A DNA stretch of 64,000 bases from Spiroplasma litorale (GTDB taxonomy: Bacteria; Bacillota_I; Bacilli_A; Mycoplasmatales; Mycoplasmataceae): NCBI RefSeq assembly GCF_001267155.1, contig NZ_CP012357.1, forward strand, positions 496,001 to 560,000. The letters are read 5' to 3'. A model generated the notes under the pieces. The model searched no databases. It saw nothing but the letters and a program-made list of their open reading frames with translations, and had not been told where the DNA came from. Positions within the stretch are counted from its first letter, which is position 1. Each line of letters starts with the position of its first letter. The translations under genes were made by a program, and so were the position numbers. Of the stretch, positions 1-64,000 are shown piece by piece.

Positions 1-485
1 TTACTGGAAAAATGATGTTAGCACATGTTGCTTCTTATCAAGGCTTAATTGCAGCAAATAGAATTGCAAAAAGACTTGGCAATAAAGATGCAGAAGACAT
101 CATTATGAACTATAATAAAGTACCAAGTTGTATATACACTCACCCAGAAGTTGCGATGATTGGTAAAACTGAAGACCAACTAAAAAAAGAAGGCATTGAA
201 TACAAAGCGTATAAATTTCCTTTTGCAGCAATAGGAAAAGCACTAGCTGATGGTAATACAACAGGTTTTGTGAAACTAATTTGTGAACCAAAGTATAAAG
301 AAGTTATTGGCGCACATATAATTGCAAACACTGCAACTGATATGATATCTGAAATTACAACTTTGATGGAAGCAGAAGGAACAATTACTGAATTATCAAA
401 AGCAATACACCCGCATCCAACTTTAAGTGAGGCAGTATGAGAAGCGGCAGAAGCTCTTGAATTTGGAAAACCAATTAATTTCTAA
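1..485 (+). CDS. lpdA: Dihydrolipoamide dehydrogenase (E3), C-terminal part
   Basis: The gene enters from the left edge; about 160 C-terminal residues are visible. E3 re-oxidises the lipoyl groups of the pyruvate dehydrogenase complex with FAD and NAD+ in the cytoplasm. The visible part is the dimerisation domain: the segment reading SCIYTHPEVAMIGKTE matches the family's conserved start of that domain, and HPHPTLSEA near the end carries the His-Pro pair of the active-site His-Glu dyad. The C-terminus runs through a UGA (438-440) read as Trp and stops at UAA 483-485. A hairpin terminator follows, so this is probably the last gene of a pdh operon lying to the left. The family identity is secure; the upstream operon is inferred. 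Confidence 0.96.
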
Positions 486-520
486 AAAAAATTTTACTAG
501 TCTATCTTTAATAAAATTAT

Positions 521-541
521 GTCGACATTGTCGACTTTTTT
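521..541 (+). terminator. Rho-independent terminator after lpdA
   Basis: GTCGAC (521-526), a 3-base loop ATT, GTCGAC (530-535) and a run of six T. The six-base arm is itself a palindrome. It lies 35 bases after the lpdA stop. Confidence 0.8.
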
Positions 542-594
542 AATTTATTTAAAAAATTAATTATTATTCAAGTAAGTAATTTTAAATAATGGTA

Positions 595-600
595 TATAAT
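595..600 (+). promoter_or_regulatory. Probable -10 box for the 748-4432 exporter operon
   Basis: TATAAT at 595-600, between the lpdA terminator and the exporter genes. No convincing -35 is seen at the usual spacing. A start near 607 would give a leader of about 140 bases that contains the hairpin at 695-735. Confidence 0.5.
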
Positions 601-694
601 TATTAAAAATAAAGAAAATAGGAATTGAAAATAGAAAAAATTTAAATTAAAAGATAACTTGGAAATATTAAATTATTATCAAATAGCAATAAGT

Positions 695-735
695 ACACTT
701 TTTAGAAATGTTTCTATTCATAAAGTGTTTTTTTT
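695..735 (+). promoter_or_regulatory. Hairpin plus U-tract abutting the SD: possible attenuator
   Basis: ACACTTT (695-701) pairs with AAAGTGT (722-728); inside, AGAA (704-707) pairs with TTCT (712-715). Eight T (728-735) follow, and the GGAGG ribosome site starts at 738. It lies inside the leader downstream of the -10 box at 595, so it is not simply the lpdA terminator. A frame from TTG 659 to TAA 758-760 (33 codons) runs through the hairpin and overlaps the exporter start at 748. Attenuation is an inference. Confidence 0.45.
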
Positions 736-747
736 ATGGAGGTATGA

Positions 748-2553
748 ATGCAAAAAGTAAAAGAAAGAGTTAAATTCTTTTCAAAAGATAAATTTAAAAA
801 ATATGGTGCACTTCTTAAAGGTTCAATAAAAGCATATCCATTTTTATTTTCAACTTATATATTTTTAGCAATATTTGATACTACTTTATTCTCATGTATG
901 TCACTTGTAATTGCGAATTTAATTAAAAATATTACTGGTGAAGGTGGTGCAACTTTATTTGGTTTGCAAATGCATTGATATAGTTGGACTGCAATTGGAA
1001 TTTCAATGGTAGTTACATATGCAATTGTTGAATATTTTTTTAACTATGTTGGTGGTGTTTGAACTAGAAAAATCGAGATATGACTTAGAGTTAAATGTTT
1101 AAAAGCTTTAGTTGATGTTGATTTAACATTCTACTCAAAAAACCAAATTGGTAATTACATGACTAAAATTATTGGTGATTCACAAGGGGCAGCTGATGGT
1201 TTGAATGAATGAACAAATAACTTTATTTATATAATTATTATGTTGATTTTAATTAATATAATAATGTTTGCTCTTGACCCTTTAATTGCTGCTATTGCAC
1301 TTAGTGTATTTGTAGTTTTGCTTATTTTATCTTTATTTGTTTTTTTTGCATATCGTAAGTCAACAATAGAATCAATTGACTACAAACAAAATTTAGATGC
1401 AGATAATACAGATAGATTAATGAATATAAGATTAATTAAATCAAGCGGAACAGAATTAAGTGAACTGGAAAGAATTAAAGTAAACAATAAACTATATGCA
1501 AAAAAAGTTAATAAAACAGTTTGATGAGGAACATTTCTAATTATATTTGCAAACTTTTTTGGTTGAATACTACCAGGATTAATTACAATATCTATAATTT
1601 TAATTTATAATGGCACATATAGTATTTCACAAATATCTGCTTTAATAATTCCGTTTGTATCAACGGTTACAATATTAACTGGAGCAATGTTTTTACTACC
1701 AATGGTTTTAAGAGCGCTATCAATTTCAATGAATTGTAACTGAAGGTTAAATTATATTTATTCTCAAGAAAGTTTAATAAAATATTCACTTGAACCAGTT
1801 AAAATCGATAGTATTGATAAAATTGAAATTAAAGACATGGAATTTATATACCCAGAATCTCCAAATAAGGTTATACTTCCTAAAACTTCATTAACTTTTG
1901 AAAAAGGAAAAAGCTATGCGTTTGTTGGAGAAACAGGTAGTGGTAAATCTACAATTGCAAAAGTTTTATTAAGATTTTATGATCCTTCACAAGGAAAAGT
2001 TCTTATAAATGGAATAAACTTAAAAAATATTGATATGCCAAGTTACTTGGATAAACTTGGATACGTTGAACAAGAACCTCAAATTTTGTACGGTACAGTA
2101 ATGGACAATATAAGATATGCAAAATTTGATGCAACTGATGAAGAAGTAATTGCTGCTGCTAAAAAAGCAAGTTTACATAATTTTATATTAACTCTATCTG
2201 ATAAATACGACACAATTTTAGGTGAACGTGGTTTTATATTTTCAGGAGGACAAAAACAACGTTTAGTAATTGCGCGTATGTTTTTAAAAAATCCAGAACT
2301 ATTAATTTTAGATGAAGCTACAAGTGCATTAGATAACATTGTTGAAAAAGAAGTTCAAGCTCAATTAGATAAACTAATCGTTGGTAGAACAACAATAGTT
2401 ATTGCACATAGGTTATCAACAATAAGAGATTGTGACCAGATTATTGTGTTGGGTGGTAATGCTGGTGGAATTGTACAAATGGGTACGTTTGATGAATTAA
2501 AAGAACAAGAAGGTCATTTTATAAATTTATATAAAGCTGGATTGATGGGGTAA
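748..2553 (+). CDS. ABC exporter half-transporter 1 (TM domain + ATPase)
   Basis: 601 aa. An N-terminal membrane domain of about 330 residues with several long hydrophobic helices is fused to an ATPase domain. Walker [10 protein letters not shown] is at residues 394-402, the signature SGGQ at about 499-502, and [12 protein letters not shown] (Walker B, catalytic Glu) and the IAHRLST switch follow. This is the multidrug/lipid exporter architecture (ABCB, Sav1866/BmrCD type). It uses ATP in the cytoplasm to push a substrate across the membrane; the substrate cannot be read from sequence. ATG 748 follows GGAGG (738-742). The next gene starts 4 bases after the stop and is a diverged copy of the same architecture, so the two probably form a heterodimer. 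Both ATPase domains look canonical, unlike many heterodimeric exporters with one degenerate site. Confidence 0.93.
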
Positions 2554-2557
2554 TAAT

Positions 2558-4432
2558 ATGAATACACAAATTTATGAAGAAAAAGCAAAAGCAGAAATTG
2601 CTCAAAAAATCTTAGAAGAACATAAACAACATGGTTATTTATGGCTACTATTTTCATATTTAAAACATCACCCATGAACTGCAACAATTATTTTTGTTTT
2701 ATCTGCACTTGGTAGTGGATTAGCTGTTAGTATCCCATTACTTATGCAACAAACTTTATTATGCATAAGTAATTTGAGAGATGACGGTAAAGATACAACA
2801 ACCACTTTTATAATCTGACAATTTACTTGAAAAGATTGAATTTATTTACAACTTGCTGTTTATGTTGCATTAGCAATTCTTGTTTTTACAAGAAATATAA
2901 CTGTAGGTAAATTAGGAAGAGATATAGAAATACATTTAAGAAATGAAACTTTAAAAGCTTTAATGATGCAAGATATTTCTTATTACAGTACTCAAAAAAT
3001 TGGAGAAATATTAACAAAACTTGGAGCAGACACATGATTGATTGGTGAACAAACAAGGGTAATCCCAACTATGTTATTAATGGCTGTTTTTAATTTTATA
3101 GGTTCTGCAATAGTTCTTTTGACAGTAGATTGAAAACTTGGATTAATTGCAACAGGGTTTATTTCTTTTGGTCTGATTTCAATGATATTTTTCTTGAAAA
3201 GAGTTGGAAAATGAGTTGGAAAATTAAGAACTACAATTACTTTCGTTAACGGAGACATTACAGATAGAATTGGTTCAATTAGATTAATTAAAGCTAGTGG
3301 TACTGAAAAATATGAAAAAAACCGTTTTAAAGAAATTCATGGAGAATTTTATGACACTGTAAAAAAATTTTTTAGAAGACTAAGTTTTGTTATGACTGGT
3401 GCCTTTACAACTGTTATGGCGCTTCAACTTGTTGTACTTTTATCTGCTTATGGTTTTTATTATGATCAAATACCACACTTAATTATAATATCTACAACAT
3501 TTATTGCGGGTTTAGGAACAATGACATCCCCAATTTATTTATTGCTTAGATCTGCGTTTGGGTATATGATGGCAAACGAATGTACAAAAAGGGTTTATCA
3601 AATAACTACTTCTAAACCAAAATTTGATTCTCATTACTACAAGGGTCAAGGTAAATACTTACAATCTATAAACAAAGATATTGTATTTAATGGAGTGTCT
3701 TTTAATTATCCTGAAAAACCACACGTTAATGTTTTACCTAAATTTGATTTTACATTTGAAAAAGGAAAAAGCTATGCTTTTGTTGGAGAAACTGGTAGCG
3801 GTAAGTCATCAATTGCAAAATTGTTATTAAGATTTTATGACCCAACAGAAGGGGTTATACTTATAAATGGTGAAGATGACTTAAAAGATTTACATTTAAA
3901 ATCATATCTTGACTTAATTGGTTATGTAGAACAAGAACCACAAATTATGTTTGGAACAGTTAAAGAAAATATAATGTATACTAATCCTGAAGCAACTGAT
4001 GAAGAAGTTATTGCTGCTGCAAAAAAAGCTAATTTACACAAATTGGTAATGAGTTGACCAAATCAATACAATACAATCCTTGGAGAACGTGGATTTATGT
4101 TAAGTGGTGGTCAAAAACAACGTTTAGTAATTGCACGTATGTTTTTAAAAAACCCAGAAGTACTTATTTTAGATGAAGCTACAAGTGCGCTAGATAATAT
4201 TGTTGAAAAAGAAATTCAAGTTGAACTTGATAAATTAATGAAAAATAGAACAAGTATTTCAATTGCACATAGACTATCTACAATTAAAAATTGTGATCAA
4301 ATAATTGTTTTAGCAAGAGGGCAAGGGGTTGTTCAAAAAGGTACATTTAATGAGTTAAAAAATAAACCAGGGCATTTTAAAAATTTATATGACGCTGGTT
4401 TAATGAAAGAAGAAAAGCAGAATAATAATTAA
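2558..4432 (+). CDS. ABC exporter half-transporter 2 (TM domain + ATPase)
   Basis: 624 aa, with the same fusion as its upstream neighbour. Residues 1 to about 370 form the membrane domain; Walker [10 protein letters not shown] is at 410-418, the signature LSGGQ at about 515-519, then [11 protein letters not shown] and IAHRLST. The ATPase domains of the two genes are very similar over long stretches, pointing to an old tandem duplication. Start ATG 2558 is 4 bases beyond the previous stop, so the genes are translated together. Probable partner of the first half-transporter in a heterodimeric exporter. Substrate unknown. Catalytic motifs are intact. Confidence 0.93.
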
Positions 4433-4455
4433 TATTTATTGGCAAATTAAATATA

Positions 4456-4489
4456 TAAAAATAGAGTTCCCATTTAATGCTCTTTTTTT
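4456..4489 (+). terminator. Weak terminator after the exporter pair
   Basis: AGAG (4463-4466) and CTCT (4480-4483), extended imperfectly by an A-run and a T-run, followed by seven T. The stem is short, so the call is tentative. Confidence 0.4.
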
Positions 4490-4598
4490 ATATAATGAAT
4501 ATATTATCAATTTAATTTATTGATAAACTTAAAAGTGTTATATTGATTATTTTTTATATATAATGTATAATAAAAAAGACTCAAAAGGGGTTAGACTA

Positions 4599-4976
4599 AT
4601 GAATAAAGAAGTTAAAATTGTTAAAAATAAAACAAAAAAAATTATGATAGTAACGTTAATTTTCTTAGTTTTATCAGTTACAGGACTTATAGGTTCAATT
4701 TTTTTATATTTAAAATTTGAAAGAATTTATCTATTGGTTCCTATGTTTATATTTTTGATTCTTTTAATTTGCTGTTTATTGTCTTTGTTGGGCGGTTTAA
4801 TTTTTTTAATAAAAAATAAGAGATTAGAACAAATTAAATATATGAAAGCTAAACCTGCTCTTGAATGAGGGATATTTTATTTTAAAGTCCTATCAAATAT
4901 TGAAAATTTTGTTGTTAAAAATAATAAATTAAAAAAAGGTGATGAGTATGAAGGAGAAAAAGGAAAATCTATTTAA
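4599..4976 (+). CDS. Small two-helix membrane protein, unknown function
   Basis: 125 aa. A basic N-terminus is followed by two long hydrophobic segments (about residues 14-35 and 42-67) and a lysine-rich cytoplasmic tail ending near GEKGKSI. I do not recognise a family. ATG 4599 is preferred over the in-frame ATG 4563 because it sits 8 bases after AGGGG (4586-4590); the upstream ATG has no ribosome site. One UGA is read as Trp (4866-4868). The next gene starts inside its 3' end (overlap 29 bases), so the two are probably co-translated. Confidence 0.75.
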
Positions 4977-5811
4977 GGATTATAAAAAAATAATTAGAAA
5001 ATATGTTAAATTTATACCTCTTGTTTATATGGTTTTTATAATTGACGTATTAGTTTTTTATTGTTTAGTTGCTTTATTTATTACGAATAGGATAATTGAA
5101 AAAGACTTTTTATCTTGAGCTATTATTGCTGCGTGTTTATATACAATTTTTAGATTCTCATTCGTGAATTGATTTCAAAAAAATAAGTATTATAAAAAAA
5201 TAGTTGTCTTTGACTTTAAAGATAGTGTTGCAGGTCAAGGAAGAATTATTAAAAGAGAAATATGTTTTAACTCAATTAATTTCTGAGTTATACTTGTAAT
5301 TATTAACTTTACAACTGCTATTTTTGTTAATTATGAGGTTTCTACTTTTCTAACAAATCAAAAAATAATGTTAGCTGTTACAAATACCTCATTAAATATG
5401 TTGTTATTACCATCATTTATATCAACTTTCCAAAAAATTGGACAAACAGATAAAAATGTTGCTTCAAATTATATAAACTTAGTTAAGGATCAGTACTTTT
5501 CGAATAAATCATTATTTGAAAATGTAGAATTTGAAAAAAACTTTTTAAACTTAAAATTTACTAAAAATGATTTAGTTTCAAAAAATGGTATTTTTGTTTT
5601 AATTAATAAGGATGATTTAAAACAAAAAGAAATTGACAACATGAAAAAAATTAATGATGTTATATTAAAAAACTATAGAGAAATTTGAGAATCATATTAT
5701 AAATTTTTAAAAGAAAAAAATAATATTAAAGTATCAAAACTTAAAATGCACTCTCAATATTGGATTGAGAGAATTTATGACCATATATTTATAGATTTTT
5801 TCGATGTATAA
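4948..5811 (+). CDS. Multi-helix membrane protein, unknown function
   Basis: 287 aa. Four likely membrane helices (near residues 22-46, 54-74, 112-135 and 140-160) are followed by a cytoplasmic C-terminal region of about 120 residues. No motif that I recognise. ATG 4948 follows AAAGGTG at a normal distance and overlaps the previous gene. The C-terminal region contains one UGG and one UGA Trp codon. A strong hairpin terminator follows the stop directly. It forms a two-gene unit with 4599-4976. Confidence 0.75.
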
Positions 5812-5815
5812 AAAA

Positions 5816-5855
5816 AATATTGAGTAATATTAAACGTATTACTCAATATTTTTTT
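5816..5855 (+). terminator. Strong terminator
   Basis: Perfect 14-bp stem: AATATTGAGTAATA (5816-5829) against TATTACTCAATATT (5837-5850), a 7-base loop, then a T-run. It starts 5 bases after the stop of 4948-5811. Confidence 0.9.
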
Positions 5856-5862
5856 AATTTCT

Positions 5863-5878
5863 AAAAAAAAAAAAAAAA
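5863..5878 (+). repeat. Homopolymer A16 upstream of an ABC operon
   Basis: Sixteen A in a row. TATTAT/TATAAA boxes lie 12-15 bases downstream (5891-5899), and the ABC ATPase starts at 5948. Length change here could alter promoter geometry; see findings. Confidence 0.8.
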
Positions 5879-5947
5879 CAGAAATAAGTGTATTATAAAA
5901 ATATAGTATTAATAGATTAATAATAAACAATTTGACAGAGGTAAAAT

Positions 5948-6625
5948 ATGATAAAAGTTTCTAACGTTTTTAAAAATTATTCAAAGAAAATTGTATTAAA
6001 AAATATTAATTTAGAGATAAAAAAAGGTGAAAAAATTGCAATTATGGGTTTGAATGGTAGTGGAAAAACAACTTTAGCTGAAATTATTTTAAAAATTTTT
6101 TCACCATCGTCTGGAGAAGTTGTTTATGAAGATAAAAACATTTCGAAAAATGCAACATTCCAAGATATAAATTTTGATGGTGAATTAAATTTAAAACAAC
6201 TAGTTAACTTTTATTGTGGTGCTTTTAAAGTGAAAGTTAATACAAGTGAATATTTTAAAAAATTTGATTTAGAAAATGAAACCAAACAAAAATATTTAAA
6301 ATTATCTGGTGGACAAAAGCAAAAATTTAAATTTTTAATAACATTATTGAATAACCCTAAATTATTACTTTTAGATGAATTAACAACTTCGCTTGATTAT
6401 TTATGAAGGCATAAAATTGTATTATTAATTAAAGATTATATAATAAAAAACGATTGTACATTAATAATGGTATCACATGATATAGAAGAAGTGTCTCAAT
6501 TATGTGATAGGGTTTTGTTAATGTCAAATGGTGAAATAATTAAAGACTTAGATTTAAAAAAAACAAAAGAAGAATCAATAAATATCTTGAAAAAGGAGAT
6601 TTTATCTAATGCTAGCAATATTTAA
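5948..6625 (+). CDS. ABC transporter ATPase subunit (ABC-2 type)
   Basis: 225 aa, a free-standing ATPase. Walker A GLNGSGKTT is at residues 34-42, then the signature LSGGQKQ, LLLLDELTTSLD with the catalytic Glu, and the switch MVSHD. This resembles the CcmA/DrrA-like group that works with separate ABC-2 permeases. The next gene (6609) is such a permease and overlaps the 3' end by 17 bases, so the two almost certainly form one exporter. ATG 5948 follows AGAGG at 5937-5941. Substrate unknown. It is the only free-standing ABC ATPase in the window. Confidence 0.93.
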
Positions 6626-7337
6626 AGTAGAATCTATAAAATTTATTAAAAACCCTTGGTCAATAATTTTTGGTATATTTTTTCCTATAATGTGAATTTT
6701 GATTGATGGATTTGTTTGAGGTAAAAACTCGGTAAACGGTATTAATGTAATGAATTATGTATTTCCAGGTATAGTTTTACTAGTTGCTTCAACATTTACA
6801 ATTTCAACAATATCTTTAACATTAAGTAATGATAGAATAAACAAAAGATTAAAACAAATATCAATTACTAAAATTGGTGTAACAATGTATCTATTTGGAA
6901 TTGTTTTGTGAAATTACATTGTATTTATTTGTGACTTCGTATTAATATTTTTAATTGCTACTTTTGCTTTTGAATTAAAGGTTTCCTTTTTGCAGTTTTT
7001 ATTTTTAATAATTGTACCTCTATTTTTATTTATAACAAATTTTTTTATGGCAGTTTCAATTGCAAATAATAGTAAAACAACAAATTCTAACACCTTTATA
7101 ACTATTTTGATATTCTATATAACAATATTTTTATCTGGTTCCTCAATACCAACTTACATTTTTCCTGATTGATACAAATGAATACAAATTTTTATACCAT
7201 CTGGCAGCCCTGTTTTATTATTAACGTATTTGTCTAATGGTATAAATACAACTGAAATATGATATACATATTTAATTATGATTGCATACATTTTAATATT
7301 TGGGTTTATTGCAATTAAAACTTTTAAATGACAATAA
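6609..7337 (+). CDS. ABC-2 type permease, partner of 5948-6625
   Basis: 242 aa with about six hydrophobic helices, a short N-terminal cytoplasmic stretch (MLAIFKVESIKFIKNPW) and the layout of ABC-2 permeases. It begins inside the ATPase gene; AAAAAGGAG near 6592-6600 is a suitable ribosome site. Several Trp are encoded by UGA, so the gene looks fragmented under the standard code. Together with the ATPase it should export a substrate across the membrane; the substrate cannot be inferred. Confidence 0.88.
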
Positions 7338-7404
7338 CATATTATTATTTATATATTATTTGACATTTATAACCATATATAATTTAAACAATGGTGTAAA
7401 AAAA

Positions 7405-8115
7405 ATGAAATCAAGGATGAAAAGCAAGATTAATAAATTGTTGATAGCAGCAATTATATTTTTGTTATCAATTTATTTTATTAATGTATTATTTGGCTTA
7501 AATATAAGTTTATTTCGTGTAATTTGCATTTTAGAGCATTTTAACAATGTTATTTTTATAATGCTTATAGTCATTATTACATCGTATTTAATATATAAAT
7601 TTTCTTCACTAGTTAAAATAATAAATGAGTATAAAATATCACACTATAATGATTTTTAACTATTATTTATTTTAAATAAAAATATAAGATTATTTAAAAT
7701 TTATTTTTTAATATCTGCTCCTTTAATTTTAATAAGAATATGTGATGTATTTAGAATATACAGTTTAATTAATAATTATGATTTATTTGCTTCTATAATA
7801 ATGCTAACTTCTTTATTTTTAATATTGAATTTAATTGTTTTTTCTCTAATAATTTCATTTATATTTTTATGTAAAAGTAAAAAAATCAAAATTATAGATA
7901 ATAATTTTGATTTTGAATTAATTGATAATTTTATTAGTTTCTTAAATTTAAATCATGAATCTAATTATCTTTATGAAAACTTTGTATTTCAAAATTTTTT
8001 ATTAGTTTCAATAACTTCATACAAAAACGAAAAAACAATGAAGGTTTTTAAATTGTTAAACCAAAAATTAAGAGATAAAAAGAAAAGCACAGTCCCTCCA
8101 TTATTCGAATTCTAA
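7405..8115 (+). pseudogene. Four-helix membrane protein split by an in-frame UAA
   Basis: One frame is open from ATG 7405 to the stop at 8113-8115 except for UAA at 7657-7659. The first half (84 aa) holds two helices; the second half (about 151 residues) holds two more and a basic cytoplasmic tail ending KKKSTVPPLFEF. No start codon with a ribosome site lies between the UAA and ATG 7801, so the second half is unlikely to be an independent gene. The layout (four helices, then a tail with T-x-P-P) matches the intact 262-aa protein at 17220-18008, whose tail reads KKGTWPP; the preceding residues also align (KVFKLLNQKL against RVFTVVKYKF). I infer a nonsense-inactivated paralogue. The function of the family is unknown. 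Confidence 0.65.
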
Positions 8116-8154
8116 TTTTTTATCTAGTTTTAAAAAAGGAAGGAGAATAATTAT

Positions 8155-10029
8155 ATGAAAAAATTATTAAGTTTAATAGCAACAATGGGTATTGTTTCTT
8201 CAACTAGTACAATGGTAATTTCTTGTGGAAACTCAACTGATTCAACTGATAGTCAAAATGATAAAACAGACTTATCAAAAATGACAACAAAAGAATTGGG
8301 TACATTAGAAGGTAAAACAGATTTACCAACTTTAGATCAAATAGTAAAAGCAATAAATGAAAAAAATGCAAATTATGGTTTAACAACAGCTGATGTTAAA
8401 TTAGATGGAACTAATTCAGTAAGCTCTGCAAAATTAATTGCAATTGAAACTTCAAAAAAATTTAATGGAAGTGTTACTGTTACATATACATACAAAAAAA
8501 ATGTAATAAAAGATTTATCAACATTACCAATTAAAGATTTAGGGAACATAAATGGAGTTGGAGATTTACCATCAATTGATGAAGTTTTAGGTCAAGCAAA
8601 AGTTAAAAATCCAGAATGAGATCTAAAATATAGCGAAATTGAATTTGATGGAACACCGACAGTTGAAAAAGCTAAAATAAAAGCAAAAAGTGAATCTAAT
8701 TTATTTAGTGGTACAGTTGAAGTATCATATAAATTCACTAAAGTTGGTAAACGTGATCTTAAGGATTTAAAAGTCAAAGATTTAGGAAATATTATTAGTA
8801 CACAAGATTTAGTAACTAGTGTAACTTTAGATGAGATAATAACCGCTATTAATTCAAAAAATGATGGATGAATACTTACAACAAAAGATGTTAAATTATC
8901 AGGTTCAGCCACAAAAAATAAAGCTAAATTAGAAGCAGTAGAAAACTCTGCAAGTTTTAGTGGAAATGTAGAAGTAAATTATACTTTTAGAATTTGTTTC
9001 AATGTATCTATGCTTGAAGATGTTATTAATAAAAATGGTATTGGAGGAGCGGCTAGACCAAATGAACTAAATATTGGTTTTTTAATGGTTCCGAGTTATA
9101 AAAAAGCTGAAATAATGAACTCATTTAAAAGATTTGTAGTACCTTTATTGAAAATGGCAGAAATGCTTGGTATTGTAATAAGTTATGATCAAATTTTAGA
9201 AGTAGCAAATATTGATTTATTAGACGACCAAGGAAATGTTGTTAATAATGAAACTGGTGCAAAACCAGTTGCTAAAATGAAGTTAAGTGCTAAGGTAGGT
9301 AAAGAAAATTCACTTGATGGGGTTCATATTAAAGGTGAGGGGAACATATCTTTAAAAACTCAAAAAGCGGTTAGTGAAATTGCAAAACAAAAAGAGTTGG
9401 TAGATATAAAACCTTCTGACTCTACAGATTACACTGTAAAACAAACAATTTTAAATACGTTTTATGAAAAAAATAACATAACTGATGCAAATTTAAAAAA
9501 ACAATTTGATGTTACAACAAAAACTGAAACTAGTGCAACAATCAACACTGTATTTAACTCTGATTACACTCCTGATAACATTGATGTTACATTTAAAATA
9601 GTTTCACAAGAAGAAAACAAAAGAGTAATTTGAGATATTTCAAAAATGTCAGAAAATGATGAAGGTGAATTTGAACCAACAGTAAAAATTACTTCAGAAG
9701 AAAAAAACACAACATTGTATACAGAGTTGTTTAATTGCATAACTAATACAAAAGAACAATTTAAAAACTACTGAACTTTTGAATATATGTATGCCTTTAC
9801 AGAAGGTAAACAAGCAACATATATATTTGATAATCAAGAAAAATATGAAGCTGAATTTGAGGGAACTATAGAAGCTGGTACCTTATCCTCAACTGACTTT
9901 ATTAAAAAATTTGATACTATATTTGATATAAATATTGATTCATCAAATAGTAAAATTGAATTAAGTGTAAAATCAGGTCAAGAAAATTTTGCATTAAACG
10001 GAAGTTTAACATTAAATTATACAAAATAA
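8155..10029 (+). CDS. Surface lipoprotein with internal repeats
   Basis: 624 aa. The signal peptide starts MKKLLSLIATMGIVSS and ends in the lipobox VISC (Cys about residue 24), so the protein should be lipidated and anchored outside. The N-terminal third contains three diverged units of about 78-80 residues, each with a core like KDLG(N/T)-x-x-DLP-x-(L/I)D, then D-x-K-L-x-G-(T/S), ending in FSG-x-V-x-V-x-Y-x-(Y/F)K/R. The third unit breaks off before its usual ending. The rest has no motif that I recognise. A strong GGAAGGAG ribosome site precedes ATG 8155. A 13-bp hairpin terminator follows. Repeat lipoproteins of this shape are common in Spiroplasma; the role is not known, perhaps host contact. 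Confidence 0.88.
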
Positions 10030-10043
10030 AATATATAAATTAT

Positions 10044-10077
10044 ATATCTTCGTATTGAATAATACGAAGATATTTTT
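10044..10077 (+). terminator. Strong terminator after the repeat lipoprotein
   Basis: ATATCTTCGTATT (10044-10056), loop GAAT, AATACGAAGATAT (10061-10073), then a T-run. Perfect 13-bp stem. Confidence 0.9.
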
Positions 10078-10155
10078 TGTTTTAATTTGATATTGTTTAA
10101 TTGTATTAATAATTTATGTATAATTTAAATAATTAATATTTTTATAGGAGAAATT

Positions 10156-11340
10156 ATGAAAAAGATACTTACATCATTAGCTTCAATGACTTTAACAAGT
10201 TGTTCATTAATATATACTATCTCTTGTGATTCGAATGAAAAAGATAATCAAAATCAAAGCAAACCAGAAACTCCAACAAACCCAGACCCAGAAACTCCAA
10301 CAAACCCAGACCCAGAAACTCCAACAAACCCAGACCCAGAAACTCCAACTTGAAATAATAAAAATCTATTGATTGGATATTGGTATGATTGAGGCGGAAC
10401 ATATCAAGAAAAAGTTAAATTATCAGACATCAATTTAAGTTATGATGTAGTTAATCTGTCTTTCTTATACACCTCTAAATCTTATGAAATGCCAAGTTTT
10501 AGTCCTGTCAACCCAACAGAAGTTAAAGAAGGAGTTAAAAAACTTCATCAAAATAATAAAAAAGTGTTGATATCTATGGGTGGCCAAACTGGAGAAGCAA
10601 TGAGATTTCGAGAAGATCAAAAAGATAATTTAAAAAATACAATTTTAAATGTAATAAAAGAGTATGAATTGGATGGTTTAGATATTGATTGAGAAGGTAG
10701 TTGCCTTGCAGATAGAATTAGTCAAAATGTTACTTCACAAGCACTTATTGAAATTAAAGAACAATGAAAAAAAGAAAATAAAGAGTTTTTTATTACCATG
10801 GCTCCAGAATTGCCTTATTTAAAAACATCTACTGAAAACTCTGGAGGAAGTTATATACCATTTTTCAAAAAATTAGATGGTTATTATAATTGGATTAATC
10901 CTCAATTTTATAACGGTTGAGCATTTGGTCCTTATGTTGAACAAGAAGAAGCTAGTGAACTTGGACTTGGTTATGGCTCAGTTATAACAAATGATGATAA
11001 AGAAAAAAGAGCAGAATTTTATTATCTTATGACTAAATACCTTACTATAAAACATAGCAATTTAAATGGTTTTTATTTGATTGATCCAAATAAATTTGTT
11101 TTAGGAGCTTCAACGAACGAACCAGCTGGTAGAGGAGCTGCTAATGAAATTGCAATTAAGCGTACATATGAACTTCTTAAAAAAAATAATATAAAAATAA
11201 GAGGTCTTATGACTTGAGCTTTAAATTATGATGCTTATGAAGGTGAAATTGATTCAACTTTAAATGGCAAAGAATACTTTAAAAAATGAAGTTTTGCGAA
11301 TTGATATCTACAAACTTTTGCAAATCAAAATATTAAATAA
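10156..11340 (+). CDS. GH18 glycosidase (chitinase-like) lipoprotein
   Basis: 394 aa. The N-terminus looks like a lipoprotein signal (MKKILTSLASMTL, Cys in TISC at about residue 24). A linker follows with PETPTNPD repeated three times plus a partial copy (residues about 38-65). The rest is a GH18 barrel: LLIGYWYDWGG (first strand), KVLISMGG, the catalytic box DGLDIDWEG (D173, D176, D178, E180) and MTWALNYD near the end. All catalytic acids are present. GH18 enzymes hydrolyse GlcNAc-beta-1,4-GlcNAc bonds in chitin or glycans by substrate-assisted catalysis; here it would act outside the cell, tethered by lipid. Endoglycosidase activity cannot be excluded. Its own terminator-like hairpin follows, and the previous gene has a strong one, so it is probably transcribed alone. 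Confidence 0.92.
10267..10350 (+). repeat. 24-bp tandem repeat in the GH18 linker
   Basis: Three identical 24-base units (10267-10290, 10291-10314, 10315-10338) and a 12-base partial copy. Each encodes ETPTNPDP. The copies are perfect, suggesting recent slippage; the length is a multiple of 3, so copy-number change keeps the frame. Confidence 0.97.
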
Positions 11341-11413
11341 TCAAATTTAATATATATTAATTATATTTTCATTTCATAAGTTTTAACTTTTTTAAACAAA
11401 TTCTTACTTATCT

Positions 11414-11440
11414 AAAAACTATTTTGTTTAGTTTTATTTT
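11414..11440 (+). terminator. Terminator-like hairpin after the GH18 gene
   Basis: AAAACTA (11415-11421) pairs with TAGTTTT (11429-11435) over a 7-base loop, followed by ATTTTTT. Short A/T-rich stem; moderate call. Confidence 0.5.
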
Positions 11441-11486
11441 TTAAATTAGATTAAATAATTGTATAATTTAAAAAAATAGGAGTAAT

Positions 11487-13052
11487 ATGTTTAAAATTAG
11501 AATTAATATTATAATTTATATTATTTTTGCTTTTTTGCATATCTTATCATATGCGTTAATAATTTATAGTGAGCAAAAAATAATTGATAATGCACAAAGT
11601 AAAAACTGAAATATTTTTTTACTTTTTTGTATTTTATTAATTACATTTATGCTAGTTGCAAGAGTTTTTAATTTATTAAGTAATTTAATCAAAGCCAAAT
11701 TTATACAACTTTATAAAAATAAACTAAGGGAGTTTATTTCTTTAAAAATAATAGATGATTACAAAAAAGATAAAAATTTCGAAATCCCTATATCATGATA
11801 TAGCTTAGATGTTGAACAAATAGAACACTCATATTTAAAAGAATTACTAGGCTTTTTGTTTAATTTAATTGGTGTTATCATAGGAATAGTATTTCTTGGA
11901 CTGTATAATTATAAATTGTTGCTAATAACTATCTTAATTACATTTATAATAATAGTTACATCTATTTTATTTCAAAAAAAAATAAACAAATTAACATTAG
12001 AAGTAAGTGAACAGAATAATAAATTTCTTAGTATTGTGAAAGATATTTGTTCTGGTTTTTCTATATTTTGACAAAACTTGATTCTGTTAAAATTTATTCA
12101 CAATATTAATAGTGAAAGTAAAAAAGTTGAAAATAAAATCAAAAGAAATTACTATATTCAATCCATTCAATCAGAGTCAATTTATACTATTTCAACAACG
12201 GCATCAATTTTAATTTTTATATTTTGTGGATATTTATTATATAAAAATGAAATTAGTGTTGGATCTGTTATTGCAATTACTCAGCTATCAGCAACTTTTA
12301 CTTTTGATTCACAAGCGGCTTTCAGAGGTTTTTTTAAAATGATTTCTGGTAAAAAAATTGTAAATAAGTATTATATGTACAAAAATAATGAAGTTAAAAT
12401 TAATTATAATATAGATAAAACTTTTGAATTCAAAAGTTTAGAAACAAAAAACTTAGAAATAAAATATAATAATATTAATATTTTAAAAAATATTAATTTG
12501 CATATAGAAAAAAAACAAAAAATTTTAATTATAGGAGAAAGTGGTTCAGGTAAAACTAGTTTTATAAAAGTATTTTTAAAAATAATAAATAATTATTCAG
12601 GAGAAGTTTTAATAAATGATTTAAATTTAAAAGAAATTGGTGAAAATGAATTGTTTAAAGTGTTTTATTATCATGAACAATTTCCTCATTATTTTAATGA
12701 TACATTAAAAAATAATCTGACTTTATGAAATGAAAATATAGATAATAAAAAAATAAATAAAGTATTAAAAGATCTTAATTTAAATATAAAAAATGAAAAT
12801 CTAGACAGTTTTAATGAAGTACAATATTCAGGAGGAGAAAAACAACGCTTATTAATTGCAAGAGCTGTATTGTCTGATAAGGAATTTATGATATTTGATG
12901 AACCAACAAGTTCTCTTGATGAAAATAATGCAAATATAGTTTTAAATTACTTAGTTAAATTAAATAAAACTGTAATCATAATATCTCATAAATATGATAA
13001 AGAAATAATCAAATATTTTGATAAAGTAGTTAATTTGAATGAATATAAATAA
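11487..13052 (+). CDS. ABC exporter (membrane + ATPase domains in one chain)
   Basis: 521 aa. The membrane domain covers about 310 residues; the ATPase shows Walker A GESGSGKTS, signature YSGGEKQR, Walker B MIFDEPTSSLD and the switch IISHK. It is shorter and more diverged than the 748-4432 pair and has no partner, so it probably works as a homodimer. The small size and single-gene setting next to lipoproteins fit peptide or lipid exporters, but the substrate is unknown. ATG 11487 follows AATAGGAGTAAT. A -10-like TATAAT at 11462-11467 lies just upstream. The gene is extremely AT-rich. Confidence 0.9.
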
Positions 13053-13379
13053 AAACCCATTTTTTATTAAAATTTTTAAGTTATCTAATTAATTTAACTA
13101 TAAATATATAAATATGAAAAAAAATAACCTAATTTGACCAATGTATATATTTATATTTATTTATAAAAGTTAGATATAAACATAAGAATTTATAATAAAA
13201 GAAGAAAAAAATATATTTTTAAAATATTTAAATTATATAAAATGTTACTCTAATCATGTATCAAACATATTAATTTTAAAAGCAGAATAAAATTTTAAAT
13301 TTCTAAAAAAGATAATTGTTAATGCAAAAATAGAAAAAAAATATTATCTTATTTCAATATAAGTAAAGAGGAAAAAATA
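13053..13379. other. AT-rich intergenic stretch, no supported gene
   Basis: About 327 bases of almost pure A/T. The only item seen is a 19-codon frame at 13114-13173 beginning MKKNNLIWPMY, with no clear ribosome site; it could be the remnant of a membrane protein. I would not annotate it as a gene. Confidence 0.5.
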
Positions 13380-14132
13380 TTGAAAAAATTAATTACTATA
13401 TTATCAACAATAGGTTTGACCAGCACATTAACAACAAATATTATTAGCTGTGGGACTGATAGTAATAACACTATAAATGGAGAAGAAAATATTGGAGGTA
13501 GTACAACACCACCGGGTGGAGGAGAACAAATTCCACCATCTCCATAAGAAAACTCTAAGTTTAGTAAACCAGTAAAAATTGGGGAATGTGAAATTGAAGA
13601 TTTTGATGTATTTGCAAATAATGAAAAGGATTGAAATACTATCAATAATACTTATACTAAAGAAATTGAAAATATTAATAAAATAATAAGTGATGCTCAA
13701 AAAATGATTGATAGTGGGGATGAAGAAATCAAGAATCAAGGCGAACAAACAAAAGTTTTTGCTGAAGTTTTTTTAACTTTTGATAAAATTACTCAAAGAC
13801 AAGCTGAATATTATTTACGATTATATAGTTATAATGTAAAAGTAAATTATGAAAGTGATGAAAAATTTATTGAAAGTATTATGGATATTAATAATATTAC
13901 AGTAGTTGATTTTATAGCTAATTATACTTCTATGCTTTCGAGAGATTTTAGTTACACTTCTCCAATTTCTAGGTTTTGATTTGATTGAGTAATAAAAGGA
14001 AAAGTTAAAATTACTGAAAAAACAAAAAATCAAATTGATTATTTATGAACAAAATTATTTTTACATAAAGAACAAAAATTTGCTAAATTAACTGAAATAT
14101 TAAAGAAAAAAGTCGAAGAAAATAAGATATAA
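13380..14132 (+). pseudogene. Lipoprotein gene interrupted by an in-frame UAA
   Basis: TTG 13380, 8 bases after AGAGG, begins a lipoprotein signal (KKLITILSTIGLTSTL, lipobox IISC) and a Gly/Pro-rich linker (STTPPGGGEQIPPSP). UAA 13545-13547 then stops the frame after 55 codons. The same frame continues open for another 194 codons to UAA 14130-14132, encoding a hydrophilic domain with several UGA-Trp. No start with a ribosome site lies after the UAA, so one original gene with a nonsense mutation is the simplest reading. If translated only to the UAA, the product would be a 55-residue lipopeptide. The domain is not recognised. Confidence 0.7.
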
Positions 14133-14485
14133 TCTTTATTCATATAATAAAATTTGATTATATAAATGTGCAAGTTTAATACTTGGTTTGATAATAGCGA
14201 CTGTTTGAGATATCTGGTCCAAATAATTATATTTATGTGGCTAATATACTATCAATAGTTGTAGGTTTGTTTTTTGCAAAAGCGAAAAAATAAGGTATAA
14301 AACCTATTTTTTTAATGGTTTACATTCTAAAAATTTAAGGTTTTGACACGAAAATTATAAAAGACATGTAAAATTTTATATTTAATTAATTTTATAAGTA
14401 GCACATTGAAACTAACAAAAAAAATGTTACCAAAGAAAATAAAATTCTTAAAAGAAAAAATAAAGTGGATAAATAATAAAAATAG
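14133..14485 (+). other. Decayed region left of the IS element
   Basis: This holds gene remnants but no intact gene. Bases about 14131-14207 and 14207-14293 encode, in two frames, a small hydrophobic protein (LYKCASLILGLIIATVWDI, then PNNYIYVANILSIVVGLFFA), joined by a one-base frameshift near TCTGGTCC. A short terminator-like hairpin follows at about 14289-14313. A lysine-rich frame starting MLPKKIKFLKEKIKW at 14424 runs into the left inverted repeat of the IS and ends there, so it may have been cut by the insertion. Confidence 0.5.
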
Positions 14486-15856
14486 ACAACCCTAAAGAGA
14501 CCAAATTATTTAAAATTTTTTTAAATAATTGTTTCTACAGAAAGGGTGTTTTTTTATGCCGAAAATAATAGACAAAAAGATAAAATTATTAGCAATTAAG
14601 AAATTTCTTGCTGGTGAAAAAGCTTCTAAAATTGCCGAAGAATTAAATTTAAAAAGTGGGCAACCACAAATAAAACAATGAGTAAAAAGATATAATATTA
14701 ATGAACTAGAAAGCGAATTAGATTATTCGCCTTGTGAGGTTAATATTTATATAAAAAAAGACATTGAAAACAAGATTCTTAAAGAAGAAAATAAAAAGTT
14801 GGAAAAAGAATTAAGTAAACTTAAAAAAGAAAAACTAAAAGATAAGGCTAAAATAAATTTTTTGGAAAAGCGCATGCCTTCTTGCATGAATTTATCGAAG
14901 ACTCAAATGAAGATAGAAACAAGTAAGAAGGTTTGAAAAAATAACACCTATAACATAATTTATTTTGATGATTCTACTGAATTAAGCATAAAAGATAAAT
15001 GCAAAGCTTTATTTGTTAATTTTGCTAACTATGCAAAATGAAAAAATAAAAATCAAAAAGAACTATCTGAAAATAAAAAAGTAGAATTAAAAAGAAAATA
15101 TAACAATAAAGCGATAGACTTAATAAACAAGTTTTCAAAAAAGAATGGATCTTCTGGTTCAAGAAATGTAAGTTCTTGAATTAGAGATGTTTTTAATATT
15201 AATATTAGTTACAAAATAATAAATGAATTAAGAAAAAATAAGTTAGTTGATCTAGTTAAAATTAAAAGAGATTCTAAAAGAACCACTCACCAAAGAGGAA
15301 ACATTGTACCAGACTTAATTAAAAAAGATTTTAGCACACAATATAACTTTCAAAAAATTTGAATTGATGGTTCTTACTTAGACCTTATAATTAAAGGAAA
15401 AAAAGTTAAAATATTAGGAGAGTTTGCCTACAATTGATTTAACAGGGAAATGATTGCTTATAATTTTGATTTAACTAAAAATTCAGAAATTGTTAAATAA
15501 ACTATTTGCGAAGTAATAGAAGTTATTAATAAACATAAGGTTAGCCATTCAATAATTCAAACTGATAGAGGAACCGCAAATACATCTTATGCTGTTAAAA
15601 ATGTTATTGATTTATATCCGAATGTTGTTTTATCAATGTCTGAGTCAGGATTTAAACATAATGCACCAACAGAATCTTTGAATGGTTGATATAAAGAATG
15701 TTTTTTTGCACAATACGGTAATGAATTTAAAAATTTTCAAGAATTCAAATTATTATTCGATCAATTTATAATTAAAAGAAATAACTTGCAAAATTACTTA
15801 TATAATAAAAAAAGAAACCAAATATTATAAAATATTTCTGGTCTCTTTAGGGTTGT
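14486..15856 (+). mobile_element. IS3-family-like insertion sequence
   Basis: Terminal inverted repeats are perfect over 18 bases: ACAACCCTAAAGAGACCA (14486-14503) and its reverse complement (15839-15856). Length 1371 bp with one DDE transposase frame. A possible 3-bp ATA target duplication (14482-14484 and 15857-15859) fits only if one extra G belongs to the left end, so it is doubtful. An 11-bp hairpin (14504-14514 with 14520-14530) just inside the left end may block incoming transcription. The transposase carries a stop codon, so this copy is probably immobile on its own. Confidence 0.88.
14556..15830 (+). pseudogene. IS3-type transposase with in-frame UAA
   Basis: The frame from ATG 14556 (AAAGGG at 14541-14546) to UAA 15828-15830 would give about 424 aa but is cut by UAA 15498-15500. 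Order: helix-turn-helix (residues 1-50), Lys/Glu-rich coiled coil (about 75-108), then the integrase core. Catalytic residues are D in WIDGSY, D in QTDRGTANTS and E in APTESLNGWYK. The second D and E are separated by exactly 35 residues and a Lys follows E by seven, the IS3/integrase signature; 65 positions separate the two Asp. The UAA lies between the two Asp, where CAA (Gln) may have stood. No -1 frameshift between an orfA and an orfB is needed here: both parts are in one frame. Confidence 0.85.
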
Positions 15857-15929
15857 ATATTCTATATTTTAAAAAGTATGTTTTTAAGCATATTTTTTTT
15901 ATTATAATTTAAGAAAAGAAGATGTTGAG

Positions 15930-16491
15930 ATGAGTATATTTGGAGCAGTTGGTTGATTATTAGGAATCCCACCAGCAAAAGATAGGGAAGCTAGAAAAAA
16001 ATGAAATAGGGAATATGAAACTGTAAAAAGAAAAAAAGAGATAAATATGAAGAATATTTTAAAACTAATTTTTATGATCCAAATGATTTATATAATAAAG
16101 GTTTGGCAGGCACAACAGTCTTTGGTTTATTAGAAAGTTCCCCCCTGAATTTGTTTATGAAAACAGTCCTTATTTAGATAAAGTAATCGATAAATATATT
16201 GCAGACTATATAAAAGAGTATAAATCAGTTGAAAATGATGAAAAAAGTAGACTTTTAGTAGATATGAAACACGTTTATGATAAAAATAGTATTTGAAAAA
16301 GAAAAAAAACAGTTAGTGATTTAGAAAAAGTGATTGAGGAAATTGAAAAAGAAGAAAATAATAAATTAAATTATATTAATTTTAGCAATAATAAGGATCT
16401 TGATAAGGAAATAGAGATTTTAAAGCTTCAAAAAGAGATATTGGAATTAAAAGCTAAATTAGGAGAAAAGGATAAGGAAAGCGAAAATTAG
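15930..16491 (+). pseudogene. Frameshifted gene, unknown function
   Basis: ATG 15930 begins MSIFGAVGWLLGIPPAKDRE. The frame shifts in the A-rich run at 16025-16040 and again in the C-run at 16140-16145; joining the three frames gives about 185 residues ending at UAG 16489-16491. The C-terminal third is strongly charged and likely coiled coil (about KEIEILKLQKEILELKAKL). Both shifts lie in homopolymer runs. I do not recognise the family; the position beside an IS suggests mobile-element cargo or a remnant of integrated viral DNA, which is a guess. Confidence 0.6.
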
Positions 16492-16541
16492 TCTCATATT
16501 TTTAAAACAATAATAAGAGTTGTGTTATTATATTAATAAGC

Positions 16542-16576
16542 AAATAGATTGCTAGCAACACTAGCAATCTATTTTT
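16542..16576 (+). terminator. Strong terminator
   Basis: AAATAGATTGCTAG (16542-16555), loop CAACA, CTAGCAATCTATTT (16561-16574). A second, imperfect copy of the arm (CTATTGCTAG, then TATTTGCT) lies downstream near 16599-16618, so a larger nested fold is possible. Confidence 0.85.
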
Positions 16577-16655
16577 AATTTAGAATCATGAACTATCTAT
16601 TGCTAGTTTTTTATTTGCTCAGATAATTTCCCTATGAAAAATAGGAGGTAAATAA

Positions 16656-17079
16656 ATGAAAAAATTATTAATTTTTTTAACTTTAATTAATTTAAATAGG
16701 TTATTTGTTATTAATAAAAAATATTTTAAATTGGGTAATGATATTATTAATATGAATTATAATAAAATAATTGACGACTATAATCCAACTTTTCCTGATA
16801 TTGAAAGAAATACATCACAAAAAGATTTAAGTTATAAATATAATAAATTTCAACATGTAATAATAAAGTTATGATAAAGGTGAAAATTGGAAGGAAAATT
16901 TGAATAATTCGATAACTCTTTTTAATATTACTGATTATGCAAAAAATAATGAAGAGTTTGTTAAAAACTATAAAAATTTAACTATTAATGTTGAATTTAG
17001 TAGGTATTTCCATTATTGATGAAGAGGTTATGAACAATCTAATTCTACTCCAAGTTTAAATTTAGGTGGTAAAACTTAA
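16656..17079 (+). pseudogene. Frameshifted small secreted-type protein, unknown
   Basis: ATG 16656 follows AGGAGG and starts MKKLLIFLTLI, like a signal peptide but without a lipobox Cys. The first frame ends after about 73 codons (UGA then UAA at 16872-16877). A one-base shift near 16868-16872 opens a second frame (YDKGENWKENLNNSIT to LNLGGKT) ending at UAA 17077-17079. Joined length is about 140 residues. The ribosome site partly overlaps a CCTAT/ATAGG hairpin (16631-16645). Family not recognised. Confidence 0.55.
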
Positions 17080-17121
17080 TTTTATTTTTATATCTAATCA
17101 AAAATAGTAGATTATTTATTA

Positions 17122-17141
17122 TTAATACGACCACGTATTAA
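17122..17141. other. 8-bp hairpin without a U-tract
   Basis: TTAATACG (17122-17129), loop ACCA, CGTATTAA (17134-17141). It lies 7 bases before the -35 box at 17148. It could be an operator or a weak terminator; no T-run follows. Confidence 0.35.
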
Positions 17142-17147
17142 AAATAT

Positions 17148-17176
17148 TTGCATAATTAATATTATTTGTTTATAAT
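17148..17176 (+). promoter_or_regulatory. Promoter of 17220-18008
   Basis: TTGCAT (17148-17153), exactly 17 bases, TATAAT (17171-17176). Good sigma-70-type match; the gene starts 44 bases downstream with GGAG before ATG. Confidence 0.75.
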
Positions 17177-17219
17177 TTAAGTATTAGATTATATATAAAT
17201 GAAGTAATTTGGAGAAAGC

Positions 17220-18008
17220 ATGGAAAAGATAACTATAACCAAAAAATCACTTATAAATTATATTATTCTTGCTTTTTTTGGTTTGGCCTTTTTTGTTACT
17301 TCTTTAGTTGACCCTTTAAATAATGAAGAACTATATAAACGAATAACTATAATAAAGATAATCTTTGGTATTTTTATAGTTTTATGAATACTTGTGAAAT
17401 TTTATTTGGAAATGTCAAGATTAATTAAAAGATTCAGAGTTAGTTATGGAATGGTTAAGAGTTATGATTGGTTTTTAAGATTTGAAAATCTATGAACTTT
17501 TACAAAAACAATACTTTTAATAACTCCTTTTTTGACTTTAAATATATATTGATTATTGACAGTTTCTAACACCATTGAGGATTTTGAAGTATTTTCACTT
17601 GAATTAGCTAATAATTTATCTAATAAATATCTAAATAAATTTAGTTTTGTAATTGATCAGAAAATATTTTTAATTGGTGCAACATTTATGTGAGCTATAT
17701 TTTCTTCATTGTTTTTTGCTACCTTATTTTATATTGGATATAAAATTGCTATGGTTCGTTTTACAAATAGATTAAGAAAAAACATTGAAAAAATATCAAG
17801 TAATTGTAAAAAAACAGAAGAATGCAGTAAATTGCTAGGTGTTAATGAAAAAGAAATTAATGAAGAAATTGAAAATAGAGAAAAAACAACTATGACAACA
17901 AGAGAGTATAGAGTTTTTACTGTTGTAAAATACAAATTTTCTGAAATGTGAAAAGATGTTAAAAAAGGAACCTGACCACCACGAAGTAATTATTTCGGGG
18001 AATATTAA
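17220..18008 (+). CDS. Four-helix membrane protein with T-x-P-P tail
   Basis: 262 aa. Hydrophobic helices lie at about residues 14-31, 41-62, 97-116 and 140-166, in two hairpins. They are followed by a charged, partly helical cytoplasmic region of about 85 residues and a tail reading KKGTWPPRSNYFGEY. The layout and tail match the broken gene at 7405-8115, so I treat the two as paralogues of an unnamed family. ATG 17220 has TTTGGAGAAAG before it and a good promoter at 17148. Function unknown. Two hairpins follow the stop. Confidence 0.8.
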
Positions 18009-18017
18009 TTTAATTTT

Positions 18018-18054
18018 ACAAGTGTTATGACTTTATTTTTTTCATAACATTTGT
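18018..18054. other. 13-bp hairpin downstream of 17220-18008
   Basis: ACAAGTGTTATGA (18018-18030) pairs with TCATAACATTTGT (18042-18054) with one G-T pair. It could act as a terminator or 3'-end stabiliser. No T-run follows directly. Confidence 0.5.
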
Positions 18055-18087
18055 TGTGAAAAAAATACTTATATTATCCATAATATA

Positions 18088-18110
18088 AAAGAGTTTATAA
18101 CTCTTTTTTT
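18088..18110 (+). terminator. Terminator before valS
   Basis: AAAGAGTT (18088-18095), loop TAT, AACTCTTT (18099-18106), continuing T-run. A TATAAT box at 18122-18127 follows and probably belongs to valS. Confidence 0.8.
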
Positions 18111-18151
18111 TATTTAATTGGTATAATTAACCTAGTATTAAAGAGGGGCAT

Positions 18152-20794
18152 ATGAAAAAAGATATATTAGATAAAAAATATAATCATTTATTAGTTGAAA
18201 GTAACAAATATAAGAAATGATTAGAATTAGATTTATTTAAAGCAAAACAAGATAATAAAAAACCTAAATTTTCAATTGTTATTCCTCCTCCAAATGTTAC
18301 GGGAAAGTTACATTTAGGTCATGCTTGAGATGGTGCGTTACAAGATTTATTAATTAGATACAAAAAACTTAGTGGTTTTGATACAATATGAATTCCTGGT
18401 ATGGATCATGCAGGTATTGCAACCCAAGCAAAAGTGGAAGAAAGACTTAGAAAAAACAATATATCAAGATATGATTTAGGTAGAGAGAAATTTATTGATA
18501 AGGTTTGAGAATGAAAGGAAGAATATAGTCAAAATATAAGACAACAATGAGCCAAATTAGGCTTATCTTTAGATTATTCAAAAGAAAAATTTACTTACTC
18601 AGATGAACTTAATAAAATAGTAAATTATGTTTTTGTTGAAATGTATAATAAAAACCTTATATATCGTGGTGAAAGAATAATCAATTGAGATCCAAAACAA
18701 AAAACTGCACTTTCTAATATTGAAGTTATATATAAAGAAACAAAAGGGAAAATGTATTATTTTAAGTACTTTTTTGAAGACAAAAAAGATTATTTAATTG
18801 TTGCAACAACAAGACCAGAAACAATGTTTGGTGATGTTTGTTTGGTTATTAACCCAAGTGATTCTAGATATAAAGAATATATTGGTAAAAAAGTTATTAA
18901 TCCTGCAAATGATCAATTAATTCCAATAATTGCAGATGAATATGTTGAGGTTGATTTTGGTACTGGTGTTATGAAATGCACTCCATCTCATGATCCTAAT
19001 GACTTTGAATTATCTTTAAAACATAATTTAGATCTTATAAATGTTATGAATCTTGACGGCACAATGAATGAAAAAGCAATTGATTATGTTGGCTTGGATA
19101 GATTTGAAGCTAGAGAATTATTAATAAATAACTTAAAGCAAAAGAATTTAGTTGAAAAAATCGATGATATATTACATCAAGTGGGTTACTCAGAACGAAG
19201 TGGTGTAATTATAGAACCACTTGTTTCAAAACAATGGTTTGTGAAAATGGATGAACTATCTAAAATTGTATTAGATCTTCAAAAATCAGATAATAAAATT
19301 AATTTTTACCCAAATAGATTTTCTTCAACATTAGAAATTTGAATGGAAAATGCTTATGATTGAACAATTTCAAGACAATTATGATGAGGTCATCAAATAC
19401 CCGCATGATATAACAAAAACAATAAAGAAGAAGTTTATGTTGGTATTGAACCACCAAAAGATATTGAAAATTGAATAAGAGATCAAGACGTATTAGATAC
19501 TTGATTTTCAAGCGCATTTTGACCATTTGCAACAATGGAGTGAGATCCTAGTAAAATATCAAAACTAATGAATAATTATTATCCAATTTCAGTTATGGTT
19601 ACAGGATATGATATTATCTTTTTTTGAGTTGCTAGAATGATCTTCCAAGGATTAAAATTTACAAATTCTAAACCATTTAAAGATGTTTTAATCCACGGTC
19701 TTATAAGAGATGAAAATGGACAAAAAATGTCTAAATCACTCGGCAATGGTGTAGATCCAATGGAAGTTATTGAACAATATGGAGCTGACGCACTAAGATA
19801 TTTCTTAATAACTAACTCAACTCCAGGTCAAGATTTAAGATATAGTGAAGAAAAATTAAAATCTTCATGAAATTTTTTAAATAAAGTTTGAAATGCATCT
19901 AGATTTGTATTCATGAATAGTGATTTAAAATTTACAGAAAATGAATTTGATAAAAATTTTGTTGAAAAATTTAGTGATAATAACTTGATTGATAAATGAA
20001 TATTAAATAAATTATCTTTATGTAAAGAAGAAGTGAATAAAAATATAGATAAATATGAGTTTGCAGTGATTGGTAAAGTTATTTATAACTTTATTTGAGA
20101 AGATTATTGTTCATGATATTTAGAACTTGCAAAAGTTCAATTAATAAATGATAATTTGTCAGAACAAGAAAAACTTAATACAAAAGCAACCCTTATATAT
20201 GTACTAAAACAAATTTTATTGTTGCTTCATCCTTTTTGTCCTTTTATGACAGAAGAAATATATTTACAATTTGGTTCACAAGCTTCAATTTTAAATGAAG
20301 TTTATGATGATAGAGTATATGACTTTAATGTTGATCAAATTGAGAACATCTTCCAAATAATTAGCTCAATAAGAGAGTTTAGGGCAAGCCAAAATATTAA
20401 AAATAGTCTTAAATTAGATTTTGGTCTTAACATTATAAAATCAAAATTTATTTCAAATAAATATATTTTATATGTATCATATTTTGCAAAAAATCTTGCA
20501 AATTCAATTTTAAATACAGATTATAATTTTAATTCTGATTTTACAAGTATACCTGTTAGAGATTATTTTTTAGAAATAAAAAATTCTGATTTCATTAATG
20601 AAGAAGAAATAAAAAACTCATTGATTGAAACAAAAAATAATTTAGAAAAAGAAATCAAAAGAAGCGAAAATATATTAAATAATCAAAATTTTCTTAGCAA
20701 AGCAAGTAAAGAAAAAATAGCTGAGGAAAAAGAAAAATATAATATATATAAAACTCAATACGATGCCATAGTAAAAAAAATCAATAATAATTAA
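18152..20794 (+). CDS. valS: Valyl-tRNA synthetase
   Basis: 880 aa, normal for the family. Class I synthetase that charges tRNA-Val with valine and edits threonine mis-charging in the cytoplasm. Visible landmarks: [15 protein letters not shown] with the HIGH box HLGH at residues 54-57; the editing domain with [18 protein letters not shown]; and KMSKS at 525-529. A helical anticodon-binding domain and a C-terminal coiled-coil arm follow (Lys/Glu-rich, last 65 residues). Many Trp are UGA. ATG 18152 has AGAGGGG upstream, and TATAAT at 18122 suits the promoter. Its 3' end carries one copy of a 28-base repeat that recurs just after the stop. Confidence 0.98.
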
Positions 20795-20846
20795 TTAAAT
20801 ATCATATGTTATTGACATAAAAAAAATCAATAATAATTAATTAAAT
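20773..20846 (+). repeat. 28-bp perfect direct repeat at the valS 3' end
   Basis: Eight A followed by TCAATAATAATTAATTAAAT at 20773-20800 and again, identical, at 20819-20846, separated by 18 bases. The first copy includes the valS stop; the second lies in the intergenic region. It looks like a recent small tandem duplication. Confidence 0.9.
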
Positions 20847-20913
20847 TGCAATTATATTTGATAAAATCTATATTGTATAATTGTAATTCAATATTTATAG
20901 AGAGGCATTAATT

Positions 20914-21393
20914 ATGAAAAAAGTATGAATTGTAATGTTAATTACTTCAATTGCATTGTTGATAATATCTACACTGTCTTTAACATTGCCAGATTTCAAA
21001 TATAAAAATCAGTTATTGTATGAATATTATAGTGGAATAAAATTCCCATCAAAATTAGAAAACATTCAAATATGAATCAAACTAATGTTGTCGATGTCTG
21101 TTATTTCATCAGTTATAAGCATTTTTGTGCTAGTAATGGGGTATTTTTATGAGAATACAACTTATAATAAATATGCAGCAATGACTCAAATTCCAGTAGT
21201 TTTCATTGCTTTCTTTAGTGGTCTTATGATGTTGATTGCTGGTTGTATGACACTTAGTGGGGGTACTATAAATTCATCATCAAAAACTTCTTTAATTATA
21301 TTACAAGTATTTATTAATTTAGGTTATGTTTCATTAACTGGTATTACTATATGGACTTGTATTGTTGAATATAAGGCAAATTCACTTAAATAA
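20914..21393 (+). CDS. Four-helix membrane protein, paralogue A
   Basis: 159 aa with four hydrophobic segments (about residues 4-26, 55-78, 96-120, 130-150) and a short outer loop containing YSGIKFPSK. Related to the next gene (147 aa), which has the same helix spacing and EGSKFPSK at the matching place. No other motif. AGAGGC precedes ATG 20914. The pair looks like an old tandem duplication of a small tetraspan protein. Function unknown. Confidence 0.78.
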
Positions 21394-21455
21394 TTTATTT
21401 TAGCACTTATAAAAGGTGTATAATAAATATTGAAATTATTAGAAAGGGGCTATTT

Positions 21456-21899
21456 ATGAAGGCATCATGAATAGTATTATTGTCAAGTTTTTTAATAACA
21501 TTGTTGACTTCTGTATTGATTTTAACTTTGAGTGATAAATTTGGATATAAATATTATACTTTTTTTGAGGGAAGTAAATTTCCATCAAAAGATAATCAAG
21601 TATTTATTTGATTAATTATATATATTGCAGTTTTAGCAGTAGGTTTAATTATGGGTATTTTTACATTAATTGCTAATCTATTAAAGATTGATAAATATAA
21701 TAGAATAATGAACTATAGTTTCATGGTTATAGGTTTATTATTGATCATATTTGGTATATTCTTAATTGTTGCTGGTGCTAGAGCACAATCTTCGGATAAA
21801 GAAGCGGTAATATCTTTAAGTATGTTGTGTGTTTTCTTACCAATAAGTATTTCTTCAATATGTTTTATGTCTATTGTAGATTTTAAAACACAAAAATAA
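21456..21899 (+). CDS. Four-helix membrane protein, paralogue B
   Basis: 147 aa. Starts MKASWIVLLSSFLITLL, with four hydrophobic helices and the loop EGSKFPSK shared with the preceding gene. AAAGGGG lies before ATG 21456, and a TATAAT at 21419-21424 suggests its own promoter even though paralogue A is only 62 bases upstream. A terminator hairpin follows. Function unknown. Confidence 0.78.
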
Positions 21900-21910
21900 T
21901 ATATAATCAT

Positions 21911-21937
21911 AAATTAGTTTATAAGCTAATTTTTTTA
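21911..21937 (+). terminator. Terminator after paralogue B
   Basis: AAATTAG (21911-21917) and CTAATTT (21925-21931) with an A/T inner part, then a T-run. Confidence 0.7.
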
Positions 21938-22016
21938 TTTTTTTAGCAAGATTATAATAAAAAAATAACATATTTAAATGCTATAATATTATTGTTCAAA
22001 ATAGTCGGTGATAAGA

Positions 22017-22781
22017 ATGAAAAAAATTTTATTTATATTTTTATTGTTTCCAATAATCATTATTTCGTTGTGCAATTTTTTTATTAGCCAAAATTTGAAT
22101 GAAAACAATAATACACTTGAAGATAAATTAAATCAAATCATACGCAAAAACAAAGATTGACCAGAAGAAAATGATAAATTTTTAGATGTTTGGGTTAATT
22201 TGCACGAAGAATCTTTAAAGCAAATAAACAATTCAATTAAAAATATAGTTGATCATTATACTAGTGTTTATATTGAAAAATATTATTATTATAAGCAAAA
22301 TCATTATGTAGGCGACACAGATTCATATGGTGTTCCAAATTTTGAATTAAACAAATTATTAAATGATATATATAATTCAGATGAAGTTCAATTTCAAAGC
22401 GCATATATACTTAGAGCTTTATATGCAGAATCAAAAATTAATGTCATATTAGGTAAAACTAATAATTTAATTAATCCTACAAGTGAAATAGTTTTATGAG
22501 CATTTAAGTATTATAATGCATTGGTATTTTTCCAATGAATTAAAATTTGAATTAATGAACTAGGTAGAAATATAGAATATGGTTTAAGTATTGATTTTTA
22601 TTCATTTGGTGGATATGTTCAATTAGATGAAAATGATCAACCAAAATGAGACTTACCTCCATCAGATAAAAAACCAGAAGCAAAACCAAAAACTTCTTTG
22701 AACAAGCAGTTAAAAGATTTTGTTGATGAAACTTATAACTTTGTATTCATAAATAAAGGAAACAAAAACAATTTTATATAA
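22017..22781 (+). CDS. Exported or anchored protein, first gene of the GH85 cluster
   Basis: 254 aa. Hydrophobic N-terminus MKKILFIFLLFPIIIISLC; the Cys follows SL, so it is only a poor lipobox, and a plain membrane anchor is equally likely. The rest is hydrophilic and helical, with an aromatic stretch (about VSIYIEKYYYYKQ region, residues 80-90) and a Pro/Lys-rich linker (KKPEAKPKTS) near the C-terminus. No family recognised. A permease gene starts 35 bases downstream, followed by GH85 and a second permease, so it is probably part of that export or glycan-use unit, perhaps a binding or accessory subunit. That role is inferred from position only. Confidence 0.7.
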
Positions 22782-22816
22782 ATTAGTTAACGCATATTAG
22801 ATAAGGGAATAAAATA

Positions 22817-23659
22817 ATGTGAGCTAAAAATAATTTTAAAAATACTTTTGTTATTTTTTTAAAAAATAACTTTTCAAATTATAAAACATATGTTTGAAGT
22901 TTTTTGCTACCATTTATATTATTTTTTGCTTTAATAACAATAAATACAAATATATTTAAAAATATACTCTTACCTCCATTGTTATTAAATATTTTATCAA
23001 TTTCAATATTTTGTACTTCATTTTTTATTTCAATAACAATTATTGATTGGAAAAAAAGATTTTATCTAAAAAAATTATTATTAGGAAACTTAAATAAAAG
23101 AGATTTTTTAATATCTATTTATTTAATTAATGTAATTTTAAATACAGTCAGTTTTTTAATTAATTACATAACTTATTTAATTCTTTGTAAAACAGGATAT
23201 TTGGTGATACATGTAAAAATTTTATCTAACTTAAATTTTGGTGTTTGAATTTTATATATAATGACAATGTTATTAACCATCTTTTTTCTAACTGTTTTAT
23301 CATTTTTTTTAACATCATTATCAAAAAAAAGATCAGTAAATTTGCTATATATAATTATAATATTGTTTTTTACAATCATATTTTCTGATACGGTATTGAA
23401 CCCAAAAATAATGAACAATAACTTATTATTGTTGATAATTGGATATTTTAATCCTATTAAATATTTTGTTTGATCGGGAATGATGGTTTCCTCATATGCT
23501 ATTTTTGATAAGTATGGTTTTACACAAATATTACCAAGAGAAAACTCTGCATATATTCCATTTGATAGTATGTACCAATCATTAATACCTTGCTTAATAT
23601 TTGTAGCTATTATATTGTATTTATACATTAGGTTTTTTGCTTGAGGAGATAAAAAATAA
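22817..23659 (+). CDS. ABC-2-like permease A flanking GH85
   Basis: 280 aa with about six to seven hydrophobic helices and a basic first 25 residues (MWAKNNFKNTFVIFLKNNF), the layout of ABC-2 membrane subunits. Trp-2 is UGA, so under the standard code the gene would seem to start much later. The stop overlaps the ATG of the GH85 gene by one base (TAATG), showing tight coupling. A similar protein lies on the far side of GH85. No ATPase gene accompanies the pair within this window. ABC-2 membership rests on topology, not on a diagnostic motif. Confidence 0.65.
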
Positions 23660-26349
23660 TGAAAAAACTAATTTATATGACATTAATTGCAATTATGCCT
23701 CTAGTTTTTATATCAGAAATATATTTTTTAGCGGACCCAAGTACCAATAAAAGTTATTACAATAATTTTAAAAACTTTAATTGAAATGATCCAATGTATG
23801 GAGATGGTATTGATTACAACCCTTACTCTGAAGATTATATTACAAAATTTAATGAATCAATTAATGATATGGGAAATATTACACCTCAATTATATAATGA
23901 TCACATTGATTATGAAAATTTTAATACAGGTTTCCAATGGGATCAAAACATAAAAAAACAAAGTGTAACTGGAGTACCCTTAAATAAAGGTTTTATGCCA
24001 AATGGTAATTATTCATATGACTTTGGAATATCTTCACCAGCTCAAAGTTATAGAATGATTAATTCAATTTTAGACTGAGAGCCAAATAAAGATAACGACG
24101 CAAAATATAATAAATCAACAAAACAACCTAAACAAAAAAAATATGTTGCAGCTAATAATGTTGATACACAAGATGAAAGATTAAGATTTAATTATTTAGG
24201 ATTTTCAACTAGAAAACATAGAACTTATGATAATACAGTTGTTGGTACAAAAAATCCTTTTGAAAATACAAATTTAAACTGACAATATAATGATGTTTTT
24301 ATTAACTGGTCAGGTTCGTGATTTGAAGGACCGATTGTGCCTCCACCAGCAGATTTTATTGAAATTGCCCATGCAAATGGTACTAAAATATATGGAGATA
24401 TTTTTCTTGATGGTTATCATGGTTTAACAAAAGACATGCTTAATGATTTTATGAAAAAAGACTCTTCAGGAAATTATTTAGTCGTGGATAAATTAATAGA
24501 AATTGCAAATTATATTGGGTTTGATGGCTGATTTATTAACAATGAATCAAATGGATCAGAACCAAATGGAACAATTTTGGATTACAAAGAAATGTATAAA
24601 ATAATTAGCCAATTTCAAGAAAAAACATCAACTTCAAAAGATGAAAATATTAAAAATTTAAAATTAATATACTACAGAAATAGTGCTACTTTAAATTATT
24701 CAGATATAGAAAAAAAATACTATGATAAAGAAACAACTTATATGGTTTCAGCAAAATATGAAGATGAAAACTTTAAAAAGTTAATTGATATTCAAGTAGA
24801 TTTTGGAGAAACACCAGAAAATTCAACACATTTTTTAAATGAATATAAAGATTACACAGGATCAAACATTAATACAATAGTTGATATAGGATGAAATGCT
24901 CAATCGTTTGGTTTTTTAGATTTTCAAAGTCTTGCTTATAAAAAGAATAAACCAGGGTCTTCAAATCAAAAATATGATAAATCAATTTTTAATGGTTTTT
25001 CAACATATGCGGATGAAGGTTCGGGTCAATTTGCAAATGACGCACTTAAATTAACTACTAGAAATATGAGTGATATTAGAAAGTATTTATTTCAAAATCA
25101 AATTGCAAATCATTTTAATGATATTTTATACAGTGGTTCAAATTTATTTTTATCAAACAAAGATAAAGGAGAAGATTTAAGCAGCTTGAAAGATATTTTG
25201 AATGGATTAGAATATAAAAAAGAATATATAAAAGCAGATCCTAGAATACATTTTGATAAAAAGTATGAAGTTAATGAAAAAGTAAAAACCCTATACAATT
25301 ATGAGTCATTTGGTGGTATTAATCAATCAAGTTATGGAATTGGAAATTTAATTAAAGAAAAAACTATATTTATTGATGAAAATATTGATAATAGCATTAT
25401 TAAAACAAATTTCTCAACAGGTAATGGAATTAAATTTGTCAATAATAACGAAATCATTAATTACCCATGAACAAATAGGAGGTTGGCTGATGCTCTCCCA
25501 ACATACAAATGAAGAATATTTGATTCAAAAAATAGAAATAATCCCTTAAGAATTGATCAATTTTCAGGAGGGTATGATTATGATGAAGTATATAGCAAAG
25601 GTAATTCAATTTCAATTGGTTCTGGATTTGATGAAACAGGAAAAATATTAGATGCAGAAAATTGAAATAAATCATTAAATTATGGTTGAGACATTATTGG
25701 TACAAATATAGTTGATAACAATAAAACAATTAGCATAGTTTATAAGGATAATGTTAAACAAGTTGATCAATCACCTGATGTTTCAATGAGGTTAACTTTC
25801 TCAGACGCAAAAGGGGTTGTAAATGACAATTCTATAAAAACTGTTAAACCTGATAGAGTTATTGAAAAATCAAATGGTTGAAAAGAAGCTGTTTATAATT
25901 TAAGTAAAGATAATTTAAGTAATAACAATGTATTAGCGATGGTAGGATTAAATATAAAACCTAATGCAAATAAATTTAAATTTAATGTTGGTGAATTAAC
26001 AATAAAAAGTAACAATTATCAATACAATACTAATGTTATTTTAATAAAAAACCCGAAATCAGAATATGTAGTTTATCGAGAATTTAATAAAAATATATTA
26101 AATAATATAAGATTCTCTTGAGAAACCGATAATAATGTCATATCAGATGTTGATTACTTTGAAATATATATACAATATAATAATTTATGATATAGAGCTG
26201 GTGAAACAAATCAAAATCAATACTATTTAAGAGATTTAAAATATGATAAGGGAATTACAATTGGTATAAAACCAATTTATAAAAATATTAATTTGAAAGG
26301 AGATATTTATAAATTTAATTTAAATATAAAAAATTATGAAAACAAATAA
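23659..26349 (+). CDS. Endo-beta-N-acetylglucosaminidase, GH85
   Basis: 896 aa. N-terminal hydrophobic anchor or signal (LIYMTLIAIMPLVFIS) without a lipobox, so probably membrane-tethered and outside. The catalytic barrel spans about residues 170-500. GFDGWFINNES holds the GH85 pair N294 and E296, which cut the GlcNAc-beta-1,4-GlcNAc core of N-glycans by substrate-assisted catalysis. VFINWSGSWFEGP and GDIFLDGYHG are other barrel strands seen in the family. The C-terminal half is beta-rich, as in enzymes with carbohydrate-binding modules. ATG overlaps the previous stop, and the next permease starts 14 bases before its end. Likely use: trimming host N-glycans. Family identity is strong; substrate and purpose are inferred. 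Confidence 0.9.
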
Positions 26350-27172
26350 ACTAAATCGTTGCATCAGTTATTTATTTAAATCTACTTTAGTATCTTCTTA
26401 TACTTATATCTATATTTTTTTAATACCTTTAATATTTGAGATTCTATTCTATTTTTTATTAATCAAAAATAGAATAGATGATAATAGGATAATTACAATT
26501 GCACCCATATTACTCTTTTCGTTAAACCTTTGTTCACTATTTGTAACTCACTTAATAATTTCTTGAAGAGAAACAATTTTTTTAAAACAAATAAAGAATT
26601 TTCAAATTAATAATGTTACATTTTTAATTGCCTTAGGGGTTGTTTATTTGGTTTATTCTTTAATTTCGTTATTAATAGTTTGTATTACTTTATTACTAAT
26701 TGATATTATTGAAGATATCAATAAAATTATGAATTTATTTAAAACGACTATTTCTAGCCCAACTTTTATATTTGTTTTATTCTTCATTGTTTTAAATATA
26801 ATTGTAATATACTTTATTTCACTTTTAATTAGTGGTTTTATTAAAAATATCTATTTGATTCAAGCTGTTAGTTTTGCGTACTTAATATTTATAATCTCTT
26901 TTGGTGACTACTTAATAGATTCTAATTATACAAATAATATTATTTATCAATTTATTAGTTATTTCAATGTTGAAAAATACTTTAATTGGTTATTTTATAT
27001 AACTTATGTTAATGCTTTTAATGGAGGTCAAAATTTATATCTAATAACATTAAATATAAGCAATGTAATACCTTTTAAAAATGTCTATGCACCATTATTT
27101 TCAATGGCTGTAATAGCACCAATTATTGGATTTTTTAGTTTTTATAAATTCAATAATTCAACAAAAATATAA
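26336..27172 (+). CDS. ABC-2-like permease B flanking GH85
   Basis: 278 aa, about six to seven helices, basic N-terminus (MKTNKLNRCISYLFKSTL). It starts inside the GH85 gene, with GAAAGGAG at 26295-26302 rather far upstream, so translational coupling is likely. Same size and layout as permease A (22817-23659); the two may form a heterodimer. No ATPase lies in this cluster. An unrelated membrane role remains possible. Confidence 0.65.
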
Positions 27173-27203
27173 GCTCAAATTTTTTTCCCTTTTTATAAAA
27201 TTA

Positions 27204-27232
27204 TTGATAATTTTACTAAAATATTGTAGAAT
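27204..27232 (+). promoter_or_regulatory. Promoter of the cysteine-rich peptide gene
   Basis: TTGATA (27204-27209), 17 bases, TAGAAT (27227-27232). A GAGAGGTGAT ribosome site begins 7 bases further on, giving a very short leader. Confidence 0.7.
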
Positions 27233-27251
27233 ATTTTAGAGAGGTGATATA

Positions 27252-27338
27252 ATGGAAGACAATAAAAAACAAGATTGTAAATGCGGTACAACTGAAGGTA
27301 ATGTAAGTTGTGATTGTAATTGTGAATGTAAAAAATAA
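27252..27338 (+). CDS. 28-residue cysteine-rich peptide (metallothionein-like)
   Basis: A tiny gene with every expected signal: promoter at 27204, strong GAGAGGTGAT, ATG 27252, UAA 27336, and a terminator whose left arm overlaps the stop. The product has six Cys at positions 9, 11, 20, 22, 24 and 26, in C-x-C pairs and a CDCNCEC run, in an otherwise hydrophilic, acidic/basic peptide without a signal sequence. C-x-C arrays of this density are typical of metal-thiolate clusters, as in metallothioneins. No family membership can be shown. It lies directly upstream of lemA but is separated from it by the terminator. Alternatives: a redox-active or regulatory peptide. Confidence 0.7.
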   Translation: MEDNKKQDCKCGTTEGNVSCDCNCECKK

Positions 27339-27360
27339 TAGCAGAAGCTATTATTTTTTT
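27333..27360 (+). terminator. Strong terminator overlapping the small gene's stop
   Basis: AAATAATAGC (27333-27342), loop AGAA, GCTATTATTT (27347-27356), T-run to 27360. Confidence 0.9.
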
Positions 27361-27388
27361 GAGTTAGAAATATAGGAGAAAATAAATA

Positions 27389-27991
27389 ATGAGTCACAAC
27401 ACAATTGATCCAAATAGCCAAGTTGGTCAAAAACCCAAAAAAAATATATTTGGTATTTTATTTTGAATATTACTATGTTTAGTTTTAATAGGTCTTATAA
27501 TACATGTTATAAATTTAAACAGTTTAAAAAGGTTAAAAGTTAAAATCGATGAGGCAGAAGCGGGTATCGATGTTCAACTAAAACGTAGAAAAGATACTCT
27601 TGTTAAATTAGTTGACGCTGTAAAAGGAAGTATTGAATTTGAAAAAGATATTCAAGTTTCACTTACTAGTATGCGTACAGGTGGAAATATTAATGATTTA
27701 ATGCAAAATGCTTCTCAATTAAATGATATAAGTAGAAGAATATCAGTTCAGGTTGAAAATTACCCAAATTTAAAATCTAACGATTTAATAAAAGATTTAA
27801 TGCGTGAATCAACAAATATTGAAGAAAACATATCAGCTTCAAGAAGAATTTACAACTCTAATGTGAGTTCATTTAACCAGTCTATTAATACATATCCAAC
27901 TAATTTAGCAGCGAGCCAATTAGGATATACTTTTATGCCATTTTTTGAAATATCAGAATCAGATAGAGAAGACGTTAAAATTAAATTTTAA
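27389..27991 (+). CDS. lemA: LemA family protein
   Basis: 200 aa. One N-terminal helix (about residues 20-44: IFGILFWILLCLVLIGLI), then a long helical domain starting RLKVKIDEAEAGIDVQLKRRKDTLVKLVDAVKG, matching the LemA family (NxV..A..xIdvqlkrR.dLip.Lv). LemA proteins are membrane-anchored with the helical bundle on one side; their function is not well known. ATG 27389 follows ATAGGAG. The next gene, a DUF3137-type protein, starts 7 bases later; LemA genes often sit beside such membrane proteins. Confidence 0.88.
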
Positions 27992-27997
27992 TAAATT

Positions 27998-29056
27998 ATG
28001 GATACAGAAGCTCTTAAGCAACAAATCGAAGAAATTTATTCAAAAGATGACAATTTTATCAAATTAATTAACAGCCTTAAAAAATCATATTTTATTGGTT
28101 TTGTTTTGATAGGACTAACAATAATATTTTTTCTAATTGCAGGTGCATTAATTGCATTACCATTTTTTTTAGAAAACAAAATATTTAAAGAAAATTATTT
28201 TAAAATTATATCATACGTATTTTCGATTATTTTTGTAATACTTTTAGTATCTACATTTCTGTTTTATAACACTAAAATGGGTCCTTCAAAAATATACAAA
28301 AGCTTAAAATCAAGTCAATTTGATAACGAAAAAACAAAAAAGGTTTACGAATATTATTTTAAAAGTATAAAACTTGGAGATACTGATAAAGAATTTTTAA
28401 TGGATGTTAACTCTACAAATAATTATTTTGAATATAATTATGGGTCAAGATTAACATTAATTAAAAAAAGTAACAGAGATCTTCCGAAACCCAATGTAAT
28501 AAAATTTACTTTTAAAGATAATGAAGTTCATTTCATAATTAATCATCCAATTAAATATACTCATGAAAGAACTATAAGTACACTAATTAGCAATAAGAAT
28601 AACAATAATACTGATACTAAAGTATATTACATATCAACAGATGATTTATTTTATAAAAATACAAAATTTGATCAAAGTTATGATGGAATAAAAATAACAA
28701 AAGGAAAACACTTCGATAAAAATTTTCAAACCGAATCAGTAGTATTTAATAAAAAGTACGATATTAATCTTCCAAGCAATGATATTAGAGCTGCAAGATT
28801 TTTAAGTCCTAAGTTAATTGATAAGATGTCAACACTTAACGATAAAGATTTTAAAGAATTTGGTATAAATAAAAACTTTTATGTAAGTAAAAGTCGAAAA
28901 ACAGACTACACAAATAAAATTGATTTTCAAATCGGTGCATTAAACTATAAAAAAATTAAAAATTTTGACTCATTTAAAAAACAATTAATTAATAAAGTAA
29001 CAAGAGATTTTGAATTATTATCAAGGTCATTTAATTATATAGAAAAAATATATTAG
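27998..29056 (+). CDS. DUF3137-like membrane protein
   Basis: 352 aa. Two close helices (about residues 33-55 and 72-92) lie between a charged N-terminus and a long soluble C-terminal domain. The segment SVVFNKKYDINLPSNDIRAA followed by RFLSPKLIDKM matches the core of DUF3137 proteins, which occur next to LemA in several Firmicutes and Mollicutes. Start ATG 27998 is 7 bases after lemA. Function unknown; probably a partner of LemA in the membrane. Confidence 0.75.
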   Translation: MDTEALKQQIEEIYSKDDNFIKLINSLKKSYFIGFVLIGLTIIFFLIAGALIALPFFLENKIFKENYFKIISYVFSIIFVILLVSTFLFYNTKMGPSKIYKSLKSSQFDNEKTKKVYEYYFKSIKLGDTDKEFLMDVNSTNNYFEYNYGSRLTLIKKSNRDLPKPNVIKFTFKDNEVHFIINHPIKYTHERTISTLISNKNNNNTDTKVYYISTDDLFYKNTKFDQSYDGIKITKGKHFDKNFQTESVVFNKKYDINLPSNDIRAARFLSPKLIDKMSTLNDKDFKEFGINKNFYVSKSRKTDYTNKIDFQIGALNYKKIKNFDSFKKQLINKVTRDFELLSRSFNYIEKIY

Positions 29057-29067
29057 TTTAATAAACT

Positions 29068-29111
29068 AAATAGACACTAAATTTTAGTGTCTATTTTTTT
29101 TTTTTTTTTTT
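29068..29111 (+). terminator. Strong terminator with T18 tail
   Basis: AAATAGACACTAAA (29068-29081) pairs with TTTAGTGTCTATTT (29083-29096), the stem running into 18 T (29094-29111). The T18 run is followed 9 bases later by A16 (29121-29136), so a second T/A hairpin is possible. Confidence 0.9.
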
Positions 29112-29120
29112 AAAGTAATT

Positions 29121-29136
29121 AAAAAAAAAAAAAAAA
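29121..29136 (+). repeat. Homopolymer A16 upstream of 29164
   Basis: Sixteen A, same length as the tract at 5863. TATAAT (29146-29151) begins 10 bases after the tract, and the next gene starts at 29164. Confidence 0.8.
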
Positions 29137-29163
29137 TGAGCGAATTATAATTGGTGATTTAAA

Positions 29164-29706
29164 ATGAATTATAAAAAATTTTTTATTATTTTTATACTAA
29201 CATTTTTTTTAGGTTTTGGTTTCATAATTTTAAATAAAGAAATAAATATAAATAAAAATATTGAAAAAAATAAAAAAGAAGAATATATTAATTTTAAAAT
29301 AAAGTTCAACGTAGAATTATTAAATAATAATTTATTACCAAATAAAATACTAAAAACGAGTAATAATAAAATAAATAGTGTTAATGATTTTTTAAGTTTT
29401 AATAATTTAGAAAAAATTAATTTTTATTTTGATGTTTATGAAAATAAAAAATTTTATGATATTGGTGAAATAGTGATATTTCCTAAAAATGATAGTTTGA
29501 CTAAGAAATACAATAGATATAACATTGACAATGATTTCTTTATTAAGTATGGATTAGATCGGAAGTTGTCTAAAAGTTTAAAAGAAATATTTATACGTGA
29601 AGATTCAACTATAGAAGAGTGCATTAAGATAATAAACGAAAAATATAAAAGTGTTAAAGAATTGCTAGAATTTATAAATGTTGCAACATATTTCATCTTA
29701 TTTTAA
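29164..29706 (+). CDS. Membrane-anchored protein of unknown function, upstream of comEC
   Basis: 180 aa. One N-terminal helix (FFIIFILTFFLGFGFIIL), then an Asn/Lys-rich hydrophilic domain presumably outside. No family recognised. GGTGAT lies 6 bases before ATG 29164. comEC starts 29 bases before its end in another frame, so the two are co-translated and could be functionally linked to DNA uptake, though that is position only. Confidence 0.65.
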   Translation: MNYKKFFIIFILTFFLGFGFIILNKEININKNIEKNKKEEYINFKIKFNVELLNNNLLPNKILKTSNNKINSVNDFLSFNNLEKINFYFDVYENKKFYDIGEIVIFPKNDSLTKKYNRYNIDNDFFIKYGLDRKLSKSLKEIFIREDSTIEECIKIINEKYKSVKELLEFINVATYFILF

Positions 29707-31735
29707 TAAGTATAAAATTTTATTCACTTTTATAGTTTTTGCTATTAGTATATTAGTAATTAATCTTAATAACTACTATGTCATTTATCTATTATTCATG
29801 ATCCTGTGACTTCCTTATATTTTAAATATAAAAAATAATTATATATTCATCATAATCATTGTTATTTTTCAAATTTTTATTTTCATTGTATTAAAATCAA
29901 ATGTGTTTATCTCCCATGAGGGAGTTTACAAAGTTACGGCAGTAAAGAAAGACTATATTCTAGTCAGGAGGCTAATGTCTAGCTACTATATAAGAGTAGG
30001 GAAGTATAAATTTTCGATAGGGGAGTTAGTTTATATAGAAGGGGAGATGAAAAAACTCAGTAAACACCATGTTAATTGGGGTTTTGATTTTAACAGCTAC
30101 TTAAGAAAAAATAATGTAAGATATGAGATTTATAATATAAACCAAGTTGTTAGAAAGTATAAAACCCTCTCTTTTTATTATTGAAAAATGAGTGAAAATA
30201 ATAATATTCTTTTAAAATTATTAATATTCCAAAATAAAAATGACATTACACTATTAAAAACACTCAATGACCTTGGTATATCTCATGTTATAAATTTAGG
30301 GGGATTAAATTTTTATATTCTCGATAGATTTATTGATAAAAAAATATTAAAAAAAGATAATTACAAGAAATTTAAACCTATTTTTATTTTACTTTTGCTT
30401 ATTTATAATTATTTATTGGGGTTAAAACTGATAATAATTAAATCGACTTTAAGTATTTTTTTTAGGTATTTGAATAAATTACAAATAATCAATATAAAAA
30501 AATGGAACTTACAAAGTCTTCAATGGATTATAATTTTCTCTTTAAACCCAAGTTTTATTTATTCTATTGGTTTTTTTTATAGTATAGCTTTCAATTTGTT
30601 ATACTTAGATCAAAATAATAAAATATTAATATCTAAAAAAAGAGTTATTTACAATTTTTTGCTAGTTATTTTCATTTCGTTTCCTTTACAAATTCATTTT
30701 CACTATAAAATTTGATTATTTTCTACTATATTTGAAGTGGTTTTATTTCCTCTAATATTTATGTCTTATATTATATGTATTTTATTCCCTTATTTAGTTA
30801 ACTTATCCAATTTTTTATATAGTATTTTAGATGGTGTCTCAAGATTTTTAAACATTTTTAATAAAATTTTGATAGTTGGTAAGGTTAGTTTGTTATTTTT
30901 AATAATATATTTTATATTTTTAAAAATATTAAATGTTTATATATTTATGAATAAAAAATTTAAAATAATTTTTAGAACTATATTTTTCTCATTTTTTTTG
31001 TCATTGATTCAATATAATCAATTAAATATATTTGAAAATAGCATTGTAATGTTAGATGTTGGCAATGGAAATAGTTTTTTGTTGAAAAATAAAAATAACT
31101 ATGTTATTTTAGATGCTGGAGCTGGATACGGTTATTCAGAATCAATATTCAAAAACTATCTTGATTATAAAGGCGTTAGAAATGTAAAAGCTGCAATAAT
31201 AAGTCACTATCATTCGGATCACTATAATCAACTTAATGAAATAAAGAAAAATATAAAAATTAATGACATATATTTTAATGATAATATAGTTGATAAAATT
31301 ATAATAAAAGATATTATTATAAGTAATTTTGTTTATCTAAATAACAAGGATGAAAATGATAACTCAATAATTTCATTTATTGAATTAAATAATAAAAAAC
31401 TATTATTTGTTGGAGATGCTACTAAAAAAACAGAAAATAAATTAATTGAAAACAATGAATTTATTAATAAAATAGACAATGGTGGAGTTGATTTTTTACA
31501 AATTGGACATCATGGTAGTAAAACTAGTACTTCTGATGAATTTATTAAATTATTAAGACCTAATAATTGTTATATTAGTGGTAAACATGAAAAATATAAA
31601 GATTTTCCTTCCAAAGAGACTATAGAAACTTTAAATAAATATAATTGTAGTATAAGTGTTACAAATAATGAAAACAATTATAAATATAACATTAATAAAA
31701 ATAGCTCAAAAACAATAAAAAAAACCTTGTTTTAA
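29678..31735 (+). CDS. comEC: ComEC/Rec2 DNA-uptake channel protein
   Basis: 685 aa. ComEC carries single-stranded DNA through the membrane during transformation. Order: two N-terminal helices (about residues 12-70), an OB-like domain (about 76-165, with GELVYIEGEM), a multi-helix competence domain (about 200-440) and a C-terminal metallo-beta-lactamase-like domain. That domain has MLDVGNGNSFLL, SHYHSDH (H510, H512, D514, H515), FVGDATKKTE and IGHHGSKTST, so the nuclease-like site looks intact. ATG 29678 is the first start in the open frame. holA and rpsT follow, as in the Bacillus comEC-holA-rpsT order, here with rpsT reading back. Transformation genes beyond this one are not in the window. 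Confidence 0.9.
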
Positions 31736-31749
31736 CTAAACAAGGTTTT
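31721..31749. terminator. Bidirectional terminator between comEC and rpsT
   Basis: AAAACCTTGTTT (31721-31732), a loop containing the comEC UAA (31733-31735), AAACAAGGTTTT (31738-31749). Useful on both strands. Confidence 0.85.
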
Positions 31750-31757
31750 ATATTAAA

Positions 31758-32000
31758 TTACTTCATAAGTCTTGATTTTTCACGTGCAGCTTTATTAGCT
31801 TTAAAAATACCTTTTACAACAGATTTATCAAGTAAACTTACAGCTTCATTCACTAATTTATCTTTATTTTCATTATTATCATTTTTAGCAATTAATGCTT
31901 TTTTGATAGCTGTTTTAACTTTACTTCTAAATGATTTATTAGCAATTCTTGATTTTTCGTTTGTAAGAATTCTTTTTTCTTGTGATTTTATGTTTGCCAT
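31758..32000 (-). CDS. rpsT: 30S ribosomal protein S20
   Basis: 80 aa, typical size. It binds 16S rRNA early in small-subunit assembly. MANIKSQEKRILTNEK and the Lys/Arg/Ala-rich helices ending NKAAREKSRLMK are characteristic. The start at 32000 is chosen over an in-frame upstream ATG because AGAGGTGA sits just before it (on the minus strand) and the family starts MANIKS. Transcribed opposite to holA, from which it is separated by 139 bases. Confidence 0.97.
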   Translation of the reverse strand: MANIKSQEKRILTNEKSRIANKSFRSKVKTAIKKALIAKNDNNENKDKLVNEAVSLLDKSVVKGIFKANKAAREKSRLMK

Positions 32001-32139
32001 TATTTTCACCTCTTTTTTAAGCAAAATATATTACATAATAGAGTATATAATAAATTGTAATAAAATTCTAAAAAAAAAATAAATATTTTAATAAAATTAA
32101 GTTTTAATATGTAAAATTTATAATAGAAAAGGTGAAAAT

Positions 32140-33096
32140 GTGTATCTTGTTTATTCGGATGATAATTATCTAATTAAAATGCAGACAAAAAAAATAATCA
32201 ACAAAATTAGTGATAATTCGAATAATGAAGTGCTATTTTTTTCTTTAATTGATAATAAAACAATAGATATTTATGAAGAATGTCAAACAATGTCATTATT
32301 TAATGATAAAAAAATTATAGTTATTTCTGATTGTTGGTTTTTAACCGAAAATAAAGTGAAATTAAATAGTTCTTTCAATATTGATTTAATTAAAAAAATA
32401 TTATCAATTAAAAACCCTAAAATAAGTATTATATTTACTTTGAACAATTCAACTTATTCTAAAAGATTAAAAATTTGCAAAGATTTTGAATTGAATTGCA
32501 AGGTTTTAAATGTAAAACAACCAACTTTAATAGAAAAAAAAGAAATATTAATAAAAAAATTTATTGATAATAACATTAATTATGATTTAGAGGCTATTGA
32601 CTATTTTTTAGATATTTTGCCCAATGATATGGGGGTTTTTACAAATGAATTAAGTAAATTTACTACACTTAATCAAGATTTTAACAAAGACATTGTTACT
32701 TCAATTGTAAAAAAATATTTAAATTTTGATGTTTTTAATATGCTTGACTCTCTTTTGGATAATGATTTTCAATCTTTTATAAAAAAATTTAAACTATTCC
32801 AAGAATTTAATAATGATATATTTGGTTTTATAACATTGGTTGCTAACAGTTTAATAACAATAAGAAATATAGTTTTTTATAAAATGAACGGTTTAAAAGA
32901 TAATGAAATAATCGATAAACTTTCGTTAAATCCATATAGATTTAAAATTTTATCAAGTAAAAAAAACAATAAGTTAGATATAATTAATGATAAAATAAAT
33001 ATGATATGTTATTTAGATAAATCATTAAAAAATGGAACAATTGATAATAAAATTATTCCTGAATTGATATTCGTTAAATTGTTTATAAATAATTAA
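32140..33096 (+). CDS. holA: DNA polymerase III delta subunit
   Basis: 318 aa. Delta opens the sliding-clamp ring in the clamp-loader complex. The sequence is diverged but keeps the family features: MYLVYSDDNYLIKMQTKKII at the start, an AAA+-like N-terminal part without Walker A, TLIEKKEILIKKFIDNNI, DILPNDMGVFTNELSK (the LxNEL-type helix), and the C-terminal collar. Position between comEC and rpsT supports it. Start is GTG 32140, 6 bases after AAAAGGTG; no in-frame ATG fits the family start. Confidence 0.9.
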   Translation: MYLVYSDDNYLIKMQTKKIINKISDNSNNEVLFFSLIDNKTIDIYEECQTMSLFNDKKIIVISDCWFLTENKVKLNSSFNIDLIKKILSIKNPKISIIFTLNNSTYSKRLKICKDFELNCKVLNVKQPTLIEKKEILIKKFIDNNINYDLEAIDYFLDILPNDMGVFTNELSKFTTLNQDFNKDIVTSIVKKYLNFDVFNMLDSLLDNDFQSFIKKFKLFQEFNNDIFGFITLVANSLITIRNIVFYKMNGLKDNEIIDKLSLNPYRFKILSSKKNNKLDIINDKINMICYLDKSLKNGTIDNKIIPELIFVKLFINN

Positions 33097-33120
33097 TATC
33101 AACTTGAAAGGTAGATAATA

Positions 33121-34542
33121 GTGGAAGTTAATAAATTGTATGAAATTTTAGTAAAAAATTTATCTAATACTTTTAAAAGTGACATTTTAAAAGTTAAATC
33201 ATTGGAAAATAAAATACTAAAAGATCAATTAATATTGATGGTTGATAATATGCTTTCTTTGGAAATTGACCATAAAGCAACATTTTTAGATGAAAAATGG
33301 AGTAGAGTTTTTGGTAAAGCTCTTGTTAATTTATTAAAAGAAAAAATTAAGTTTGAAAAACCAGATAATAAACAAGTTGATGAAATTTTAGCGGATGTTA
33401 CTTTTTTTCAAACATTTTGCTTTAATAATTATAAAATTGATCGAGAAACACTTAATTTAGAACATGAAATATCTGCCGATTTAATAAAAGGTTTAGCAGT
33501 TATAAGTGAGGAAGCCAAATCTTTACATTCTGAAAAAATTGAAGTAGAACCTGAAGTTGTAGATAAAGAAAAGGAAAAACCTAATACTGATTCTAATTCA
33601 AATAATTTTCAAGATAATTTAAATGGAAATCAATTTTTTAATAACAACATTAAGATACATCCATTTCAAGATCAAAGATTTTATCCATATACTTCAAAAC
33701 CTAAATATACAAAGTATTTAAAATTTATACTTGCTGGTTTTATTGGCTTATTCATTGTTTTTTATTTGATTACGCATGTTTTTATTACTCTGAATAGCAC
33801 TGTTGTTAATAATTATGATGATTTTACAAATTGAGGTTTCAACTCGTCTTTAACAAATGTTTTTAAAGAAAAAAATTTTGAATATTCTAAATGAACCATG
33901 GCCACAACTGTTGGCGTTTTACCAATTAGTGGTGTTTTAAGTATAATAACAATTATTTTACTTATATTTTTTGGTGCATATACTATATATATTCTTGTAC
34001 AATCGCCAAAATTTTACAAAGATAAGTTTCATATTCAAACATTACTTCCAATTTTTACAATAGTATTCATCTTTTTTGTTTCATATAATCTAATGGGTTT
34101 ATTTATGTTTGCATTTAAAGGTGATGATTATATAAAAACTTCGATAGGGTCTTTGCTTGCTAAAGTTGAAGGTAAAACAAGTCAGAACGATATAAATGAT
34201 TGAATAAAGTCAAACTCAACTGCTTTAAACAACATGGTTAGTTATTTAAAGTCAAAATTATCTTATTCACAAACAAAAGCTATTTTTTGGGTTTATTTTG
34301 TTTCAACTTTATTCTGTATAATTCAAGTTATCATAATATTAATTTTAAACCCAAGACTTGATAAAGAAAAAATGATGAAAGCAAAATTAGAATATGAAAA
34401 TTACATTAATGCCGCAATGCAAGGAAAAAGTTATGAAATGGATAGCACTTTATTTGAACCTGAAGAAGAAGTAAAAGAATTTGTAGATTGGTTAAATAAT
34501 AAGAAAAACAAAAAAAATAAAGATGAAAAAGATAATAATTAA
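33121..34542 (+). CDS. Large membrane protein of unknown function
   Basis: 473 aa. GTG start 33121 after GAAAGG. Residues 1-150 are soluble and helical (with VDKEKEKPNTDSNSNN as a linker), then an Asn-rich stretch and four predicted helices (about 200-222, 270-292, 310-334, 378-402), and an acidic/lysine-rich tail. No motif that I recognise. Contains both UGG and UGA Trp codons. It directly follows holA and precedes two small unknown genes; no operon partner of known function. Confidence 0.72.
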
Positions 34543-34603
34543 TAAATTCAATCTAAATGCTATATAATTTAAATAATATACATATTTTATTTAAGGGGTA
34601 TCT

Positions 34604-34885
34604 ATGAGTTTTTATTATAAGCATAAATACGGTTTTTCAACTCATGCAATTCATAGAATTAAACAGAGATTAAACCTTAAAGAAGAAGATGAGTTTAAAT
34701 TAAAAGACATTATTATCGATATGATAGACAATTCATCTTACTCATTTCAAACTTCTAAAACAATATATATAAAGTCTAGAAAAAATGATATATATTTTGT
34801 TGTTGACATAATAACAAATACTATTATAACCGCTACTAAAATCTCTCCTCATAAACAACTCGAATTGTTAGAAAAGGATGTTTAA
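34604..34885 (+). CDS. Small soluble protein, DUF4258-like pattern
   Basis: 93 aa. FSTHAIHRIKQRLNL near the start and the end pattern VVDIITNTIITATKIS look like the His-Ala-x-x-Arg core and C-terminal strand of DUF4258-type small proteins, but the match is weak. Its ribosome site AAGGGG precedes ATG 34604. The next gene starts 6 bases after the stop. No antitoxin-like partner is recognised beside it. Function unknown. Confidence 0.65.
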   Translation: MSFYYKHKYGFSTHAIHRIKQRLNLKEEDEFKLKDIIIDMIDNSSYSFQTSKTIYIKSRKNDIYFVVDIITNTIITATKISPHKQLELLEKDV

Positions 34886-34891
34886 AATATA

Positions 34892-35947
34892 ATGAAAAAA
34901 AAGGTACTTAAAAAAAACTTAATATTACCAAGTGAGTTTTTAGAAAGTTGAATGAGCCGAAAACTTGATGGTTCTTACTATTTTAAATATATTGATTTTA
35001 AAAGTGATTCAATTGATGAAATTGATGTTATTAATGAGCCATTTATAAAAATTATTTTTGAAAAATTTAATAGTTTTGATTCAAATCAAATTTTAAAGCA
35101 GTTCAATCAAATTGCAAAAGTTGCAAAAGCAATTGTAGAAAAAAGAATCAAAACAAAAGAAGAACAAATAAAATTAACAAGTAAAGAACTATTGTTTTTA
35201 AAGTATTTTTATTTTTTGATCACATTATTAAATGGAGAATACAAATTTTCCATGGTCGGTGAATTAAAAAAATATAGAGCAATAGATGTTTTAAGTGATG
35301 AAATTGATAATAATATAAAAGAAAAAATACTTAATATAATTAGTTATGTTTTATTTGAAATGTATGATTATATATTTAGTCAAAGAACATTTGAAACATT
35401 ATATGATTTTATTGAAAATTCAGGAGTAAAATTTGATTTATTAGATAGTCAAAAAAATATTGTGGTTCTAGAAAAAATGATTGAAGAACAAAATTATAAG
35501 TTTGTAGATTTTTATTTTCATAATGTAGTTAATAATACATTTTTTAAATTTTTTAAAGTTTCGGATTTAGATAGAAAAACATTTTTGTTAACAAATAAAA
35601 CAATTGCAAACTTTATTGATAACAATACTAAAAGATTAGTAATAAGTTTCTTTGTTATCGATCCAAAATATTGTATAGGAATAATTAACTTGGGACCTGG
35701 AAGAGGGGAGTACAGACCTTATTTTAAATATTTAAAAGACAATATTTTAAATAAAAAAATAATCCCACATTGTTTGTCTCCTGAACATATTATTGAAGAA
35801 GATGGAATATCACTGATTGACAACCAAAGGTTCTACTATAAAGGTTTTGAATTAACTGAAGAACAAGTTCAACTAATAAATGATTGTCTAACATATAGGG
35901 ATTTAAAATCTGACTTTGACCAATTTATTAAATACATTGAAAATTAA
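34892..35947 (+). CDS. Soluble helical protein of unknown function
   Basis: 351 aa, no signal or membrane helix. Near its C-terminus are INLGPGRGEYRPYFKYLKD and CLSPEHIIEEDG. No family recognised. It starts at ATG 34892, 6 bases after the 34604 gene; an in-frame ATG lies 20 codons later (34952), but the first is preferred because AAAAGGATG at 34872-34880 lies at a usable, if long, distance. Probably in one unit with 34604-34885. Confidence 0.68.
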
Positions 35948-35988
35948 ATGAATAAATTAAATACAAATTACAAGTCGATTGCATAAGT

Positions 35989-36010
35989 AGTTTAAAAAAG
36001 TCTTTAAACT
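35989..36010. other. 8-bp hairpin upstream of 36091
   Basis: AGTTTAAA (35989-35996), 6-base loop, TTTAAACT (36003-36010). No U-tract. A TATAAT at 36059-36064 lies downstream, so it might be an operator, or a weak 3' hairpin of the previous gene. Confidence 0.35.
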
Positions 36011-36090
36011 ATAAGTTTACACAAAAGTAGTGACCTTTTAAAAATTTGCAAAATGTAGTATAATATATATGCAATTGAGAGGGCAATAAG

Positions 36091-37536
36091 ATGTCAAACA
36101 TTAAAATATTAAAGGAAAATCGAAAATCAGTATTTATGATAACTTCTCTTATGATTTTCGCTTTTATTATGGTAATTTTTAGTCTTACAATGCTTTTTTC
36201 ACCAATTATTAATATGGATAATATTAATAACATTAATAGTTTTTTTAATGAAAACTATAGTCTATTTATGTCACTTTTTTATAAATATAATGATTATCCA
36301 ATTTTTGTTGTGAAGAGTGATCCTTTTTTAATAGTTTGGTTGCCATTGATAACTGGTTCGATAATTATAGCACTATTAATTTGAAGAATTATTTTACATA
36401 CAATAGGGTACAAAACTAAAAATAGAAAAGGTAATTCAACAGTTGTTAGACCCATAAGAAGCTATCAAATTACAATGATTTTATGTTGATTTTTTATGTT
36501 TTTTTTAATAATTGTTGCAACTTTATCATACTTGTCAGCATCGCCATTTTTAACTGGTGCAACATGATATTTTGATTTGTCTAATGGTGCGCCATCGTTA
36601 ACTGAGGAATCTATAAAACATATAGCATCAGTTCTTGAAGGTCAATTTAGCCAATGTTATTGATTATCATTCGCATGATTTTCTTCATCGAATAGTGCAA
36701 TTTTAACAGAATCAACAGTATTTAATGTTTGGATGTGAATTTTAATGCCCTTCATTCTTCAAATAATTTTTATTGTACTTAGTTTTATAGGAACAATTTG
36801 CGGTGAATGCAGTTGAGGAACAATAAATAAATCTGTTTTAAGAGATATTGATATGTCTTCTGAAGGAAACGTTAAAATTTCAAATAATTTATCTAAAAAA
36901 TTAATTGAAAAAAAAGTTGATTTAAACAGAGTTTCAAGTTCAGAGTTACAAGCAAGAATTTTATTGTTTTATAAAAACTTCATTAAGTTATTAGAATCTT
37001 CTAATAATACAAATATTCCTATTTATAAAGAAGCAAGATTATCCCTTGAAAAATATAGTGTAATTGAAAAAATTAACTGAAAAAAAATTGGTAATTATGT
37101 TGAAGGTTTAGTAGAATGGTATACATCGACAGATCAAAGGTTTGTTAATCTTATTAGTCAATTAGCAACCAATCCTAAACACAATTTATTCATTAACTAT
37201 AAAAAACAACTGCTGTCTTTAATTGGTGAATATCAAAGTGCAATAAATAAATGAAATTTATTAGATGCAGAATTTAAAATTGAACAAATTTTTGCCTTAA
37301 CTTTTGAAAGAGATGAAATACTTGCCAAAGTAGGGTATTGCTTAAAAACAAGACTAAATAGTAATTTTGATAGTTATGATAAAAAAGATGCTTATATTAA
37401 TATGCTTGAGCAAGCAAAAAATAATAGAGATTACCATAACTATAGACAAATTTGCATAAAACTAATTAAAAAAATGTCTCCAGAAAAAGTTGCAATCTCA
37501 GACTTTATCAATCAAGTAGTCGCTTATCAATTTTAA
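36091..37536 (+). CDS. Four-helix membrane protein with a long cytoplasmic domain
   Basis: 481 aa. Helices near residues 15-38, 88-112, 128-152 and 215-240, with an outer loop that carries NPF/SPF-like aromatic motifs, then about 235 soluble residues rich in helices. Unrecognised. ATG 36091 follows AGAGGG. A TATAAT at 36059 suits a promoter. coaE follows 14 bases after the stop. Several UGA-Trp. Function unknown. Confidence 0.72.
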
Positions 37537-37550
37537 AAGGGGATTTTTTT

Positions 37551-38162
37551 ATGATAATTGTTGGTGTATATGGAGTTATAGGTAGTGGAAAATCTACATC
37601 AATTGACAAACTCATAAATAATTACTATAAAAATATTGCTTATCATATAAGTTGTGATTTAATAGGAAAAAGATTGCTTAATTCAAAAGAAGTATTTAAT
37701 TTTATTAGTAAAAACTTTGAAAATGTTATACAAGAAAAAGAAATAATAAAAAATAAATTAAGGAATTTAATTTTTAATGATTTTAAAGCGAATGAGCTAT
37801 ACGCAAATTTTATTTGACCTATAATATCTAATGAAGTTGAAAGGGAAATAAAATTAATTTCTGAGAGTAACAAAAGTATTAAAGTTATTTTTGTTGAAGC
37901 ATCAATATTAAGTGGTATTAGCACCCCTTTTAACTTTAAAATCTTATTTAAACCCTCTTTTTTTTGAAAACATAAATATTATAATAATATATTGAATAGA
38001 GATATTGGTAAAACAAACAAAAAACAAATCAAAAATATAATTAAATTTCAAAAATATAAAAATAAATATACTAAATACGATTTTAAAATTAAAAGTACTT
38101 ATAAAAAACATAATAACAAAACATTAATATTATTTAAAAAAATTGTTGATAAATTTATATAA
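37551..38162 (+). CDS. coaE: Dephospho-CoA kinase
   Basis: 203 aa. Last step of coenzyme A synthesis, phosphorylating the ribose 3'-OH. MIIVGVYGVIGSGKSTSIDKL contains the P-loop GxxGSGKS typical of the family (usually GLTGGIGSGKS), then the substrate helix ISCDLIGKRLL, where the D matches the family's DAD region. VFVEASILSG matches the (V)(L)D-x-PLL-like strand, diverged. The C-terminal half is very Lys/Asn-rich. Start has AAAGGGGA before ATG. CoaE is the best reading; another small P-loop kinase is possible because the middle motifs are weak. Confidence 0.75.
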
Positions 38163-38206
38163 AATAGGGGTGTTATAAAATAGTATTTAATAAAAACCCC
38201 TATTTT
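38161..38206 (+). terminator. Terminator after coaE
   Basis: AAAATAGGGG (38161-38170) and CCCCTATTTT (38197-38206), 10-bp stem with a 26-base loop. The left arm overlaps the coaE stop. Confidence 0.65.
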
Positions 38207-38300
38207 ATTCACAACTAAATCATTAGGTACTATTTTTACATAGTAATAATTATTATAAAATATAGTATAATATTACATATTAATAATTATTGGAGGAATA

Positions 38301-39023
38301 ATGAAAACGCCAATATCTAAACCTACATTTTGCCAAAAACACATGAAGATTCATGTTTGTGATGAACAAAATATATTTAAAAAAACTCAAACTATTGAAA
38401 AAAAATTAAGCGAAAAAGTAAGACGTCTTCATGGTATTCAAACAGAAGAAGAAATTATAAAAAGAAACGTTAGAAGTAAACCGAAACCAGGTACATTAGA
38501 ATATATTTTAGAAAAAGCGAAAAACAAAATAGATAAAGAAAAAAAGAAAATAAATAAAAACACAAAAAACGAAGAAGTTGAAAACAAAAAAATTGATGAA
38601 ACAGAACTAACTTCAAGAGTTGAAATACTTAAACAAAAAATTAAAGAAAGCACTCAAACTCAAGAGTTCAATTTATTCAATAAGACTACAAAGAAAATTA
38701 AATCACCCTCTTCTAATTCAGATACTAAAAAAACTAAAAAAGTAAAATTATCTTCTAAAAAAGAAAATAATATATATGATATAAATTTAAACAAAGATAT
38801 TCAGTTTTTAAATAAAAATGATAGCACACAAGAGGTTAGCTTAAATAAGTTAAATAACAAAATAATCAAAAAAGTACTGAAAACTGATTCTGAAAATAAA
38901 AACATAGATTTTTCAAATACATACACAGAAGAACAAACGCAAGAATTAATTAAATCAACAGTTGAATATGTATTAAAAGAAGTTGGTTATATAAAAAAAC
39001 CAAAAAAAAATAATAGTAAATAA
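38301..39023 (+). CDS. Lysine-rich soluble protein of unknown function
   Basis: 240 aa. About a third of the residues are Lys, and low-complexity helices alternate with Ser/Asn stretches. A short N-terminal part (MKTPISKPTFCQKHMKIHVC) has two Cys and two His in C-x-x-x-x-x-x-x-C spacing, not a known finger. No signal or membrane helix. ATTGGAGGAAT before ATG 38301 is strong, and GTATAATATT at 38268-38277 is a likely -10 region. Converges on dinB with a shared hairpin. Possibly nucleic-acid binding because of its charge; that is inference. Confidence 0.68.
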   Translation: MKTPISKPTFCQKHMKIHVCDEQNIFKKTQTIEKKLSEKVRRLHGIQTEEEIIKRNVRSKPKPGTLEYILEKAKNKIDKEKKKINKNTKNEEVENKKIDETELTSRVEILKQKIKESTQTQEFNLFNKTTKKIKSPSSNSDTKKTKKVKLSSKKENNIYDINLNKDIQFLNKNDSTQEVSLNKLNNKIIKKVLKTDSENKNIDFSNTYTEEQTQELIKSTVEYVLKEVGYIKKPKKNNSK

Positions 39024-39043
39024 AATTATTTGCTATTATTTTT
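39006..39043. terminator. Bidirectional terminator holding two stop codons
   Basis: AAAAATAATAGTAAATAA (39006-39023) pairs with TTATTTGCTATTATTTTT (39026-39043) with one T-G pair. The left arm ends in the stop of 38301-39023; the right arm begins with the reverse-strand stop of dinB. Confidence 0.85.
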
Positions 39044-40360
39044 TCATTTTTTTATTACTTGATCATTAGACAAGTGAACATCGTCTTTTTTTATATACTT
39101 TGATTGTGATCTATTTTTGTTATTAATTTTTTCATAATTTACTCCGGTAAATATTACACTTTTTCCGTACTTATTTTTTAATCTATATAATAAATCTTTA
39201 TTTAAATTTTCAGAAACTTCCTTTAACTTGTAACCCCAATTAATAATTTCTTTTTGTTTATAGTGATTAATCGAACTAACGAGCTGTGTAAGTCTAACGC
39301 CAACTAATAAAATTGATTCCCCTTTTCATAGATCATAAAAACATTTTTTTGAAGTTGTAAATATATCTTCAACTTCATTTGTCGGCTCTAACAACTTTTC
39401 TTGTTTTGAAATATGTTTTTTTCTATCTTTCAAATTAAAATTTTCTTTCAATTCGTCATTTAAGTATCTCAAAACTATTGAAACTGTTCAACCTAACAAA
39501 TATCTTTTTTTTGCTCTATCTGAAACCTTCACAGAAAGTTCAAAAATTAAATTTTCTAATTCCTTTGGATTATTTGTTGTGTAATTTAATGTCATTTCAT
39601 TTCCAATTGATTTTAAATCGTTATTATCTCATGATACATTATCACTTGAAACTCCATTTGCTCAATTTCATAAGGTATCACCTCTTTTTCCTATTAAAGA
39701 AATAAGTTTATTTTTATCGTGTAAAGCAAGATCTTTAATTGTAGTTATGTTATATAAATTTAATAATTTTTCAGTTGCCTCACCTATCATAAACATTTTT
39801 TTTATATTAAGTGGTCATAACATTTTTTGTATATCTTTTTTTAATAAAATCGTAACACCACTTGGTTTATTAAAATCAACTGCCATTTTCGCTAAAAATT
39901 TATTTGTACTAATACCAATAGAGCAACTTAAATTTAGATCTAATTTAATTTTTTTAATAATTAATTCTGCAAGTTTTTTTACAGTACCATATTTTTTTCA
40001 TATGTTAGTAACATCTATATAACATTCATCAATTGAAGCTACTTCAATTTTTTTGCTAAAATTAGTATATATATAGTCAAATACTTTTTCTGAATAATTT
40101 ATATACAATTGAAAGTTTGTATCTACTACGCATAAATCTTTACATATTTCTTTAGCTTTATATAGAGGCATTCCAGCTTTAATTCCATATTTTCTTGAAT
40201 TATAACTAGCAGTTAATATAATTGCTCTTCTATTTGGAGAACTAACAACTAAGTTTTTATCCGCCAAAGTATTATTTTCAGCAATATGACAACCAGCATA
40301 AAATGCATCCATATCAAGTAAAAAAATAATTTTTTCATTATTTTGTAATTTGTTTTCCAT
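39026..40360 (-). CDS. dinB: Y-family DNA polymerase (DinB/UmuC type)
   Basis: 444 aa. Translesion polymerase. FLLDMDAFYAGCH (metal-binding D16 and main-chain D18), SSPNRRAIILTASYNSRKYG, the SIDE motif at residues 109-112 (D111, E112), SIGISTNKFLAKMA and the thumb/little-finger region are all present, so it looks active. Start at 40360 is taken because MENKLQNNEKIIFLLDMD gives a normal length before the first strand; the ribosome site there is weak, and 23 bases overlap tlyA, so coupling is likely. UmuC and DinB branches cannot be told apart here. Confidence 0.92.
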
Positions 40361-41159
40361 AAAAAAATAATCAACACTCTTCCACAATTTTTTCGAAGTT
40401 AATTTCTCTATAATTATTAACATTATCATTTTTTGTTAAATAACACAAGTATTCAATATTCTTTTTTTTGTTTCCTAGTATTGGAGATCAATGAATATCT
40501 TTTATTGTAAATTTATTATTAATTGCATATTCATTAACTCTTTTAATTGCTTTTAAATGATATTCTTTTGAATTTATTTTGCCATTTTTAATATTTTCTT
40601 TGTCACATTCAAACTGAGGTTTAATTAAAATTATTCCTTCAACATTTTGTGATACTATATTTGAAAGAGGTTCTAAAATATTTTTTACCGATATAAAACT
40701 AACATCACAACAAAAAAAACTAATATTTTTTTTAAATAAACTTTTATCAACATATCTGAAATTTGTATTTTCTATTGACTGTACCTTATCATTATTTCTT
40801 AATTTTCAATCAAGTTGATTTGTTCCAACATCTACTGCATAAATAAAACTAGCACCATATTTTAAGCAACAATCTGTGAATCCGCCTGTTGAACTTCCAA
40901 TATCAAGACAAACTTTTTCACTTAAATCTATATTTCATTTTTTTATTGCTGAGTCTAGTTTTTTACCTGCTCTACTTACGAACTCTGATTCAATATTTTT
41001 TATAGTTATATTAATCTTACTTGAATCAAAAAGTGTTCCCGGTTTCATTACTTTTTCGTTGTTCACAATAACTTTACCATCCATAATTAATGATCTTGCT
41101 TTATTCCTGTTTTCTACCATCTTGTTATTTAAAAGTATTTGATCAAGTCTTTCTTTCAT
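40338..41159 (-). CDS. tlyA: TlyA family rRNA 2'-O-methyltransferase/hemolysin-like
   Basis: 273 aa. N-terminal S4 RNA-binding domain (MKERLDQILLNNKMVENRNK, RSLIMDGKVIVN), then an FtsJ-like methyltransferase domain: SRAGKKLDSAIKKW, CLDIGSSTGGFTDCCL (SAM site), VDVGTNQLDW and FFCCDVSFIS. In other bacteria TlyA modifies 16S and 23S rRNA; it was first described as a hemolysin. Its place after dxs and xseB follows the Bacillus order. The C-terminus extends into the dinB start. Confidence 0.93.
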
Positions 41160-41169
41160 GATGCCTTTC

Positions 41170-42243
41170 TTAGAATATATTTTTTTTCTTCTTTTCTTTT
41201 CTTTTCTTTAAATTTCTAATTTTATTAGATCTATCAATATTTTCGTATAATGCATTTTCTTCTTGAACTACATTTTTAATTCTTGTGAAAATTTCTGAGC
41301 CGTATGTTTGAATAAAATTTTTCTTCAAATGTTTTAATCTATTCATATATTTTGAATAAGAAAGTGAGAAAGTTTTTTTTAAATTTAATTTATGATAGTT
41401 ACCATCTTCTAAAGTTTGTTTAATTGCTGAAATTACATCTTGCTTTTGTTGTTCTGTGCTAACTAATAAATCTTTTTGTTTTTCTAAAATTTCCTTGCCT
41501 TCAGTTTTATAATCTACGAGTAAATTATCAAAATGTTCTACTTTAATTTTTATTGGATTATTTAATAATTTATTTTCAAATTCTTCAAATTCATTAATTT
41601 CTTTTTTAACTAATTTTTCACTTTTTTCTGTTTTTAAACTTTCGATTGAATCATTTTTTAGGAAATCATTAATTTCTTTATTTTCTAAAACTTTATTCTC
41701 GTTAACTACTTCTTCATCATTACTTTCGCTTAATATACTTTTAGGTAACTCTATATCTTCAATTTTTTTAATTGATTGTTCATTTTCTATTATTGAATTA
41801 GGTAATTCAAATTCTTCTGTAGAATCTTCAATAACTGGATTTGATAATTTTAAAATATTTTTACTATAAGTTTTTGTTTTTGGTTGTTGAGGTTTAATTA
41901 TTGTTTTTAAATTATTATCTTTATTTTTATTTTCATTTAATATATCATCAAAATCTAATGTATAGTATGTTGGATAGTCATCATACATTTGTTTATTAAA
42001 AATATTTAACTCTCTAATTAAAGTTTCCTCAGTTCCAGTTGGAACAATTATGTGCATATCATATTCTTTTATAATTTGATTATCGACCTTATTTTTTAAA
42101 TGAAGTATATTTCTTATCTCTTCAATATCTTTTAAGGCTTCTTTTTTTTCTTCAATAGTCAAATTTTCTAAAATACTATTAATTTCTTTGTCCTTTTTTA
42201 ATTTATCAAGAAAGTAATTTCTATCTGCAACTTTATTTATCAT
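41170..42243 (-). CDS. Acidic low-complexity protein between dxs and tlyA
   Basis: 357 aa, no signal or membrane helix. The first 100 residues are compact (MINKVADRNYFLDKLKKD, MHIIVPTGTEETLIREL), followed by an acidic, repetitive stretch in which ELPNSI, ELPKSI and similar phrases recur, then a helical basic C-terminus ending KKRKEKKKKNIF. No family recognised. Sits in the xse-dxs-tlyA run, 10 bases upstream of tlyA and 7 downstream of dxs, so it is co-transcribed. Could be a structural or cytoskeletal protein, but nothing shows it. Confidence 0.7.
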   Translation of the reverse strand: MINKVADRNYFLDKLKKDKEINSILENLTIEEKKEALKDIEEIRNILHLKNKVDNQIIKEYDMHIIVPTGTEETLIRELNIFNKQMYDDYPTYYTLDFDDILNENKNKDNNLKTIIKPQQPKTKTYSKNILKLSNPVIEDSTEEFELPNSIIENEQSIKKIEDIELPKSILSESNDEEVVNENKVLENKEINDFLKNDSIESLKTEKSEKLVKKEINEFEEFENKLLNNPIKIKVEHFDNLLVDYKTEGKEILEKQKDLLVSTEQQKQDVISAIKQTLEDGNYHKLNLKKTFSLSYSKYMNRLKHLKKNFIQTYGSEIFTRIKNVVQEENALYENIDRSNKIRNLKKRKEKKKKNIF

Positions 42244-42250
42244 ATATTCT

Positions 42251-43888
42251 TTAGTCTTCCTTTAAAATTATTTTAAAAACCGCATCTAAATCTAAACCTA
42301 TTTTTTTAATAACTGAGTCTTTATCTCCGTGCATTACATTATTACTTTTTATATTAAAACCAAATATATCTTTTTTACCTTTTAATTGAAGGGTAATTTT
42401 TTCGTATAAAGAATTAGTTTCGTAAAGTTCTTCATATACATATATTTTATTATAGATATTTTCATTTAACATGCTTAAATCAAGCGGTTTAATAAACCTT
42501 GCATTAATAAGGTTTATGTTTAAGTTATTAATTTCTATATATTTTTTAAATTGCTCTAATATTGAGCCATATGATATCAAGGTTATTTCGTTGAACTTAT
42601 TGTATATTAAATAAGATCATTGTCCTATTTTAAAGTTAATTTTATTATCAGTAATTGGAACATTTTTGTTCTCATATCTCAAAAAAAACAAGCCTTTATT
42701 ATGAGAAAACATAAGTTCTACCATATTTTTGATATCGTTATAATCATAAGGATTACATATTATACTATTTTTTAAATTTGATGCGATAGAAACATCATAA
42801 ATTCCATGGTGACTAACTCCCCCACCATAATTTAAACCTCCCCTATCAATTAAAAAACCTATTGTATTGTTATTTCTTGCAGCATCGTGTATTAATTGGT
42901 CAAAGCATCTTTGTAAAAACGAAGAGTATATTGATACAAATACTCTTTTTTTTAGATTTGCAATTGCATTTGCTGTCATAACAACAATTTCTTCATTTAT
43001 ACCCATATCAATAACATTATTTGGATATTTTAATGATAAATTATAAAAATTTGAAGGTTTTAGCATTGAGGGGTTTAATAGAAAGTCTTTATTAGTAAAA
43101 AGATTTTCAAACTCTAAAGCAACCATTTTAGGATAGCTATTATCAATTATTTTTTCTATTGTATGATTAAATAGAATGTTGTTTTTTCCTGTATAACCAA
43201 TTGATTTTATTGTTTTAAAATGAATTAAAACATGCTTTTTGCTATTATAGTCTAATTTTTCAAATACTTCAAAAATTGATTTAAAATCATTTCCGTTAGC
43301 ACAATAAAAATAATCAATATCTAGCGATTCACAATAATCCTTAACACTTTTTAGTTTTGGAGGTTTTGTACCAATTGATTCTTCGTTGTCGTTTAATAAA
43401 ATGATGATTCTACTTTTTGATTTATTAATATTTAATAATGAACTATGAGTATGAGAAGTATAGAAAGCCGCATCACCAATAGCTACAAATATATTTTTCT
43501 TTAATTTTAAAATACCATATCCAATAGCATATGATAATGCAGTTGAAGAGTGACCATTACTTATCCAATCGTGTTCAGTTTCTTTAAATTCTTGAAAATT
43601 ACTTAAACCATCATTTTTTTTAATTGTTTCGAATTTCTGTTTTCCATTTATAAGTAATTTGTAGATATGTGATTGATGTCCTGTATCGAATAATAACAAA
43701 TTATTATCAAAATTAAAAAAAACGAAAAAAGACATAGTAATTTCCACAATTCCTAAGTTACTACCAATATGACCAAAATTCATATCATTAAAATCACTTA
43801 AATATTTTCTTATATTATTTGCAATTTTACTTAGATATATAAAGTCTTTATTTAAATACAATTTTTTATAATCAAAGTCTTCGTTCAT
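42251..43888 (-). CDS. dxs: DXS-like transketolase-fold enzyme, diverged
   Basis: 545 aa, about 75-90 shorter than typical DXS, which makes 1-deoxy-D-xylulose 5-phosphate from pyruvate and glyceraldehyde 3-phosphate with thiamine diphosphate. FGHIGSNLGIVEIT, DTGHQSHIYKLL, SNGHSSTALSYAIGYG and SIYSSFLQRCFDQLIHD all match the DXS framework. Yet the cofactor motif reads GDAAFYTS rather than GDGALTGG, the IAEQHAV segment reads INEEIVV, and GADGPTHQG reads YGGGVSHHG. The catalytic Glu is possibly kept in INEE. Sits where dxs sits in Bacillus (xseA-xseB-x-dxs-tlyA), but ispA is missing. It may be a degenerate DXS or a related enzyme with a changed substrate. Confidence 0.8.
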
Positions 43889-43910
43889 AAAATTACCTAT
43901 ATTCTAAAAA

Positions 43911-44111
43911 TTATTCAAAATCTACAATCTTATTGTCTTCCATCACTTTTTTAACTTCACCTTCTAAATTTTGTAATAATTCTTTAGCATCATTTATAAG
44001 TTTTGTTCCTTTTTTAAATAAATCAATAGCATCTTCCATTTTAGTGCTTGGATCATTTAATTTAGTTGATATATTTTTTATTTCATCTAGTAATTCATTA
44101 AAGTTGTTCAT
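43911..44111 (-). CDS. xseB: Exodeoxyribonuclease VII small subunit
   Basis: 66 aa, typical size. A helical hairpin: NFNELLDEIKNISTKLND, then SKMEDAIDLFKKGTKLINDAKELL and EGEVKKV, the standard XseB pattern. Several copies wrap around XseA to form the single-strand exonuclease VII. xseA lies just upstream and stops 3 bases before this start. Confidence 0.95.
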   Translation of the reverse strand: MNNFNELLDEIKNISTKLNDPSTKMEDAIDLFKKGTKLINDAKELLQNLEGEVKKVMEDNKIVDFE

Positions 44112-44114
44112 ATT

Positions 44115-45452
44115 TTACTCCTTTTTTAGTTTTAATTTTTTATCTCCGTCAACCATTGTTACATTAATTATATCAATATTATTCAAATCTACTATACTTC
44201 TTATTATATTGTTATCTGTATTTCTAATTATTGCATAACCTTTTTTTAATATAAAGTCTGGATTATGTAACTTTATTAAATTATCTAATTCCTCTAATTT
44301 TGTTTTTTCTAGATTTAACTTACTAGTTAAACTAATTTTAAAATTATTAAGATTTTCATCTAAATTTTGTTTATATGATGCTAATCTATAAAATAAATTT
44401 GAATGAAAGTTTTTTGATATTTCAGATAATTTATTATTTTCATTATGCATTTTATTTCTAATTACATTTTTTATGTTGTGACTTGAATTATTTAAAAATA
44501 AATTTTGATTATAAATTTTAGAATTTAAATTTGCTTCAATATTTTTATGTAAACTACTTAAAAATAACCTATTGTTTGATATAAGTGATATCACTTTTTT
44601 ACCAAATTCATTTAATTTATTATCTAGAAGTTTAATTAAGTTTCTAAAATCTGGTGTTGATCTTTCTCCTGCAGCTGTTGGGGTTGATGATCTTACATCT
44701 GCAACATAATCAGATAATGTTATATCTGGTTCATGACCAATACCACTTATTATAGGTATATTGCTATTATAGATTTCTGTAAGTACATCCATTTCATTGA
44801 AACTCCAAAGATCTTCATAACTTCCACCACCTCTTCCAATTATTAAGGTATCTAATTTAATTTTAAAATTATTTGCTTGTCTTATTTTTTTTGCAATATC
44901 TTTTGAACTAGATTCTCCCTGAACCATAGCAGGAAATACATATATATTTACAATTGGATATCTTCGTTTAATTGTGGTAATTAAATCTTTAATTGCGTCA
45001 CCTGTAGCCGCTGTTACTATACCAATATTTTTTGGATAATTAGTTATAGGTTTTTTATTTTCTTTATTAAATCATCCCTTTGACTTAAGTTCGTTAAACC
45101 TTTTTTCATAAATTATTGCTAATTCTCCAACACCATCAATTTTAATGTCATAGACAATAAAAGTTATTTTTCCGGTTGGTTTATAAAATGAAATACTACC
45201 AGAAACAATTACTTCTGTTCCTTCTGTGACATTAAGATTAATTAACTTATAAGCATTAGTTTTTCAAATTGCACAATCAATTTTAGCTTCTAAATCTTTT
45301 ATTGAAAAATATATGTGACCAGTTTTGTTGTGAGTTAAATTTGCGATTTCACCTTTTATATTAATTGATTTAAACTTGTTATCACTTTCAAGATTGTTTT
45401 TAACTAGATCATTAAATTCACTTACTTTTAAAACTTTTATATTCTCTATCAT
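44115..45452 (-). CDS. xseA: Exodeoxyribonuclease VII large subunit
   Basis: 445 aa, normal length. N-terminal OB fold (INIKGEIANLTHNKTGHIYFSIKD), catalytic domain with VVTAATGDAIKD, DTLIIGRGGGSYEDLWSFN, PIISGIGHEPDITLSDYVAD and RSSTPTAAGE, then a long helical coiled coil and the C-terminal barrel (LKKGYAIIRN). It degrades single-stranded DNA in mismatch and repair pathways with XseB. UGA-Trp codons occur in the N-terminal third. It lies between an unknown 493-aa gene and xseB. Confidence 0.95.
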
Positions 45453-45465
45453 GTTTAAAAACCCC

Positions 45466-46947
45466 TTATATAAAATTTAATTTTTCAATACTTGATACAA
45501 TTTTGTTATATAGCTCATAAATTTTTAATCCTTCAATATGTGACAATTTTTTAGAACTCATTTTAATATTGATTTTTTTAGAGTTGTTTTTTAAATAATT
45601 ATACAATTCTGTTATAGACATATTTCTATAGAAATTTTTAATTTCATTTATTTTTTGATAATTTATACTTTCTTTTTCCACTTTTAAATTATCAACATTT
45701 TTTTTAAAATTTTTTATAAATGCTTCAAAAGTTTTTTTGATAACATCTGAATCATATTCAACTAAATTAAAATCTTCTTCAATTGTTATCTCACTTATTA
45801 ATTGTTTGAATTCTTTATAATCAGAATTTCTCAAAATACTTTCTATAGGAAAACTGTCAATAATTTTTAAATCTTCTTCAACATTATTAATTTTTACATT
45901 TTTTATTTTATTAATAATCTTTTCGGTTTTAATCTCATTTTTTTGCTTAATATCTAATATTTCATTGTTATCCAAAACAATATCTAAATATCTATTTAAA
46001 ATATCTGTATTTATATTTATATTTTTTGTAACAAATTCATTATCATTAATATTTCTTTTATTAGAATTAATATAAGTTATTAAACTTTTCAAGTCATTAA
46101 AATTTTTTTTAGAAATTAAATCTAAGTAACAAAAATAATTGTTATTAATTGTTATTATTGTTGAATTAGTATTGTAAAGTAATTTAAAAAAAATTAAATT
46201 ATTTAAAAAATAATTTTGATAATTAAATATTTTAGAAATATTAAAATCTATTACTACTAGTGAATTTGGTTTTATTAAAGTTTTTATTTTATCGAAGTTA
46301 AAGTTATTATTAAATTGCTTTATATCAACATTTTTTTCATTAAAGTAATTTAATAATTCTTTAAAATAAACATTTCATAATTTATTTCTTTCATCTTGAA
46401 ATTCTTTTAACTGAAAACTATTAACAATATTATAATAATCATTATCAAATTTATAATACTCATTCACAAAATCTTTTTTTAATTTTATAAATGAATTTTT
46501 ATTATTTAAATATTCATTGTAAAAACTTTTATTTATGTTGTCTAAATTTCTAACAAAAATATTTTTATTTTTTATATTTAATTTATTTATGTTATTTTCA
46601 TAACTTACTTTTTCTGTTTGATTAACTTTTGATAAAGTAAAAAAAATAATTTCTTCAAAATTATTTTTTTTGAAATTATTATTTACAATTTTATTAAATT
46701 TTTCATAAGCTTCTTTAGACTCTATAATTTGTTCTAATTTATTGTATTCCTTTTTTAAAAAATTATATAAACAATACTTATTGAATATTTTTATTAAATA
46801 ATAATTTAATTTATTTTCTTTATTAAATTTTTCCTCTAGTAAATTTTTATGAAAGCCACTATATATACTATTTTTTAATTTTATATAAAAGTTTTTTAAT
46901 GTATTGTAAAAATTATTTTTAATTATTAAAAAATCATTAGCAGTCAT
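45466..46947 (-). CDS. Unknown 493-aa protein between nusB and xseA
   Basis: 493 aa, extremely Asn/Lys/Ile-rich and predicted helical, without signal, membrane helix or motif that I can name. The frame is continuous only with UGA as Trp (46375-46377). The start MTANDFLIIKNNFYNTLKN at 46947 is chosen because AGAGGTAAAC stands directly before it; 18 more codons upstream would overlap nusB further. The C-terminal 200 residues include SITELYNYLKNNSKKINI and a last helix KIVSSIEKLNFI. Its nusB-xseA position may hint at a nucleic-acid role, but only by context. Confidence 0.65.
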
Positions 46948-46955
46948 GTTTACCT

Positions 46956-47354
46956 CTACTGTATTTTGTCTAAAATTGCATTTATAAAACTTGTGTCCCA
47001 ACTTGGTAAGAAACTTCTAGACAAGTTAATGCTTTCGTTAATTATTACTGATTTTGGGGTTATCTTATTATTAATTTCATAAACACCATTAACCAATATT
47101 GCTTTGATGATATTTGGAATTCTTTTTCATTTTCAATTATCACTTAAATTGTCTTCACATATTTTTATTAGGTTTTCCAATTGATCTATTAAATTAAAAG
47201 AATACTCTTCAATGTCTTGATCATTTTTTTCTAATTGAAAACCATCTACAATTTCTTGTTTTATATTATTTTTTTGTTCCATTAAAAAATGTCTATAAAG
47301 TATTTGAATTATAAGAACTCTTCTTTTTTTTAAACTTGTTATGCTTTTATCCAT
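46956..47354 (-). CDS. nusB: Transcription antitermination factor NusB
   Basis: 132 aa, normal size. All-helical RNA-binding protein that helps rRNA transcription resist termination. SLKKRRVLIIQILYRHFL matches the family N-terminus, and the C-terminal helices read RIPNIIKAILVNGVYEI, KSVIINESINLSRSF, a standard NusB end (INE.v.lAk.f). Trp codons are UGA and UGG. Heads the run nusB-x-xseA-xseB-dxs-x-tlyA-dinB, the Bacillus-like order. A lipoprotein gene precedes it by 8 bases. Confidence 0.92.
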
Positions 47355-47362
47355 ATAATACC

Positions 47363-48439
47363 CTAAACAAAATCTATATTTTCAGAACCAAAAATATTTT
47401 TTATATCAACTTTATTTGAAGAATTTAAATTTGCAATAGATTTTAATTTTTGAAATACTTCTTCTTTTTTTAAAACCAAATAATATAAATAAGATTTTGG
47501 AGTGAATAATTGTATTGATTCAACATATTCTCCTTTTGAATTTTTAATTAATTTGATATCTAAAAAGTTTTCAAAATAATCATCATTAAACGAGAATCTT
47601 TTATAAAATGAATTAAAAAATCCATTTACAACATCTAAGGCAATTGATCCGATTGTATTTTCAAAATCTTCACTATTACTTCAATTTTTAACTTTTGTAA
47701 ATAGTGAAAAACTATCTTGATACACTTCATCAATTTTAATTATGTATTTTTTGTTTTTATCAATTAAACCTGATAGTTTTCTGAATTTTGTTTGTTTTTC
47801 TCAATCTATTTCTTTGCTTAAGTCGGTTGTTAAAGGACTATCTTTGAACTCATATGCGAAAATAGGCTTATTTGTGATTTTAAAATCTAGAAAATTATTA
47901 TTAACATACTCATTATCACCAATTGTGTATTTAAAATATAATTTAACTTCTGATCTATTAGTTGTAACTCCATTATTACCATTTATAAATTCATCATCTA
48001 AAATTTTAGTTAAGTCATTTAAATTGTTTTTAGAGCTATTTTTTGTATCTATAATTAAAGAATCTTCACTATTTCTTAGATATATTTGAAAACTTATTTT
48101 TTCATTAAATAATTTAAAAACATCAGATTCTTGATTTTGCTTTAATTCATTACTATCAAAATTATTAAATCTAAATCCTATTAATTTTATTAGCTCTAAA
48201 ACTAACAAATTTGTTCCAACTGATCCATCTTCTTTTTTTTCTGGTGCATTTTGGCTGTTTAACCCCAATTTGTCTATACTTATTGTTTTAAAAGACTTAA
48301 AATTTCATAATCTATCAATATCTGAGTATTTATTATATGAGTTATCAATTGGAGATTCACAACTAATAATTGAGCTTGAAGTAACAACAACTGAAGAAAA
48401 ACTCATTAAACTAAGTAATAATTTTTTAATTGAATTCAT
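47363..48439 (-). CDS. Lipoprotein of unknown function
   Basis: 358 aa. MNSIKKLLLSLMSFSSVVV followed by SSSIISC makes a good lipoprotein signal (Cys about residue 27). The mature part is hydrophilic, with NSQNAPEKKEDGSVGTNLLV and several UGA-Trp. No family recognised. The start at 48439 has AAAAGGTGATTAA upstream on the minus strand. It lies between nfo and nusB; the last bases come within 8 of nusB, so it may head the same transcript. Confidence 0.82.
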
Positions 48440-48479
48440 TTAATCACCTTTTTCATATATATATTAACATAATATGCAT

Positions 48480-49386
48480 TTATTGGTTTAACAATTCCTT
48501 AAAAGGGTCAGAAAAACAAGAATTTTTTAACATTTTTATTTCCTCTTTGTATGGACAATAATTACCAATTCAAGGAGTTTCTAAGATAATGGGAACATCT
48601 TTAAAAAGTGGATTGTGAACAATTTTGTTTAATACTTTAAAACCAATAGTTCCATACCCAATGTTATGATGTCTATCCTTGTGACTATTTATTGAATTTT
48701 TACTATCATTTAAATGAATTACGAATAATTTATTTAAACCAATAATTTCATTAAAATTACCAATTACCCCATCTAAATCATTTTTTATGTCATAACCTGC
48801 ATCATTAATATGGCATGTATCAATGCAAACACCAACTTTATTTTGTTCTTCAACTCTATCTAAAACGTACCTTATTTGTTCGAAATTTGTACATATTTCA
48901 GTACCCTTTCCAGACATCGTTTCAATTGCTATTTTAACATTTGTTTTTTTAATATCTGTATCATTTAAAACTATATTTAAGCCCTTAATCAGACTATCCA
49001 ACCCATTCTCCATAGTTGCTCCAACTGCTGCTCCTGGGGTGTAATACAAGGGTTTTAACCCCAATTTCATCAAGTCTTATTATCTCTTCTTTAAGTAGTC
49101 TTAAACCTAACTCAAAAGTCTCTTTTTTTACTGTATTTGCTAAGTTAATTGTATAAGGCCCATGACAAATAAGCATATCCTTATCTATGTTATTTTTAAC
49201 TAATAATTCATTAAATTCTTTTATATTTAATTTACTAGTTTCAGTTCTCCTTGTATTTTGGGGTGCTCCTGTAAAAAACATAAACGTATTTGCCCCGTTT
49301 TTTATTGCTTCTTCGACACTACCTATTAAATATTTGTTAGCAGCATTCATACCAACATGACAACCTAAATAAAATTTTTCGCTCAT
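48480..49386 (-). pseudogene. nfo: Endonuclease IV gene with a one-base frameshift
   Basis: Two frames together make a normal endonuclease IV of about 301 residues (AP-site repair, three-metal TIM barrel). N-terminal part: FYLGCHVGMNAANKYLIGSV, GANTFMFFTGAPQNTRR, MLICHGPYTINLA, and EEIIRLDEIGVKTLVLHP. C-terminal part: GAAVGATMENGLDSL, VKIAIETMSGKGTEI, VGVCIDTCHINDAGYD, FVIHLNDSKNS, HKDRHHNIGYGTIG and PIILETPW. The join is LHPGAAVG, reached only by removing one base from the GGGG run at 49036-49039 (CCCC on the gene strand). Either the gene is freshly broken, or this is an assembly error; all metal ligands are otherwise present. Confidence 0.85.
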
Positions 49387-49396
49387 AATTAACCTC

Positions 49397-50278
49397 TTAT
49401 TCTAAAATTATAATTTTCTTGCAATTATCAACATCTTTTTTTAGTAATTCAATTAATTCCTCTAAAGAATTAACTTTTTTGTTTTCTCTAATTCATTTAA
49501 TTGGAGTTATTGTAACTTTTCAGTCGTAGATTTCCTTATTAAAATCAAAAATGTTTACTTCAAACACTTCTTGATTAAGTTCATTCTTTCAATAACAACC
49601 AGCACCCGCAAATTCCTTTTTTAAGCTCTCTATATAAACTTTACAAGCAAATATTCCATGATTTAAAATTAGTTTTTTATTTTTAATAACAATATTAATT
49701 GTTGGGAAACCAATTTTTCGACCTAACTGTTTTCCTTTTTCTACAATTCCGTCAAATTTATAACTAAAATCATTTAATACCTTAAATTCTTCAAATTTAT
49801 TATTTTCAATTAATTTTATACTACTATAATCTTCTTCTTTTAAATTAAAATCTTTATATATTAGTGTATTTTGTTTATCATTTTTTGTAAAAAAAACTGT
49901 ATTAAAAACATCGATATTATAATTATTTGCAATAATAAATTTTGATGCATTAACTTGCGAAACTAAGTTATTATATAAATCACTAATTAAAAATTCTTTG
50001 TATTTAGAATTATATTCATAAAATATTACATTATTGATTTTATATTTTTTTGCCTTTTCAATTATATTATCTGAATTTAATAAACTTTCATTAAATAAAG
50101 AATTTTTAAAAACTAATATAGATTTTTCAACATTATTATTTTCTGCTATTTCATTTAAATATTTTACTTGATCATCTTCGAATTTACTTCAATTTGCAAA
50201 ATCTCCGACTAGTATTATTGATTTATTTAAATTAAATTTAATTCTTGCTAAAAAATTAAAATAATAAATTTTTGTCAT
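49397..50278 (-). CDS. ribF: RibF-like riboflavin kinase, FAD synthetase half degenerate
   Basis: 293 aa; the frame is readable only with UGA-Trp. The C-terminal half is flavokinase: GIVEKGKQLGRKIGFPTINI (usual GRxxGFPTANI), LNHGIFACKVYI, and EVNIFDFNKEIYDWKVTIT followed by IKWIRENKKVNSLEELIELL. Riboflavin kinase makes FMN from riboflavin and ATP. The N-terminal half should be the FMN adenylyltransferase, but the usual GxFDGVHxGH motif is replaced by VGDFANWSKF, without the HxGH histidines. So the chain may only make FMN. The start 50278 immediately follows the UAA of the previous gene. Confidence 0.82.
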
Positions 50279-50593
50279 TTAAGCACCTTTATTATTCTTT
50301 TCGTTGAATAAAACCTTATTTTTTATATATTGCATTTCTAACTCTATAAGTACAAGTTTTTCTTTTATTTGCAAAATCTTTTGCATATTGTTATCAAGAT
50401 TTCTGCGTCTAGATAATAAAACTGAATATATAAATAAACCAGCTACTGGTAATATTAATCATCAAATTAAACCTTTTTTTAATTTTTTATCGTTACTTTT
50501 TTCTAATTTAAGTAACTCTTTATATTCATCACTTAATTTATTATATTTTTTTTCCGCATCATCTTTTGAAATTTTACTATATTCTTCAAACAT
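50279..50593 (-). CDS. Small one-helix membrane protein, unknown
   Basis: 104 aa. MFEEYSKISKDDAEKKYNKL and a Lys/Glu-rich coiled coil precede one helix (LIWWLILPVAGLFIYSVLL, UGA-UGA for the two Trp), then RRRN and a second coiled coil. Abuts ribF (stop and start adjacent) and lies after the 50602-51264 gene. Not recognised. Confidence 0.65.
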
Positions 50594-50601
50594 AAGTTAC
50601 C

Positions 50602-51264
50602 CTAATTTAATTCTATTTTTCTTTTGATTGAATCAACCAAATCTATCATCGATTGAAAAACTATTTTTATTTCATTTGTATTTGATAAAAATTTTTGTTT
50701 TTCAACTTCAATTCCTATGCATTCTAAACTTGAATATATATTTTTTGTATTTTTTACAAACTTAATAAAATCTTTAATTTTATTAAGTTTTTGATCAAGT
50801 AATCTTTCGTTTATAATGCTTTTAAATATTTCTTGAATTGATTTGTATAAACTTTTATTTCAAATATTTAAACTAAATCCATTCAATATATCTAAATAAT
50901 TATTTGAAAATAAATTTATTTGTTTTTCAAAAAAAATTGATATGTTTTCTCTTAAGTTGTTTCCGTTTTCTAAAAATAGTTTATTTTCAAAAAATTTATT
51001 TCACTCAAGTTCTGTTTGATAAAAATAATTATATCTTTGTGTAATTAATGTTAACATTAAACTTAATTCGTACTCATTTATTCATATATTTTTTTTAAAA
51101 AAATCATTAATTTTATCAAATAATTTTTTGCAATCATCACTCTTTGTTATTGATATTAAATCCTTTTTTTGACTAAAATTTAACTTAAATTGTTTATTAG
51201 AGAGTAAACCCTTTACATCCCTTTTATAAAAGTCAAATATAAGTTCCTCTATATTAAAATTCAT
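50602..51264 (-). CDS. Unknown helical protein upstream of 50593
   Basis: 220 aa, no membrane helix or signal. Starts MNFNIEELIFDFYKRDVKGL; the rest is helix-rich with several UGA-Trp (INEYELSLMLTLITQRYNYF). The next gene starts 9 bases after its stop, so it may be in an operon with that gene and ribF. No family recognised. Divergent from plsY. Confidence 0.62.
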
Positions 51265-51369
51265 AAAAAAAACCCCTATACAACTTTAATCACTTTATAT
51301 TTTATATTAAAATGGACAAATTTTCTATAAATTATAGTATTATAAATATAGTCTTTATTGAGGTGGAAA

Positions 51370-52119
51370 ATGTTTTTAGGAACTGTATTGGCTTGTATGG
51401 TAGGCTATTTAGTAGGTAGTTTTTCTTTTTCTATTATGGTTGTAAGATTAAAAACAAACAAAGATATTAGAGAATTGGGTAGTAAGAATGCTGGTGCCAC
51501 TAACGCAAGTAGAGTTATAGGTATAAAATGAGGTATTTTTATTTTATTTTTGGATTCATTAAAAGTTTTATTTACAGTAATTATAGCAATGCTTATTAAT
51601 ATGATAAATTCAGATTTATTTAATAAAACAAGCTTTTATATACCAATATTATTTACTCTAATTGGTCATTGTTGGCCTATATACTATAAATTCAAAGGTG
51701 GTAAAGCAGTAAGTTGCTTTCTTGGACTTATATTAGTTACAAATTTTATATTATTTTTTGCTTTCATTATTTTTGGGTTAATAATATTTTTTACTTTTAA
51801 AAAAGTAAGTCTTGCATCAATGGTTGCTTCACTATTAATTTGTATTTTAATGTGAGTTCCACAAATATCTGGTGGAAGTTCATTTGAAATTAATGGTTTT
51901 ATATTTTTTAGTGAAGTTTATAGTAATAATTTCTATTTTGTGTGATTTAATAAATTTCATGACTTAAATCACACAAATAATTTTTATGATAGTTTTTTAA
52001 CTATAAATATAGTTTTAACAATATCAACATTATTTCTGATATATAGACATAGAGCAAATTTAATAAGATTGTTTAAAAAACAAGAACCAAATTTTATAAA
52101 AAGTAAAAAAGATAAATAA
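51370..52119 (+). CDS. plsY: Acyl-phosphate glycerol-3-phosphate acyltransferase
   Basis: 249 aa, slightly long for the family because of an inserted loop near residues 165-200. PlsY moves the acyl group from acyl-phosphate to glycerol-3-phosphate, starting phospholipid synthesis. Multi-helix membrane protein with GYLVGSFSFSIMVVRLKTNKD (usual GSxPxg), ELGSKNAGATNASRV (signature G(S)xNxGATN), the GHCWPIYYKFKGGKAVS segment with the usual GH and KGGKg motifs, and RHRANLIRLFKKQE at the C-terminus. ATG 51370 follows GAGGTGG. A hairpin shared with the convergent MBL gene follows. Confidence 0.94.
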
Positions 52120-52162
52120 AAAAATACTTTGCTAAGTTATAAACTTTACAAAGTATTTTTTT
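52118..52162. terminator. Bidirectional terminator between plsY and the MBL gene
   Basis: A run of seven A then TACTTTG (52118-52131) pairs with CAAAGTA then seven T (52149-52162). It contains the plsY stop on the left and the leftward MBL gene stop (52132-52134) in its loop. Confidence 0.88.
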
Positions 52163-52812
52163 AAAATTAAATCTTTATCAACAAATTCTTTTATTGTAAG
52201 TCCATTGTCTCCGTGACCTGGATATACTATATAATCTGATTCAAAATAATTAAAGAATCATTTCATAGTATTAATAACATCAGTTTTATCAATACCTTTT
52301 TCAAATGAACCGATAATTAATGGATCATTACCTTTTGTTATCAAATCACCAATAAATACTGATTTAATTTTATCAAGCTCAATTATAAGGGAACCTGATG
52401 TATGTGATTTTTTTATAAAAATTCTAAATTCATATCCATCTAAGAATATGCTCATATCATTTAAAACAACTTTTAAATTTTCAAGAGGCTTCACAGAGTA
52501 AGGCTCAACACCTTCAAAAAGCATACTTGTATTTTTGTGTGGTTCAAACAAATTTAATAAATCTGAATAACCTATATAAATATTTGGCAAATCATATTTT
52601 TCAGATAAATCATTTAAACCAAAAAAATGCCCAAAATGACCATGAGTTATTATAATATTTTTTATTATAATATTTTTTTTGTCTGCAAATTCTATTATTT
52701 TTTTGTATTCTCTGTAACCTGTATCAATTAAAACAGCATTGTTTTTTTCAGTGCATAACAAGTAGCCGTTAGTTTGTCTAAATTTTTTATCTTGAAATTT
52801 ATATAATAGCAT
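52132..52812 (-). CDS. MBL-fold hydrolase with altered metal motif
   Basis: 226 aa, glyoxalase II-like (GloB family) size. It keeps the order of the family: NAVLIDTGYREYKKII, ITHGHFGHFFG, SHTSGSLII (usual HTPGS), SVFIGDLITKG and VYPGHGDNG. The diagnostic THxHxDH reads THGHFGH, so the metal-binding Asp is Gly. Either the second metal site is lost or the enzyme is altered. The C-terminus extends into the hairpin shared with plsY. UPF0154 lies 11 bases further upstream. Glyoxalase activity should not be assumed. Confidence 0.82.
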
Positions 52813-52823
52813 AAGTTATCGTT

Positions 52824-53042
52824 TTATTTTCCTCTTTTAACAGCGTTCATTGTTTTCTTAATGTCTGCTTCTGAAGGTTTTCTTCCCATGCTTCTATACA
52901 TAGCTCTTATTTGATTTTCATTTATTGGAGGATTATCTTTTAATTGTTTTTGAATTACTTTTCTTGTAATTATAAAACCAATAATTCCACCAATTACAGC
53001 TGAAACAATAGCTATAATTAAACCGGCTCATCAAGGTATCAT
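52824..53042 (-). CDS. UPF0154 family small membrane protein (YneF-like)
   Basis: 72 aa. MIPWWAGLIIAIVSAVIGG, helix, then RKVIQKQLKDNPPINENQIR, AMYRSMGRKPSEADIKKTMN. This NPPI-x-E-x-I-R-x-M-Y-x-x-M-GRKPSE pattern is the UPF0154 signature. The two Trp at positions 4-5 are UGA, so the gene is short and easily missed under the standard code. Function unknown. Between tkt and the MBL gene. Confidence 0.9.
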
Positions 53043-53102
53043 TTTATTTTCTCCTTATTCTTAAAATTAATATTAAAAAACTATATATTTAATATAACAT
53101 AA

Positions 53103-55076
53103 TTATTTATTATATGTATTTAATATTTTTTTTGCAATTTCTTCTTCGTTAAATTTTATATGTTGTAAAACATCGTTAAATGGAGCTGAATGACCAAAAT
53201 CATCAATCCCAAATGCAATACCATCATCACCAATAAATCTATGTCAACCAAAAGTTGATGATAATTCAATTGTAAACCTTTTAGTTTTTTTATCTATTAT
53301 TTTATTTTGATATGAAATATCTTGTTTTAAAAAGTTATTCATATTTACCATAGATATTATTCTTACATTTTTGTTATTTTTGTTCAATAAATTTTTAACT
53401 TTGATAGATAGTGAAATTTCACTACCTGAAGAAATTAAAGTAATTTCTGGGTTCGCATCTTCTTCGATGATATAACCCCCCCTATTAACATCTTCAAATA
53501 CCCTACTGTCATCTTTTCTATTGATTTCCTCAAGGTTTTGTCTAGATGCCAATATTACGCTTGGATTTTTTTTGTTATTAATTATTGCATCATAATAACT
53601 AGCGATTGTTTCAGCCATATCACAAGGTCTGTATACTGATAAATTAGGAATAGATCTTAACATTGCTAATTGTTCAATTGGTTGATGAGTTGGTCCATCT
53701 TCACCTACTGCGATTGAGTCGTGAGTAAACACTGAAAGTTTTTGAATTTTCATTAGCGCTGCCAATCTTATTGCTGGTTTTAGATAATCTGAAAAAACAA
53801 AAAAACCACTTTCTATTGGTAATAATCCACCATGTAATGCAATACCATTATTAATCGCACTCATTGCGAATTCTCTTACACCATACATTATATTTCTTCC
53901 ATCTTTATTATCAAAATCATAGTTACCATCAGGACCTTTAATTTTTGTTGATTCACTTAAATCTGCGCTACCCCCGATTAAAGATTTTATTTTGCTAGCT
54001 AAATAATTAAAAGTTTCCCCTGAACTTACTCGTGTTGCTTGATTTGCTTTTTTATTTATTTTTTTTATTTCATTAATATCAATAGTTCAATTTTTACTAA
54101 TTGCATTCTCTAACTCTAAACCTAATTCTTTATAGTTAGACTTATATTCTTTAAATAAATCATCTCATTCTTTATTTAATTTTTTACCTTTTTCAACAAC
54201 ATTATTATTATAAAATTCATAAACATCATTTGGTATTTCAAACGGTTTGTATTTTCAATTAAAATATTTTTTTACAGTTTCAATATCACTTCCTAAAGGT
54301 GCACCATGAACTTTTGTTGTTCCTTGTTGTGAAGCACCAACTCCAATTACTGTTTTAACTTCAATATATGTTGGCTTATTTGATTTTTTAGCTTTTAAAA
54401 TTGCTTTTTTTATTTCTTCAATATTTTCACCATCATTAACTCTTAAAGTATTTCAATTTACAGCTTGAAATTTCATAGATATATTTTCAACTTGTGCAGC
54501 GCTAACTTGTGCATCTAGTTGTATATCGTTCGAATCATGTAAAACTATTAATTTGTTTAATCTATATCTTCCAGCAAAAGATATTGCTTCATGTGAAATA
54601 CCTTCCTGTAAATCACCGTCCCCACAAACAACATATGTGTAGTGATCAATTATTTTAAAATTATCCTTATTAAACCTTGAACCTAAATGTGATTCAGCAA
54701 GAGCCATACCTACACCCATAGCAAGACCTTGACCTAATGGTCCTGTTGTTGCTTCAACACCATCTGTTATTTCATATTCAGGATGACCTGGTGTTATTGA
54801 GTTTAATTGTCTAAAATTTTTAAGATCTTCAATTGAAACATTATATCCTGTTAAATGAAGTAATGAATATAATAGTGCACTACCATGCCCTGCACTTAGT
54901 ATAAAACGATCTCTATTAAATCATTTAGAGTTTTTTGGATTTATATTCATAATATCTGTAAAAAGTGTGTAACACATTGGCGCAGCATCTAGAACAATAC
55001 CTGGGTGTCCAGAATTTGCTTTATTTATCGCATCGATGCCAAGTATGCGAATAGCATTCAAATTATCTTTATTCAT
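53103..55076 (-). CDS. tkt: Transketolase
   Basis: 657 aa, normal. Moves two-carbon units in the pentose phosphate pathway with thiamine diphosphate. [98 protein letters not shown] and SRQNL are all present, so it looks complete and active. Several Trp are UGA. Strand and spacing suggest its own transcript with the UPF0154 gene after it. A terminator-like hairpin at 55100-55140 separates it from the UPF0291 gene upstream. Confidence 0.97.
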
Positions 55077-55099
55077 TTAATCTATCTCCAAAGATATTA

Positions 55100-55140
55100 T
55101 ATAAAAAAAATAATAAACATATCACATAGTTTATTATTTT
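55100..55140 (-). terminator. Terminator after the UPF0291 gene (minus strand)
   Basis: AAATAATAAAC (55108-55118) pairs with GTTTATTATTT (55129-55139); read leftward it is followed by a T-run (A-run 55103-55110 on the plus strand). Confidence 0.8.
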
Positions 55141-55315
55141 ATTTTTCTTCTTCGTCGATTATTTTTATATTTTTTAATTGATTTTCAAAATTAGATCTAA
55201 ATATTTTTAAATATTCTTTTCGTAGTTTGTCTCTATCTTCTTTTTCAGTTTGTGTTAGTTCTCTTTCTTTTGCTATTTTTGCATAGTTGTTTATTTTTTT
55301 AATTAATTCTTCCAT
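55139..55315 (-). CDS. UPF0291 family small protein (YnzC-like)
   Basis: 58 aa. EELIKKINNYAKIAKERELTQ then EKEDRDKLRKEYLKIFRSNF match UPF0291 (usual (L/I)xRINeLakK-kk..GLT-xEE..E...LR.eYl..fR..f). Cytoplasmic, DNA- or ribosome-related role not established. Starts at 55315, 12 bases after the yqeH stop in the same direction. Confidence 0.88.
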   Translation of the reverse strand: MEELIKKINNYAKIAKERELTQTEKEDRDKLRKEYLKIFRSNFENQLKNIKIIDEEEK

Positions 55316-55326
55316 TTTAAAATCCT

Positions 55327-56649
55327 TTAAATTAATGGTTTAAGTTTTTTTACTATAACACCAAATTCTGTTTTTGGTACTGTAATTGATAATTTCATTC
55401 CAGGATAAGCTTTAAAATTGATTCAACCCAAACCCGAAATATTAATATCAACATTTTCATTTTTATCAAAATAGAATTCATTTTTTTTGAATCCTAATGA
55501 TATATCTTTTAGTCTTGGTGTAAGTGATTGTCTATGTTTTTTAAAGTAGCTCATCGCATTTAAAGATTTTGTTCTGTGTAAAGGCATTCTTTTATTAACA
55601 TAGAAGTGAAAACTAGTTTTAACAACTTTGTTTTTATCATTTAATATTTCACCTTCTTCAAAACTAAATCAAGCCAACCCTCCATAAAATATAGTTTGAC
55701 CTTTTAATAATTGGAATGTAACTTGCTTTATTTCTTTTTGAAAGAAAAAATAATCTCAAAAACTTGGAGCTGTAGCTATTGCGATATGATTATGTTTAAT
55801 TAGCCCAGGAGTATCATAAATATAATTATCTTTAGTAAAGTTTATTTTAATCTTATCTAAAGTTGTGTTTACATATTTTGAAGTTACTATAGAAGGTATT
55901 TGTTGATTTAAACGTAAACAAGAATTTATTAAACTAGATTTACCAGCATTTGATATACCTATAATATATTGATCATAATTAACACTTCTCAATTCAAGAA
56001 TTAAGTTGAATACATATTCTTCTTTAATTGATGACATAAGCATAATTTTAGAGTTTTTAAGAACCGAATTACTAAAATAATCTTTTAAGTATTCTAAAAC
56101 TTTTTTGTTTTTAATTGATTTTGGTAGTAAATCTACTTTGTTTGCAAGAATTATTACTTCTTTACTTGAGATTAATTTTTCTAATCATTCTAATCTGCTA
56201 CCAGGTAAATCAAAAATATCTACAACATAGTAGTATCTAATTTTTTCTTTTTCTTTGTTTATATTATCTAAAATATCAATAAAGTCTTTATCGTTTATTT
56301 CTTGTTCTACAAGCCTATTATAATTTTTAATTTTAAAACATCTTAGGCAATAATCTTGTTTTTCGATATCAATAACATACCCAGGAGTTTTCTCATCAGT
56401 TGTTTGCATTTCTTTTCCACAACCTACGCATTTTTTTGGACCTTCTCCATAATAATTTGTAGTATTACCAATACCTGGTTCAACTTCTTTTAAAGATACT
56501 TTACTTACTTGTTTTACTTTACCTTTATTCATATCTTCTGTATTAATATGTGAAGAGTTTAGTATTTTATTTTCCAGTTCTTCAACTTTTTTTTCAATAT
56601 CTAAAAAACCATCTTTTTTTTCTTCGTTATCATCATTAAAGAATTTCAT
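55327..56649 (-). CDS. yqeH: Ribosome biogenesis GTPase YqeH
   Basis: 440 aa, longer than the usual about 366 because of a Lys/Glu-rich N-terminal extension (about 65 residues) before the zinc finger. Circularly permuted GTPase in 30S assembly. Order seen: CVGCGKEMQ and YCLRCFKIKNYN (zinc ligands), VVDIFDLPGSRL, ILANKVDLLP (G4), GISNAGKSSLIN (G1), IYDTPG (G3), then an RNA-binding C-terminus with LGWINFKAY. Start 56649 fits GGGGGTAATTATG; yqeG upstream overlaps by 14 bases. It precedes a UPF0291 gene. Confidence 0.94.
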
Positions 56650-57217
56650 AATTACCCCCAATGTCCCCCTCATCATAGAAACCTTCATGTAGAATGTTTT
56701 TTTGAGCTAACTTTTTAAACAATTTATCCTCTATATAGTGAACAAATTTGTTACTCTTAACATCTCTACTTATAGGTGAAATTAATATACTTTTAATATG
56801 AGATCTATTTGCCACTAATATATCTGTGACTAATTGGTCACCTATTAGTATCATTTCTTCTTCTTTATAATCAAATAATCTTTTAATTATTTTCATTTTA
56901 CCAAGAAGTGGTTTTTTACAATCCCAAAAATAGTTTTCAATCCCAGCTTTTTTTGCAAAATTTTCAACTCTACTTCTAATATTGTTTGAAAAAAGAACAA
57001 ATTCCATATTATGATAATAAACATTTTTTACAAAGTTTATAACCTCATTGTTTGGTATTCTTTGATTTCAACCTATCAAAGTATTATCCATATCACATAA
57101 TATTAATTTAATACCACTATTTTTTAATGAATTAAGATTAATTTTTTTGTAACTTTCTAAATAAATTGACGGTTTAAAATAGTTTAATAATAAAGATTTA
57201 CTTTTAAAATTCTGCAT
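56636..57217 (-). CDS. yqeG: HAD-type phosphatase YqeG
   Basis: 193 aa. LCDMDNTLIGW is the HAD box (DxDxT), LFSNNIRSR the second, GDQLVTDILVANR the third with the Lys in KPLLGKM between them. YqeG family members are HAD phosphatases found with yqeH, as here (Bacillus order yqeG-yqeH); a phosphatidylglycerophosphatase role is known for some relatives. N-terminus MQNFKSKSLLLNYFKPS matches the family's KPsxyl. 14 bases overlap yqeH. Confidence 0.88.
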
Positions 57218-57291
57218 ATTTCACCTTTTAGTATATTATATTACAAAATTAGTATATTAATTTTTTAAAATTGTAATCCTAATTAATTAAT

Positions 57292-58848
57292 CTATTTATT
57301 TTCATTAGTTAATTTTTTCTCTTTTCTTTCAACATTAAATCACCAAACAAATATTCCTATGCTTGTAAAAATAACAAACCCTCCAAAAATAAATAAGAAA
57401 TCTATTAATGCTTTAACTCAATTATCATTTCATGACCTAATACTTGGAATTACACCGAAAAAGAATGCGATTGATATTAATATTAAGGTTATTACAGAAA
57501 TAATAATTGGGAATACTTTGTTTTTAAAAAATACCGTATCTCTTTCTTCATCTTCGTATTTTAGTCTTAATCTAATATATGCAACAAAGTAAAAACACAT
57601 TTGAACAATCGCTAAACTTGTTGCAGATTGTATAATTCTAGTTAAAAATTCACTAGAACCAACACCAGGATTACCGGTTGTTGTTGTACCAACAATTAAT
57701 AATATTATTGCAACGATTATAGCTTGAACCAATAGTGCGTTAACAGGTGTTCCATTTTTATCAGTTTTTGATAAATATTTACCCATTACATTTTCTGGCA
57801 CTTCAGAGAAAAACACTTTGGCCGGGGCTGAAGTTCAAAAGAAAAGTGAACCAATACCATTTAATGCAGTTATTAAACCTACAATATGAATAATTGTTTT
57901 TCCTTCTATTGAATTTATATCAATTCCTAAAATTGAAGGAAAAACATAGTAATAAGAATTTGAAATACCTCACTCTTTAATTTGTGATTGGTTTATTGTA
58001 AAACTAAGCAAAATTGTTCCTAAAAACATAAAAATTACAACAATAATTATTCCTAAAAGTGTTGCATTTTTAAATGTCTTTGAACCACCTTTAGTATCTT
58101 TTATAAAAACACTCATAGTTTCTATTCCGTTATATGAAAATATTAATCATGGAAAAGCACCTATGAAAGATCATCAATCACCATCAAATCCGTTCTCGCT
58201 ATCAGAAACTGAATCTAACGAATTTGAAGATAAACCATTTATAATACCTTTTGTTGGTAGAGTGTATAACAATGCTATAAGTATAAAAGATAATCCTAAA
58301 ATAAGACTAGCAATACCTCCAATATTAGTAACTTTACCTAATCATTTCGGTCCTTTTTTTGATACATAAGTTCCGGTTCAAAATAAAAGAATTGAAAATA
58401 AAGTTAATGTTATTGCCCCAACTCTAGTTGAGTTGTCTTCTGATAGTTTATTATTATCGCTTAATATTTTTGCAATATCATCAAAACCGTTAGCTCCATA
58501 AAAGAAAAAACTTAAAGCTATAACAGTGAACGGAGCTATTGTTGCAAAAAAGAATAAATTGCCAAAATAACTTGATCAACTGGCCAAAAAACCCGCTTTT
58601 TTTCCTAGAGTAAATACACAAAAACTACCTAACCCTGATTCTTGTTCTTTAAGTTTTTTTATACTACCAAATTCTGCTGTAATCATAACCAAGGGTATAG
58701 CATATACTGCACCACCAACTAAAAATAAAATTGCAGCTAATATACCAAATTGATTTTGATTGTTAATTATATTTCTAAAACCAAAAATGGTTGAAAAACT
58801 CATTAAAAAAATTGAAACTTTTGTTAAAGTTTTAATCCTCGATGACAT
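57292..58848 (-). CDS. APC-family amino acid permease
   Basis: 518 aa with about 12 to 14 hydrophobic helices. The N-terminal part FGFRNIINNQNQFGILAAIL and the YAIPLVMITAEFGS helix resemble the glutamate/GABA antiporter group of the APC superfamily (usual fG.rn....e.Gl.......). SYNGIETMSVFIKD (usual G.E....... ) and FFWTSAPAKVFFSE are further family features. It would move an amino acid across the membrane; substrate cannot be fixed. It contains many UGA-Trp. AGAGGTT precedes the start. Upstream lies a terminator that closes the previous gene. Confidence 0.9.
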
Positions 58849-58886
58849 AATAAATGAACCTCTATTCTATTTTTTAAAATTATAAT

Positions 58887-58931
58887 AAAAGCACCAAAAA
58901 CACTTAATAATAAAAGTGTTTTTTAGTGCTT
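58887..58931 (-). terminator. Terminator of the 59004-59936 gene (minus strand)
   Basis: AAAAGCACCAAAAACACTT (58887-58905) pairs imperfectly with AAGTGTTTTTTAGTGCTT (58914-58931). Read leftward the hairpin is followed by an A/T-rich run with T residues. Confidence 0.75.
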
Positions 58932-59003
58932 TATCTTTCGTTTTAAAAATAATATATGCATTAGGCTCCTTTAATTTGTAAATAATTATATCACATTATT
59001 TTT

Positions 59004-59936
59004 TTACTTTTTAATATATTTATTTTTATCATAAAAATTATATGTAAATTCAAAAATAAAATCAAAAAATATTAGTATTTTTAAAACATCATTATAACAA
59101 TGATCAATAACTTTTTTTATTGTATTATTCATTCTTTTATAAGATTCAAAGCTAATTTTTTTATCAAGTGGATAAGAAAAAAATGTATAAGCTTCACAAC
59201 ACATTGAATATATGTCATGTTTTTCTGTTTTAAAAATATTATCAACAATTTGATCGAATCAACCAAAAAATTTTTTCATACTTGTTAATGAAATCATTTC
59301 ATCATTTTGTTTTCCGGAAGGTAAGTTATTTTTATTTCAAAATTCTTCCCCATTGGATTTTGTATTTGAGAATGAAAAACAATTTTGTAATATGTCATAT
59401 ACATCAAAAAAATTTACATTAGTTTCATTTTTTTCTTTGTTTAAAAAAGTCATTTTCAAAGGTCTTTTTGAAAATAATTTTTTATAGTTATTAACTCATA
59501 TATTAATAATTTTAATATCATTACTTGCTCCAGCGCAAACTATTGTTTTAATATCTTTATTTCTACACATATTAAGAAATGAAACAACCATTTTTTCATA
59601 TTGACTATAAAAATTATATGATTTATCATTAAAGTTTCTTTTTATGCTAATTGATTTTATTGCTTTTTTGTTATCTCTTGAAGAAATTTCCTTTAAAGAT
59701 TTTGCAAAAGAATATTGAACAACATAAACTAAATCTTTGTTTTTATCGTCATATAGTTTTTTATCATAATCACTATTATCGTGTGAGTTATTAAAAAATT
59801 CTGTATCTAAAATTATAATAGGAAATTCTAATTTCTCTATAAAGCTTTTAGCAATATTTTTATCAAATCTGAAATTTTGATGCTCGTTAACTAAAAAATA
59901 GCCTTCATCAATAACTTGAATTGAATTTAGTTTCAT
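59004..59936 (-). CDS. Possible DnaQ-fold exonuclease-like protein
   Basis: 310 aa, no signal. FPIIILDTEFFN looks like motif I of DEDD exonucleases (D-x-E-F), and IVCAGASNDIKIINIW resembles motif II with its Asp; the third motif (YxxxD or HxxxD) may be AYTFFSYPLD, but this is uncertain. Family therefore only suggested. UGA-Trp follow motif II. Divergently transcribed from the 60024 gene with 87 bases between. A TAGGTAAAA ribosome site precedes the start. It could also be a Mollicute-specific protein without nuclease activity. Confidence 0.6.
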
Positions 59937-60023
59937 GCCTTTTACCTACTTTTAAATAATATCATATATTTTTTAATAAAATAATGTAATATAATGTAAT
60001 ATAAAAATATAGGTAAAACTTTA

Positions 60024-60851
60024 ATGGAAAAAATAATTAATTTAAAAGAATTTGTAAATAATATATCTGTTCAATGGTTTGTTAATTTTTTTATGAAAAA
60101 AATTAATTTGATTAAGAATAATTTTTTAGATGAAAATAATGGTGAGACAATTGGTTTTAAACCAAACATAAATGTTGCTAATTTTTATTTAACCACAATA
60201 AAAGAAGAACTTGATAATATAAAAGATTATAATACTATGCAAAAATTTTTAAAAAAACATAATTTTTACAAACTTAAAAATGATGATTTAAAAATGTTTA
60301 GCGATCAAGCGTCAAGTGAAATAATGGAAACATTAGATAAAGACGGAAAAAATTTAGAAGAAAAATTAACTGAACTTATTATTAAAATGCAAATTAATAA
60401 TATTTCAAAAAATTTAAGTAATTCAATATCAATATTTAAAATTTTACTAAAAAAATTAGGTGAAGAAACATTAATAAATGAAATAGACTTTGATGATGTC
60501 ACTTATCTTATTAATAACAGCTACAATGAAAGTTTAGAAAGATTTAAAAATTGATCTTTACAAAATTCTAAACAAAGTATAAATTATCAAGAAGAATTAA
60601 AAATACTAGATTCAGATGTTGATTTTGATAAAAAAAGAGAAGCTAGCGAAATAATCGAACACTATTTTAATTCTATTATTTCAAATGATATTGATGATAA
60701 TGAGATTAATGATTTTTCAAGTGTTACAGACATTAATAAATCTAAAATAGTTGTATTTAATAAAGGGATAATGTCATGCGAAGAACTTTGTTCAAAAATA
60801 AATTTGATAAGTTATTTATTTAAAAATGAAAATAATTTGTTTAAGAGATAA
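60024..60851 (+). CDS. Soluble helical protein of unknown function
   Basis: 275 aa, no signal or membrane helix. Lys/Asn/Asp-rich, with EFVNNISVQWFVNFFMKKIN at the N-terminus and repeated INN/IDD helices. No motif recognised. The AATATAGGTAAAACTTT before ATG 60024 contains the ribosome site. Its last 11 bases overlap the end of the convergent lipoprotein gene. Confidence 0.65.
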
Positions 60852-61626
60852 TTTTATATAAAAATTCATCAAATTTCATATAACTACCAGTTTTATCTAT
60901 AACATAAGTAAAATATTCTTTTTTTAAAACAAGATTATTGATTACTTTTTCTTTAGAAATAATTTCATCGATAAAACTATCGAAATTATCTTGTTTAATA
61001 TTACCTTTGATAAAGAAATTGCAACTTTCATCTAGGTTTTCGGTATTTTCAAATATTTCTATACCAAAACTTGTAGAAGTCATTATTTTATTTATAAAAT
61101 ATGTTGTTTCTAATTTACTATATAATTCATCATTTTCTAATGTGAGTAAAATCTTACCTACAGTTTTCCAACCTTTTTTAAGAGTTATTGCGACATCACT
61201 GTTTACAGTTAATTCAAGATTTTCATTAACCATTATTTGATTTAAAAAAATATTCTCAATATAAAAAGTTAATCCTGTAAAATCATAAACATTACCATTA
61301 TATTTAGGATTGTATATTTCAATTAAACTTGCAAAAAATTCTGATACTTTTTCTTCGTTGCTAAGTTCTATAATGCTTTTATCAATTTTATAAGTTGAAA
61401 TATTATTATTAAAACCAATATGTTCTCATGAATTGTTTATTAATTCTATATACCTAACATCATAAGGCTTTATGTTATTTTCTATTTCAAAAAATTTTTG
61501 TAAAATAGAAGTTTTTGCATTTGCATGCTTTGAAGGAAAAGTTTCAATTTGATCACAAGAAATAACTGACAGTGATGTACTTGTAACTATATTTATTGAT
61601 AATAAAAATATAAGTAATTTTTTCAT
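60841..61626 (-). CDS. Lipoprotein of unknown function
   Basis: 261 aa. MKKLLIFLLSINIVTSTSLS then VISC makes a clear lipoprotein signal (Cys about 24). The rest is hydrophilic with NFFIKGNIKQDNFDSFI. The start at 61626 is chosen over ATG 61650 because GGGGAAAA precedes it and MKKLL is the usual lipoprotein start. It begins 2 bases after the previous lipoprotein gene, so both are in one transcript. 11 bases overlap the convergent 60024 gene. Confidence 0.82.
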
Positions 61627-61627
61627 A

Positions 61628-62764
61628 CTATAAATTATTTTCCCCTTCATTTTCCTCTTTATGATGATTTTTTAATACATTTATTTTTATGTTATTAATT
61701 AATTTATTATCTAAATAAAATGGATCAAACATTTTGGTTGATCATATTTTTTTCCTTGTTCAGTTTCAAGAATTCGGATTTTCATTTTCTTTAATATAAC
61801 TACTTTTAATTTGCTCTTGTTCTTTGCAGTTTTCTGAGCTACATTCTATATATAATTCATCTTTTTTATTGGTAAAATTTAAAATTTCAATTGCATTAAA
61901 AAATTGCCCTACTTTCTCTGAAATTTCTGTAATCATTTTATTTTGATCTAGTATTTTATCTTCATATTCAATAGAAATATTTAAATAATTTAGTTCATCA
62001 ATTTCTTTTAAATCATTTTTTTCTTCTTCTCCTGATTCCTCATTTTTTAAAATTTCAAATTTATATTTTAATAATTCTTTTTCTTCTTCATCATCATTTT
62101 TATTGTTAATATTTTCATTTTTTGTTAAATAATATTTTGGTAATAATTTATCAATAATTTTTGTTTCTAAATTATTATTTTTAATACTATAAACAAATTT
62201 GTCTTCCAACACTTTTACTTCGTCACTTATTTTAATATAGTTTGTAATTTTTAAATCAATATATTTTTTTATATTTTCATTTCTTTCGTAAACTAAATTT
62301 GTATTAAAAAAATCCACTTTAAAATCTAAATTTTCAAAATCATAGAATAAATCATCATTCATTAAAGGGTTGATATTAAAAAAATACGCAATATAGTCAA
62401 ATCCAATTTGCACTTCTTGTATTTTGTCTTGTTTAAATGATAATTTTGGTGAAGAATAAGCTTCATTAGAAATCGCTGTTCCTTTATAATCGTTGTTATT
62501 ACAATTAAAATTATCACAATCTAAAACTATTCTGTTTTTATCAAGTTTATACTGTTCTTTATCTTTGTTATCTTTTTTATTTTCTTTTAAATTGGGAAGG
62601 ATTGAAAAATACTCTTTGTCATTATTAATAAAAACATTTGAAAAAGCTACCATATTATTAGCCTTTTCAAAATCTGGGTTAATGTTTGTTGTTCCACATG
62701 AAATTGTTGATATTGGCAAAAAAGAGATTCAAAAAGAAAGTATTAATTTTAATGTTTTTTTCAT
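61628..62764 (-). CDS. Acidic lipoprotein of unknown function
   Basis: 378 aa. Signal MKKTLKLILSFWISFLPIST with lipobox TISC (Cys about 23); Trp-12 is UGA. The mature part is rich in Asn/Asp/Glu/Lys, including EEEKELLKYKFEILKNEE and a run near EESGEEEKNDLKEID, and holds four Cys in its middle and end (DCDNFNC, ECSSENC), unusual for these lipoproteins. It is followed at once by another lipoprotein gene. Function unknown; surface exposure is likely. Confidence 0.82.
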
Positions 62765-62778
62765 ATAAAATTACCTAC

Positions 62779-63279
62779 TTATTTTTTTTCTAATTCGTCT
62801 TCTCAAAAGTTTATTGCTAAAACGTTTTTAACGTATCTAATTGAAATTTCTAACCCTTTTATAGGAACTTGAAAATAACCGTTAGTAAATTTTGCGGCAA
62901 TATGAATTAAACACAAAGGAACCATTTCGGGTTCAGATTTTATAAATTTAATTGGATCCATATCTTTAAATTCATCGAAACCAAAATGTTCATACATATC
63001 TTTTTGGAATGATTTTATTCCATTATCCATTCAATTATTTATTAAATATTCAACTATAGAATTATGAAATGAAATTCTATCATTAATATGAGAATATGCA
63101 AAATCCATTGCTCAACTTGAGAATTTTTTTACAGCTTCTTCTGGTGTTCTTACAATTAAAACCCCTCTGAACCTTTTATTATCATCACCAATAGCGGATA
63201 TTGATATAAATGATGTTCCTTCTAAAAATGAGATTTTCCCTAAATTAGATTTTTTAATATTATAAACTTTCTCGCTCAT
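62779..63279 (-). CDS. Soluble protein of unknown function, upstream of two lipoproteins
   Basis: 166 aa. MSEKVYNIKKSNLGKISFLE, then FISISAIGDDNKRFRGVLIV, and a C-terminal part with KSEPEMVPLCLIHIAAKFTN and VPIKGLEISIRYVKNVLAI. No motif that I can name; no signal. It lies upstream of the lipoprotein genes (14 bases between) and downstream of ruvB on the same strand. GGGGTGAAAG precedes the start. Function unknown. Confidence 0.68.
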
Positions 63280-63337
63280 ATCTTTCACCCCATACTATGA
63301 AAATATTATACACTTTTGAATTTATTAATTAAACCCC

Positions 63338-64000
63338 TTATAAGTCTATATTCTCTATATATTCTATTCCTTTTTTTGTAATACATCTTCCTTTTGGTGT
63401 TTTTGTAATTAAATTATTTTTATATAAAGTTGGTTCAATAATTGAAGTTATTAATTGTTGAGGCATTGAAAGTAATTGTGATATATTTTCAATGCCTAAT
63501 ACCCCATATTTTTTAAGTAATTTTAAATAATTTATTTCATTTACAGTAATACCATACTTGTAGATTTCTAATTTTTTTAAAATATCAAATATATCCTGAT
63601 TTGATAAACTTAAATAATTTTTATACGTAATATAATCATATACCCTTTTTAATAAGTTTATTGCTATTCTAGGATTATTTTTACAATACTTTGATAATAA
63701 AATTATATTATCATTAGATAAATTTATATCTAGTTTTTTGCAATTTATTTTTAGTATTTCTTGTATTTCAGAGTAATTATAATCTTTGAAATTTAAATTA
63801 ATGGGAAACCTGTTTATAAAAGGTATTGCTAATTTATTTATTTCTGTTGTTGCAACAATTAAAGTAAATTTTGCTATTTTAACATTTATTATTTTTGAGT
63901 TATATTCTTTACCAATTATTATATTTAATCTATTATCTTCAAGTACAGGATATAATACTTCAAATACTTCTTTTGAACATGCGTGGACTTCATCAATAAA
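63338..64000 (-). CDS. ruvB: Holliday junction helicase RuvB, C-terminal part
   Basis: Runs off the right edge; 220 C-terminal residues are visible. RuvB is the hexameric AAA+ motor that drives branch migration with RuvA. The first residues are FIDEVHACSK (Walker B DEVH), then IIVATTEINKLAIPFINRF (sensor 1 and arginine finger region), NNPRIAINLLKRVYDY (sensor 2) and the winged-helix end with GIENISQLLSMPQ and KTPKGRC. Walker A lies outside. Length and motifs are normal as far as visible. Confidence 0.93.
   Translation of the reverse strand, partial: FIDEVHACSKEVFEVLYPVLEDNRLNIIIGKEYNSKIINVKIAKFTLIVATTEINKLAIPFINRFPINLNFKDYNYSEIQEILKINCKKLDINLSNDNIILLSKYCKNNPRIAINLLKRVYDYITYKNYLSLSNQDIFDILKKLEIYKYGITVNEINYLKLLKKYGVLGIENISQLLSMPQQLITSIIEPTLYKNNLITKTPKGRCITKKGIEYIENIDL

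What the first reader, a model, noticed from the sequence alone, without database searches (positions are those of the whole stretch)
27204..27360. Stand-alone 28-residue cysteine-rich peptide gene with perfect signals
Seen: TTGATA-17-TAGAAT promoter, strong ribosome site, a 28-codon gene with six Cys (C9, C11, C20, C22, C24, C26) and a terminator overlapping its stop, all within about 160 bases. Known: dense C-x-C arrays bind d10 metals in metallothioneins; such peptides are rarely reported in Mollicutes. Inferred: a tiny metal-binding, redox or signalling peptide. Minimal size and easy oversight by gene finders make it a good candidate for something undescribed.
Basis: partly seen in the sequence, partly recalled or inferred. 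Interest (0 to 1): 0.6.

Follow-up and report, generated by a model that had tools for sequence, protein, structure and literature searches.

The report
Tiny metallothionein-like peptide gene in Spiroplasma
A real but very small bacterial gene encodes a 28-residue peptide with six cysteines in Cys-X-Cys pairs; one related species keeps the same gene at the same place, and it most likely grips copper or zinc ions in a lineage that lacks the usual copper-export pump.

Summary
The window, from a Spiroplasma-like genome, carries a 28-codon ORF at 27252-27338 with six Cys at the stated positions. It has a promoter-like site, a strong ribosome site, and a 13-bp hairpin with a T-run overlapping its stop. 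No such ORF appears in 40 surrogate windows.

One of 19 congeners (G006) has an orthologue, also just upstream of lemA: MENNKKECNCGTKDGNSNCNCNCECKKK. All six Cys and their spacing are kept, dN/dS is about 0.2, and the hairpin is kept through compensatory change. The peptide was found nowhere else in 320 genomes of the order, in plasmid, phage or viral collections, or by a pattern scan of 84,980 species. No Pfam or NCBIfam family matches.

The two peptide-bearing species are sisters in a LemA tree. They lack the CPx (P1B) metal-export ATPase that their two next relatives possess; no congener has a CDF exporter. Best explanation: a minimal, independently evolved metallothionein-like cytosolic peptide, probably for Cu(I), possibly Zn. 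Metal binding is inferred, not shown. A Cys-codon attenuator for lemA is a weaker rival because no antiterminator folds. lemA starts 28 nt after the terminator, so 'stand-alone' is not certain.

The parts
27204..27232 (+). promoter-like site TTGATA-17-TAGAAT
   Evidence: 10 of 12 matches; not above chance by count; G006 has a differing promoter-like TTGTAT-17-TATTAT upstream of its copy (read by eye)
27216..27239 (.). perfect 10-bp inverted repeat CTAAAATATT-GTAG-AATATTTTAG over the -10; possible operator, unproven
   Evidence: about 1% of same-composition 79-mers hold such a repeat; unique in the genome at 0 mismatches, no excess of near matches over control; not seen in G006
27240..27248 (+). 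ribosome binding site AGAGGTGAT
   Evidence: AGAGGTGA kept in G006
27252..27338 (+). 28-codon gene MEDNKKQDCKCGTTEGNVSCDCNCECKK: C-x-C-x8-C-x-C-x-C-x-C
   Evidence: orthologue in G006 with all six Cys; dN/dS about 0.2; z 10.3 for nucleotide alignment against 2.1 and 0.8 for the flanks
27330..27360 (+). intrinsic-terminator-like hairpin and T-run overlapping the stop codon
   Evidence: counterpart with changed but still paired stem in G006
27389..27991 (+). lemA, constant downstream neighbour (ATG 28 nt after the T-run)
   Evidence: Pfam PF04011 E 4e-41
27998..29056 (+). 352-aa two-TM protein after lemA, also after lemA in G006; function unknown
   Evidence: no significant Pfam match

Best explanation
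This is a genuine small protein gene encoding a 28-residue cytosolic peptide with two thiolate blocks (CxCG ... CxCxCxC). It works like a minimal metallothionein: the six Cys wrap a small cluster of d10 metal ions, most likely Cu(I), possibly Zn(II), buffering free metal in a cell in which no P1B-type or CDF metal exporter was found. Shown here: the ORF, its orthologue, Cys conservation, purifying selection, the terminator hairpin, and the absence of matches to those exporter families. Inferred: transcription and translation, metal binding, which metal, and the buffering role.
For: All six Cys and the spacing C-x-C-x8-C-x-C-x-C-x-C are conserved in the orthologue in G006, between the same valS and lemA/comEC neighbours, although the DNA between valS and the peptide differs entirely. 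Differences concentrate at synonymous sites (dS 0.74, dN 0.15; lemA 0.91 and 0.21). Flanks are hardly alignable while the ORF aligns at z 10.3. Both peptides lack aromatic and His residues and carry 21% Cys, as in fungal Cu-thioneins (26 aa, 7 Cys, X2-CXC-X5-CXC-X3-CXC-X2-C-X3; PMC4755600). HMA domains and a fourth P-type ATPase occur in 7 of 20 congeners, including the two nearest relatives G016 and G018, but not in the peptide-bearing G000 and G006. The three ATPases of G000 and G006 have PEC/PES/PEM motifs and no CPx. No congener has a CDF exporter.
Against: Eleven congeners lack both the peptide and an HMA-bearing ATPase, so the peptide is not needed to live without one; the association rests on one branch of the tree. 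No metal-responsive regulator site could be shown: the palindrome is not conserved and has no regulon. Only two sequences exist, so selection tests are weak (P about 0.01-0.05 for excess synonymous change). No family model matches. No expression data were available.
Confidence: 0.55

Rival explanations
1. Cys-rich leader peptide of a transcription attenuator: translation of six Cys codons next to a terminator controls read-through into lemA, so the peptide itself has no function.
For: Cys codons, stop codon inside the terminator stem in both species, lemA only 28 nt downstream in the window with no good promoter in between. Precedent: polycysteine short ORFs in mycobacteria (Canestrari et al. 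2020, seen only as a citation in PMC13236596).
Against: With the terminator forbidden, its 5' arm pairs with nothing upstream in the window, so no antiterminator is seen. Non-Cys residues are also conserved (MExNKK, CG, GN, NCECKK). lemA is not a known Cys pathway gene. In G006 a promoter-like TTGTAT-18-TATAAT lies between terminator and lemA (by eye). The other 18 congeners have lemA without it.
Confidence: 0.15
2. Regulatory or metallochaperone partner of the LemA and two-TM membrane pair encoded downstream, which explains the constant linkage.
For: Immediate linkage to lemA and the same following gene in both species despite different upstream DNA.
Against: 18 other congeners have lemA without the peptide. 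Linkage may be plain inheritance of position.
Confidence: 0.1
3. Substrate peptide of a modification system (RiPP) or a secreted Cys-rich peptide.
For: Small size and Cys density. A weak match of the 22008-22778 protein to the SagH ABC permease model (E 3e-5, 22.9 bits against a cut-off of 450).
Against: No signal sequence or modification enzyme was identified nearby; the permease cluster is absent beside the G006 copy; no NCBIfam peptide model matches.
Confidence: 0.07
4. Low-molecular-weight thiol or redox buffer rather than a metal binder.
For: Six thiols; mollicutes are generally held to lack glutathione (own knowledge).
Against: CxC tandem geometry is typical of metal-thiolate clusters; cannot be separated from metal buffering by sequence alone.
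Confidence: 0.1

Closest known systems
Fungal short Cu-metallothioneins (Neurospora crassa, Agaricus bisporus; 26 aa, 7 Cys)
   Same: Length, CxC blocks, no aromatic residues, small residues and Lys between Cys
   Different: Six not seven Cys, spacing x8 and x1 instead of x5, x3, x2; no detectable sequence relation; bacterial
Mycobacterial copper metallothionein MymT
   Same: Small Cys-rich cytosolic bacterial protein that sequesters Cu(I) (PMC9470648)
   Different: No family match; the Spiroplasma peptide is shorter (MymT about 53 aa, own knowledge) and no copper regulator was tied to it
Cyanobacterial and pseudomonad metallothioneins (SmtA/BmtA type)
   Same: CxC motifs
   Different: No match to any Pfam model at E 1 or better; lacks the His residues of SmtA (own knowledge)
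Polycysteine attenuator short ORFs of mycobacteria
   Same: Short Cys-codon ORF before other genes
   Different: Dispersed conserved CxC pattern, conserved non-Cys residues, no antiterminator found

Membership tests
Metallothionein (functional class) | Small, Cys at or above about 15-30%, mostly CxC or CxxC | tested here: met
   28 aa, 6 Cys (21%), four CxC motifs
Metallothionein (functional class) | Few or no aromatic residues | tested here: met
   No F, W, Y or H in either peptide
Metallothionein (functional class) | Cys conserved among homologues | tested here: met
   6 of 6 in the only homologue found
Metallothionein (functional class) | Binds several d10 metal ions through thiolates | not testable with these tools
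   needs biochemistry
Metallothionein (functional class) | Metal-induced expression | tested here: inconclusive
   A palindrome covers the -10 but is not conserved and has no regulon
Bacterial metallothionein families (Pfam, NCBIfam models) | Match to a curated model | tested here: not met
   0 families at E up to 1; profile filters are weak for such short biased sequences
Fungal Cu-thionein family 8 | Cys pattern X2-CXC-X5-CXC-X3-CXC-X2-C-X3 | tested here: not met
   pattern here X8-CXC-X8-CXC-X-CXC-X2 (family pattern from PMC4755600)
Leader-peptide attenuator | Terminator downstream of the short ORF | tested here: met
Leader-peptide attenuator | Alternative antiterminator involving the terminator arm | tested here: not met
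   no pairing of the 5' arm in the window when the terminator is forbidden

The most novel reading that the evidence does not exclude
A 28-residue metallothionein arose de novo in one Spiroplasma lineage as its P1B copper-exporting ATPase was lost, replacing export with sequestration by one of the shortest bacterial metallothioneins known.
Probability: 0.25. Interest if true: 0.65.

Novelty: new variant of a known kind. Interest (0 to 1): 0.4.

Why it matters
If it binds metal, it would be among the smallest bacterial metallothioneins. No paper found in the held library describes a metallothionein gene of a Spiroplasma or other mollicute, within the two searches made. It would also be a clean, lineage-restricted case of a small gene that appears where a metal pump is absent. 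It shows that gene finders with length cut-offs could miss conserved genes even in reduced genomes.

Tried and rejected
Search for more family members: the fixed-spacing Cys pattern hit 28 of 320 genomes of the order. On inspection nearly all hits other than G000 and G006 read other frames of Gln/Ala-rich or low-complexity genes. A 138-aa ORF in G210 has the same spacing but no other likeness. CxCxCxC hits in congeners that were inspected lay out of frame in longer genes or lipoproteins. A stricter pattern in 84,980 species gave ten unrelated Cys-rich stretches. Plasmid, phage and viral collections gave none. The best PDB hit was a defensin at E 5.6, meaningless. The palindrome as a regulon operator was rejected for lack of further sites. 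Rfam gave no RNA family in the window. A first LemA tree and a first upstream scan used wrong-strand sequences for minus-strand loci; both were redone. An earlier count gave slightly wrong coordinates for the palindrome; 27216-27239 is right.

Full report
What is there. The window lies in a complete 1.2255-Mb genome that reads TGA as Trp and resembles Spiroplasma. At 27252-27338 sits an ORF of 28 codons, MEDNKKQDCKCGTTEGNVSCDCNCECKK, present once in the genome. A promoter-like TTGATA-17-TAGAAT, the ribosome site AGAGGTGAT, and a 13-bp hairpin followed by a T-run that overlaps the stop surround it. Promoter-like sites are common by chance in such AT-rich DNA, so the promoter alone is weak evidence. 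The Cys-rich ORF itself is not a chance product: none arose in 40 Markov surrogates of the window.

A homologue exists. Of 20 genomes of the genus held, one other, G006, has a relative: MENNKKECNCGTKDGNSNCNCNCECKKK. It too lies directly before lemA, with valS and a small membrane protein further upstream and comEC downstream, as in the window (gene names from sequence likeness, own knowledge, except lemA by Pfam). Between valS and the peptide the two genomes hold unrelated DNA: ABC permeases and a GH85 glycosidase in the window, a lipoprotein and a broken oxidoreductase gene in G006. The peptide-lemA junction is therefore the stable part.

Selection. Over 27 aligned codons there are 15 identical, 4 synonymous and 8 non-synonymous codons; dS 0.74, dN 0.15, ratio 0.20, close to lemA (0.91, 0.21). 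Both changes in Cys codons are synonymous. The ORF aligns far above shuffled sequence (z 10.3) while its flanks hardly do (2.1 and 0.8). With two sequences the formal test is modest (P 0.01-0.05). The hairpin is kept with altered pairs (AATAATAGC/GCTATTATT against AAAAAATAGC/GCTATTTTTT), so termination also seems to matter.

Range. No other member was found in 320 genomes of the order, and none in plasmids, phages, viral contigs or a pattern scan of 84,980 species. The pattern scan may leave out near relatives of the window. Pfam and NCBIfam have no matching model.

Phylogeny and metal export. In a LemA tree G000 and G006 are sisters (91/79), then G016, then G018 (99/97 for all four). G016 and G018 carry HMA domains and a fourth P-type ATPase; the G016 ATPase has the CPC motif and copper-type end motifs (motif assignment from own knowledge). 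G000 and G006 have neither: their three P-type ATPases lack CPx. No genome of the genus has a CDF exporter match, though the same search rings in all 14 control genomes. Loss of the pump and gain of the peptide may thus fall on one branch. This is a single event, and eleven other congeners lack both, so it is a hint only.

Mechanism. Most likely the six thiolates bind a small metal cluster in the cytosol. CxC-only arrays without aromatic residues resemble the short copper thioneins of fungi (26 aa, 7 Cys; PMC4755600), and bacteria have a copper metallothionein precedent in MymT (PMC9470648). The Cys spacing differs from the fungal family, and no sequence relation to any family was found, so this would be convergence, not membership. 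Binding, metal identity and expression are inferred.

Main rival. In the window only 28 nt separate the T-run from lemA, so lemA may be read through the hairpin, or use the TATTAT inside it as a -10. A Cys-codon attenuator is therefore a real possibility. Against it, no antiterminator forms and the non-Cys residues are conserved.

Verdict. A real, conserved, lineage-restricted small gene, metallothionein-like in build; function unproven.

Noticed in passing
22008-27172: A block of ABC-2-like permeases and a GH85 endo-beta-N-acetylglucosaminidase sits between valS and the peptide-lemA unit; G006 has a different insertion there (lipoprotein and a broken flavin oxidoreductase gene), suggesting an insertion-prone site.
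   Followed up: partly
22008-22778: Weak match to the SagH ABC permease model (E 3e-5, far below the curated cut-off).
   Followed up: no
L147:4564-6673: G016 CPC-type P-type ATPase with a separate 71-aa HMA protein; HMA proteins are patchy in the genus (7 of 20) and CDF exporters are absent from all 20.
   Followed up: partly
L150:7316-8525: G016 keeps lemA but lacks the two-TM gene that follows lemA in the window and in G006.
   Followed up: no
L108:5184 and L109:4005: An identical 37-residue stop-to-stop Cys-rich frame (...CCSNHIRNCRCGKCGIVVCLCPCRCKSG) in Hespellia stercorisuis and a Clostridia MAG.
   Followed up: no
L078 near 1501: A 138-aa Cys-rich ORF in G210 with the same six-Cys spacing (CECWVTDDIQDCYCQCTC) but no other likeness to the peptide.
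   Followed up: no
L103, L105, L106, L107: Oscillibacter-type Cys-rich proteins with a hydrophobic stretch and long CGCGCNCNC tails.
   Followed up: no
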